Source: Utricularia gibba
Lineage: Eukaryota > Streptophyta > Magnoliopsida > Lamiales > Lentibulariaceae
Reading direction: 5' to 3'
Length of the DNA: 64,000 nucleotides
Assembly (NCBI GenBank): GCA_002189035.1
Contig: NEEC01000016.1
Span: forward strand, 310,001-374,000
Part shown: positions 1 through 64,000 of the stretch, piece after piece
Position numbering within the stretch: the stretch's first letter is position 1
How the letters are laid out: each line of letters starts with the position of its first letter
Made by a program: the position numbers and the translations under genes
The notes under the pieces: model-generated
The model's database searches: none
What the model saw: only the letters and a program-made list of their open reading frames with translations
What the model was told of the DNA's origin: nothing

Positions 1-859
1 AAGAATATTCACCCATCCCATGTGGCGCGGCCAGCGACCTGCTCTACGGGATCGGATCGAGAGATGGGTTGATGGATTGGATGATGCCTTTTCTCTCGCT
101 CCCCCTCCTGTGGAAGCAACCGCCAATGAGAAAAATGTTTCCGATCTCGACTCCTTTTTTATGAGAAGAGTTCTTTTTCCAATTTATCGAAGGACCTGGA
201 AATTGGCGGCGGCGAGAGAGAGGCCATCCCATTACGTTGCCTTGATCCAATCATTCTATTTCTATACAACCGGTAGAACGCCGGTTTCCGGTAGTGGGCT
301 AAGTGTTGGGTAAAAGCCCAGTTCCCAAACTCATCTTCATCCCCGGTCCATGCCAAAGCTACGTCGTTCAATCTATCTAACCCAGTGATTTGACGCCATT
401 TGGGCCATGGAATCTGGGCCACTTCTGCTATGTGCTTCGCCGTCTGCGTTTCCTCGTTCTTTTGCGACAGGTTTAGAGTCACGACGACAACCCAGCAGCG
501 ACTTCGCCTTTTTCTGGAGCGCTGCCGGCAAGTTAAAGTCATCACCATCCTCTTTGAATAACCAAATGATTGGGGGAGAATGGCTTGTCCGGAAATAGTG
601 AGGCGGTAAGAAAGCACTTTCTTCGCGGTAAACCTTTTTGAAATTTAGTGACTTGGGTCCCGTTGTTGAAATCAGGTGGATTGCTTTACAATTTGCTTGG
701 GTGGTCTTGGATTCTTGAATGTTTTCCAACTGACTACTGAAAAAAAAAATGCTTTTAGTTGAAAATTTTAGTTGCTCCAAGGTTTCCCATTTGTATCAAG
801 AGTTCATTTGTAATGTTTATTGACTTCCCAGCCAACTTGCAGTCTCACTGTGGTTGAAA
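1..859. other. 5' flank of the PPR gene, no confident gene
   Basis: Several short open frames cross this stretch on both strands, but none has a recognisable domain, a convincing splice pattern or family similarity that I know. It probably holds the promoter and 5' leader of the downstream PPR gene. The first 300 bases could belong to the edge of another gene, but I cannot support that. Confidence 0.4.
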
Positions 860-3023
860 ATGGATATGTTCCTAAAACAGTGTTATTTGTGTGATCATGG
901 ATTGACTAGTTTCCGATTAATGGTGGATTCACAGTGTTCCCATATTGGCTATTGCAGTGGCTACTCAGCGGCTTCGCAGATTGCTTATTATGCTCGCCTT
1001 GGGGAAATTGGAACCGCACGAAGATTCTTTGATCGCCTCTCCCAAAAAATGTTGAATCTTGGAACTCTTTACTGTCTGGATACTTTCAGAATAGGAAACC
1101 AGATGAAGCTAAGCGCTTATTCGATGAAATGCCGGTAAGAAATACGGTTTCTTGGAATGCACTAGTTTCAGGTACATAAAGAATGGAATGATAAAGAAAG
1201 CTAGGAACGCATTTGATGTGATGCCTGAAAGAAATGTCATATCTTGGACAGCCATGGTTCGAGGCTATGTGGAGGAGGGGATGATTTCGGAGGCACAGGC
1301 ATTGTTTGATGAAATGCCAGAGAAGAATGTGATATCCTGGACTGTAATGTTGGGTGGTCTTATTGATGAAGGCCGGATCAATGATGCCATGCTTCTATAT
1401 GCTGCCATGCCTGTGAGGGATGTTGTTGCAAAAACTAGTATGATATGTGGATTGTGCTCAAAAGGCCGGTTGCAGGAGGCTCGTGAAATTTTTGACAGCA
1501 TGAGAGACAGAAATGTGGTTTGCTGGACTACAATGCTTTCCGGATACACGCAGAACGGGAAGGTGGATATTGCAAGAAAACTCTTCGAGGTGATGCCCGA
1601 AAAAAATGAAGTTTCTTGGACAGCCATGCTAATGGGATACACACAGTGTGGGAGAACTGAAGATGCATGGGAGTTTTTCATGGCAATGCCAATGAAACCA
1701 ATCGTTGCTTGCAATGCAATGGTGATAGGATTTGGTGAGAATGGAGAGGTCTCCAAAGCTAGGGAAGTGTTTGATGCGATGAAAGAAAAGGATGATGGAA
1801 CATGGTGTGCTATGATCAAAGTCTATGAGAGAACAGGCTTCGAGCTTGAGGCGCTTCGCCTTTTTCGTGATATGCAGATGGAAGGGATAAGACCACATTT
1901 CCCTTCACTAATCAGCATCTTGTCAGTTTGTGCTAGTCTTGCTTGCCTTGATCCTGGAAAGCAAGTCCATGCTCAAATGTTACGATCTAACCTCGATGAT
2001 GATGTGTATCTTTCATCAGTTTTGATCACAATGTACATGAGAAGTGGTGAATTCGCCAAGGCAAGAATAATTTTCAGTACATGTTCTCAGAAGGACACTG
2101 TAATGTGGAACACTATGATCACAGGCTATGCTCAGAATGGCCGGGCAGATGAAGCTCTATTAGTTTTTCATGAAATGTCTTCATCTGGCATCCCGCCTGA
2201 TGGTGTCACATTCATTGGAGCTCTCACCGCGTGCAGCTACAGCGGAAAGGTTGATGAAGGGGAGGCAATATTTGGAACCATGAAGTCAAAGTACCGAGTG
2301 GAGCCGACGGTTGAACATTTTGCATGTATGGTTGATCTTCTTGGGCGAGCTGGACGCCTGGATGATGCACTATATTTGATAAACACAATGCCCATCAAGG
2401 CGGATGCCATTATTTGGGGCTCTCTAATGGGGGCATGTAGGAATCACTTGGACCCTGATCTGGCAGAAGTTGCAGCAGACCAACTTGCTCAACTAGAGCC
2501 TCACAATGCTGGTCCCTTGGTCTTGCTATCGAATATATATGCCTGCAAAGGAAGGTGGGGCGATGTTGCCAAGTTAAGGATGAACATGAAACACATGAAG
2601 GTGAACAAATCACCTGGTTGCAGCTGGATTGAAATAGACAAACAAGTACACATGTTCACTGGGGGAGAGACGAAGCCACACCCTGAACATCTAGAGATTG
2701 TCAGAATGTGGGAGAAAATAAGCAGAATGATTAGGGAAGTTGGGTACCAGCCGGATGCATCCTTTGCTCTCCATGATGTTGATGAAGAGGAGAAGATGCA
2801 GAATTTGAGAAACCATAGTGAGAAGCTAGCTGTTATGTACGGTCTCATGAAGCTACCGGGAGGTGTACCAATTCGTGTCATGAAGAACCTGAGAGTGTGT
2901 GGCGACTGCCATTCTGCCATCAAACTGATCTCAAAGGTCACTGACCGTGAAATTATTTTAAGAGATGCAAATCGGTTTCATCATTTCAAGGATGGATCAT
3001 GCTCTTGCAAAGACTACTGGTGA
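860..3023 (+). CDS. PLS-class DYW pentatricopeptide repeat protein, disrupted by two one-base deletions
   Basis: An intronless PPR gene of about 721 codons once two frame breaks are allowed for; it closely resembles Arabidopsis At1g56690. Family knowledge: such proteins enter mitochondria or plastids, bind RNA through the PPR tract, and edit C to U through the DYW deaminase domain. Visible are tandem PPR units with the pattern NVISWTAM..GY..EG..EA..LFDEMP, then E/E+ motifs, then a DYW domain with the deaminase motif HSEKLA, CGDCH, and the terminal residues CSCKDYW. The ATG at 860 opens the frame. The frame is lost at the six-A run 1044-1049 and again at 1171-1173. Adding one base at each place joins continuous PPR repeats, and the total length becomes divisible by three. 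As written, only codons from about 1174 on encode the main body. Sequencing error is more likely than a pseudogene. The target transcript is unknown. Confidence 0.9.
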
Positions 3024-3660
3024 AGGCTCAACACAAACAGACATAAAGACAGCATGGGAAACTGGGCCCTAGATGTTTCAGCATGACAGCTAGGGCAACC
3101 TCATTTGATCCATACAAATCATGTCAATGAGTTTACTGCCATTGCAGGTGCCCCTGCCCCTGCGATGAAGGATTGGATCTGCATTGGTGATCAACTAACT
3201 ACCTTGGTGATGCGTCAAGAGTCAAGTACTCCCTCCTGCTTTAGAACATGCTATACTCCGTCGCCTTGGGACGGCCTCCATATACTCTGGATGGGCGGCG
3301 GGGCCGGTGATCTCCCATGGCTTCCTGATGCGTCGCCGGAGAGTCTGGATCAGGGATTTCGCACCCGCCGCCATCGCAAGAACGAAGGCGCGCTCCGACG
3401 ATCTCTTCTGTCCAATAAAGCGCGCTTACGTATCTGATCCGTTTTTTATTTAATCTTTTATATAATGATTTGAACAGTAAAATATTACAAAAAAACAAAT
3501 AATGATTAAATAAACAAATCATTTAGAGATATTTAATATAAAAAACTTTGTAGATAACATTTGGTATTATTAATTCAATTTTTATAATTTTGTGTGTTAA
3601 ATATTATTTTTATTAAAAATTAATTTCCGTACGAGACAAATAACTGAATTCGTTCAATGA
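3024..3660. other. Intergenic, 3' flank of the PPR gene
   Basis: The first 400 bases are the probable 3' UTR. A GC-rich patch at about 3250-3420 carries short open frames on both strands without recognisable similarity. From 3440 the sequence is AT-rich with nothing identifiable. Confidence 0.5.
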
Positions 3661-3673
3661 ATCATGGATCTCC

Positions 3674-3784
3674 CACGTGTTTGTAATTTCTATCAGGGGG
3701 CCCACATCCACGTGGCTTTTTGAAAATAAAATAGAATAGAATATTGCAAGAGGAGGGGAAGCTCAGCCTTCGCGCTGACACGTG
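3674..3784 (+). promoter_or_regulatory. Cluster of three ABRE/G-box elements (CACGTG)
   Basis: Perfect CACGTG palindromes lie at 3674-3679, 3709-3714 and 3779-3784; the last sits in GACACGTGTCC, a strong ABRE context. They are 360-470 bp upstream of the AFP/NINJA start codon. bZIP factors of the ABF/ABI5 group bind such sites in abscisic-acid-induced promoters, and AFP genes are known ABA-induced feedback repressors of ABI5. The binding itself is inferred. Confidence 0.7.
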
Positions 3785-4147
3785 TCCCTCCAAGTCCTCC
3801 TCTATCCAACACGTTTAATCATAACGACCCAGTTGCGTATTCTTTTCAGGGCATTTTCGTCTTTTTGCATACTCCCGGTTCTCTCCCTTTTCTTTTTTCT
3901 CTGCAGCGTTCTCATGGCTTCCCAAGTCTCCGTTCCCCGGATGAGAGAGCGATTCGGATTTCAGTTTGTGGAGGTTGATATTTGGTGACTGGGTTCAGTG
4001 GGAAGGTGGATTTCGGAGAATGGATTTGGAAGAGCTTTCGGTGTTTTTTTGTTGATGCTTTGGAAAAGTGAGCGCTGGATTGGATTTTGGTTGCAGCTGT
4101 AAGTTTCTTGGAATGGGTTTAACGGGAATTTGATTGTAGTTTGTTGG

Positions 4148-5038
4148 ATGATGATGGGGGGTGACGAGAAATTCCATCTCTCGCTTCCTCTTGATGGATT
4201 TTCGAGAGATCTGTTGCAGAATGCTTGCTCAAAGGGAGTCAAACGCGCAGTTGTTGAGGGAGAAGATGAGATCGAGTTAAGTTTGGGGCTTTCACTGAAC
4301 GGTAGATTTGGGGTAGACCCGGCAAGTAAGAATTTCAAACGCTCATCTTCTATAGCGAACTTGGTTTTCACTGTGGAGGGGAGCAGCAGCAGCGCTGCCC
4401 AGTTGGTGAATGAGTCGGAGTTAGTGAGGGCAAGATCGTTGCCCACGGCAGCGGAGGAGGAGTGGCGCCGCCGCAAGGAGTGGCACACGATGAGGAGATT
4501 GGAAGCCCGGAAAAAGAGAATGGAGAAGCTGAAGAATGTCAGCGTAATGAAAGATAACGCTAATGGGAATGGGTTCCATGATTCGGTGCTTGAATCTGGC
4601 AGCTTTCCGATGGTACCTTCTAGTGATCGCTCATCTGGAGCATCTGATCTTCCTTTAAATGGTATCAGATCTTGAACCCAAACAATTCAGCTTCCACTAC
4701 AAACCAGAAATTGGCAAATTTACTGATATTTCTCTACAGGATCAAAGCAGCAAGATTCTCATCTTCAACAGCAAAAGGGTGGTGACAGAAATGAGATTCT
4801 GGTTACTGAGGAAACCAGTAAATCGTTGAGGGAAATGCCGTACGTGAGTACCAGGGGTGAAGGAGTTAATAAAGTTGAAGGATTCTTGTACACGTACGAG
4901 AAAGGAGAAGAAGTCAGAATCGTCTGCGTTTGCCATGGCCTGTTTCTGTCGCCGGCGGAATTCGTCAAGCACGGCGGCGGAGGCGACGTTGAACACCCCT
5001 TGAAGCATATCGTCGTCAACCCTTTCTCCCTCGTGTAA
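4148..5038 (+). CDS. AFP-like: Ninja-family protein AFP (ABI five binding protein)
   Basis: Two exons, 4148-4661 and 4740-5038, give 270 residues; the intron is GT-AG. The first of three adjacent ATGs (MMMGGDEK) is used. Three hallmarks of the NINJA/AFP family are visible in order. An EAR repression motif LSLGLSL lies near residues 44-50 and in this family recruits TOPLESS. A basic, nuclear-localisation-like stretch [18 protein letters not shown] follows in the middle. A C-terminal NINJA domain with [34 protein letters not shown] and HPLKHIVV ends the protein; in this family it binds bZIP or JAZ partners. Known role: nuclear corepressor adaptor damping ABA (AFP) or jasmonate (NINJA) signalling. 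The ABRE cluster upstream favours the ABA branch. Which of AFP1-4 it matches is not resolved. Confidence 0.92.
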
Positions 5039-5205
5039 TTTAATTTCACCCTTGTTTTTTTTTTCAGAGGATTCAGCAGCATTCAGAACACAATGACCCT
5101 TGACAACGAAGAACAGGTCAAAAGTTGTTTCTTTGGTCAAGTGTAACATTTTTTTCCCTATTCGTACAGACCATGTGTTGCTCTTTTGTTGTTTCTACTA
5201 CGAAT

Positions 5206-5770
5206 CTAAAAGCTCTTCCCAGAAACACCTCCTCGGCCAACATGGGAACTAACTGAACCATCATCTTCAAACAGAGTGATGGCACTTTCTCGAGGCTCTT
5301 GTTCTTCTTGAACCTCTCTCCGTTTCTCTTGAGAAGTTGGATGAGCCATCACAGCTTCATATTGCGGTGAGTTAAACCTCGAGACCACGTTAACATGAAG
5401 AGAACATCTTAAACAGGGAATTCACAAGAAGTGGGGCTGGTTCTACTCTCCAAAGAAAGGGGAGCGTGTCTCAAAATGAAGTATGGAGATCACCGGATTC
5501 AACCATCTTCTTGATGCCAACTTGAAACACAGTGTTTGCCCTGCCACGAGGACGCATTGCAGGAGTTAGAAATACTCTCTTCATGTGCCGGAAGTTTACA
5601 TGGCAGTAGGGAGAGCACCCACTCAGTAAAGAGTGAGGATAGGTACAGTCATCACCTCCAACTCTCCCATGTGAATGCTGAACAAAGATTCGTAGCTGTT
5701 GCCGAGAATATGGAGGAACCGCCATGGGAGATCTCACTGATAATACGTTGATGCCCTTATCATGCTCCAC
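5206..5770 (-). pseudogene. Unrecognised minus-strand coding-like fragment, in two open segments
   Basis: Two open stretches read on the minus strand, 5770-5471 and 5388-5206, look protein-coding. The first contains MAVPPYSRQQLRIF, HGRVGGDD and FLTPAMRPRGRANTVFQ. The second ends ESAITLFEDDGSVSSHVG followed by RGGVSGKSF and a stop. They are in different frames with about 80 bases of stop-containing sequence between, and I see no convincing splice pair. This could be two exons, a frame-broken gene or a retro-copy remnant. I do not recognise the family. It lies between the AFP 3' end and the CRR7 promoter. Confidence 0.35.
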
Positions 5771-6044
5771 TGTGGTGCGTGTGAACTCTCTGGACTCGGC
5801 TGTGGAACTACAGATCCTCCTTTCGGGTGTTCATTGCCATATGTTTCTTATCCACTCATGTAAAACTGGAGCCTTTCAGTCAAATCTCCAGTCTTCCCTC
5901 ACTGCGTTTTCTTGTTGTGAAATTCTGAACCAAAGCGAGACCCACAAAACAAGAGGGTGTCGGCTCTGCGCTATCATCATCATCATCATCACAATCTTAT
6001 CCATTCGCTCTCTTGGTTTCATTCATCTTCTGCAAAGGGTCTCC

Positions 6045-6535
6045 ATGGCAATCGCCGCGAAACTTCTCCAGTTCAGAGGCGAGCTTCCCTTTTCCTTTCC
6101 AACAGCCACAACCCCATTTTCACCTCGATTCCCAATCCCACGGCCCCAATACTCCAATTCAAAAATCGGGAATTCGTCTCCTCTTCCAAAGGTCAGTTAA
6201 GGAAGGAGAAAAACATGGGTTTTCTTACCCTACGCCGTTGATGTAATTGTCAATCGCAGGTTTGCGCTGCGAGGAGGAGAAGAGCGAACACCGAAACGGA
6301 CACATACGTCCTAATGGAGCCCGGTAAAACGGAAGAGGAATTCGTGTCGACGGACGAGCTGAGGATGCGTCTCAAGGAGTGGCTGGAGAATTGGCCGGGA
6401 GAATCTCTGCCGCCGGATTTGGCCGCATTTGATAGCTTAGATGCCGCCGTGGAGCATCTGATGAAGTCTGTGTGTGAACTGGAAGTTGACGGCGATGCCG
6501 GATCTATTCAGTGGTACCAAGTCCGTTTGGAATAG
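6045..6535 (+). CDS. CRR7: CHLORORESPIRATORY REDUCTION 7, chloroplast NDH assembly protein
   Basis: Two exons, 6045-6191 and 6260-6535, join in phase to 140 residues. The first about 49 residues ([16 protein letters not shown] and on) are rich in Ser, Pro and Arg with few acidic residues, as expected of a chloroplast transit peptide. The second exon encodes the conserved core: [40 protein letters not shown], and the terminal [10 protein letters not shown]. This matches the CRR7 family. Family knowledge: CRR7 is a stromal factor needed to build subcomplex A of the chloroplast NAD(P)H dehydrogenase-like complex, which runs cyclic electron flow around photosystem I. The start codon follows an (ATC)n stretch in the leader. 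No oddities are seen. Confidence 0.92.
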
Positions 6536-7061
6536 CCGATCCAACCTCAAAAATTTTTCTTTTTATATTATTATAAATAATATTTTATCAGACAACTAAA
6601 TTAAAATATTATAATTTTACATAATCTAAATCACAACGTTAAATTATAGAACATGTCTATAGTTTTGTCAATTCGAGCCATATGGGTATAGATCTGATTA
6701 AATTATGAGGATTGAATTTTTAAAAAAACAAAAATTTATATAAAAAAATATGTAACATAACTATTTATGAAAATTGAATATTTAAAATGAATAATATCTA
6801 CCAAAAAAACGTAAGTCACAACATAACTAGTTTCGTAATACAAACATGAACACATCGAATACACAATTTCGTATGTACCAGGGAATAGCAAATTTTGGAA
6901 TCAAAAAATTTCAAGGAAGACAATCTCATGGGATACCGCTTGCAATCCAAAGAGCTTCCTGCATACCTGCAAGCTGCGATACCTGGTGAGGAGATGACTG
7001 ATGATCTGATGCACTTCAAATGCCTCTCCGAGGTGGGTGTAAGAAGGATGCAATGCATGGA
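6536..7061. other. AT-rich spacer between convergent CRR7 and RLCK genes
   Basis: This holds only the probable 3' UTRs of the two flanking genes, which converge here, and AT-rich sequence. No gene is visible. Confidence 0.6.
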
Positions 7062-9122
7062 TCATGGCTTTGTGTTGTCTGCTAACATTCTCTGTTTCTG
7101 GTTTCCCTTTTGCCTCAGATAATCAACTCTGATTCCCCATAGCTGCTCTGCAACAGTTTCCATGTTTGGACGATCGTCCCTCGTAGGGGCTGCACATCGG
7201 GCAACCAAACCAAAAGCCTTCAGCAAGACATCCTCATGTACAGTTTCAGTCATCCGAGGATCCAAGATCTCTCCTGTCCTTCCCTCCTTGTGTTTTTTGA
7301 TAGCCTGAGAATCCATGAAGGTGTGCAGTGAGATTGGAACCAGGCAGTTAACTGAGTAGACAAGAATGGCTCCCGAGTGCAGGAGCATACCCATTTGATT
7401 GTTACTCTCTCATCGGATTGTGGCTCCGGCCCCAAATCAATGGGGCGACGGCCAGTCAAGATCTCGAGTAGTAGGATCCCAAAGGAGTAGACATCGCTTT
7501 TGGTTGAGAGCAGGTAAGTCTTCATGTATTCTGGATCAAGGTACCCGATGGTGCCCCTTACTTTGGTGTAGGCATAGGAGTCATCTCCAACCTTTGCAAA
7601 GCCAAAGTCTGCAACTTTGGCTCTCAGTCCATCAGTCAAGAGTACATTTGAAGACTTTATATCCCGGTGAATGATCTGCTTCTCTGTCAACCATAATCTT
7701 GGGTTGCCACAGTAGGAAAAGAACTTGGAAAGTATTATGGTTGAACAGGTTTACCAGCATATGAATGGAGATATGTCAGAGCATGAGCAATGTCGATGGC
7801 AATCTCAAGTCGTTGAGAAAAATCAAGTATTCTAAATTTGAGACCTGCAACAAGAGATCACGGGGAGAGTGTCCAAGTGGAGCTCCAGTCTGCAAGTTTT
7901 GAAAAGACTCACCGTCTAGATGGTCTCTAAGGGTACCATTTGGCACATACTCTGTGATGATTATGTGTTCATCCCCATCTTGGATGTAACCCAGAAGCTT
8001 AACGAGATTGCGATGTTCAGCTTTAGCTAGAAGCTCAACTTCAGTTTTGAATTCAGCTCCAAGGCTTTCTATGTTTTTCTGCGTATTTGCAACATACAGA
8101 AAGGTGTTTATATCAAGTTAAAATTTTCAGCCATTGTAGAGTTTTGTGCTGAAGCATGAAACACGATTGATTCAACACAGAATTTGATAGAAGTAATATC
8201 ACCATCTTGAGAGCATAGCCATCAAAATGGAAGCTTCAAGAAAAGGAGATCATTTCAGTATCAAGTAGAATCTGCATGATGGAAAAATATGTTTTAGAGT
8301 TATCAGATGTAAGTCCTAAAGGAGTTTTTTTGGGGGGAACTTAATTCTGCCAGCAGAAACACAAGTTAGCTTCTCTCCAAGCATCATATGATCACTGGTC
8401 TAAAAGCCTTTCCAGTCTAATGCCAAACATAGATTCCTCTGAGACTGACATGCAGTTTAAGGGGGAAAAATAATTGAGCAAATAGTACGGATTCTTCCTT
8501 GGTGCTGCTGATGTACAGAACAATAAGAAAAAAAAAAAACTGCTGATATCCATTCCATACCTTTTTAAAAGCCCTCTTGACAGCCACAACTCGTCCATCA
8601 GAGAGCACAGCCTTGTAGACATCTCCGAACGCTCCACTGCCTATAAGAAATGATGAAGAGAAGTTTTTTGTTCCCCTGAGGACTTGGTCTAGAGTGAGCT
8701 GAACAGATCCAATCCTACTAATTTTAGGAGACAGAGAAAATCTGGAGGCACTTGGTGGCACCCTGTTTGGACTGGGTGGTATTCCCTGTGAACTTCCAGA
8801 AAACTTCTCAAAAGCAGAAGTCGTTTCCATCGAAGACATGGAATCAACTGCAACATGTCGATGTAGTTAAAAGGGAAAAGGAAGTATAGGAAGAGGACTG
8901 TATAGAGAAATCTTGGAATGCATCCGCAGATATATACTGTATGCAAACAAACATAAGAATGAAATGAAACTGGTAAAAAAGCATGGTATAAACAACAGAA
9001 AGAATGAAATGGATATACACACTTGGATTTGGTCCCTTGGATAAAACATTGTGGTTGCTATCCCTTTTCCTTGCCCCGAAGCATGGACACGCGAAGTCAC
9101 AACATGAGGATGATGAAGCCAT
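7062..9122 (-). CDS. CRCK-like: Receptor-like cytoplasmic kinase, CRCK (RLCK-IV) type
   Basis: Six exons on the minus strand (9122-9023, 8847-8561, 8078-7913, 7844-7755, 7683-7391, 7304-7062) join in phase to 392 residues. The Cys-rich N-terminus ([16 protein letters not shown]) suggests S-acylation and membrane anchoring in place of a transmembrane segment. A Ser/Pro linker ([18 protein letters not shown]) is typical of calmodulin-binding receptor-like cytoplasmic kinases. The kinase domain has the P-loop [12 protein letters not shown] near residue 102, VAVKR (K124), catalytic HRDIKSSN near 220, DFGFAK near 240, [10 protein letters not shown], and the C-lobe end [17 protein letters not shown]. 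It is an RD kinase with all catalytic residues present, so probably active. Arabidopsis CRCK kinases respond to calcium/calmodulin and stress; the ligand pathway here is unknown. The exon 1 donor (A, then GTGTGT) was chosen because it alone keeps the frame. Confidence 0.88.
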
Positions 9123-10612
9123 GGCCTAGACTCAAAAAACAATGACCATATTCATCAACTTCTTTGATTGATGCCTTTTCAGCATCATCATATCCTTCTC
9201 TAGAGCTAGGCTCTTTTGCTTTCCATCCCTTGATGCTTCCGCAAGATTTCAGAGTACAACAAGAGTTCAGAAATCTTTTAATTTTTTTTCTTTTTTGCTG
9301 TCTTCGCATGTGAATCACTTAAAAATACTGCTGAAGGGTAAAAGTTAGATACACATCGAGAACAAAGCTCCATAGCTCGATAATACTACCTAACAAGTGG
9401 AATCTTCAATACCCCCAGAAAACCATAATATCAACAAAACGAGATCACTCAAAATAAGGTTCTGACGTTAAACCGATTGGCAGAACACAAACTGAAATAT
9501 GACTCAATTTGTCGACATGCTCAATCTTGGTATCTGCAGAGTGCAAGCAAAAGCTGTAAGATATTGAGCAAAAACCCACGTCAAGGACTTGATGAAGTAG
9601 TTAACTTGAGGAGATGGCTTCCATATATCTCCAAGAAACACAACAGTGCAAGGAGTCTCGAGCATTGAATTCCAGTCGTGATCAAACAACTAAACTAGGA
9701 CCCAGGCGGCTCCTGATAAGGAAAGCTATGTATGACACCAGCAAAAGCACTAGAAAGTAGAAACTGGGGTAACTTAGAAAATTGTCCACTATCTCACGAA
9801 TGAAGTGGCTGAGTATACGTAAATTTAGACGTGAAGTTGTTGAAGATGATCACAGAAAAGTCGGCTGATCATCCATCGCTTTCCAGTATAGAGGCAAAAT
9901 AGGCCTACCAAGAATGGTTACTTTTCAGATACACAGAACAACTATGAATGACCATTTTTCAAAATCACCCAAGTAAAATCCACCATTCTTAAAATTCTCT
10001 TGCGCTGGGGATTCCGAACCCCTTCCTACTCTGTTCTTCAGGGATGCGATCCATGTGAATTGTCATCAACACCCAAACCAGATTTTTATTTTCGAATAGG
10101 ATCAAAATTTTATTTATCAAAAGTTGTTAATTAAACATTAATTTTTTTAAAAAATGAAATATATAATTAATATAAAATCATTTTAATCACGTGGTATATA
10201 TTCATTTAAATACAATTAATTTAAACACACCAATAATTAAGCTATAAACTAAAAAACATCCTCACAACCTTGTGTGACACGACACATATCAGCCTTGAAT
10301 GCAAATCGATGAACCTCAATTTAATTTATCATACATGAAATCAGTTAACTGATACAAACTTAGTGGAAACAATTGATTACTCGGGTTTCATGGATTTCTG
10401 GGCAGGAGTATGCAAGCCACCAGGTGGAAAAGACCCATAGGATGGTTTTCACAGGTTTTCAAACACATGCGACACCACAAACAAGTATGGTGGTAGTAGT
10501 AGTAGTAGTAGTAGCAGTACGCACAACTTGGCATATCATTTGCGCAGTTCAGCAGGTCGAGGGTGGGGGGGGCTTATTCTCCAAGAGAGATGGGGTGCAT
10601 GAAGCTTCTTAC
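9123..10612. other. Spacer between RLCK (5' side) and CUE-domain gene (3' side)
   Basis: This should hold the RLCK promoter and the 3' end of the CUE-domain gene. It is AT-rich at 10080-10260. No coding region is supported; short open frames here have no recognisable domains. Confidence 0.5.
10492..10514. repeat. (GTA)n microsatellite
   Basis: About seven GTA units in a row, close to the 3' end of the CUE-domain gene and outside its coding exons. Confidence 0.9.
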
Positions 10613-12786
10613 CTAAAACACATCGGGGTTAAAGCGCCCTGGGAGTGGATCGCTCTGCTGCGCCAATTTTAGGTGCAACGCAAGTTCGTAGTTGCGGATC
10701 TGAAGCACAGCAGAAGAAAGACGGGTCAGTGCAACTGGAGTAGCAAATAATGTGAAGGGAAAAAAAAATGTAGGAGTAGAAATGAGAGGGTTGCTCTGAG
10801 AGCTGTGCCTTGTTACATCTGATCCATATCAACCTAAAAAAATGAGCATAACCATCTGGACATAATCGTCAACAGCATCCAACAAACATGCCATATACGC
10901 TCAATAAAAATAATAGAATGGGCCATACACTGAACGAATACTGTTCCCTCGTTCAAATATACAAAGTAACATGGGCAAACATGTTGAAGCACCGGTCAAT
11001 GAATCTCACCTCAAGAGTCCGTATTTGCTCCTGGTACTGAGATGCTAACTGTTTAAGCTGATGAAACTCATGGCCCATGCTCTCAAACTCCTTCTGCCTT
11101 TCAAATTGGATGAAAACACCTTTTTTCAAAATTGCATTTTCTTGAAGGAGTGCTTCCAATTGCTCCTTCAACATTTGGTTCTCCTAAGTGATGGGAGGAC
11201 ATGTCAATTATGCGAAATGGCACAGATGTGAATGAGTAGAATCTTGGTTGTTATAAAACATAAGAGGACACAGTTACTTAGCCATGAGACACAACGATGT
11301 ATGTAAAACAGAAATTCTGCTCGAGTTTTACATTTTCCCTATTATGTAGAGCGCACCTTATGAAAAGTTTTCAGGACCTCTGTTGTAGTAACTGAACGGA
11401 TAGAATTCTCTAATGTCTCAAGTGCCCGTGACAAACGAGCCTTGGCATCCTGCAGATTTGGGGCAGTTATAACTTCCCTAACCATCAGTTCCACCCACTC
11501 TGCGCCATTTACAGGGAGATTGTTTCCTGTGGGAGAATTCTCAACGTGGGAACCTTCACCAACATTTTCCCCTGAAAACTAGCACAGGTATTAGTCCTCA
11601 GGCAACTGAGCATATCCTTGAAAAAAGAAAGGACTCTAATTCACTTGAAATGCAAGGGGCAAAAAATGGTACTACATTCTTGATGTTTAGTATTTCAACA
11701 ACATGGCATGCAGAAATATCCAAATGCATGTAATGAAACTCTCGGCTAGGAGCAGAATTCAGAAATTAGGAAATACAGACAATGATAACGATTAAAGGAG
11801 CTCTCCTTGAGAACACCACAACCATTTAAAACCAGTGCACAAATGCATGTTATGAAACTAGCATCTACAGCCAGCAATGTAAACAAATTTTTGGAAAACT
11901 CTGACCATCTGTTTCTGCAGGCAACCCAGATGCACTCTTGTTAGTTGTCAAGCGAAGCTCGTATAATTTTTGTATGGTGGAATCCAAATTGTTTCCAGAT
12001 TCTTCGAGAATCCTCTCCAAAAACTAGGAAACCGCCAAACCAATAATAAGTTAAATGGTATTAAAAAAGAAAGAATGACAGATTCCCAACATGCAAGAAA
12101 ATATTAGCACAATCCACATTATAGTGTTGGATATCTTTTTATAGTAACGCGTTCCGATGTATCATTTATCTAATATTTAGAACGGGATCACACATAATTC
12201 CACTTAAGAGATGCCGCATAAAACACACATATCTCACATGGCCCAATGCTAAAGCCATTATTTACCAAAATGATGTCAAGACCAACAAGCAGGGGTTCTA
12301 ATTCAAAGAAATCAAGGTTCAATCGGACGATATATGCCCTTCCTGTCCCGGGCAATCAAATTCTGCATAGTTTGAAGGCCACTATGTAGAGGCCCCATAA
12401 CCCTGGGATCTTTGCGCTTGGAATGAAGGCCAGTGAGAAAATTGCGAGGATGTTTTTAATCAATTTACTGCTTCTTAAAATCATTTAAATCGGATGCAAT
12501 TCCGCAGTCCGTAACCTCCGAAAACTCATAAAGTAAACGGGGTTTTTAAGCCAAGGAACACGCGCAATCATGAAGATGCAAAATTTATCAGAAAACCCAC
12601 CTGTTTGTCCATGTCCGGGAAGAGCCAGATCAAATGAGCAAGAAAGTCCGGGACGGAGGCTGCCCTCGGTGGCGAGAAAGATCTACCGGGAGAAGAAGAA
12701 GAACAGCGGTTTCTCTTGGACACAGGCGGCGAAGACGGCGATTCCTCAAAGATACTCGATCTCTTTCCGCACACCACGGCAGACAT
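10613..12786 (-). CDS. CUE-domain (ubiquitin-binding-type) protein
   Basis: Five minus-strand exons (12786-12601, 12023-11906, 11571-11357, 11183-11010, 10699-10613) join in phase to 259 residues. The N-terminus MSAVVCGKRSSIFEE followed by a Ser/Pro-rich patch, and the C-terminus PGRFNPDVF, match a small plant family (Arabidopsis At5g32440 type) annotated as ubiquitin system component Cue. The CUE domain spans the exon 1/2 junction: LFPDMDKQ, then FLERILEESGNNLDSTIQKL. CUE domains bind mono-ubiquitin through such a three-helix fold. The second half (LKEQLEALLQENAILKK and on to EQIRTLEIRNYEL) has strong heptad character and is probably coiled coil. The cellular role in plants is not established. 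All exon phases agree and no key feature is missing. Confidence 0.9.
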
Positions 12787-13413
12787 GTTTCGCTACCACA
12801 AAGCCAAATCCTCCGTCTACTCGGTGTCCGATCCCTCTTCCACCAGTTTTCTCATGCAGATTCTCCACAACTCGAAATCCACCCAAAGATATCAAACCCA
12901 AAACCACAATCAACGATACTCCTCCAGAAGACGTGATCCGATCACACAAACCAATCCCGATCAACACACAAATCAGCCCAGCGCGAGCGATCTCTACGAA
13001 GCTAGGGTTCGGCTGCCCCCTTTCCCCAACGCTGGCACATTTGGCCTCCGTCCAAACACAATCGTGTTACGCAACGAACACACTTTATTTCGTTATCCCA
13101 AATTTAAAAATAATAATACAAATTAATTATATATTTTTCTATCCATTAATAGTATACAATATTTAAAGTCAACGCAGCACCACACCTGGTCACTTATCCC
13201 ACACGATCATTTAGAAATCTGGCCAGAAAAAACTGGCCACACAGGTGACAAATGGATGGAATTTGCAACGCAAAAAATCCACCACAGAAGAAGCTCATGA
13301 AATGCTGTCTACAAGAGTTGGTGACTGAATGTTAGCTTCATGTCTCTTCTCACTCATTTAGATCATCTGTAGAAAGTTTACCTGTGACTGATGCAGATGT
13401 GGCTGGCCGTGGA
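12787..13413. other. Promoter of the CUE gene and 3' flank of the AIM24 gene
   Basis: Long open frames run over this stretch on the plus strand, but they have no domain similarity and overlap the antisense of the CUE gene first exon. I regard the sequence as 5' leader and promoter on the minus strand. Confidence 0.5.
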
Positions 13414-16119
13414 TCATATGTCCGTCAGTATCAGAGATGACACGATCACCACATATGCAAGAAAGAAAAACATGGCTATCTGGAAGAAGAACTTGGGGTT
13501 TTCCCTCATATTGGGCGAGGTCACAGACCTGTTGCGTCCCACTACTTGGTTCAGAGACCACAAATGAAGGGAATAGGAAAAGACCTCAGGTTGCGGGGAG
13601 GAGACAGGGAGGTAAATTACCTGGCGATGCGCTGAGAAAGGCGATGGAAAGGCAAGCTCTGAATGAAGACGATACCGGGTCCGGTGATAACTGCGGTCAC
13701 TAAATTGTCACCCTACAAAAAAGCAGATGCTTTTGAGTACGGAAATGAACACCTACATGCAGAGAAGAATTAAGGCGTATTGCAACTCATGGCAACTATC
13801 ACCCACCCTTGTAAACAACCTGCTGATTTGACCAACAAAACATTAAGGTCGACGACAGATAGATAGATTCTTACCCCAAAAACCACCCTTCTCATGGAGC
13901 TGTTGTACTTGATTTGTACATTTACTGAAGATGGTACTGCAACGATGCTGGCGATGTCCACTGTTAGAACTTCACCCACCTCGAGATTCTTTTGGACGAC
14001 TACCGAGCCAGCGAAAGATGAAAAGTAATCAAATTAGCATGCATAAAGCCCGCCAATACATATGCTTTGATTACTACCAACTAAGATCAGCAGCAAGTTA
14101 GGAGGGCAAAAACCATATAAAAATCAACGCTTGAGACTTAATTCACGCAAAACACTGACCATGAAAACAGTGATAGCTAATTTGACTTAAATATTTGGAT
14201 AAAATCCATACTTCGTTTAATGCATAGTTGACAACCTACTTAAAAAGCTAAGGATAAAGCATCAAGTGAGCGTTTACAGAATTATCATTTCATGTAGCCG
14301 GAGTGGTGTATTGTTCTGCGTTTCAGTGTATTAAGGTCCAATGAGGAAATAATTAACAACATACCCGAACCGCCACCAACTATGAAAGCAAGACCTTGAC
14401 CCGATATTTTCTGCCTCAAAAATGCCTGAAACATGACAATCCTTTTAAAATATCATACAAGAATTTGATACAATGCACATGAAGGCAAAATGGATCGGGA
14501 TATCTTCCCATCTGACCTCAGCAGTGGTGATCACATTGCGTGGTCTCTGGTCAACTGCATTAGTTACTTTGACATCATTAATTGAGCAAAGAAACGCATC
14601 TGGCTAAAAAAACATTTTAGAAAAAATCACACTTGGAACCACCGAGGTCAGAAAGCCAAGAATACATGAAATGGCATCCATATCACTGTTAATACCTGAC
14701 ACAACACTTCACCACCAAATAACGCTAAGTCAATCTGCATAAGAAGCAAACGAAAAATTAGCACCCCAAACAACAAAAGATACTTACTCACAGATCGTCA
14801 TGGAAACAACTGACTGGCAGTATTCTTGCCAAACTAGGCGCTGCAATTCCCACAAAACCATCTGTTACACCAGTATTGTATAAAACTATGCTGGAAATGC
14901 TCTTTCCGAGAAGCCATTGTAGCACCCCTGCCTCGTTTTCAGGTAGATAAACATTTTCCATTTGCACAGAACCTGACATGTAACACATAGAGCCTGCAGA
15001 AGAAACAAAGAATTTAAATTAATTTGATGATTCACGTATGGATAACAAGTGAAGAAGTAGAAGAAATTGATAAAACGGAGGAAGAAGATCAACAAGATCA
15101 GCTGAAAAAAGAAAAACGAAAACCATACAAATAAGCCGCCCATGGTCACAGCAATGATTAAACAACAGGATGAGAAAATGATGCATTCAGCACATTATTT
15201 TCATGTCCAGGGATTACAGCTGCAATATACATTACAGGCTACAGACAGCAGAATAATATTTGCATCCTGCAGAAGAAGGGTGCACTCGAATTTTCTATTA
15301 TATTTACAGTCTCACTCCTTTCAAACATCCTGCGACTATGATTTAAGAAGAGCCCCTCAGAATCTTACCAGGCTTTGCAGCAATTTTTTCTTGTGGCTTC
15401 AACATTATCTATTCAACATGATCAAAAGAGAGAATCTTGACTAAAATACAATCCAATCCTCAAAGAAAAAATAAAATAAAATAGACGACAAAAAAAAAAA
15501 CCTGAACTATTTGAGCTTCGCCACCCAAAATCTGGAAAGGTGTAACGGCATCTTGTGGGCTCTGAAAAAGAAATACTTAAGAGCATGTGAACTGGCATCT
15601 TCTCACAACCATTTATTTGTAATAACAGCACCTCTCCCATCTTTTACACGATGAACAGAAAGACTGATAACACTAAAATTAGAACACACAAAAATCATTC
15701 CATTTTAGAAAAGGAGATCAACTCCATGTTTCACCAGAAGGATTCAATTCCAAATTGCCACGACTCACAAATCTGAAAGAGCACCAGGCAACCAATCGCA
15801 TCACAAAGTAACATTTCCGCATCATAGCGATACCCATGATTTTAATCCAACAAAACTATCTATCTCTGGAACGCCCACCGATCCTAATTGAAATCCACGT
15901 CTTGCAACAGACCACCACCACTTTAATCCTGATCACTTTAAACACTAAATGAAAGCGATCAGCAGCCTATGCTTTGCTGAATTTACACATAGTCAAACTC
16001 CTACAACAATAAGGGAGCACAACAACAAAAAAGCATAACCAAGATTTGTGCAATGGAGAATCAGAGCATACCTGATACACAAAGGGCTGGAAAGGAGTTG
16101 AAAAGAAGGGAGAAGCCAT
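13414..16119 (-). CDS. AIM24-like: AIM24-family protein (DUF124/TIGR00266)
   Basis: Ten minus-strand exons (16119-16072, 15561-15502, 15408-15369, 14993-14815, 14734-14696, 14603-14517, 14425-14365, 13999-13875, 13712-13621, 13528-13414) join in phase to 281 residues. The plant AIM24 pattern is clear: MASPFFSTPFQPFVYQ, TPFQILGGEAQIVQIML, GSMCYMSGSVQMEN, IGIA-like GFVGIAAPSLARILP, ISGQGLAFIVGGGSVVQ, and a Gly/Pro-rich beta core. The last exon encodes a hydrophobic tail (FFFQIAMFFFLAYVVIVSS), a likely single C-terminal transmembrane anchor. In yeast, AIM24 is a mitochondrial inner-membrane protein supporting cristae organisation; whether the plant protein acts in the same place is not known. 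All introns are GT-AG; the exon 8 acceptor lies after GGTAG at 14000. No defect is seen. Confidence 0.9.
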
Positions 16120-17481
16120 TAGGAAATTCCCGGTTCTGGCGGAATTAACAGGACGAGAGAAAGACCCAAAGAAAATTTGCAGGTTTTTCGTTTACAGTAT
16201 CGCTGCATTCGTTGCTTCATTCCTTAATTCTTTTATTTTTTTATTTTACAATTATAATTACAAATGCTATTTAAATAATATTTTCTTACTTTTTTTAATT
16301 CTGATTATATCGAATTTTGGTTTATTTTGCTTCTTCGGGGTGCTAACAACGGTAGAGTACTCGGCTTGTATTATCATCAAATAAATAATCATATTTATTG
16401 TTAGAAAAACAATAAACATATTAAAATTTATGATTTAAAATAGGTAAAAACTCGATTAATTATAAATAAATAAATTTTAAACCAATAATAATGATTTTTG
16501 ATATCGCATGGTAGACATAGAAATTTTTTTTTCTTCAAAATAAGGAATTGAAAATATTAGAATATTTATTAGGGCATTTTAGCCCAAGCAATAAGGTGAA
16601 TGCCACGTCAGAATGAGAATTTTTTAGGAGAATTTAGAAAAGTGGCTACTTTATGAGAGAAATATTATTAATTTTACCAAAGTTTGCTTAAAGTTAGGGA
16701 CACTTTCATGTAACATGCTATAATCTCATTTTGTTTCTTAGTATCTATTTGGTATAAATTATGAAAAATAATTTTTTAAAAAGCGATTGTGAAAAATGAG
16801 AAATTCAGATTTTGCCATTTTTTAAAAATAATAATTTTTAAAAATTTTTAATTTTTTTGAAGGATGAATATCTTATATTTGATAATAAATCATTTTTAAA
16901 ACGTTTTTGTTCTTACATTTCTTCAGATTCAGAAATTATTTTAAATGAAATCTTTTTCATGAAAACTTCAAACCTAAATAAGATATTTAGATTTTTATTA
17001 CAAAAATGATTATATATAATGAAATGGTGATGTGGAATAGACAAATTTAAAAAAAAAATTGAAAGAAGAGACCGAAGATGTACTAAAATGATAGGCGATC
17101 ATTGTTAATTTATTTCACACACTCTAGTTTAAATATTACACGTAGGTCTTGTTTTGTTGATGTATTTCAAGTATTAATGGGTTTAAATTATTTGAATTTA
17201 GCAAAATCCAAATATATGATTATAAAAATATTCATACTCCCCTTAGATATACATATACCTATATATGATATTATTATATGAGTATTATAATCTAAAGTAT
17301 AATTATACACATATACCAAACAACACAATTTTATTAAACCTATCATAAACAATCTTATACCCTCATATCAAACAAGGCCGTAAGGTAATCATTGTTTTCA
17401 CATAATATTTAACTAAGCTGCTTTTCTAATTCATCCCTAAAAGGAGCTATAAAATGAGCTTGAATTGAAGAGCAGGAATCA

Positions 17482-17925
17482 CTCACTAGCCTGTTCTGGG
17501 GGGAGGGGCCTGTGCTGGCTGCATTTCAAAGGAATGGTTGCATGTCGGGGCCCTTGGGGAATGCGACTCCACGGCACTGATAAATGAAGTAAACCCGCCA
17601 CGTCCCAGATCTTGATAAACAGGACCAAATATGACCTGCAACGTTGAAAAAGCTTGATCAAATGGCTTGCATGAATTCACTCTTTTGAGCTTCGGAAAGG
17701 CTGCAGGCTGCACTCTCTTCTTGGACATGCATCTCAGGGCTTCTTTACCTTCCCACGGTGCTCCAAAAGCCCTTCCTCCTCACATGTTGGAACGACATGG
17801 ATAGTAAGAGAATCCAAAGAAAGCTCGGCACTCGCAAGACTCTCTGGGGGATGGAACTCTACGACCACAGGGAAAGAACAATGACATGCGTGAATACAAA
17901 AGTACTGTGTGTTTCCTGATATCAT
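17482..17925 (-). pseudogene. Unrecognised coding-like fragment
   Basis: The minus strand carries a stretch with coding character: FHPPESLASAELSLDSL and VPTCEEEGLLEHRGK, then a possible donor (AAG/GTAAAG), then after a TTGCAG acceptor VIFGPVYQDLGRGGF and on to a stop near 17482. If spliced, it could be the last two exons of a gene whose 5' part is missing. One copy of a direct repeat lies immediately upstream. I do not recognise the protein. It may be the truncated remnant of a gene. Confidence 0.25.
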
Positions 17926-18362
17926 TTAGAAATCCATCCATGATAAAGAATGTACGGATGATCAGATTTGTAAATAACATATGTTCTAGACAATTATGTG
18001 TCTAGACAAATAAACATGTACCATGTAAAAAATGTGGAATAAAAGTATTGAAATAAGTGGTTATCCCATATTATTAATTAAAATTGTTTTCAATTAGATT
18101 ATAAGAAAAGACAATCCAATAACTTTGATGAAGACTTGTGCATATGTAAAATTTAATTTATTAGATCGGATTAAGTTTCAGAAATTCCCCAAATCCAAAA
18201 TCACTATGCACAGTGCATATAAGTACTGTGTGTGTTTCCTGATATCATTTAGAAATCTATCCATGATAAAGAATGTACGGATGATCAAATTTGTAAATAA
18301 CATACTTTTCCGACAATTATGTGTCTTTGAAAAAGAACATGTAACATGTAAAAAGAATGTTA
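17901..18362. repeat. Pair of ~140 bp direct repeats, 321-322 bp apart
   Basis: The copies start at 17901 (AGTACTGTGTGTTTCCTGAT) and 18222 (same with one extra GT) and stay alignable for about 130-140 bases, through ATGTACGGATGATCA, TTTGTAAATAACAT, ACAATTATGTGTCT and AACATGTA. Identity is high in the first 85 bases and lower afterwards. There is no coding potential. Confidence 0.9.
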
Positions 18363-19100
18363 ATGTTAAATCCTAAAAAATGTTTTTTAAAAAAAACGAA
18401 AATAAAGTTGAATGATGGATTGAGGAGACTGACATGAAATGGGCGAGGTGATCCCACCTGGAAAGTGATTGCAGATGCGGGGGAGTTCTGATATCCTTTG
18501 GGTGAAGGCTTTTCGTGGTCCTGGCGTCCCCATCGTAGAAAAAATGCTCAATTATTTGCAGAAGAACAGGCCAAGTCCTGGGGTTCAAAGAGACTGCCCA
18601 CGACTGGTCGGTTGGATGTCGGATTGGGTGAATGCGACGCAATCAATGGCTGGCTGCTCCTCCGGCATTCATTTATTGCATTCCACCACCACCACCACCA
18701 CTCCTAGTGAGCCGGAGGATTGGATAAGCTGCGTGAAAACATAATATTGAAAGGATTAACTGACCGATTTTCTATTCGTTGCGGCGGTGCATTGCCGATA
18801 CAGATTTGTGAGCAGGCTCCGGCTCAGGGTTCGCACCTCTGTGTCGGTCAGCTGCGCTGTCCTGCGCTGCGCTGCTGTGGAATCAATGCTAGGGCTGGGA
18901 CAAGAATAGTAAATAAACTAGTGAGTTTAAAGCTATGGCTACAACCTGTGAGAGGAGGATGTTCTTGTTGTGAATGCCAGGTGAGATTGTGTGCATTCAT
19001 GCATTTTTAGCTGGCATTTCCCAATCTTAGCGCACATTCCTCCAGCTCGCGCACACTCTATACTTTGGCTGCCAACTCGCGCCGCTGAGAGCTGAAGTCC

Positions 19101-22100
19101 ATGTGGAACTCCGCGGTGGAGGCTCTGGCCGCGCGGTCGGAGTCGTTCAGGGAGAACGATGATGACGAGGAGGCACTCCGATGGGCGGCGATCCAGCGGC
19201 TGCCGACCTTCCGCCGCGTCCGCCAGGGGATCTTCCGAGACGGAATCGGCGACGCGAAGGAGGTGGATGTTAGAAGAATGGAGGCCGATGACCGGAAAAT
19301 TGTTCTCGATCGGATTATGGACTCCGTTGCCGGCGACTGGGAGGCGTTCTTCCGCCGAGTTCGCTCGCGTTTCCAGAGGTACGTACGTTCCCACGACGGT
19401 TTATTAACGTTAAAAAGCATATAATAATACCATAAAATCGTGTTTACGTGGAAACCGACTTCCTGAGTTCACTTTTTTTGGAGTCTTATTTTAAATTTAA
19501 GTCACTTTGTTCGATATGCCATATGATTATTCCTCTGATAATTAATTTATTCTTTTTTTCTTCTTTTTCAATAATTTACAAAATTTATAAAAATCAACTT
19601 TGGTTTTCAAATCCTACCCTTTGAAGTGTTTATCCATAGAAATAGATCCAATTTCAGATGTGTTGCATTTGGTTATTGAAATTGCCATTTGTTCAATATA
19701 TTATGATGAGTAGCATAAGATGCTCGTCTTGTGAGGCTGAAAGCCTGTTTCAGTTTATGTTTCAAAGTTGTTTACTGGCTGCAGCGTTGATCTGGACTTC
19801 CCCAAGGTTGAAGTTAGGTTTGACCATCTATCTGTAGAATCATTCGTTCGTATTGGAAGTAGAGCTTTACCAACAATACCCAACTTCATCCTCAATATGA
19901 CCGAGGTACTGGCAATGTTTGGAGTGCATTGTTGTGAAATGATATTTGGTTGTTAGCATCTGACATCTTCTTCAATGGCTTCCAATTTAAGGATCTGCTA
20001 AGAGGACTCAGACTGCATTCTGGTAACAGACAAAAACTGATGATTTTGGATGATATTAGTGGGATTATTCAACCAGGAAGGCCTGTGCTAATTCTTTTTC
20101 CATGTTTGTGTACATGATGTGAATATGTCTCATTTGACATATGCTCTTTTTTATAGGTTGACTTTATTGCTAGGTCCTCCAAGCTCAGGAAAGACAACAC
20201 TGCTGCTAGCTCTTGCTGGACGCCTGAAATCTGATCTTAAGGTAACCTTGCAATTTTTATGAGTTCCAACTGAGAATTTCATTACATGATAAATTTTGCA
20301 TGGCTTAAGGTGTCGGGAAAAATAACCTACAACGGGCATGGTTTGAATGAGTTTGTACCTCAAAGGACATCTGCTTATGTTAATCAACAAGATTGGCATG
20401 CTGGAGAGATGACTGTAAGAGAAACACTTGACTTTTCATCCCGTTGTCAGGGGGCTGGTTATAAGTATGGTAAGGTCAATAAAGTCTAAGAAGTTTCAAT
20501 AAGTCAGATCGAGGCTGACTTGTTTTTTTCAACTCTGATTCTGTAAAATGTTGCAGATATGCTACTGGAACTTTTGAGAAGAGAGAAAGTTTCCAAAAAA
20601 AAGCCCGATGAAGATCTGGATATCCTCATAAAGGTAGATTTAAGGGTGCTGTGTTATCTTTTGTCATTATGTAGCTATATGATTATTGGTAACAATCGTG
20701 TGGCGTACATGACTTCTTTTACTAATGCTTCCTGTATATTAAGTTCAGATACTACATTTGTGACAAGTTGAAACTGTGGCTTTCGGAAAATAGTTAATTA
20801 CAAATTTCCATCGCCCTTCTGTTCTCAACGTGGATTGTTATCCCAACTATTTCATCTATTTTTGGGTAAAGCAAGAAGTGATGAGTTTACTTATCTCACA
20901 GGCACTGTCTCTGGATGTGAAGGAGGCTGGCCTCTTAGTGGAGTACATTTTGAAGGTAAATTATGGAGGATTTTCCATGGATTAGCAGGCTAATTCTTAA
21001 AAAACTTGTCATGATCCTGCTGTTTTTCCTTTTTTTTTTATTAATTCTCCGTGGATTAACAAATAACTGCTAAAAGATTCTAGGATTGGACCTTTGTGCG
21101 GATACTCTTGTGGGTGATGAAATGATTAAGGGAATTTCTGGTGGCCAAAAGAGGCGTCTAACCACAGGTATAAATGCTAATATAAGCGAGCTAATGCATG
21201 CAAGGTTGTCTGAGGATAATCAAGATCATCGTATTCACTTGACAGGTGAAATATTAGTGGGTTCATCAAGGGTTCTACTCATGGATGAGATATCTAATGG
21301 TCTTGATAGTTCGACAACTTATCATATTATCAAGTATTTGAGGCATTATACCCGAGCTTTTGATGGAACAACTGTTATTTCTCTGCTTCAACCAGCACCT
21401 GAGACGTATGAGTTATTTGATGATATAATACTCTTGTCCGAGGGAAACATTGTATATCACGGGCCTCGTGAAGGTGTCCTTGACTTTTTTGCCCATGTGG
21501 GCTTCTTGTGCCCTGAACGGAAGAATGTAGCTGACTTCCTTCAAGAAGTATGTTTTTCCATGCATAGTTGCTCTAGGTTTTTTACACCTTATATTTTCTG
21601 AATGTTGCTTTTTCTAGGTTGTCTCGAGAAAGGACCAAGAGCAGTATTGGGCTTCCCTCAATCAGCCGTATGTCTATGTACCAGTTAAAAAGTTTGCAGA
21701 ATCATTCATCTCATACAAAACTGGGAAGAATTCCTATGAGGGGGGGTTGGGTTTTTCATTCGATAAATGCTATCCTGAAACGCTATCACCCTCTAAATAT
21801 GGTGTCAAGAAGATTGAGCTTCTTAAGATCAACCTTGACTGGCAACTTTTGCTCATGAAGCGAAACTTGTTTATATATGTCTTCAAGTTCATACAGGTAA
21901 ATCCGATACTCAAATTCTTTTTTTTTTTGTGGGAAATTTAACTTTCTAATTGACATCAAAATTGTTGTATCAACTTTCAGATTATTCATTCATTTCCTCA
22001 CTTCTCCCCATTGTACAAATTTTATCATGATTCATTAACAAGTTTTATATTGATAACTATTGAGTCAATGTACCACTGCAGCTCCTTCTGGTTGCAGTCA

Positions 22101-25100
22101 TTACAATGAGTGTTTTCTGCCGGACTACATTGCATCATGATACCATAGATGATGGTGGTCTGTACCTGGGAGTGTTGTATTTTTCCATGGTTATTATTCT
22201 CTTCAATGGCTTTACAGAGGTCTCCCTGCTAGTTTCCAAGCTTCCAATTCTCTACAAGCACCGGGACTTGTGCTTCTACCCTAGTTGGGCATATACGCTG
22301 CCTTCATGGCTCTTGAGTATTCCAACATCATTTATAGAGTCTGGCATGTGGGTGACAGTGACATATTATGTCGTGGGTTATGATCCAAATATTGCCAGGT
22401 TAACCAATATCTTTTGCTTCCTTGCCGTGTGCTGAAAATTGACAAATCTGTATCAACATTATACTCTACAGGTTTCTCAGGCAGTTCATGCTATTCTTCC
22501 TTTTACATCAAATGTCTCTATCTCTGTTTCGCCTGATTGGATCCTTGGGACGGAATATGATTGTTGCAAACACTTTTGGATCCTTTGCAATGTTGATCGT
22601 CATGGCACTTGGTGGATACATTATCTCAAGAGGTAAATTAGGCATCCAGTTGTCACCCTAATACATGGTATATACTTTGACAGAATCCATGTTTTGTCTT
22701 CATCTTTGGATTCGTGACAGATAGGATTCCTAGTTGGTGGATTTGGGGATTTTGGATTTCTCCACTAATGTATTCACAAGAGGCTGCTACAGTAAATGAA
22801 TTTCTAGGTCACTCATGGGATAAGGTACTTTGGGCACTTGCATTTGAGTTTGATCTCATGTTTTTGGGAGAACTTCCTTCATCTCATTAGATTAGTGTTT
22901 TTTTTTTCTGAGTTTTTTCTCAGTTCCGTAATTTCATTGAAGCACTTAATAAATGCAGGCAAGTGGCGGCAACTCAACCTTGTCATTAGGAAAGGCATTG
23001 TTGAACTCCCGCAGTTTGTTCCCAGAAATGTATTGGTATTGGATTGGGATTGGCGCTTTGACTGGTTATACCTTCCTTTTCAATGCACTCTTCACAGTGT
23101 TTTTGTCAAAACTGAACCGTAAGTCTATGCTCATCACTGATAAGTATCTGTGGCAGTGTTTCAGTCTAGATTCATTATGAAAACTATCTCGGAATGTACT
23201 TCTTGAAGCCTTAGGAAAGCGCCAAGCAATTGTTCCTAAAGAAGTACCTGATGATGGGGAGGAGATTAAGAGAGGAGAGCATGCCAGTATCCAGTTGATG
23301 GAATTTCTACAACACTCCGGCTCATTCAATAGTGAGTTTTGGTTACATTTACGTCTTATCAGAAATATTTCTGATGAAACAACTTTTTGAAGGTTTTTTC
23401 ACTTACATCTTATCAGAAATAATTCCTAATCAAAAAGGCATGGTTCTTCCATTCCAGCCCCTTTTCATGGCTTTCAGCAACATCAGTTACTACGTGGATG
23501 TCCCAATGGTAGGAATACTTATTTAATTTTCCAAAATGTTTGCTCTAGCATACTTTTGCTCATGCATTCTGACTTCTTCAGGAACTAAAGCAACAAGGGA
23601 TCGTAGATAATAAGTTACGGCTATTGAATAACATCACTGGAGCATTTAGACCTCATGTACTCACAGCGTTGGTTGGAGTAAGTGGTGCTGGGAAGACCAC
23701 CCTAATGGATGTATTAGCTGGTAGAAAGACTGGAGGAGTTATTGAAGGGAACATTAGTATATCTGGATATCCCAAAAAGCAGGAAAGTTTTGCCAGAATA
23801 TCGGGTTATTGCGAGCAAAACGATATTCATTCTCCTTGCTTGACTGTACATGAATCACTTCTTTTCTCAGCTTGGTTGCGATTGCCATCAGATATTAACT
23901 TGCAAACACAGAAGGTGCTGCTATTTTTTTTATTCATTCATTTTTCTATCGATCACTATATTGTCTTGAGGATTTTCTTATCATCAGGAATTTGTGGAAG
24001 AGGTGATGGAACTTGTAGAGCTTACTCCTTTAAAAGGGGCCCTGGTAGGTTTACCAGGAGTGGATGGACTATCAACAGAACAAAGGAAACGCCTTACTAT
24101 TGCCGTTGAACTTGTTGCCAACCCTTCAATAGTATTTATGGATGAGCCAACATCAGGATTGGATGCTAGAGCAGCAGCAATCGTTATGAGGACTGTCAGG
24201 AATATAGTTAATACAGGAAGAACAATCGTTTGTACGATTCATCAACCCAGTATTGACATATTTGAATCCTTTGATGAGGTACTGATTATCTGTCTTTCCA
24301 AGCATTTGACCTTAACCATTTTATTGCAATATTGAGAAGATGTATGTGTTTCGAAGTGCGCTTTCTGTGGTTGTTTTATTGTTGTACTAATATCATAACC
24401 TCCTCAGATTTAGAGCATTACTGCCTTTATATTTTTAAGCTTCTGTCGCCACTGATGTCTAGAACTCTTATATCAAGGCTCCGTCTTCCCATGGTTTTTT
24501 CTTGTAATTTAAATTTGTTTGCCATTGATATTCATTTCTTTCTGCTCTAGCTTTTATTAATGAAATGGGGAGGTGAGCTCATTTATGCTGGTCCACTTGG
24601 TCCTAAGTCCTGCAAACTAGTAGAGCACTTTGAGGTACTTAGTTTGACTTCCATGTCGTTCAGTCTATGTTGCTATAATGACGTTCTGATGTAAACTGTG
24701 CTCATATTTCCTCTGTTTAGAGAATTAACGGGGTACCTAGAATCACTCCTGGATACAATCCGGCTACATGGATTCTAGAAGTTACATCATCATCTGAGGA
24801 AATCCGTTTGGGTGTTGATTTTGCTGAAATCTACCGGAACTCTAAATTATACAAGTACGCAAGTTGTAATGTAGTTATGCTGGTTGCAATATCAGTTTTT
24901 GTTTGTCTTTTTCCTAAAATTTATGTAGCAGTCAAACATGAAATGCCTTATGCCTTTATGCTTTTGTATCCTTAGGATCAATAAGAGGGTGGTTGACAGA
25001 CTCAGCAAGCCACATATAGACTCCAAAGAAATAGAGTTCCCTTCTGCATATTCTCGATCATTTTTCGATCAGTTTCTGACATGCCTATGGAAACAACACC

Positions 25101-26144
25101 TATCTTACTGGAGAAACCCTCAGTATACTGCAGTCCGGTTTTTTTACACATTGATAATATCTCTGATGCTAGGAACAATATGCTGGAGATTCGGATCCCA
25201 AAGGTTCAAATGATTTCCTATGATACCTGAATGCTTAATCTCGGTTCAGTGCAAACTATTGTAACATAGCCTGAAGTTTTTTCATTGTTTTCTTATCAGA
25301 GATACACAACAGGACATCTTTAATGCTATGGGGTCAATGTATGCAGCAGTGCTGTTCATTGGTGTCACAAATGGGGCTGCAGTGCAGCCTGTTGTCTCTG
25401 TTGAAAGGGCTGTTTCCTATAGAGAGAGAGCAGCCGGAACATATTCAGCACTGCCATTTGCCTTTGCTCAGGTGATGGATAATCTTTGCACATCCCTTTG
25501 CTTCCCCAGGTTCTCTAACAATACTTCCCATGTGCAGGTTGCCATTGAGTTCCCTTATGTATTTGTACAATCTCTAATCTACTCCACAATATTCTATTCA
25601 ATGGCCGCCTTTGAGTGGGCGCCTTCCAAATTCCTCTGGTACATGTTCTTTATGTTCTTCACCATGTTATACTTCACACTGTATGGAATGATGACGACTG
25701 CCCTCACACCCAACCACAATGTGGCTGCCATCATTGCTGCCCCATTTTACATGCTATGGAACCTCTTCAGTGGCTTCATGATTCCTCACAAGGTAAACTT
25801 TCAAGACCCAACTTCAACAGAAGTTTAGAGTCGGTGGATTTTTAACAGAACAGAGCATTTGATCAATGCAGCGAATCCCAATATGGTGGAGATGGTACTA
25901 CTGGGCAAACCCAGTAGCCTGGAGCCTCTATGGCCTCGTAGCTTCACAGTATTCCGATAGCAACAGGCCGGTAAAACTCTCCAATGGTGTCGACTCCCTG
26001 CCGACAAATGTGTTAGTAGAAGAGGTGTTTGGATTCAGGCATGATTTCGTTGGTATTTCAGCGGTTATGGCTTCTGGTTTCTGCATTCTATTTGCTGTCA
26101 TCTTCGGTTTTGCTATAAGATCATTCAACTTCCAGAGGCGATGA
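19101..26144 (+). CDS. ABCG32: Full-size ABC transporter G family member 32 (PDR type)
   Basis: Twenty-four exons between 19101 and 26144 join in phase to 1,420 residues, the same length as I recall for Arabidopsis ABCG32 (PEC1). Order is the reverse topology of PDR transporters: NBD1, six membrane spans, NBD2, six membrane spans. NBD1 has Walker [10 protein letters not shown], signature ISGGQKRR and Walker B VLLMDEI. NBD2 has Walker [18 protein letters not shown] and [12 protein letters not shown]. The N-terminus [16 protein letters not shown] and the C-terminus [11 protein letters not shown] match the ABCG32 clade. Known role: plasma-membrane export of cutin precursors in epidermis, needed for the cuticle. 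The third intron starts at 20081 with GC instead of GT; all others are GT-AG. No frame breaks occur, and this clean gene contrasts with DPE2 nearby. It converges on the SPX gene, with 371 bp between stop codons. Confidence 0.96.
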
Positions 26145-26515
26145 GATGGTGTGGTTCAGGTAAATAAGGAGAACACAGAGCCCCTAGAGATCAGATCATC
26201 TTCTCTCATCTACTGGCAGAGCTGAAAACCTGCATCTGCCAACACCTTGCTGTATGATTTGATTGAGTTCAAGGAATGCTCCTAATAAAAAACACCTGGC
26301 CAACAATAAACCAAGTGAAACACTACTCCATTCTTCTGCTAATAGCTACACATGGAATATAAAGGAAAGAGGAGATCCCATCTCCATCAACTCCAGCACA
26401 TCGTAACAGGTAAAGTGGGATTGTGGAGTCGATACAAAAGTTCCTATCTGTTAGCAGCACCTCATACGTACACAGCAGCCCTTAAGGATCCATAGTGGGG
26501 AACAGTAAGTATTCT
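26145..26515. other. Spacer between convergent ABCG32 and SPX genes
   Basis: Only the two 3' UTRs are expected in this 371 bp. I see no other feature. Confidence 0.6.
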
Positions 26516-27700
26516 CTACCTAGCACCTTGTTCAAGAGGAGGTGCAGTCTTCCAGGACTCGCTTGATAGCGGTGGGAGAGAAAATGCGCTAACGGTGGAA
26601 CTCCCGCTTCGGATTTCTTTCAGAACCCGCAGTGCGGCCAGAGCGCTCTTCATGTGCATGCTCTTCATATGCTCTAAATCAGCAACATCCTTTGTTTCAT
26701 TCGTCAGACCAGTTTCGGGTGCTGAGCATATGGATGGCTCGTTGCTATCATCAGCCACTGACTCAGCTTCCGAAGTGTCGTGTGCAGGGAACATTTGGTC
26801 AAGCATTTTCTCACACTCTTTGACAAGCTTGTACAGCAAATCGGTTCTAAAGAAGGGCTCCTGAACGACCTTTTGAATGAAGGGGAGGCGGAGGAGGGTG
26901 CCGGTCCTCTTGTCATACTTCTTAAGTATTTTCACCAGTCCTGTGTGGTGAGCACAACAGGGGAAGAAGCTTTTCAGACTGATCACTTCCTTCACTCAGG
27001 GTCAATCTCACAGGCCACAAGGGTTGGGCAGAAAGAAGATTTACCAGTATAGTTAAGAGCACTGTAATTCTCCAACAGGATCATCTCTCCATGGAAGTCC
27101 ACAATTTCTCTTCGAATGGAAGCCATCTCATCCACCCCATCACTGAATCTTGCCACTCTATCCTGAAGTTCCTTTAAGAGAAAACATGCACATGCCTGAG
27201 TAACAACCAGCGAATGACATCGCAAACAGAAGATCACCACATTCCCTGCAACAGAACACGTTGAATCTAGCAACGCTTAGTTAGAGCAGACTAAGAAAAA
27301 TGGGCACTGTACTAAAACAGGTGTGGAAATAGCATCATCCTACGGTTGCAGCAGTAAAAATTCTCAGTCAAAATCGAGATGATGAAGAAACAAGAACAAG
27401 AAGACAAACCTTCAATCTAATGATGCACTCCTCTTCCTTCTCAACAAAAAAGCCGTTGAACTTCTCCAGCTCGTCTTCCAAAAGACGAACGAAATCAAAC
27501 TCCTCCTCCGTCATCATCCCCTTAATCCCGCCGCGGTCTTCAATCCTCCGCCTCTTCTCTGTCCTTCGGTCCTCAAGGTTCCGCGGCTTCGGCTCGATGA
27601 GCTTCAGGCGCTTCTTGAGCTCCTTGTAGGACAAAAACTTGTCTCTCCATTCCGGCAACGTTTCCTCGATTTGATTGCTCAAACTTTTCCCAAACTTCAT
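26516..27700 (-). CDS. SPX1/2-like: SPX-domain protein, SPX1/SPX2 type
   Basis: Three minus-strand exons (27700-27410, 27171-27045, 26940-26516) join in phase to 280 residues, the size of stand-alone SPX proteins. The start MKFGKSLSNQIEETLPEWRD is the canonical SPX N-terminus. The basic residues that bind inositol pyrophosphate are seen in YKELKKRLK and, in the third exon, VKILKKYDKRTG. The domain closes with LVKECEKMLDQMFP. The C-terminal tail is variable, with HMKSMHMKSALAALRVLKEI. No other domain (no EXS, MFS or RING) is attached. Family knowledge: nuclear SPX1/2 bind PHR1 when phosphate and inositol pyrophosphates are plentiful, and so block phosphate-starvation genes. Their own genes are PHR1 targets, in agreement with the two P1BS boxes found upstream. 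Confidence 0.95.
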
Positions 27701-27849
27701 CGCATAAGCCAGAATCTTCGTAAAAACAAAAAGAGGATGGGATCAAAAAGGGAATGAATGCAGTACGTGACGAATTTCCAGGAAATTTGCGGAAGAAGAA
27801 GAAGAAGCCGTCGGTGGTTTCCATACGTAATGACGGCGGTACTGTTTCA

Positions 27850-27871
27850 GAATATCCGGTGGGGAATATGC
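27850..27871. promoter_or_regulatory. Two tandem P1BS (PHR1-binding) boxes
   Basis: GAATATCC at 27850-27857 and GAATATGC at 27864-27871 both fit the P1BS consensus GNATATNC. They are 150-171 bp upstream of the SPX start codon, with starts 14 bp apart. PHR1-type MYB factors bind P1BS as dimers and activate phosphate-starvation genes, SPX1 among them. The sites are seen directly; their function here is inferred. Confidence 0.8.
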
Positions 27872-29497
27872 TTTTGTCCCCGCCATTTGGTCTTATTCCT
27901 TCTCAAGACGGCGACGTTTTGGAAAAGAAAGCTCTTATTCCAATTACTAATAATTGATAATTCAATCATGCGTGCATGCCCAATCACCTACTATCGGTCG
28001 GTACTCGGTAGCTATCGAGCATAATACATGACCGTACTTAACGACACGTGGCACAGGTTACTGACTTCAGATTTTGGGTACCTTCACTTGGGCCGCCACC
28101 GTTGATCACCTTGCATTTGAGCCTGGTATTAACCGTAGGCCCAGTGGGCCCATTAGCAATACCCTTTTTGCCAGGCTGGGGTTCCGGCAGAAGGTAGCGG
28201 TGGTTGTGTTCGTCGCCTTGGCCATCTGGATTCTTATCGAGGGCGTGATCGGGGCAGGGTAGGGGAGCATTACTAGATATGAAGACCTAACGATGAGGAA
28301 AATGAACCGAAAGAGATCACCAAGTGAAGGAGCTAGAGACTAAGGCTACTTGTGTGCTGCACCTCGTTTTGTGGGTTTATCTCAGTCGCTGATGGCCCCG
28401 TCGGCGACATTCGGCGGAGTCATTGTTCTCGGAGAGGGTTTTTGGGGTGTGGGGGAGGTGATTCAGCCTTGCTCTTTTACCCTCTGCCCCCTAGAAAACA
28501 CCCTGGAACAAATTTCTCTACGTGATATGGAGGAGGTTAGGATTAATGTGTCAAGACTGTGGTTGGATCTATGGTTAATGTAATGGGGTTTTACTTTTAC
28601 ATGGTGACTTGTGGGAAGGCATACGAGAAAGCTGGCGACGACGACGATGAGGGCGAAGTTCGATCTCCGGCGTGGGATGCAATCCGTTGTTGATTGACTT
28701 GAGAGTGGTGTTAAATTATTCGTAAAATGGTTTGGAAGACTTGCAACCCAGATAAGAGATGGGCATGCTCGGATTCTCAGCAGGAAGGAACTTCATTGGT
28801 ATTCCCTCGATGACGAGAAGGGATGACGACATGGGACTCTCAGACGAATACGTGGATTTCCCACAACCATTGATCGAAGGCGGTGATGATAAGGAAGAGA
28901 TAAGCTATATTTAGCAATTTTCAGAATCACGTGTGTCTTCCATAAAGGAAAAAAAAAAGATAAATAACGCTCATACGGATGCATTGAAATGCCACGAATC
29001 TCAGTGAGTGATCAGTGCCCGGAAACTGTCCTTCACAAAGGTTCGTTTACATTCGGTGTCTTGGATCTACCCCGTTAGCTTCGCATGTAAAGCATCCTAC
29101 GTCATGTTCGGAAGACAATGGCGTAGATAAGCTTACCACCCGAACGATTTCGGTGGGGCATCTGTTTGGTGGAAGGCGAAAAGAGAAGCCCTTTTGTTTT
29201 TCTTTAGATCTCTTTGCTGGAAAAGTATGTTCTTGAAATGTATTTTGATCGATTTTCGTGTTGTTTGTATGATGGGTGGGTTGGCGTTATTCTTCTTGCT
29301 GAAATTCGAACTTCTCTGTTCTGAATCTGTGCTGCTACTTTTTTGAATGTTCTTCAGATACTTTGCAATCCGGTGATATGGGTTTCTTTTTCATTACGAT
29401 CGATTCATCAACGGGGATTTTGTTTCGCATATGAATATTGTCCACACGTTCCAAATTTATTGGATTCTGAAGACTTGACTATGTTACCTCAGGTATC
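27872..29497. other. Spacer and probable 5' leader region of DPE2
   Basis: The region between divergent SPX and DPE2 genes. At 28137-28152 there are GGCCCA/GGGCCC motifs of the site II type. A likely leader intron of DPE2 runs from a GTATGT donor at about 29226 to the CCTCAG acceptor at 29492, just before the ATG. Several short open frames between 28074 and 28984 have no recognisable similarity. Confidence 0.45.
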
Positions 29498-32400
29498 ATG
29501 GTGACCACTGGGTCGTTAGGCGTTGACAAGAAGTCGAATTTTGTGAATCTGAGTTTCAAAATACCCTACTATACTCATTGGGGCAGCAGCTGCTGGTGTC
29601 CGGATCAAGCCCAGCCCTTGGCTCATGGAATGTGAAGAGAGGCCTGCTTTTGAAGCCTTTTCACCTGGGGGATGAACTAATATGGTGTGGCACCTTGCGT
29701 GTTCCAGTTGGTTTTAATTCAGACTACACTTATTGTGTGGTGGACGACGAGAAAAATGTGCTGCGATCCGAGGCTGGAAAGAAGAGGAATGTTCTAGTGC
29801 CAAGTGGTGTTCAAAATGGGAAGCTTGTTGAAATTCATGACCTTTGGCAGGTGTCCTCTATGATGCTTAATGGTCTCTTTGTTTTTTTCACTTCGTTTTG
29901 GTTAAGTGTTCTTGGACGGCCTAGACTACAACATCATCACTAATGATCGTATGCCTAGAAATCATTGGCACTGATTCGAAGAATCTTGTTTGAGTGCTTG
30001 TGAATGAATCTGATGAAATTTTATTCATGCATGAGTGCAGAATGGCTCTGATGAGATACCTTTTAGAAGTGCCTTTAAAAATGTAATATATAATAAAGGT
30101 TTTAATCTAGAGGATGGAATACCTGCTCAGCATATTGAGGATCTTTTTGACACTGAAGGTATTTTATTTCTCATGCACTTTAGATTCATTCATGATGAGA
30201 AAATCAGCAGACATCTTATCTAAAATGTTCATTTTTTTCTGTTCTTTTTTCCTCGTGAATGTGTTAAACAGATGCGGTGATTGTACAATTCAGAATTTGC
30301 TGTCCCAATATTGCGGCAGACACCCTAGTGAGTTGTTTTTTATGTAGTATTCACAGTTCGCTGGCCCAGCATTGCAGTGGGCACATTCGTAAGATGCTTT
30401 TCTATCTCTATTCATTTTCTGTAAACTTCGCAGGTACATGTTATCGGTAGCCCTTCAAAGCTGGGGAACTGGAAGGCTGAGGGCATGGTGAAACTCAAGT
30501 ATTCTGGTGAATATGTTTGGGAAGCTGAAGTAGCTTTGAAAAAGGAAGAATTCCCTGTGAAATATCCTTCACTTACTCTACTTTAATTTCCAGTTTCAAT
30601 TATTCTGACTTGCCTTTTCTTTTGTAAACGTGGGCATTTTCAAGGTGTCTTGCCTTAATTATTTTCACATACAGATATTGTAAAGTTGACAAGGATAAAA
30701 AATTATCTTTAGAAATTGGTGGTAATAGGGAGTTCATTGTTGACTTCACAACAAGCCAACCAAAGTATGTTGTTCGTTCTGATGGCTTAATGCGAGTAAG
30801 CTCCCCCTTGTGTATTCCATGAACCTTGATGTTTAGTTTCTCATCGTTTATCCTTTTCTGTTTCCAGGAAATGCAATGGAGGGGTGCAGGTGTAGCCATC
30901 CCTATGTTCTCCTTAAGATCAGAGGCCGATTTGGGTGTTGGTGAGTTTCTAGACCTCAAGTTGCTTGTAGATTGGGCAGTAGAATCGGGCTTCCATTTGG
31001 TGCAGCTGTTGCCAGTCAATGATACATCTGTGCATGGGATGTGGTGGGATTCGTATCCTTACAGGTGAAAGGATTCATTCCTGCAAACGGACTCTATGTT
31101 CACCATTATTGGTCAATCCTGTGATATGTTCTGAGATACCCGCAACTCTTGATCGGCAGCTCTCTCTCAGTATTTGCATTGCATCCATTGTACCTTAGAG
31201 TGCAAGCACTCGCATCAAAAGTCCCAAAAGATATTGAGGTGCTATTTGCATTCTTCCTTATGCTGTACGTTGATAGCTGATTTCTCATATTATGTGCTAT
31301 TTCTCTCCTTGAACATTATTTATCACAAACAGATTTTTTTTTTGATTCATCTGTAACTGCTTTCTTTTTCCGCAGCAAGAGATCCAGAGTTTGAAAGAAC
31401 AGCTGGACAAAAAGGTGCTCCTTCAATATTTCATTGAGCTTCCAGTGTGTTCTTCTAGAGATTCATGATAGGTCACTTTTTTGGGTTTTTATTCGTGCTT
31501 TCAAAATCTGATGGTCGACCTTCATATACCTCAGAGGGTATCAAAGCTGGGAGTGTACAGTTTCTAACATAAGCTGCACCAAAAGTTATAAGTTTGGAGC
31601 TATTTGCAGGATGTAGATTATGAAGCTACAATGTCAGCAAAGCTTTCACTTGCCAAGAAAATCTATAATTTGGAGAAGGAAATTACTTTCAGTTCGGCTG
31701 AATTCAAGAGTTACTTCTCTGAGAATCAGGTTACAAAATCTTTGCTTTAAGTTCATCTATATGCTAGTGTATGTGTTTTTGTAACGCGTTTGTATATTTA
31801 TCTGGATTCTAGGAGTGGCTAGCTCCCTACGCAGCCTTCTGTTTCCTGAGGGACTTCTTCGAAACCTCAGATCACAGCCAATGGGGACGTTTCTCTGTAT
31901 TCTCGAAGGAAAAGGCAATACAATCAGTAGATCTTATCATTTTTTTTATACTTTTTTCACTGAGTTACTATATTCTAACAAGCTATTTATGATCTGTAGC
32001 TGGAAAAGCTTATCTCGAGGGATAGCCCTCAGTACGATGTAATTCGTTTTCATTACTACATCCAATTCCACTTGCACATGCAAGTAAGTGAAGCTGCTTT
32101 TTTCTGAGTTTCTTCTTCTTCATTTTTGCGACTGGTGAGTAAATCTGCATTTCTGATCATGTTAGCTCTCTGAAGCTGCTGAGTATGCAAGAAAGAAAGG
32201 GGTGATACTAAAGGGAGATCTCCCAATTGGTGTAGACCGAAACAGTGTTGATACTTGGGTGTATCCAAATCTCTTCCACATGAACTCCTCAACTGGCGCA
32301 CCTCCTGATTATTTTGACAAGAATGGGCAGAACTGGGGTTCCCTACCTATAACTGGGAGGAAATGTCAAAGGATAACTATGGTTGGTGGCGAGCTCGTCT

Positions 32401-34470
32401 CTCACAGGTTGTGTTCAATCTTTTCATGCATGATTGCACATAGATACAGCAGTATTTAAGAATTGTGCGCTTTGCTTGTGTTAACAGATGTCAAAGTACT
32501 TCACAGCATATCGGATTGATCATATACTGGGATTCTTCAGAATCTGGGAGCTCCCAGATCATGCAGTGACTGGACTCTGTGGAAAATTTCGGCCATCCAT
32601 TCCCCTGAGTCATGTGGCATTCCTACCTTGTTATTCTCTTTATGTTCATTTTCAGTTGCCCGTGTGAGTTTCGGTAATAAGCTGTGCGGTTGCATTGCAT
32701 GTATTCTAGGAAGAGCTCGAAAGGAAGGAATATGGGACTTCAATCGTCTGAGCCGACCCTACATTACCAGAAAGATATTACAGGTATCAAGTTTCATTTG
32801 CTGCTTCAAAAAAAATTCATTGTTGATGTTGATGCTTCTTTTGTGCATGTTTCTGCATTCACATTATAGGATAAATTTGGAGATTCATGGACGATGATCG
32901 CTTCCATCTTCCTCGATGAATCTCAGGCAGATCATTATGAGGTGCTGCTTCACCTTTTTTTGTTGCTTTTAAAACTAGAAAGTTCTCACAGTACATGCTA
33001 TCTGATATACGCAGTTCAAAGAGGACTGCAATACTGAAAAGAAAATTTTGTCCAAGTTGAAGTCACACTCGGCAAAATCCATTTTTCCAGAGAGTGAAGA
33101 AAAACTGCGGCGTGAACTCTTCAATCTTCATCAGGCTAGTCGAGTGTCTTTGTTGCATAGAAGTAAAAGATCACACCACAAAAGCACAGCCAAGATCATA
33201 CCATGCTTTGTCCTGTTGGTAAATTCATATTGTTGCTCATTTACAGAACGTAGTCCTCATCAGAGATCCAGAGGATCCAAGAAAATTTTACCCAAGATTC
33301 AACCTCGAGGACACCACAAGCTTTAATGGCTTGGAAGAGAAGAGGTATAGAGCTCGAGAGAAGCTGAAGTTTCCTGTCTTTTTCCTTCTCAGTTATATAT
33401 ACATGGCTACATTGCTTGGCAGTAAGAATGTCCTGAGAAGGCTCTATTATGACTACTATTTTCACCGGCAAGACACTCTGTGGCGTCAAAATGCAATGAA
33501 GACATTGCCTGCTCTCTTAAAGTCATCAGATATGCTGGCCTGTGGAGAAGATCTCGGGCTGATTCCCTCATGTGTTCACCCGGTACAATCTCCAAGGCCT
33601 TGGGATCACAATAGTTTCTCTTTTCAGTTTCAAATCTCTCCTATTCCTGGCATTCTCATTTGCCATTGGATCATTTTTCCATGCAGGTTATGCTAGAACT
33701 TGGTCTGATTGGTTTGCGGATTCAGCGCATGCCGAGTGAGGGAGGCGTCGAGTTTGGCAACCCATCGCAGTATAGTTACATGACGGTACTGTCTCCTAAA
33801 AGTTGAATGAACTCCCTCGTGCCAAATATATGAATGAACCTGGGAAACAGATATCTTGTTTCTTCTTATTGTGTAGGTATGTGCTCCATCCTGCCATGAC
33901 TGCTCCACTCTTCGTGCTTGGTGGGAAGAAGATGAAGAACGTAGATGCAAATTCTTCAATGCCATGGTAGGCTCCGACTCACTGCCACCGGAAAAGTGCA
34001 CGCCGGAGATCACCCATTTTATCCTGCAACAGCACATTGAATCTCCCTCCATGTGGGCCATTTTCCCACTTCAGGTAACTTTCTCTTGTCAACTGCATGG
34101 TAGATTGGAACTGCTGCATTCACTGGTCAATGATGGTTGTCTGCAAATACCAGGATCTTCTTGCCCTGAAAGAAGATTACACAGCACGTCCTGCTACCGA
34201 GGAAACAATAAACGACCCAACAAACCCGAAACACTATTGGAGATACCGTAAGTTCACAAGGATGATCTTGAGACTTGATTCAGCACCATAGATCATAAAA
34301 ACCATGCTTGCTCTATCTTCCAAAACAATGCCTATTTTCCTGACAACACTTATGGTTCTCTGTCCCCAGGAGTGCATGTGACTGTAGAGTCGCTACTGAG
34401 GGATGAAGAGCTTACATCCACCATTAAAGGCCTTATCCGTAGTAGCGGGAGATCTACACCCTCACCCTGA
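29498..34470 (+). CDS. DPE2: Cytosolic 4-alpha-glucanotransferase DPE2, with three one-base deletions
   Basis: Twenty-two exons from ATG 29498 to TGA 34470, about 929 residues, aligning throughout with plant DPE2. Two N-terminal CBM20 starch-binding modules (YYTHWG..VSGSSPALGSW and VHVIGSPSKLGNWKAEG) precede a GH77 domain split by a DPE2-type insert. Catalytic residues are present: nucleophile Asp in YRIDHILGF, acid/base Glu in CGEDLGLIP, third Asp in PSCHDC. Known role: transfers glucose from exported maltose to cytosolic heteroglycan at night. Exon phases close only if one base is added at three places: the G run 29580-29583, TT at 32339-32340 and AAA at 32720-32722. Exon lengths 353, 242 and 74 each become multiples of three with one base added. 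The fourth intron (30562-30668) is AT-AC. GC donors occur at 31915 and probably 33135. Confidence 0.95.
30562..30668 (+). other. U12-type AT-AC intron within DPE2
   Basis: The intron begins ATATCCTT, the exact U12 AT-class donor, and ends TTTTCAC. A branch-site match CCTTAAT lies at 30653-30659, about 10 nt before the 3' end. Only these borders restore the family-conserved FPVKYRYCKV across the exon 4/5 junction; a GT-AG choice (CCT/GTGAAA to ACATACAG) gives an immediate stop. Confidence 0.9.
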
Positions 34471-34786
34471 AACAGTTGAGTTTCTACCTGGTACACAGTT
34501 GATGATGATGAGGGATCAAGGGAAATAAGTAACAGCAAAGCATCTCCCCTCAATAATGATCATTCCTTTAATAATGATGTTCACAGTAAAAGATGTACTT
34601 TAACATTGATCTTCACTTCATTACGCACCTTCTTGAGCTTGTCCATGTACTTGTTGTTAGCACTTGGCTTTGAAGCTCTATTTGGGAGACTGCAACAGAG
34701 TCCATTTACTGAACTTGTCACTGAGTATGACCACCTTATAATCCAAAGTGTTGGAAGTGCCTCCCCCTACATGGTTCATCAGGTTC

Positions 34787-35098
34787 TCAGGCTGACTGCT
34801 TCAGAGACGATCTATCAGTTATCAGACATGGAACAGCATCCCCAGAAAACTCCCATCTTCCGCAAATGATTCCAAGCCCGTAGCGTTCTTCATCACTGTC
34901 TGTATGCGCACCCCACCCCACCTGCTGCAATCTATGGGCATCATTCGATAGCTCACAGTTCAGTTCTTCAGCATCCACTAAGGCCTCCCTATGCAGTTCA
35001 TCGCCGGCGACAACGAGTTCCTCGTAATGCAGCTTACAAAGATCCGCAATCTCAACCTCTTCCTCAACCTCCGGCGTCCTTTTCTCGAAAATTAACAT
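34787..35098 (-). CDS. Hypothetical coiled-coil protein or exon
   Basis: A true ATG at 35098 opens a frame reading MLIFEKRTPEVEEEVEIADL, then HYEELVVAGDELHREALVD and AEELNCELSNDAHRLQQ, followed by a possible GT donor (CAGCAG/GTGGGG near 34920). The frame stays open to 34787 but its later part looks less protein-like. The acidic, Leu/Glu-rich first 65 residues suggest a coiled coil. It could be the first exon of a small gene antisense to the DPE2 3' region, divergent from the R3H gene. I do not recognise it and cannot assign later exons. Confidence 0.35.
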   Translation of the reverse strand: MLIFEKRTPEVEEEVEIADLCKLHYEELVVAGDELHREALVDAEELNCELSNDAHRLQQVGWGAHTDSDEERYGLGIICGRWEFSGDAVPCLITDRSSLKQSA

Positions 35099-35445
35099 AA
35101 ATGAATGATTTAATTGAATAAAGAAATAATTTTGAGGACCTGTATGGAAAATGCCCGGAATTGGAGGACCTAATTGAAAAGTATGTCGGGCATTTAGGGA
35201 GGGGAGTCATCTTGGGCTTATAAAAATGTGTAGGCCCATTGGGCTTAGGGTTCATGTGAAATACATCAAACCCATAAGCCCAAAACGTTGCCGGAGTGGA
35301 TGTGCTTTTTTGACTCTTCGTCTTTGGCATCCGATTCCTTTGTCTATGCCTTCTTGGACAGGAGGAGGGGATTTGGGAGGTTAATCCCAGAGGGAATTTG
35401 AGAAAAGGGCCTCCCTTTTTTCAAGTTCTTTCTTCCCGGATGCTG

Positions 35446-35470
35446 CTCTCCTCTCCTCTCCTCTCCTCTC
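35446..35470. repeat. (CTCTC)5 pentanucleotide repeat
   Basis: Five perfect CTCTC units, about 120 bp before the R3H start codon and probably in its 5' leader. CT-rich leaders are common in plants. Confidence 0.9.
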
Positions 35471-35591
35471 CGCGTGGTGGATTATGTCTTTACGTATATT
35501 CTTCTTTTAGCCTGTATTCGTACCTGTAGACGTGCGTAGATATTTCTTCCGTCTCTTTCTTTTTTCTTTTTTTTTTGGGCTGTCTGCATCT

Positions 35592-37438
35592 ATGGATTTG
35601 GCTGCCCAATCATCGAGTGATTTGCAAGGTGACGCCGCGGTTCTGGTCGGAAGGGAGGAAAAGGGGAAGGAAACGCAGCCTGCTTATGTTTCTATGGTGG
35701 ATCCGTTTCTTGTTGAGGCTCTCCAGAACCCTCGTCATCGCTTAACAAGTTGGCGCTTTTTCCTTTTCCTTTTCTTTTTTTTTTTCGGAAGTATCTTTCT
35801 TGGGTATGCTGAGTATAGATTTGTGTCTCTCTGTACTAACTTTTGGAGATAAAATGGAAGTTCCGTACATAGAAGTTGACTTACGAATATCGTCTGTTGA
35901 TCTTGTCAAGATCTCTATTGGATGGGGCTTTAGAGGTTAAAGCGGTGTTAAATGGAAAATTAGGCTGTAGTGAAGTTCCAGGAAGCATTTCTGTGACATA
36001 TATTCGTGATGTAACCGATGCTATATTGGCATCTTTCGAACTGGGCATATAAGTTTTTTTGTTGAAAAACATGAAGTTGACCGTATGATTTGTAGCAGTT
36101 CAAAACCAGTTGGTTTTTGAAATATAATTGAAGAATGTTTCTCCTCCATGACTGTTTGGTAACAGACATTTTATCTATTTGTCTTTGGTGCTTTTGTAGT
36201 TCTACGGATGGAGCTTGATATACAGAAGTTTCTGGAGAGCCCTGATCAACCGCACTTTGAGTTTCAACAATTCCCTACTTCCTACCTTCGCCTTGCGGCA
36301 CATCGAGTTGCTCAGCACTATGATTTGCAGACAATGGTTCTGGACAATGGTGTAGGTGGTCTTGGTATCCGCATTCTAGCTACCAGAAAATCAGAATGTA
36401 AATTCTCTGTGGTCCGCTTATCTGATGTGCCAGCTAAAGAATCAGAAAATGGAAAGCTTGATCAAATCAAGATTGTAATTCGTTCAAGACCCAGAGATCT
36501 GACTAGTTGCTCAACTGAACTGGGGCCTGATCACAAGCATGTAAGATCTGTTGAAGACAGAAAGGAGGAGTATGACAGAGCTCGAGCTCGGATTTTCAGT
36601 GGTTCAAGTTCATCTGAGTCATATCGTGCATCGCCACAGATTGCTGCTGATGGGCAGAATGTTGGTGCAAATGAGAACAATGTGCCTAAGAAGCAGATTT
36701 TGGAAACAGAAAGAAGCATCTGCAGTCGGGAGATCAATAACTCTTCAAGAGTAGCAATTTTTAAGGACAGGGAGAAGGACCGCATTGACCCTGACTACAA
36801 CCGGAGTTATGACAGGTAGCATTTTGGAAAAGTTTAAAATCAGTATTCAGACCTTGAATGCTTCTAAGCCAAAAAATTCCTTTCTTTTGTGAATGGGAGC
36901 TTGAGAGTAACCATTATTTCTCTATTCTGATGTCATCCAGGTACTTTAGGTCCACTGCAAACAACCGCAGCTTTTTAACACCATTTGAAATGCAGAAATT
37001 TCAGACACCACTGGTTCATTATGAGTCTACATCTCCACACCATGGTTACGTTCCTCCCCTTCAAGCCCCTCTCAACTACAGTAACCAGGTGATGAGCCCC
37101 TACTCAGCGTTGGGAATGCCACAGATGCCTCAAGAAGTTTTATACGGTCCATGGCCTACTCAGAGCATGGTGTATGCCCAATCTTACGATCAACTCAGAC
37201 ATTCATTTTTCCAGGTGAGCATTAGCCTTCCTCCCCTAGTTCCTTTTGTTCATTTCACTGTTTCGAATCAATAATCACACCTCAGGTTCCACTGGTCTTG
37301 ACATGAACCAACGTACTAGAATTTATTTGTAATCTGCTTCTTGTTTCTTATCATTGAGAACAAGAACCAACTGTCACGGTTTTTCTGCAGGCCCCCTTTC
37401 AGCAGCCTCTGAGCTTCGATCATGGGCCGAAGCATTGA
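35592..37438 (+). CDS. R3H and SUZ domain RNA-binding protein
   Basis: Four exons (35592-35748, 36200-36815, 36941-37214, 37391-37438) join in phase to 364 residues. The R3H domain follows DPFLVEALQNPRHRL with FLESPDQPHFEFQQFPTSYL, then RLAAHRVAQHYDLQT, which carries the Arg-x3-His signature that contacts single-stranded nucleic acid. Further on, EDRKEEYDRARARIF is a SUZ motif, an RNA-binding addition typical of this plant family (Arabidopsis At2g40960 and At3g56680 type). The C-terminal third is Pro/Gln/Ser-rich and probably disordered (MPQMPQEVLYGPWPTQSM), ending LSFDHGPKH. The function in plants is poorly known; cytoplasmic mRNA binding is inferred from the domains. It converges on the bHLH gene with only 171 bp between stop codons, so the 3' UTRs may overlap. 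Confidence 0.9.
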
Positions 37439-37609
37439 CTGATGCCCGGAAACCATCTGCAAATGCTGCTTGTTGTTACTATCTTTACTGTTGTAGTAGC
37501 TGCTGTGTTTGTCATCTGGTGGATTATATTCGAAACATATAAAATGTGGAAGATAATTTTGAATTGGGTGGGTGAGATTTCTTAACTAAAAGTGTCTATT
37601 TTGGTATTA

Positions 37610-38468
37610 TCATATCATCCACGTAGTGTTTGCTTCCATTTTCTCTGTGAAGAGCAAAGTCTTCAGCTTCCTCTCGAGCATTTCCTGGTCCTTCAGTTGC
37701 GTTCCTTCACCCTGAAAATGGTTAAAGTTACGTTCTTTTTTGTCCGCAATCAGTTTGAGGCGTGAGTGGGTGTACCTTCAAGTGCAAAGTCAGAAAGCTT
37801 CTTCCCTCGTAGGACTGGAAACAGGAAGCATTTACAACAACAAAGCCTTCCATCTCCACATGCATCATCGCCTCCGCAAGCAAACCCTTTTGAGAACCAA
37901 CCACCGTGATCTGAACCGTCGCTTCCTCGTCCCCGATCCGGGCAGCGGAAATCGACGGCCCATCGGAGCTCTCCCTCCCGCAAAAATCGTCCTCTTGCGG
38001 CGACAATTTGGAGAACAGGGTTTCCCTCTTCTCCTCGAGTTCCTTGACCTCTCTCTGAAGCTCTGGGATGTACTTCACCACTTTTGAAACCGTAGCCGGC
38101 ATGCTCAGTTTGCCCTGCTGGGTTGACGACACACTCAGCCTCTTTAATTAATCATCATCACATACAACCACACGATAATCACATTGTTCTTTGCAAAGAG
38201 TCACAGAATCATGATATTCCAGAACACAGCTCGTTAGTTGACTCACAGATTGCTCATCCGGAGGAAGAAGACCCTTGAGGGTAGAATACAAGTGGCTGAT
38301 CCTCTTGCGACGATCTCGCTCGCCGGCATTGTGGTTCCGTTTCCGGATCTGCGACTTGCTCCAGCGACTCCAGAGAGGGGCGCCGGAATCGCCCAATAAA
38401 TCCCCACGGAGATGCTCGGAAAGAGCAGGAAACATCTCTACCCGCTTTTTGCGCAGGGGCTGATACAT
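37610..38468 (-). CDS. ORG2/ORG3-like: bHLH transcription factor, subgroup Ib (bHLH38/39/100/101 type)
   Basis: Three minus-strand exons (38468-38247, 38117-37776, 37711-37610) join in phase to about 221 residues. Exon 1 ends with a basic region and helix 1: NHNAGERDRRKRISHLYSTL, with the H-E-R contact residues for E-box DNA at about 46, 50 and 54. Exon 2 gives helix 2 (LSMPATVSKVVKYIPELQRE), a zipper-like continuation, and the ACT-like tail AEAMMHVEMEGFVVVNASCF, ending LTLHLK. Exon 3 (GEGTQLKDQEMLERKLKTLL) closes the protein. Known role: subgroup Ib factors are induced by iron deficiency and pair with FIT to activate IRT1 and FRO2. The exon 2 acceptor is CAGCAG, so one Gln may be included or skipped. 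Confidence 0.88.
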
Positions 38469-38784
38469 CCACCTTTCTTCCGTACTTATATACGCCTAGG
38501 GCGTCAACTCACTACTATATTTTTTTTCTTTTCCAATTCCATAATTAATAATTTTCAATTATCCTATTTACCAATAAAAACAAAATTGAATAACTTTTTA
38601 AAATATTATTACTTTAAATACCTATTGGTTATATTTAATCGGCACGTGAATAGTGATGGGGGCGGAAGCCAGACACGGGCCCCCATGGGATCACCCCTTC
38701 TATGACACGAGGGAAAACGTTGCCGCGCACGTGCACTCCATGCTGGAATTACTATATATCAGATTACTTACCTATGGGATAGGT

Positions 38785-39010
38785 TACATGTTTAAATATA
38801 GAGATCTTCTTAATATTGTGTAATATACTTTTTTCTCAAAATTAAATAACCCAAAATCATATAATTTCATTACATTAGTTACCCATGTAAGAATATACAT
38901 GTTTAAATATTGAAATGCTTCAAATATTATATGACGTATTTTCTTTCGAAATCAAATAAATTAAAATTATTAAAATTAAGTGTCCAAAACTTATAATATC
39001 ATACAAAGAA
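38785..39010. repeat. Diverged tandem duplication, period about 112 bp
   Basis: ACATGTTTAAATAT at 38785 recurs at 38897, and the following ~90 bases of each copy align with many differences (for example TTCTCAAAATTAAATAA against TTTCGAAATCAAATAAA). Two old tandem copies of AT-rich sequence. Confidence 0.65.
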
Positions 39011-40191
39011 ACACATGAATTAAGAAATTTCGTATCAAAACCAAACATAGACACTAAACAAATACCCTAAGTCACTTATTGGGGAAGAATGGAAAAACAG
39101 ATACCTAATAACAATATTAGACATTAGTTACATCTTATCTTATATAAATCTTACTAATCAACTGAGTTTTCATTTACTTTTTTCATATGTTCTAAATACA
39201 ATATTATTTTAAATATATATTTATAGGAAATCGCTTATGGGCCTTGTTGGTGTGCAAGCCCATGACGTGGACGCTGTATACGAAGGAATGCGGCCCAACT
39301 CATAGGCTGGACCAGGCCCACTCCGAGGAGGGATTGGAATTCATGTAATCAGGATATTACCATGTTACCCTTCAGCAGCACATGGCGGTTCCGCTTCTGG
39401 AGAGGCGTTGGTTTGGTAATTTCGAGTTTTCCTTTAGCGATGTGACGCGGAAATATCTTCTGACAAATAAATCAAATCGTAAAATCCAGGAAAATTTTGT
39501 TATTTTCTCTTTTCGCCAAAAAGCAGATAATTATTTTTTTTTAATGCATTTGAGAAGACCACCCGCACGCTTGTCGGCTAGTGGGCCCCGCCCACAACGC
39601 TCTCCAGAATCCTTGTTTCCTCATCCTATCTTCTTCTTCTTCTCCCCTTACACACGTGCGAGTCTTCACAGCACCGCTCCGCTCAATCACGAACACGTCG
39701 CAAGCGCACAGATTGCAGGGTAGAAGAGACCCTGCAGTTTACCGAATTGATCACTCCGTTGAGGGGATTGCAGCAGACCCATCATTCCGGACATTGATTT
39801 CTCAGTATACGGGTTGTGATTTGTGAATATGGTGTATTGGAGGTGGAGCTGATGGGATGTATCAGAGGGCAACTCGTACAAAAGGGATGGCGTGGCGTGG
39901 TGAGTACGACGGGAAATACAGAGTGATGCAGCAGACCAGTCAATCAAACCGCAGCAAGCAGTAGTCCATGGAAATCAGTGTCTCCCTGCAAAAAGTAAAC
40001 AATGGCCGACCGGAGATTGATAGTGGAGGCGTTGGTGAATGCAGCCTCGTCAAAATCTATTACCCTAATGCGTTTTGAGCAGGTTGCTGTGTTGAAAATG
40101 AAGAACCCTAGCAGAATTTCTGGATAGAGGTAGCAGGACCGGGCCTTTTTTGTCTGTGTGCGGTGGGGACTGGCACGGTGAGGTCAGTCAA

Positions 40192-40255
40192 GCCTGAGCC
40201 TGAGCCTGAGCCCGAGCCCTGCGCTGCCCACCTCACCTCACCTCACCTCACCTCA
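40192..40255. repeat. Adjacent (GCCTGA)n and (CCTCA)5 repeats
   Basis: At 40192-40217 there are three perfect GCCTGA units and one or two variants. At 40231-40255 there are five perfect CCTCA units. No coding frame is associated. Confidence 0.9.
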
Positions 40256-41578
40256 CATCCCCATATTCTCGTCTCAGTGTCTGGACTCGTGACTTGTCAT
40301 GTCATCCCACAAACATCTGAAACCCATTCTTCCCTTCTTTGACTCACTACACCTGCTTTCTACCCTGATGCGAAATGTGCATTTACAATGCAAATCACGA
40401 ATTCCTACTACAATTTCGTTATTCTGAGTCTACCCATTCTTTCTTTCTGATGCCAACGTCGTCTTCCGTCGAGGCAGATCGCAAATTCCCAGTATCAGTT
40501 TACAGATTCATACTCGCGCAGTAGAGGCGCCGTCTGGGTCTCGCCCAAAATTAAAAAAGAAGAATCACAATGCATGATAGCATCCCATAACCCCCAAATC
40601 CCCAATTGGGTGTCATGGGATCGAGGCTAGGGTTTATTGGATGAAGGCTGCAGAGACCCATCCATCTCCATGGTGTCCCATTGAAGAAGCTTTTCCTTGG
40701 AGGTTTCTGAAACCCTAATCATTGAATCATCACTATTCACCGCCCTCCATCCAAATAGAACACTAGTCTTTAACCTATCTTCATAAGCACCCATCAACAG
40801 TTCGGACAAATATTTTCAAAATTTTAGTTAAATGGTAATTGAAATATTTTCTATCTCATTGAATTAAATTTGAATCGTTTTAAAATATATAAAAATAAAT
40901 TACGACTTACTCGTCATTTACAAAAATGATCATCTACTCTTTATCTCTTACATATTAAGAATAAATTTTTACATATAGATGTCTATTTCTATCACACATT
41001 TAAAATACAGTTGTCAATTTTATGATGTAATTATGTTGAAGGTGAGATGGGTTGGATCCTTCGAGGTCACCATGAGAATAATCTTGAGTTTATCATAGAT
41101 TTACTTAGATCATTTTTAATCATTTTCGGAAATACTGATGTGACATTTTTGAAAATAAATAAATGTTTTTGAAAATGGGTAAAATTGTTTCTCATTTCTT
41201 TCAAAAACGAAAATAAGAAAACCCGATTTATTTTTGAAAATAGTTTAAAATGTAGTTTGTAATATTTATTTAATAATCGATTTTTGAAAATAAATACAAA
41301 TGTAAAGAAAATTTAATAAAGTAAAATTAATAATTCAATTTACATAAATGCCCTGTCAATGAAATTGTTAAAGATGATCTTATAAATAATGTAATAATTG
41401 TTATTATTGAATTTAAAAATTTTTTAAAAAGAAAAAAAAAAAAAGACAGGTTGTGTCTCTCCTAGTCTCCCTCCCCAGTGTGTGTGAGCACAAGCATGTG
41501 TACAGCAAAAAGGAACACAAAGCATACAGTAGATTATTTTCTCTTTTCTCCATCTCCTCCCTCAAAAACATAAACGCC

Positions 41579-43235
41579 ATGAGCCTTGAGGAATCCCTGA
41601 GATCTCTCTCACTCGACTACTTAAATCTCCTGATCAACGGCCAGGCCTTCAGCGATGTGACTTTCAGCATCGACGGCCGTCTCCTCCACGCCCACCGCTG
41701 TATCCTGGCGGCGCGTAGCCCTTTCTTCCGCAAATTCTTCTCCGGTGCTGACGCGCCCCGCCCGCTGCTCTTAGAGGCGGGGTTTCCCAGGTGGTGGTCC
41801 CGATCAACTCTGTGGGCTACGAGGTGTTTCTGTTCATGCTCCAGTTCTTGTACAGTGGCCAAGTCTCGATTGTTCCTCACAAACAGGATCCCCGGGCGGA
41901 CTGTGGTGACCGCGGATGTTGGCATACGCATTGCTCCGCCGCCGTGGCCCTCGCCCTTGAAACCCTTGCCGCCGCCAGATCCTTCGGAGTCGAGCAGCTT
42001 GCTTTGCTCACACAGGTAATGATAAAAATCGAGTCTTTTTTAGCTTTGACTTGTGGGGTTTCGGGGTTAGATAATACTTCTGATTTTCAATCACTTCTTG
42101 CATGATTTCTGCATCAAACCGCAAGAGTTTCATGATCTGTTAGTGACTTTGAGGTGTATGTACCTATTGATTGATCACCGGAAAGCTTTTCCCTTTTGGT
42201 GACTTGATTCGATCACTGCAGCCATTACCTTCTTCCATGCTTTCAGAATCATCCCTCCATTCTTTGTCTGGTTTAAACAGTGTCTAACGAGTGTTCTTTG
42301 CAGAAGCAATTGATGAGCATGGTGGAGAACGCTTCGATCGAAGATGTGATGAAGGTTTTAGTGGCTTCTAGAAAGCACGAAATGCATCAACTGTGCGACA
42401 CTTGTTCACATTTGGTGTCAAAATCAGGTCTCCTGCCGGAGGTTCTAACAAAGCATCTTCCGATGGATTTGGTCGCAAGAATCGAGGAGCTCCGGCTTAA
42501 GTCCGCCATCTGCGGCAGCAACCGGAAGATCCATCTCCACCATCACCACCACCTCCACGATGGCAACGACAGCAAGATCCGACGGATGCGGAGCGCCCTC
42601 GATTCCTCTGACGTGGAGCTCGTCAAGCTGATGGTGATGACAGAGGGTCTAAATCTCGACGAATCGTTGGCATTACACTACGCGGTTGAGAATTGCAGTA
42701 GAGAGGTAGTAAAGGCTTTGCTCGAATTGGGCGCCGCCGATGCGAACTTCCCGGCGGGGCCGGCGGGGAGGACGCCGTTGCACGTGGCGGCGGAGATGGT
42801 GTCGCCGGACATGGTGGCGGTGCTGCTGGACCACCACGCGGATCCCAATATCCGCACCATTGATGGGGTCACGCCGTTGGACGTTTTGAGAACCCTAACG
42901 AGCGATTTTCTGTTTAAAGGAGGGGTACCGGGGCTCTCTCACATTGAGCCGAATAAGCTCAGGCTTTGCCTCGAGCTCATGCAGTCCGCCGCGGCGGTGA
43001 TTGACAGAGAAGAAGGAAATGCGGCGGCGGCAGCAGCAACAGCCCTTTTTCCTCCGATATCAAGCGGCGGGAACATGGGGTACCTGAACTTGGGAACAAT
43101 AATGGCCAGTGGCGTCGGTGGCCGGAAACTCACGGATAGAGAAGAAAGCAGCACCAGTAGCAGCCGTAGCAACCAGAGGGATTCCACGAGCCACCGCTGC
43201 GGAGCTACTTCCCCACGATGTATCCTCATTATTGA
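41579..43235 (+). CDS. BOP: BLADE-ON-PETIOLE (NPR5/6-like BTB-ankyrin) protein, with two one-base deletions
   Basis: Two exons (41579-42015 and 42304-43235) give about 456 residues once two lost bases are allowed for. The start MSLEESLRSLSLDYLNLLIN and the BTB/POZ domain SDVTFSIDGRLLHAHRCILA are typical. A zinc-type CGDRGCWHTHC follows, then an NPR core (ASIEDVMKVL), ankyrin repeats (ALHYAVENCSREVVKALLEL, TPLHVAAEMVSPDMVAVLLD, HADPNIRTIDGVTPLDVL) and the tail HIEPNKLRLCLELMQSA. BOP proteins act with TGA bZIP factors to pattern leaf bases, axils and abscission zones. The frame breaks at the G run 41777-41780 within the BTB domain, and again at the CCCC run 43211-43214 near the end. With one base added in each run, both exon lengths become multiples of three and the protein ends SPTMYPHY. 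Without the second base it would run on to 43368 with an unrelated tail. Confidence 0.95.
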
Positions 43236-44208
43236 CACACCTTCAAGAAATCCACAGCAGCCCAGAGGGAATCATGGGACCTTCTTACAGTCTCGAATTA
43301 TGTCAAGAATGCTGTGTAGCAGACAATTGTTGTATTCCTGGTGTGAATGCCGTACATGTTCCCTGTGATATTCCAGATTCCGATCATCCAAAATGCACAG
43401 GAATGAGAGAATCCCTTTCGGAAAAGTAAAGGATTTGAGTCTCCTCTCCTTTTCTCTCCTCTAGGGTTGAGTTGTCACATTTTGCAACGCAGGGAGACTG
43501 ACTGCAGAGTGCCGTACTTTGACTGACCCGGAGGTCGAGTTCGGGATTTTATATATAATAAAATAAAAAATTTCTATATAGAATAATTTTTTTTTATGAA
43601 GTCCAAATTTGTAATACGCCTGTTATTTTAATATCACTGATAACATTGGTCTTCATAATTTTAACTAAAGATTAATTATGTTTAGCCTTCAAATAAAAAA
43701 TGATTAAAAAATAACTAAAATATAAAATTTTCAAACTAATTATATTCGATAGGTCAAAGTTTGAGTACGAATAATATGGATATATAAAACTTTGGATAAT
43801 ATTGATTCTCCATTATTTAACATTGGATATAATTAGTTACTCAATATTTAAAAACTAAATATGATTAATTAATAATTAATTTTATTAATGTTCTTAATAA
43901 TTAGAGATTACGAATGCAAATTTTTAAAAAATGAAATTTTTTTAGAGTTTGGATCACTTGTATTATAACACCGGAACCGTAGACATGCAAATTTGGTAAA
44001 ATAACAACGTGTCACCAGGGTTTATGGGAAAGGTTTCAAGTCTGCAGGTATGTCTAAGAGCCATGGACATGGCTCTACGGAGGAGGCTGCAGTCCCCCAC
44101 AGGCCACAAACCAGCAGAGAGATTCAGCCATCACTGGGGTGGAGTGGAAGCTACGGTGGAGCATGGCAGTAGGATGATGGCAGCAGGGTGGAGGGTGCCT
44201 GCCCTGCG
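43236..44208. other. Spacer between convergent BOP and CRAL-TRIO genes
   Basis: Probable 3' UTRs at both sides and a very AT-rich centre (43560-43960). Nothing else is seen. Confidence 0.55.
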
Positions 44209-45313
44209 CTAGTAGCCATCCTCACTTGATCCCCACCCATCCTGGTATCTGCCAAATGAATACTGAGATATAGGGGCATCCATCAAATGCAGATTGTCTG
44301 GTTCGATTCCGTAGTCCATGAGCGGCCGCCGCTCAAGGATGTCGTCGTGCTCCTTGACGAATTCGGGTACCTCGAACTCCCCCTTCTTTATGTCGTGCCA
44401 GAGGTACTGAAGCCGGCTGATGTATTTGATCTTCTGGTACAGGCTGCCAACGATAACGAATAAGAAGGCAGCAGGAACAACATAGGAGATGAGGAAGGGA
44501 AGTGGTTACCCTGCACTTAGGAAAAACCTTCCGAGGGTGGCTAGCAGGAGCCTTGACCGCAAGCCGGGGTGGATAAAGTACACAGCTTGAAGCCGGTGTT
44601 TGTGCTCATCAGGCAGTTCTTCGTATATCCACCTCAGGATCATTGCACCGGGTGAGTTGTCCTCTTTCTGGACATCGCTATGCATGTATACAATACAGAA
44701 TGGCCCTTCAGGCAGCTCGGAGATTATCTTATGAACAACATAGCTTCTGAGAGTTTCCCCAGGTATAACAGGTGCTGCAGCAATCAAGCAAAGTAAAAGG
44801 ACGAATCCTTAGAATCCCATTATCAAGATGTCAAAGCAGAAACTCTGCATAAAAAATCCCTGAAGAGAGCAACGTGGAATTAACATGAAACTATAGGGTC
44901 ACCTTAAATACCCACGGAAACGAAAGTGCCAGTAACAAAATCGTACAAAAACTCAGTCACGTGCAACCGAAACAACGATTTCAGGTCACCAATCAAACAA
45001 GAGGTTACTCTTCCAGATACCCAAATCAGGCGTAAATAAGTAGCTTAATCAGAGTGTACTAATTACCGGGAAAATACTTTCCGACGACGCGAAAGATACG
45101 GCTACCGTAATTATCACAACCCCGCTCCAGGCGGAAGAAGCTGAGGGCATCAAGATCGGAGAAATCTTGGTTTGTAACTACGGAAAGATTGGAGGGGCAG
45201 TCGTGCCAATCCTCCTCTTCTGGCGGCGAGTAACTCAAGAAGGGCCGCGCGTCGACACCAAGATCCGATGCCAGAACCACCACCGGGAAATCTTCCTTGG
45301 ATGTGCTCCCCAT
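44209..45313 (-). CDS. Divergent CRAL-TRIO (Sec14-like/BCH) domain protein
   Basis: Three minus-strand exons (45313-45067, 44774-44510, 44443-44209) join in phase to 248 residues. After a short acidic N-terminus (MGSTSKEDFPVVVLASDLGV) comes the CRAL-TRIO_2 fold as in GDAP2, BNIP2 and p50RhoGAP: YGSRIFRVVGKYFP, LRSYVVHKIISELPEGPFCI, VYMHSDVQKEDNSPG, LPDEHKHRLQAVYFIHPGLR and RLLLATLGRFFLSAG, ending with a segment that places it on LYQKIKYISRLQYL. Such domains bind small lipids or Rho-type partners. No GAP or macro domain is attached. The role in plants is unknown. It is head to head with the APO gene, so the 491 bp between the two start codons probably serves both as promoter. Confidence 0.88.
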
Positions 45314-45804
45314 CCAGCGCTCTCGCTCAAGGAATCGGATTCGGATATTCGCGTGAGTGACGTGTTACGCCCACCCAAAAAAGTAGATATAAAATGTTAA
45401 TATTTTAAATAAATATAAAATAGGTTGAAGGATCCAACGTCACCGGGTCGGTTCGGGTATTCTTTCGGGTGGTTTTGTTGCAGAGGGAAAGAGATTATCC
45501 ACTTCTCGGCTCTGGCTCGCAAGTCGCACCTGTCTTCCCCAAATTCTCCTTGCCCTGTGAAATCCATCTCGATTTCAGGTAACTCTCTCATTGAAGGCTG
45601 CTTTGTTTGTGGGATTGTTCCGTTTTCTTCGATCCTCTCGGGATGATTTTCTCTGCTCCCATACACGTACGATTTGTATGAAGCTTCTTGTTCAGTTGAT
45701 GTGTTTCCATTCTTCAGTGTGTAGAATGGGAACACACTTCGTCTTGTAAGCTGTCTGATTTTCTGGCTTTCCAATTCAGAATCTATATGCTTTCGGTGGT
45801 TGGA
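45314..45804. promoter_or_regulatory. Shared promoter region between CRAL-TRIO and APO genes
   Basis: The two start codons point away from each other and are 491 bp apart. No repeat or other gene lies between. A short leader exon of the APO gene may lie here (a TTTCAG/GTAACT junction occurs near 45577). Coordinated expression is only a possibility. Confidence 0.5.
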
Positions 45805-47225
45805 ATGGACTGTGGGAGTCTGAGTTTCCTTCGCTTACACAAGAATGCGTGCCCTAAGTATGAACTCCACACGAATACGAGGCTCAGTTTTGTCGATTCC
45901 CTCAAGGTTCTTGTCCTTCAAAAATCCTTTTAGAGTGTTCACAGTCTCATGCCATTACAACTGGTAGCTTTTCGTTTGCAGAATGCCGGTGCTCATTTCA
46001 GCTTTCAACGGAATAGAAGCTCACTGCAGCGCAGAAACAATGTCCTGGTTGTTGTTGGATGTGCGCATCCTCAGAATGCAGATTTGCCTCGTTATTACTC
46101 AAAGAACGAGAGAAAGCCATTTCCCATACCAGTATTGGAATTACGTCGAGCGGCTAGAGAAAGGCAGAAAAACCGCAAGGACCATCCGAGACTTCCAGTT
46201 CCTCCTCCCAGGAGAGGATTGGTGGTAGAGAGGCTGGTCCCTCTTGCCTACAAAGTATACAATGCTAGAATAAAGTTGATCAATAATCTGAAAAGTCTCA
46301 TGAAAGTGATGCCTGTCAAGGCCTGCAAGTAAGTCTTCGCAATTGTGCTTGAAGTATGCGGAGTCATTTGAGTGATCTCTTCATCTTGTGTGTATTCAGG
46401 TGGTGCAATGAGATTCACGTTGGCCCTGTTGGCCATCCATTCCGATCGTGTAGGGGGTCACGAGCTTCAGATCGGAATGGCATGCATGAATGGGTTGGTG
46501 CTGTTGTTGAGGACATAATGATACCCATCGATGCATATCACTTGTATGATCGTCTCGGCAAGCGCATTCCTCATGAAGAGAGATTTTCTGTCCCCAGAAT
46601 TCCAGCCGTGGTTGAGCTATGCATACAAGCAGGAGTCAACCTGCCTGATTATCCCACAAAGAGGCGAAGGAAACCAGTCATACGGATAGGGAAAAAGGAA
46701 TTCATCGATGCCGATGAGAGTGATCTTCCAGATGCAGAGGAAGCTCCCAGCCCAGAATTGGAAAATGAAATACCGAACTCAGAGATCGTGGCACCGTGTA
46801 ACGGAGAAGAAACAGTTCTGCTTGCGGAAAGAACTCTTCAAGCTTGGGAAGACATGAGAAGTGGAGCCAAGAGGCTGATGAAAATGTATCCTGTAAGGAC
46901 ATGCGGCTATTGTCCTGAAGTCCACATCGGTCCAACGGGGCACAAAGCTCAGAACTGTGGAGCTCGTAAACATCAGCAGCGCAATGGGCAGCACGGGTGG
47001 CAAACAGCAATCCTTGATGATCTAATACCTCCTAGATATGTCTGGCATGTCTCCGATGTAAGTAAGCCTTTGAAGAGGGAGTTAAGGAGTTACTATGGCC
47101 AAGCGCCTGCCGTTGTGGAGTTGTGTATGCAGGCCGGTGCTGAAGTTCCTGAGGTGTACAAGTCTACCATGAGGCTGGATGTCGGAATCCCATCAAATGC
47201 GAAAGAAGAAGAAATGGTGGTCTGA
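45805..47225 (+). CDS. APO3/4-like: APO protein (ACCUMULATION OF PHOTOSYSTEM ONE family), APO3/APO4-like
   Basis: Three exons (45805-45906, 45982-46328, 46400-47225) join in phase to 424 residues. The N-terminus has the Arg/Ser-rich, acid-poor look of an organelle targeting peptide. Two APO domains follow, each with conserved Cys and His able to bind metal: MKVMPVKACKWCNEIHVGPV..HPFRSC and MKMYPVRTCGYCPEVHIGPT..HKAQNC, each followed by a W(V/Q)-x3-(V/L)-(E/D)-D segment and a PAVVELC(I/M)QAG segment. APO proteins bind RNA and aid splicing of group II introns; APO1 and APO2 act in plastids and APO3/APO4 probably in mitochondria. Linker residues suggest APO3/4 but I cannot separate them. The start at 45805 relies on a first exon of 34 codons and is less certain than the rest. 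Confidence 0.9.
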
Positions 47226-47312
47226 ACCATGAAACGATGATGTCTTGTTGTATATCAACTTCAACAACCTTATGATCAATCGTCACTACAGATGTCTGTC
47301 TAACCGGAGGCA

Positions 47313-48187
47313 TCACTTTGACTCTGAGGGCCTTCCTGTGTCTTCTTCTTTTTCTTCTCCAATGGTGTCTTCTACCACACTTGATGTGGTAAATTTACGC
47401 CGTTCCTCTGATGTTGCAGTGATAACAGGCATCCATATATCAGCAGTAGAGCTCAATATGGTCCTGACTTCAGGGTCAGAAGCCATCGTCGACGATATCA
47501 TCTCCCCGACGTTATCGAGCTGCTTCGATAAGGTGTCCAGCTTCTCTGCTATCTCAACCTAAAACATGCTCCAACGACAGGATATTGATGTTGATGTATT
47601 AAACATCATATAGCTGCGATGGATTTGGAACCAACCTCATTGAGATGCTGGGCAGACTGGGATGGCAGTTTCCGGACTTCTAATCCCAGAGCTTCAATCT
47701 TCGCACGCAGCTCCACTTCTTCTTCATTGGTTAATGCTTCCACCTGACAAGCGTTGTACAAAAGGTTACAGTTTGACGCAAAGTTAAATTTGCAAGGAAC
47801 GAATCTGATGAGGATCTAATGCTCAGAACCCCAGAGAGGGAGCGATGCTCAGATCATACATCAACAATTAAAAAAAATAAAAGCAATTTCCCAAGGGTTG
47901 CAAACGAAGGATTGGGTGGTTATTTAGGGTTCACATCGAAGACTTCACCAAAACGGAGAGCGGAATCTCACGGCGTCAATCGGATCTCAAGAATTCGATT
48001 GCAGGTCTGAAATCGTCGATGCAATCGGAAGCTGGGACCGGACTTTCAAAGGCTGGCATATCATTACAGGCGATGATAACAAGATATAAGAGAAAGAAAC
48101 CTGCTGGAGGAGACTGGAGAGCAAACCAAAGAACTGCGCATCTGCGGCCACCGGCGATGGAGGCGCTTCTCCGCTGCCTTCGGCCAT
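47313..48187 (-). CDS. Small conserved plant protein of unknown function
   Basis: Three minus-strand exons (48187-48101, 47743-47636, 47558-47313) join in phase to 146 residues. The acidic N-terminus MAEGSGEAPPSPVAADAQFF is followed by GLLSSLLQQ, then a Glu-rich helical tract (NEEEVELRAKIEALGLEVRK, EIAEKLDTLSKQLDNVGEMI) that should form a coiled coil, then a well-kept block RTILSSTADIWMPVITATSE and an acidic tail. I believe similar single-copy proteins exist across plants, but I know no function. The open frame, exact phases and coiled-coil design support a real gene. Its stop codon is only 87 bp from that of the convergent APO gene. Confidence 0.75.
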
Positions 48188-48735
48188 TTTTCTGCACTCA
48201 CGAATCACAACTATACTGGAGTTCGGCAGCCAAAAAAAAAAGGATGTCGATAAAATTTTGAGAACACGCGATTTTAAATCAAAATTTGCAGTAAATTTAT
48301 AACCCCAATTTGGCTTTGCATTTGAACATGGGTATCGATTTACATTCTCCGTAATTTCAAATTGGTAATTTTTGAACTCGGCAACCTAATTTTTTACATT
48401 TTGGAAGTCGAAATGGGATTTTGAATTTGAATTTCAAAACCATCATCAAATTGATCTCTACATTTGAAGTGACGGGATTTTGTGAGTCGAGAGCAGAGTA
48501 ATCAGATTCGACGGCGGTGATAACCGGAAATGGCGAATTCCAAAGCAAAAGAAAATAAATATTCAAGCAATTAGCAATAATCATGAATGCCTAAAGTGAC
48601 GAATCGGAAAATTACGATAATTGCAGACGAAGAAGATCCTCAAATCAAGTCTCCTAAAACAACTGCATTATTCCAGACCAAGATCTCATCCTAAATTTGA
48701 AACCACACGGAACAGAAGCCACGTCGCCACGTTAT

Positions 48736-48927
48736 TCAGTGCCTCAACGCGGCGAAAACCGAGACAAAGAGAGACGACGCCACAACAGCTACGGGGATCG
48801 GCAACGAAAGCGCGCCGGAAGTCGGCGATGGAGCCGGTGCGAACGACTGTCCGTCCGCGAAGCTAGCAATAGCGGCGAAGGCGAAAAACATGATCGCCGC
48901 CGCCTCCGCAAATCTGATTAGCGCCAC
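48736..48927 (-). CDS. Arabinogalactan-peptide-like small secreted protein
   Basis: A short minus-strand frame ending at 48736 encodes a signal-peptide-like segment (MFFAFAAIASFADG), a classical AG-peptide core SFAPAPSPTSGAL with Ala-Pro and Ser-Pro dipeptides for arabinogalactan attachment, and a hydrophobic C-terminus (IPVAVVASSLFVSVFAAL) suitable for GPI anchoring. Such peptides sit on the plasma membrane outer face and in the wall. The best signal peptide would start ALIRFAEAAAIMFF at 48927, but the codon there is GTG, not ATG. The only ATG in frame is at 48891, which leaves 51 residues without the basic n-region. A TATA-like TATATA lies near 49010 on the same strand, which fits transcription. 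Identity is probable, the start is doubtful. Confidence 0.6.
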   Translation of the reverse strand: MALIRFAEAAAIMFFAFAAIASFADGQSFAPAPSPTSGALSLPIPVAVVASSLFVSVFAALRH

Positions 48928-49892
48928 GAGAGTCGTTGGAAGCCTTCGTGCCGAGTGCGAAACAATATCGGGGCGGCGGTCTGAGGAGGCAGGGCACGTA
49001 AAGAACGATATATAGAGAGAATCAGTGGGGCCCCATAAACAGCTGGCAAAAGTGGCTTGGGGTTAACGCCAACGTGAACCAGGGTAGCCACGTGATGACT
49101 GATGACTGGGAGGAAACGCGCCACATGGCTTAGGTTCATTTTACTTTTACTTTTTTATTCCAAAAAAATTCCAAAAAAAATTAAGTAAAAATAATAAAAA
49201 AAAGCAGAAATTCATCCCTTAAAAATTATTATTCCAGTTTAATTCGATAAAATAATTTTTTCGTTACTTCAAGTGTCTCGTTGTGGATTATATGTTCATT
49301 TTCAATATTATTATTGTATTTTAAAATAATTTTACATATGAAAGGTTATGTTTAATTCTATACCTTTAATATAAGATTAGTAGTATAATGATAACATTTT
49401 ACATTGGTTACGGACGAGATAAAAGAATATTTTTAAATAAATGAACTTTATTAATTTTACATAAAGTATTTTTTCGAAAACAATGAATCAGAATTAGATA
49501 CTAAAAAAGTATTCTGAAAAATTTTTAAAACCTATTTTTATTTTTTAAAATAAAAATAATTTTGTTCTAGAATAATTTTAATTGTAAAATTAATTTTATC
49601 AAAAATATTTTAAAAATTATGACTATAAAAATTATTTTTGAAAAATTAAGGAGTTGTTTACTTTTATTTTTTATTTCTATTTTTGAAAAATAAAATTAGG
49701 TTTCAAAAATTTTTCAAAACAGATTAAATATATATAATATATTTTAAGAAGAAAATTAATTATAACAATTGATGCAAAAATTGAACCATGAGTATCATGT
49801 GTCTGAAGAGATACATATGAACACCACACTCAATCATCTTATGTCTAATGTTCAGAAATCACAGCAGGAGAAGGGAAAAACGCAGTGTTTTC
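48928..49892. other. AT-rich spacer between AG-peptide and NEK genes
   Basis: The left 200 bases are the probable promoter of the AG-peptide gene. From 49140 to 49790 the sequence is extremely AT-rich, with A/T tracts of the TTTTTGAAAAAT kind. No gene is seen. Confidence 0.55.
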
Positions 49893-52602
49893 CTAGGAGG
49901 AGTCCCTGGCCATCTTTTTTGCCTTCATGAGGGTTTTTGTCAACCAGATGGCGGTTTCTCTGGAGGACACCATTTCGTCTCCGAATGGCTTCAGGATTCC
50001 GGTGAGCTCGTCGAGTTTGTCTTCCTTAAGTAGCTCGGCGCATAGCTCCAGGAGGGACTCTAGTGCATCAGCTCTCTGCGGCACGGCGCTTCCCTGTTCA
50101 CTTTTACTGATGGAAGCTGGTTCCTGTGACAATGGCTGGGCTCGCTCTTGGAGATTCGCCTCTTTCTCATGCGCATTGTCGGTTACCTGAATGGGCGGCG
50201 CCCGGTTGGTGGGACATCGTTCTCCGGGCAGCTCTGAGTGACAGCTTTGACGGCAAGAGATGTCTCCGACGGCGAAATTGAGGTGTGTTGGTTGTGAGAT
50301 GCAGCGTCTTCCTTCTTCGTTCCAAAAACATTCCTGGAAGCTGCGATCTCTCCTGATCGTCTGAGAGACGAGGAGTAAGTGATGCTGGTGTCGTCTTCTA
50401 CATTGCCAGCACTCTTGGAATCTTCACTGTCGGTGGAGATCTTCCCGGAGTAGCTTGTCCGATCAACTCTCTTCGTCTCCAGAATGTCATCGAAGGAGAT
50501 ATCGCCTTCCAGCAAACTGGGAAGCTGCATATCCTTGTTTTCATCGAACAACGGAAGCAGATCCTTCGGTTTCTGCTTCACTTCTCTGAGCCGGCTGCCC
50601 GTCGGAGGAGAAGTCTTCACCTTCTTCTCCTTGGTATTTTTCGGGGAGGGAGACTTCACCGGGAGAAAGGTGGGGGACGGATCATGGCACCGGAGAAGGA
50701 ATGGCTGCAAATGCGGAAGCCTCAACAGCTCCGCCGCCTGCAAAGCAACCAAGATGATGATAAACCTCAACAGCCGATGAAGCACGACGGGGAAACCACT
50801 CACCGCCGGCCTGTGTTCCATGCTCTTCCTGAGCATGCTCTTGATGATTTGCTTCCTACAATCCCAAGAACACAAAGCTCTCTGTAAGTTGCTACGATTT
50901 CCCACCAACAAACAGCTTTAATGGTCACCGGTGATCAACTAAAAGAAGGCTTACAGGGAAGGAGAGTAGATGATCGGAAGTGGAGAAATCAAAGATCTGT
51001 TGATCTTGTTAACAAGTCCAGCCATGTCCTGTTACACATCAGTGTTCTGTTACAGGCATCAGCCTTTGAAGAAGCAGACAAAATGCTCTCCATGTATGAA
51101 CTTACAGACGCCTTGAATGCTTGTTGATGTGCAGCGATCTCAAACACGCAGCAGCCTTCAAGAAACGAAATCCTGATGAGAGGGGGAGATCAAAAGGATA
51201 CAAAACAGATGGATATCAATCTGATACACTACCAAGCGACCATATGTCGGATTTGTAGCCATATGGCGTGCCGGCGAGCAGCTCCGGGAAAACATAATTT
51301 GGGGTTCCGGCAGCCTGCACAGATTGCACTCAGCATTTTGAAACAAGAAAGCAGTTCATATTTCAGAACAAGATGTAAAGAGAGTGGGAGTGATGTAGCA
51401 AGCTTCTGTTTTTGCCAAAAGGATGTGACAAAAGAGTTTCAAATGGCTGAGAAGCGCACCGGACAAGCGAGCTCTCCATCAAGAAGCTTAGATAACCCAA
51501 AGTCTCCTACAGATCAGCCAAATGAAAAGGGTAACATGCCAAATTAGTGATGGATTGAATCCATCTCAGAAACAATGGTTTTGCATCATCTTACCGAGAC
51601 AGATATCATTTTCCCTTGTGAGGAATACATTTGAGAGCTGCAGGGTAACATATACATGATAATCAAATCGATAACTGCAGTTCAGATCAATCAGAGATCA
51701 AACCTTTAGGTTCCCATGAAGAACTCGATTTGAATGAATAAAGTCGATGGCTAGCAGCATCTGTGTCAACCACTTGCAGACTATCTGGGGCAAACAAAAG
51801 TGGCGTTCAACATTCTGATAGTCCTATTCCTTGGACTAGAAAGAATGCAAAAACTGATTCACCTCCTCTGGAAAATATGCTCCTCTCGCCCTCCTGATAA
51901 CTTGATGGCTGCAGTATGAAATATGCATTCAGTCAGTGGCGTTTCTCATTTCTCACCCCCGGAAACACTGTTACTTACATGTTTCCATGCTCGCAATAGC
52001 TAGTTATAATGCATATGCTGTCTCCCTGAGAATGAACAGAGGATCACTTAAACTGCTAGAGCTTGAAAAAGGTGTATAATTTAACACAATACCGCTTCAA
52101 ACCAAACATCTTTGTATTCAAGAATATAGGGGTGTCTCAGTTTTGCGAGTACGTTCAGCTGCAACCAAGGCAAACAGATCAAGCTCAAGATAAACATCCT
52201 AATGCCAATAATCTTGTTCAGTAAACAAGAGATCCCCGGTGGTGGAAACAACCTCTTGGTGGGCTGCACGCTTGAATTTTTCCGTTTGCTTAGAGATGCT
52301 GATTTTCTTTAGCACGTATCTGCAAATGGGAAATGGAAACGAATTACTGAACTTCCATTTGCAATTCCCAAAAACACTGAATTTTGGATTTAACCATAAG
52401 GATAAGGAATTGCTGCACACCAAACATGGAGGCAGGAGGATATCAGGAACCAGAGCAGAGTTTCTAACCTCTTGTTTTCAGTCCTGTGAACAACGAGAAA
52501 AGTTGCAGAGAAAGAACCTCGCCCAATTTGTTCTACTACTTCATAATCTTCCATCTTGGAGCTTGGATCCCCGTTTTCTGTCTCCATCAAAACTGCTTTC
52601 AT
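49893..52602 (-). CDS. NIMA-related (NEK) protein kinase homologue, catalytic Asp lost, one-base deletion in last exon
   Basis: A multi-exon minus-strand gene from ATG 52602 (exon 1 52602-52469) to the stop at 49893. The kinase part follows plant NEKs: [81 protein letters not shown] (51496-51504), [41 protein letters not shown] and [15 protein letters not shown]. The C-terminus has the NEK tail [24 protein letters not shown] and [14 protein letters not shown] kinases control microtubules and directional cell growth. The catalytic loop reads HGNLKLSN instead of HRDLKCSN, so the catalytic Asp is Asn; ATP-binding Lys and DFG remain. The last exon (50737-49893, 845 bp) changes frame at a GGG run (50211-50213 on the plus strand); one extra base restores 846 bp and the NEK tail. 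Confidence 0.88.
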
Positions 52603-54311
52603 AAAAATACTCAGTCACATCTCCACCAAAAAAACAAAATAAATCATAACCCACCTCTCCCGGCTTTAGAAAATAAATGCTCAGGATTCAGCAAGCAATC
52701 GATCAATTAAAGCAAAACCCGGGTTCCCCTTCTGGGTAGCCTCAACAAGAAGACCCCTTCAAACTTAAAGGCATTACCCGTGAAACATAAAAGCATTACC
52801 GATTTACAAGTAGTGCGACTATTCTCCCAGCTTAAAGCAGTATGAAATGAACCGGAAAGTGTCACTTTGTGCAGACGTGCGTGAAATAGAGTAAAGAAGG
52901 GGTGGTTGGTAGTGCTCCTTGATGAATGCGGAGAACCCAGCAATGAATTATTTGTGAAGTATGGCCTCCAGGGCACCCCACAAAGAGAAAGCTCTGTATT
53001 TTCCGGATTTTCATCTTTTTTGACTTGTATCCCGCATTCAATGGAGAGTAGCCCAGCATTACTCAATCATCTGAAAACCATGATCCGCATTCATTCAGCA
53101 CACAAATTCAATAATGGGCCTCAACTCAATCCCCATTATTCTGCCGCTAGTACGTAATCATCTCTTGAATGAAGATGCTTCTGCTAATAATTCTGTTTGC
53201 TCCTCTCTTACAATAGTGCGAAATAATGACTGCAGCCATCAAAAAAAACTGTGCTTGCAACAAGTAATGGCGTTTGTATTATAAAATCCAAAGGGATTGA
53301 AGATGGTGGTCCTTTGTCCAAACCCAACAACTTAAATAATTGTTTTGAGAAAGAGTTGGTAAGAAATGTCCTTATCCCCTCACCTGCAATGAAATGTTGA
53401 CATTGAAGTCCCAAAGCCAAGATGGGGATGAGACTGAAACCACAAGTGGGTATGATTTGATTTGATTGCTCACGCACTCGCTCGCTCAACACCGCGACGC
53501 CTCCTTGTCAGAAATTAACACCATGGCATTCCCCGCCATAAGCGTAGTACTTGAGAGAGAGAGGGAGACATGCGTGGATGATGTCAGGTGATTATTAATT
53601 AATTATTTGATTCATGACTGCCATTGCTCCTCCCTCTTTGAGTTATGAATGGAATTCAATGGTGATGCTCACTTTTCAACTACCCAAATTCAAGAAGATG
53701 AAGAAGAAGAAGAAGAAGCAGGCGGAGGAGGCGCAGCCGCAGCAGCACCAGACCCACTGTCGGTGGTTCGGTATCTGTGGTGCTGATTGCTACTCTACTC
53801 TGAGAGGTCCCGTTCAGCCGTAAATGGCGAGTGGTTGCCTCTTCATTAACCTCTATCTTGCTTCCTTATTAAATAAATAATATACCTCAATTATTTACAA
53901 CGTTTATAAAATAATTTAACTAATATAATATTATATATATCTTTTATCATCAAAATTTTTTATATAGTCTATTCAATTATACCAGCTTAGATTATCAAAT
54001 ATATTAATATATATCAATACATACATATTCATAAACGTAAACATGAATCTGCCAAACACAATATTAATACTATCATATGTACACTGGTTTCTTCATTGTC
54101 CTTAGAAACCAATTTTCAAAGGCTGGAGACAGTGTTCTGGGAAAAAAGAAACAGAGTGAAGGATCTGGTTTGAGCATGTTGCTGATTTAAATAGAATGGG
54201 CATACCTGGCATTTGATTGTGAGGGTTGGGATGAACCCTCCATAGTGTTTTCAAAAGAAGATCCTACACATTACTACCAGAGACACCTGATGGCACTGAA
54301 ACATGTAGTAG
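52603..54311. other. Spacer between NEK and DNAJC9 genes
   Basis: The left part should be the NEK promoter. An (AAG)n run at 53696-53719 sits in a short plus-strand frame that has no recognisable domain. From 53850 to 54110 the sequence is AT-rich. No gene is supported. Confidence 0.45.
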
Positions 54312-55969
54312 TTACTTTGTCTTTGATCGTCGCTTCTCGAGTTTCCTTCGGGTAGCTTCAAATTCTTCTTCACTGGGTTCTGGGGCAGCTTCATCGCCTC
54401 CATATCTCTGAACAAGTGATGAGAACATGGAATCAATCTTCCCTTTTCTGTCTGTTTGTCGTTTGGATATTATGGCATAGAGATCAGAGGAGCTGCTGCC
54501 GTTTAATCTGCGTTTAGAAGGAAGGGGGCTCATTTGTTTAGTGATGAGAAGGGTAGGCATGAAGGGGGGGCACATCTTACTTCTTTCTCTGTCTCAGTGG
54601 ACTCGTAGGAGGCTTGCTTTTTGAAACCCTTTTGGCCCATTTCTCATAACTCTTCGTTTGCTTCAACTCTCCTGCAAGATCAAAGTAAGACATAAGAAAC
54701 AAAAGGACATACTCCAGCATGGGGGATGGGATAGTTATGCCTCCTTCCACCATTGGATGCACAGGACACAAAAAAAGATAGACGCAAGGATATTTTACCT
54801 GCAGAAATGGCCTCATCAATCATATCCTTGAAACGGTGAGAATCCAGGACAGGATCAGAGCATATCATACAGCAAAAGAGCCTGAAGTAGAGTCGGAGAC
54901 ATGAAAGAACGAGTGATTAAGCTTTGGTGTCTAGGAAAATGAAACAGTTATCAAATACCTGTCCATGTTTCCGTTGCATTTCTTGTAAAGCTCAAGCAAG
55001 TCTTTTTTCTCTGAATCGGAGCCTCTGTAATTTGCTTCAAACTCCTCAATATCAGCCTCAGAGATCTGGAAAACGCAATCATCACACGAATGATATGGTC
55101 ACAGAACAGAACAAGCACCAAGGTACACCGGAAAGCTCCCATGTGTAGAAGAAGAAAAACCTTCTTATACAAAGTTCTGAAAAATCTCTGCAGATTTTGG
55201 ATGGCATCGCCCGCCAGATCCTATCAATCAAACATGATGATTGTAGTTTAGGATACATCGAAGGAAACCATCTACATTAAGAACACCCACATTTGCTCAT
55301 ATGAACTGAAGTGTGTGAGATTAGAAACCCACAAGGGTTCATAAACTGTGATGAAAGATGCATCTTTGAAAACCTCAATATAAACATAGTTATGTAAAAA
55401 GGAATTACAGCATCATCAACACAGCCAGTTTGATCATAGACAGCCCTCTTCTCCTCATCGCCAAGAATTGAGATAACCTTTTGAAGATTCTGAAATTTTT
55501 CCTTAGCCTCCTACACAAACATCACATCAAAATAAAAACTTTCCGTGAGACAAACCGAGGCCAACAATAGCAAAGCAGCCTTGATATGCCTCCTTAACAT
55601 GATATGATGCAGATAAAAATTCACCTCGTCATTGGGATTTTTATCAGGATGCAGGCGCAGGGCCAATTTGTGATATGCTTTCTTTATCTCTTGCTGCGAT
55701 GCAGTGCTTTCCACCCCAAGAACCTAGCACGCAACGCTCAACTTACATCAGATTGATACACCCATTGGAAAATAAGCCTTTCCAGCGACCCCCTAAAATG
55801 ATCAAAGCCCAGGTAGCATAATAGAAAGCTAAAGATACTAAACCTGATACAAGTCAGTGTCACTCGAACGGGGAGATTTCACTTTCCCATCCTGGTTTTC
55901 ATTCATCTCCGCATCATCGTCCTCCAAATTTTCTTCAGAAACACTAGCGTTCTTCTTCCGCTTCCCCAT
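54312..55969 (-). CDS. DNAJC9-like: J-domain protein of the DNAJC9 type
   Basis: Eight minus-strand exons (55969-55844, 55723-55625, 55510-55409, 55220-55161, 55065-54959, 54881-54799, 54671-54581, 54507-54312) join in phase to 287 residues. After a charged N-terminus ([20 protein letters not shown]) comes a J domain, [20 protein letters not shown], with the HPD triad at about 67-69 ([10 protein letters not shown]) and [20 protein letters not shown]. The rest follows the DNAJC9 plan: [52 protein letters not shown] and a basic tail ending [15 protein letters not shown]. Human DNAJC9 is a histone H3-H4 co-chaperone that stimulates HSP70 in the nucleus; the plant role is inferred. All residues needed for HSP70 stimulation are present and no defect is seen. 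Confidence 0.92.
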
Positions 55970-56829
55970 TCTAAGAACAACAAAAAGCGCTGCAACTGAG
56001 AATTCGCGGTATTACACGTCCCCGCTCAGGGTTTTCGGAACCGACGACCTCCCTTTAATTCCCGCCATACCGCCCCCCAAATCTCCCAATTTCCCACTAC
56101 ACCACAGTACGGATCAAAACCTAAGATTGGGCCTAGAAAATCAAGAACGGGCCCAGCTCGCTTTTCTAAAATTGGGGTTTAATATTCATAATAATATTGC
56201 TAATAAAAATATAATTTTTATTCATTTCAACATGGTGTACGGATTAGGTGAAAAAAATAAATTTCAGTTATGATAAAAACATTAAATACAATTATAAAAA
56301 AATTGTTAACCGAATAAAACATTAGTTCAATTTTAGAATGAGTATTAAAACAAATAATATACAATTTAAAAATGAACTAATTAAATATATAAAAAATATA
56401 AATCATTAATAATTACGATCAATTAATTTTTTTAATATAATTAACGTTTATTATATAATTAGATTTCACGCATAATTAAGTATACATAAAATGCTTAATT
56501 TCGAAAAATAGTAGGCATTTCATTATTATAAAGTCATATTCGGGGTACATATCATCTCAATGCAGGTGCAACATCGATAAGTAGAAATCACTCATTAGTA
56601 CTCAGGGATTACTGCTGCTCCGCCGGGGGTGCCGGTGGCGGTGACTCTGCTCGTCTCCGGGAGGCGTAGCAGATGGAGCTGATCCACTGCAGTAGAGTCA
56701 CATAAGCCGCATAGAGGAGGGGCTGCCCCCATCGTTGCCGGTCCCCCGGAGGGTGGTCGTGGAAAGGCGAGTCTCAGACTCTATCATCTATATACAAATC
56801 TAGCTGCTCCCACATTCCATATCCTCCGT
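55970..56829. other. DNAJC9 promoter and 3' flank of the bHLH gene
   Basis: AT-rich from 56200 to 56560. At 56610-56740 a minus-strand open stretch reads LLYAAYVTLLQWISSICYAS and then SPPPAPPAEQQ to a stop. It looks coding-like, but I cannot connect it to a start, domain or gene. Confidence 0.4.
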
Positions 56830-59293
56830 TCATAGCTCCATTTTCAAGTGTCGAGAAGCTGCGCAGCCGCCGGGGTTAACGAATGAAGGCCTGAGAAAAC
56901 GGGTAACCGATGGCGCGGGCTTACCGGAGTTCGAGGGAGAGCCGTAGCGTGGAAGTGGGTTCTCTGTTGCAGCTACGAAGTTGGCAGCAGGGTGTTGATG
57001 TTGCACGTCGAACTGCAATGGCTGCTGGTACTGATGTTGCCGGAGAAGATTCATCTGGTGATCAGGCCAGACGGGTGGAGCAAACAGCGCCGGGTGGACG
57101 GTGTCGATCGGAGCTCCGCTCTGGGGGATCACAAGAACCACATTCAGATTGTGGGCGACTACTGCTGCATCAAAAGAAAGTAGAATTGAAGACGGACCTC
57201 GGCGGCGAGGAGGCAGTCCAGGTTGAAATCAACTCTTGGATCCACAGCAGCAAGCCTCATGGATAAAAACTGCAGCCATGGGAATGGAGATAAGCTCCCA
57301 TATGATTTTCTCATGATCACAACATCATATCAAAGCTCCACCACAGAGAAAATATACATGACACAGAGGCATTTATTACCACATTCAAACCAAATGAAAG
57401 AAACAACAACCAGGTGAAGAGAAGAGAAAGGGAGGGATGGGGTCTAGTCAAAGCGTCAAACCTCCACTTGGCGCTGCAGTGCCTGTACATGATTTATTAT
57501 TTCATCCAAAACCAAGGCGGTACCCGAGATCTGCAAGGGAAGGGGAAACAGAAAAAGGGAAATGTTATCTCTACATTTTCCTGCATCTGCTTCAACAGTC
57601 CGTGACTAGCATTCACTATTTCCAAGCAAGAAAAAACAACCATGGAACAAGGAAATGTTCTTAGATGGATCAGAGAATTGAACCACGAGCCCACTGACTA
57701 CTATAATAAGTAATATAACACAGACACCAGCGAGTGAACTGTGAAGTTACTTCAGAGCCAGGTCCTACAGCCGAATTCTTTTTAGAAACATCCATTAAAT
57801 TGTACAACTGCCAACAGACCTAAAAAAAGGACCAATATTTTTCACCCTCTTCCCGTATTTTACTCCTGGTAAAACCAGCTGCAGCCACTTTTTAAAAAAC
57901 AGTTGTTTTTTTGAAACATGAGAAGCCTTTTTCCATTCGAATGAATGTCTTCAGTACATTTGACCTTGCCGGGTGTTAACCATATTCTATAAGCCTTGTA
58001 ATTCTGATAGCATTTCCCACATCTGTGATTTCAATCTAAGACAACAAGCACATACACAAAGCCACCATCGAAAAGAAAAACTTTTTAAATGTTCAACAGA
58101 GAAACCAGAGGATTTTTTTTAAGGTCCAAGAGAAGCAAGGCACCCACCATCGAAAAGACAAACTTTTTTCAGCATTAAACTGAGAAGATTAGAAGGGACA
58201 GTTAACAGACAAACGGAAAAGGCGTCTACGTGTGAAGAATTAGGAGGGAGAGTGACGCTTCACCAGCCTGCCACTTTTCTTGGTGCAAAGCCATCAGCTT
58301 TTTCACGGTTTCCCACAACAAATAAAAGGTTGACACCGACTCTTTGTAATAAAAATCTTTTCCTACCTAATTAAAATAAATATTGTCAAGAAATGATAAG
58401 TCACAAAAACGACAGCGTCTGACAGCTGACCTTGTTACATCCTGGGACCAGCTCCTGTAATAGCTTCATCCGAGCATTGATCTTCTCTCTCCTTGCCTGT
58501 GCACAGAGATTGACACATTACCGGTCTTCACTTTCTAAGGAGATGGGGTTAAAGGGTGTCATTAGCTACTAATTGTGAGGGATTAGGATTAGAGAATGTA
58601 CTCTTTCGGCTAAGCTATGGCTATCGGTAGCTTGCCCACGGCGAGCTCTCACATGAACGTACGGCAGCTTCTCGCCACTGCCGGCTTCGTTCTCTCCTGG
58701 TTTGTTCTTTTTGATCGATTCTTTCGCCTGAAAGAAAGGGAACTTTGTTTACTCAAATCTGGGGAGATGGAGGGAAGGAAAAAAATGACATCATGAAACA
58801 CTTGAGTTAAAACTCTTTGAAGTTTGCCACCGCAGAGCAGGGGCCTTTGAACACTCACCTGTTTCTCTCGGTGCTTCCGCTTTGTGGGGTTCAAACTCTG
58901 GGTTGAAACCGCAGGGGATGACGAATTGGGCCAGGAGTTGGAATCCAGAGGCTCGTGCTTCACCATTTCGACTTTCCTGGAACCTAGAGCAGAGAGCATC
59001 GTGGTGCTCTCCAATGGAGCATCAGCAGACGCGAATACGGAGAACTTGGAGGCGTGGTCTAAGAGGGAGGCATTTGATGGGAAAAACGGCAGCGGAACAG
59101 ATTCGTTGGTGAAATCCTCCTTGACTAGAAGTTCCACAGCTTGCGGAGGAGGAAGCCCGAGCAGCGCCGTGAACGAGCTGTTGTCCGTCTCCGGTGGACC
59201 CCCAATTAGGCCCTGAATTTCGTCAAGTCCTAGCCCGAACCCCATTTCACCCTGCTTCACCCCAAACCTCCCCTCACTCTCCGGTTCCTCCAT
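56830..59293 (-). CDS. bHLH60-like: bHLH transcription factor, bHLH48/bHLH60 type
   Basis: Six minus-strand exons: 59293-58859, 58727-58602, 58496-58431, 57530-57462, 57269-57198 and about 57164-56830. The first five join in phase. The N-terminal half has the family-typical [20 protein letters not shown]. Then come [19 protein letters not shown], the basic helix-loop-helix [40 protein letters not shown] and [20 protein letters not shown]. The end LKMEL also fits bHLH48/60. These factors bind E-boxes and promote flowering or growth in Arabidopsis through gibberellin and light pathways. The start is ATG 59293. The join of exons 5 and 6 is out by one base with the obvious splice sites: either a weak donor four bases further on is used, or one base has been lost. 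Confidence 0.9.
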
Positions 59294-62064
59294 AACACAA
59301 TCCACACCACCACTTCAAGATTCCGACCAATTACAACAACTAATCCACAGATTCACACTTCCGCCTTACCAATACAACCCAGCATTCACAAGATTCCACC
59401 GGCAATCGCCACAAAACGTACCCCGCTCCTCAAAACACCCCCATTCGCAGCATTCCAAGAAACCCGAGATTCCAAAGACGCCAACAAGAGAACACCCTCC
59501 TCCCTTCTCCTCTCTCTACAGTGATCGGTGAGTGCAAAAATGGAATCGCCATTTTTTCCGATATATGAGAAATGGCAGAAAACACAAACAGTACATTGAC
59601 AGCGACATCAGCTGTTCGGTCCCTACTCTCTTCACCAGCTCTTCATTATTTAATCCTTCTCCACAACATCCTCCTCCTCATTTTTATTTAATTCAATTAA
59701 ATTCTTATTTTTTTTATTGCGGGCATCTTGACCCAATTCCACCATTTTTAATATAATATTAATATCCATTAATTCTAAAACAAACTTTTGGGATAGTTTT
59801 CTTTTTCTAATTATATTCAAACCATATGTTATAATCTATTATAAAATATGACTACACCTCTTATTTCAAATATACAAAATTTAAAATTATAAAAATATCA
59901 AATTGGTGTAGAATATAATTAAAAAAGCTAATCAAGTTCATAATGTAAGAATGAAACTTTTCATGCTTAATTTTTTGAAATATTTGTATTTTTTTTAATT
60001 TTTAAATTAAATCAATAGTGATTTAAATTATCAAAAATACTGTGAAATTTTTGTATAAACATGAACTGTGACTCATTCGTGATTAAATCGTTCATTTTTT
60101 TTTATCAAATCTTCATAAACTCATTTAAAAAATGATTACCCGTATAATCTCTGCATTAAAATTCTTACAATACGATTTACATTTTCATCACACACTGAAA
60201 AACATTTCTAATAGACTCTCATTATCGAATTATGATTTTTTTTATTTTAAAATAATTTAAATTTAACACAATTGATATTATCAGCGATTCACGATTCAAC
60301 CGTCATTTAACTTGGTTTTTAAAACATTGGATTTAACTACTAATAAGAATTTTATTCTTATTTAATAATAAAAACATCTTATTTTCACTAATTTCTGGAT
60401 AATATAATAATAAGCAGTACTCTTTGTTTTTGTAAATGTATTATTACATTTCTGTTGCGAAACTAATGTTCTTACTCTTTTTCGATCGGCCTAATGTTCG
60501 AACTCGAGTGCGCTAGCGAATTATTGGGTCGAAAATACATGCACATTTCCAAAAATGGAATATGTTCATTATTCTCTTCGATGCACTGGTAGTGCTACTT
60601 CCATACCCAATAAAGTAATAGACATTATTATTATTTTTATTATTGTAAAATCATTTATAAATTGATGGCTTTTATTTTCAATTACATTAGAAATATATTT
60701 GTAATGAGGTTAAGAGTAAATAACATGGAAAAACAAAATGGATTATTTGCGTCGACAAATAACGTAAGTTGTGTAAGACATTCGTAGTACTTGGGATGGT
60801 CCAAAAACCTAATGGGCCATCATGGCCTGACCCGCGGTGTCCCGCTATGTGGGGCCCATTCCCTGCATCTACTAATTACGTGTTTACCCCTGTCCAATTA
60901 AATTGCATTATCCAGCACACAAAACGCAATAAATAGGCCAATAATTCCAAGATACAGAATTATTCGATATTTTTTTTTATTTCTAGAAAAAAGATAAAGC
61001 AGAATCTCATGGATGGAGCTCCTCCCACGTAGATACAGATGCATCAAATTTTGAAAACTAATTATACCTGATACGCAAAATTTTGAGGATTGATTTTATC
61101 AACGAGTACGAAATATGTACTTTATATTAAAAATTAATGGCTAATTTTACCATAATTAATCAATTGGCGTTCAGTCGATAATACGTAGATAAATATTGTG
61201 AGGAATGAAATATTTAAGTCAATAATACGACGCCGTTTTGACAGCATGAATTCAAAGGGGAAGAGGAGGCCCATGAGCCGCAGACAGAGTAGAAACAAGA
61301 TGCCATTACAGCCCATCTCGTGTCGGATCTTGATGCTGTCTTTGTCGCGAGGGCCCAATGCTTTGAAATTAATGCAAAATAATCATTACAAATAACTTAA
61401 TTTCTAAAATGGAATATTTATTTACTTTTAAAATAGAAAAGTACCTTATATTTAATACTCATTGAATGTAATTATATAATGTCCTCCCGTCACGTCAAAT
61501 GGGACCAACTAAAATTTAATATAAATTATGTGTGTTGTACTGAATAATTTTATAATATATGATTAATAAAAAAAAGTCGATGGATCTGAAATATACTTCC
61601 TATAAGTATTATTTTTTAGAATAAAAGAATCATTTATATATAGAATAAATATAATTTTATATTTTTAATATCGTAAAAAAGTAAATTAATTAATTAAACA
61701 TGAAAAAAGTATTTATTTTTATTACAAATGCTTATCATATTGATGAAGGGTAATCTTGTCATTTGAGTCTTGAACAAGGTTAATAGTCTTCCCGCACTTG
61801 CCGTTGCTCCCCCTCCCGCCAATATCCAAATGAAGCAGAATCCCCTTTTTCTTGATCAGAAGCAAACCCTAATTCGATCCTCTCCGATCAAAAAAAAAAA
61901 AAAATTCGCCATAGGTTTTTTTTTTCTTTGGTACGTTTGTTCCCTCAAAATCTACGGCATTGTGCAGCAGTGCCATTGTTGTGATTGAGGTGATGAGAAT
62001 GCTCATGTTATGCGCAAGTTGGTGATCTTTCGGAGAAATTCGATTCGGATCGGATGCTCCGAAG
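59294..62064. other. AT-rich spacer between divergent bHLH and RABA4 genes
   Basis: About 2.8 kb. The first 350 bases are the probable bHLH leader and promoter. From 59690 to 60770 and 61380 to 61740 the sequence is very AT-rich with no frame of interest. GGCCCA/GGGCCC-type motifs occur at 60812-60860. The last 300 bases are the RABA4 promoter and leader. Confidence 0.5.
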
Positions 62065-62951
62065 ATGTCGAAGGTATACGGGGGGGAGATTGATTATGTT
62101 TTCAAAATCGTGTTGATCGGAGATTCGGCAGTGGGGAAATCACAGTTGCTCGCTAGATTTGCTAGGAATGAATTCAATTTGGAATCCAAAGCCACCATCG
62201 GGGTCGAGTTCCAAACCAAGACACTCATCATCCATCAGAAGACTGTCAAGGCACAGATATGGGACACCGCCGGCCAGGAAAGGTTCTGATTCATATTCAA
62301 TTTACATCTTCTTCTATGAAAAGCACTTACATCACCTCAAGTATTTGTCTTCTGCGATTCACTCGTCTTATAAATCCAACTCTGCACATGCCTGGCTTCC
62401 CAGACTTGGATTCTGTCACTTTTGCATTAGCTCTGTTCGTGCTTTACTGTAATAGTCATCGAAGAAGATACTGGCAACTTCCCAGATATCTCATCCCAAG
62501 TGAGCTCCAAATGGACACCCTGTGTTGTTGTTGTGATAGGTACCGGGCCGTGACGAGCGCATACTACAGGGGTGCAGTGGGTGCGATGCTGGTATACGAC
62601 ATGTCGAAGCGCCAATCTTTCGACCACATGGGACGATGGCTGGAGGAGCTGCGAGGGCACGCCGATAAGAACATCGCGGTGATGCTGATTGGGAACAAGT
62701 GTGACTTAGGGACTCTGCGAGCGGTTCCCATGGAGGATGCGCAGGATCTTGCTGAAAGGGAGAAGCTCTACTTCACAGAGACGTCGGCCCTCGAGTCGAC
62801 GAACGTGGAGACAGCCTTCATTAGTGTCCTCACTGAGATATATCGGATCATGAGCAAGAAGAGCCTCTCTGGGAGCGATGCCCTACAGGAAGCCCTCCAC
62901 TTCTTTCAAGGGCACTGCCATCATCGTCCCTTGACAAGAAATGGAGAGTAA
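62065..62951 (+). CDS. RABA4-like: RAB GTPase of the RABA (Rab11) clade, RABA4-like, disrupted C-terminus
   Basis: Two exons (62065-62282 and 62540-62951) join in phase to 209 residues as read. All GTP-binding motifs are intact: GDSAVGKS (P-loop), ATIGVEFQT (switch I), [20 protein letters not shown] (switch II), GNKCDL, and [25 protein letters not shown] and [18 protein letters not shown] place it in the RABA4 group, which directs post-Golgi secretion and tip growth. As read, the tail ends in HRPLTRNGE and lacks the C-terminal cysteines needed for geranylgeranylation. In another frame from about 62890 the sequence encodes [12 protein letters not shown], one TGA, then [14 protein letters not shown] and a stop, which is a normal RABA4 tail with a CCxx end. 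So one frame shift (a two-base loss fits best) and one in-frame stop separate it from a full gene. It may be a young pseudogene or poor sequence. Confidence 0.85.
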
Positions 62952-62983
62952 GGCGAAGAGTGGATGCTGTTTCTTTTGAAGGG

Positions 62984-63016
62984 TCTTCTTCTTCTTCTTC
63001 TTCTTCTTCTTCTTCT
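62984..63016. repeat. (TTC)n microsatellite
   Basis: About eleven TTC units just after the RABA4-like coding region, probably in its 3' UTR. Confidence 0.9.
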
Positions 63017-64000
63017 TTTTCTACTTATCCCAGATTTGCAGAGGCTTTAATGCGTTTTGCAACCTCCACTCATGTATCATATATTCATTCAGCTTAGAAA
63101 AGAACACCAGACTATCTTATGGCCGCAGATAGCATATATCGTTTGGGCCTAGTAGTGGATCCGCGCCCATTAACAATGAGCCCATAAGGCCCATTCGGAG
63201 GGCGGATCGAATTTTTATTTTATTCTTTAATTGGTAATATTTATGTTTTGTAGAAATATCTTTTTTTATATTCAATTACTAATTTATATTTAATTATAAT
63301 TGTTGTAATAATTTTTTCGAACAATATTCTTATTATATTGATGGGGTACAAATCCTATTTTCGCACTTAACATATATGATATTATTTATTTCATATATCC
63401 AATTCTCATAATATTATATTTCTATCAAAATATCTCGTACAACATATATTATATCTATATTCCATACGATGTGAGATTCGTCTACAATATTTATACCTAT
63501 TTACACCTTCTATTGGGCAGGGCACTTCCGCAAGATAAAATACAAATGATCACAAAAATAGTATGATATTACAATGTTGCTAGTAGAGCCTGCAACGAAT
63601 TTTCTCGAATAAAGAAACGAACAATCTAATGAGGAGTCGACACGTCATCGCATCATCATTTGCCTACCCAATTAGTTTGACTTTTTACCCATCACGCATG
63701 CGAAGGCTACCACCACCCACACCCCTACTGGTAACTTTTGGAAATCAACTCAATTTGTACCATGGAAACTAACACGTTGGTGCAATGGCGTTACGGGATT
63801 ATCTATTTTTATTTAATTTTCATTTCATAGTATATGAAAAATCGATATGTGTATAAGTTATTCTCTTCATTATTTGAAACGCAAAAGAAGAGATGTAATA
63901 CGAGGAATTCCAATAGAGTCACCCATCCTATTATTACTTTCGTATAGTTAAGTCTCACTTTAAAATTTAGATGAGATCTATTGTATTAGTGCTGGTATGA
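63017..64000. other. AT-rich 3' flank, no gene visible
   Basis: Apart from the RABA4-like 3' UTR and a GGCCCA-type motif near 63190, I see no open frame, RNA gene or repeat that can be supported here. Confidence 0.55.

Follow-up and report, generated by a model that had tools for sequence, protein, structure and literature searches.

A probable AT-AC U12-type intron in the DPE2 gene of Utricularia gibba

The DPE2 gene of Utricularia gibba appears to contain an AT-AC intron of the U12 class. The sequence analysed, here termed the window, is a stretch of 64,000 nucleotides (G000:C402:310001-374000), and genome-wide searches covered the 100.1 Mb assembly in its 516 contigs. Positions 30562–30668 of the forward strand form the fourth intron of the gene model, which is 107 nt in length and in phase 2. 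The probability that it is a genuine AT-AC U12-class intron, one that the minor spliceosome would excise, is put at about 0.94, as judged from the DNA sequence. The intron was delimited by motifs, the exon model and an enumeration of possible borders. It lies between exon 4 (30434–30561), whose phase 2 end reads ...GAAGAATTCCCTGTGAA, and exon 5 (30669–30795), which starts with ATACAGATATTGTAAAGTT and encodes ...KYRYCKV...; both exons, also on the forward strand, were placed by exon assembly together with border enumeration.

At the nucleotide level, the donor at 30562–30569, ATATCCTT, is an exact copy of the published consensus (PMC2831892). The 3′ end of the intron reads ...TTGCCTTAATTATTTTCAC and includes the branch-site core CCTTAAT at 30653–30659, which is complementary to the GTAAGG of the genome's own U12 snRNA. 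The putative branch adenosine, 30658, is 10 nt before the last base of the intron, and the terminal AC at 30667–30668 constitutes the 3′ splice site, as read from the sequence and from the border enumeration. The branch site as a whole, GCCTTAAT, is near-consensus and differs at two positions from TCCTTAAC. The term 'textbook', used in the first-pass annotation for the full set of signals, is apt for the donor, the branch site being close to consensus. Introns with AT-AC ends that are spliced by the major (U2) spliceosome are known, e.g. in human SCN4A (PMC2831892), and these introns of the sodium channel genes have the terminal dinucleotides in common with intron 4. They have G at position +5 of the donor, however, whereas intron 4 has C at +5, together with the complete TATCCTT and a branch site of the U12 type. 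Removal of intron 4 by the major spliceosome is accordingly considered very improbable.

The reading frame provides the most stringent test of the borders. Donors from 30500 to 30639 were combined with acceptors up to 30759, with GT-AG, GC-AG, AT-AC, AT-AG and AT-AA pairs allowed. The frame remains open in 74 of the border pairs, and one of the 74, 30562/30668, keeps the sequence KYRYCKV (within FPVKYRYCKV). The exon codons up to 30561, ...GAA GAA TTC CCT GTG AA, are then continued from 30669 by A TAC AGA TAT TGT AAA GTT, and the spliced peptide at the join is EEFPV-K-YRYCKVDKDK. Owing to local repetition, six border pairs that share one register yield this same peptide, and the frame alone therefore leaves the cut ambiguous to the base. 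Only 30562/30668 has known termini, and the exact cut is fixed by AT...AC. The earlier assertion that no other borders preserve KYRYCKV is hence borne out for pairs with known terminal dinucleotides. A later AC at 30671–30672 also matches the string pattern, yet it breaks the frame. If intron 4 is left unspliced, the frame shifts and stops follow.

The protein domain spanning the join leads to the same borders. A Pfam CBM_20 match covers residues 3–91, with the junction near residue 62. Sequence up to exon 4 scores 28.6 bits against this domain, and the addition of exon 5 brings the score to 43.9 bits. An ordinary U2 intron of the GT-AG or GC-AG type with other borders would have to be drawn from 12 such pairs that hold the frame open. 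All 12 of these pairs remove conserved CBM20 residues, at least around VKYRYCKV, and none agrees with the CBM_20 model that spans the AT-AC junction; the chance that such an intron lies here is judged to be very slight. The position, AT-AC subtype and U12 class first proposed for intron 4 are thus upheld by the donor, the branch site, the AC end and the retained frame.

The complete AT-AC U12 signature is found once in the window, with none expected from 100 shuffles. Genome-wide, the string pattern has nine matches versus seven for a reversed control, a count so little above the control that the genome-wide search was dropped as evidence. As the string signature is weak at this scale, the case for the intron is decided by its position at a coding junction and the frame that results. 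Folding of the intron 4 RNA is no better than that of shuffled sequences (z = −0.02).

One of the other eight pattern matches, L041, belongs to a bystin-like gene (PF05291), close to its 3′ end, and is probably a second AT-AC U12 intron in the same genome. This candidate (L041:1501-1604) is the apparent last intron of its gene. It resembles DPE2 intron 4 in the ATATCCTT donor, the branch site (TTCCTTGAC), the AC end and a frame that is open across the putative join, and differs in the gene that harbors it.

The gene that carries intron 4 encodes a cytosolic 4-alpha-glucanotransferase. Exon assembly and domain matches define a coding region at 29498–34470 on the forward strand, with 22 exons and 21 introns. 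The model product displays two CBM_20 domains followed by Glyco_hydro_77 (Pfam matches), which is the domain order of DPE2, and this locus is the sole match in the genome to a query made of the second CBM20 and part of GH77. Another GH77 gene, on contig C496, has a DPE1-like start and gives no match to the CBM20-GH77 query; it looks like the plastidial DPE1, a gene distinct from DPE2. The CBM20-CBM20-GH77 architecture and the single matching locus agree with the original identification of the gene as DPE2. Two types of relatives were tried as comparisons and set aside. Bacterial relatives, which might have offered an intron-free reference, were found at six loci and align over the GH77 part only, from residue 104 at the earliest, and the junction is not covered. 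PDB relatives have coverage of GH77 only.

The assembled gene shows three changes of frame, at GGGG 29580–29583 in exon 1, at GGGG 32335–32338 in exon 12 and near 32722 in exon 14. Such single-base breaks raise the question of whether DPE2 is a decaying pseudogene and intron 4 a relic, in which case the class of the intron would be unchanged and its function lost. Each break, however, looks as if a single base had dropped out within a G run or next to it, a type of error seen in long-read assemblies. No further in-frame stop is present, the DPE2 splice sites are intact throughout and this is the sole copy found. In addition, an unrelated BTB-domain gene in the window, at ∼41580–41900 (BOP/NPR1-like by eye), has a similar frame change within a single exon, which makes assembly error likelier than decay of DPE2. 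The three breaks are most likely assembly errors, and loss of function of the gene is regarded as improbable.

Components of the minor spliceosome are encoded in the genome. There is one gene each for U12 (86 bits), U6atac (87 bits) and U11 (74 bits), at loci L009, L010 and L044. Upstream of all three genes lie a perfect USE, TCCCACATCG (−65 to −76), and a TATA element (−31 to −33). This arrangement of USE and TATA is that of expressed plant snRNA genes. The U12 snRNA carries GAGTAAGGAAAAC; pairing of this element with CCTTA is possible and would leave the next A bulged. The U11 RNA, with AAAAGGG as its pairing region, has the 5′ start TAAAAGGG, which can pair with TCCTT, and U6atac carries AAAGGAGA, which can also pair with TCCTT. 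A search for U4atac gave no match here, and the same query was silent in every genome searched. At the protein level, a gene for a homologue of CCDC84/CENATAC is present, as are three loci of the DIM1 family, of which that on contig C451 is of the TXNL4B kind (L032:1501-1665; G000:C451:1912998-1913373). The assignment comes from a protein comparison in which the C451 query, made of hand-joined exon translations with exon edges set by eye, gave E values of 5.6e-54 to human TXNL4B versus 8.6e-20 to U5-15K. In human cells, the splicing of AT-AN introns is promoted by CENATAC, and TXNL4B is its strongest interactor (PMC8280824). The TXNL4B-type DIM1 is likely a plant partner in AT-AC splicing.

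The proposed course of splicing is as follows. The donor would be recognised by the U11 snRNA, and the U12 snRNA would pair with CCTTAAT such that adenosine 30658 is bulged. U11 would then be replaced at the donor by U6atac. Excision would join 30561 to 30669 and restore the second starch-binding domain. Splicing of intron 4 itself, as well as each RNA pairing step, is a prediction from the primary sequences.

Intron 4 closely resembles the known AT-AC introns of plants. In common with plant U12 AT-AC introns, it has the ATATCCTT donor, the AC terminus, a short length and a phase other than 0, and the 10 nt distance of its branch site from the end fits the CCTTRAY located ∼10–13 nt from the end in that class. 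There is no substantive difference from the class beyond the two branch-site positions that depart from TCCTTAAC. U12 introns avoid phase 0 (PMC7367187), and the phase 2 of intron 4 agrees with this. The portrayal of AT-AC introns as a small minority of U12 introns was overstated. In the IAOD database their share is 26% in Arabidopsis, where 269 U12 introns are recorded, 22% in rice, 23% in soybean and 13% in maize (PMC7367187), i.e. about a quarter in plants, with maize at the lower value. Conversion of AT-AC introns to the U2 type is rare (PMC2831892), and intron 4 may well be old in plants for this reason. A literature search for DPE2, At2g40840 or glucanotransferase in connection with U12 found nothing on intron 4; U12 databases may already contain the intron as an entry for the Arabidopsis gene.

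Intron 4 is an ordinary case and adds a further example to a familiar class that has hundreds of members per plant. It has been suggested that the intron ties the use of starch-derived maltose to minor splicing. This holds only trivially, in that the transcript requires the removal of intron 4; a special link of starch use with minor splicing, or any regulation through it, is at most suggested by the presence of the intron. Perhaps inefficient AT-AC splicing limits DPE2 output, such that the night-time use of starch-derived maltose reports on, or is set by, minor splicing dependent on CENATAC/TXNL4B; this is a speculative proposal and thought unlikely. DPE2 would be a reasonable gene to follow in mutants of minor-spliceosome factors.

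With intron 4 in place, a correct gene model is obtained for DPE2, a gene central to starch use. It is plausible that standard gene finders overlook intron 4, as had been predicted, and an annotation restricted to GT-AG would trim residues off the DPE2 starch-binding domain. For automatic annotation, the three frame breaks would be no less disruptive than the AT-AC intron. Elsewhere in the gene, GC-AG ends give the best model for the introns at 31915 (AAG/GCAATA) and 33135 (CAG/GCTAGT), where nearby GT donors would instead insert a few extra residues into DPE2.
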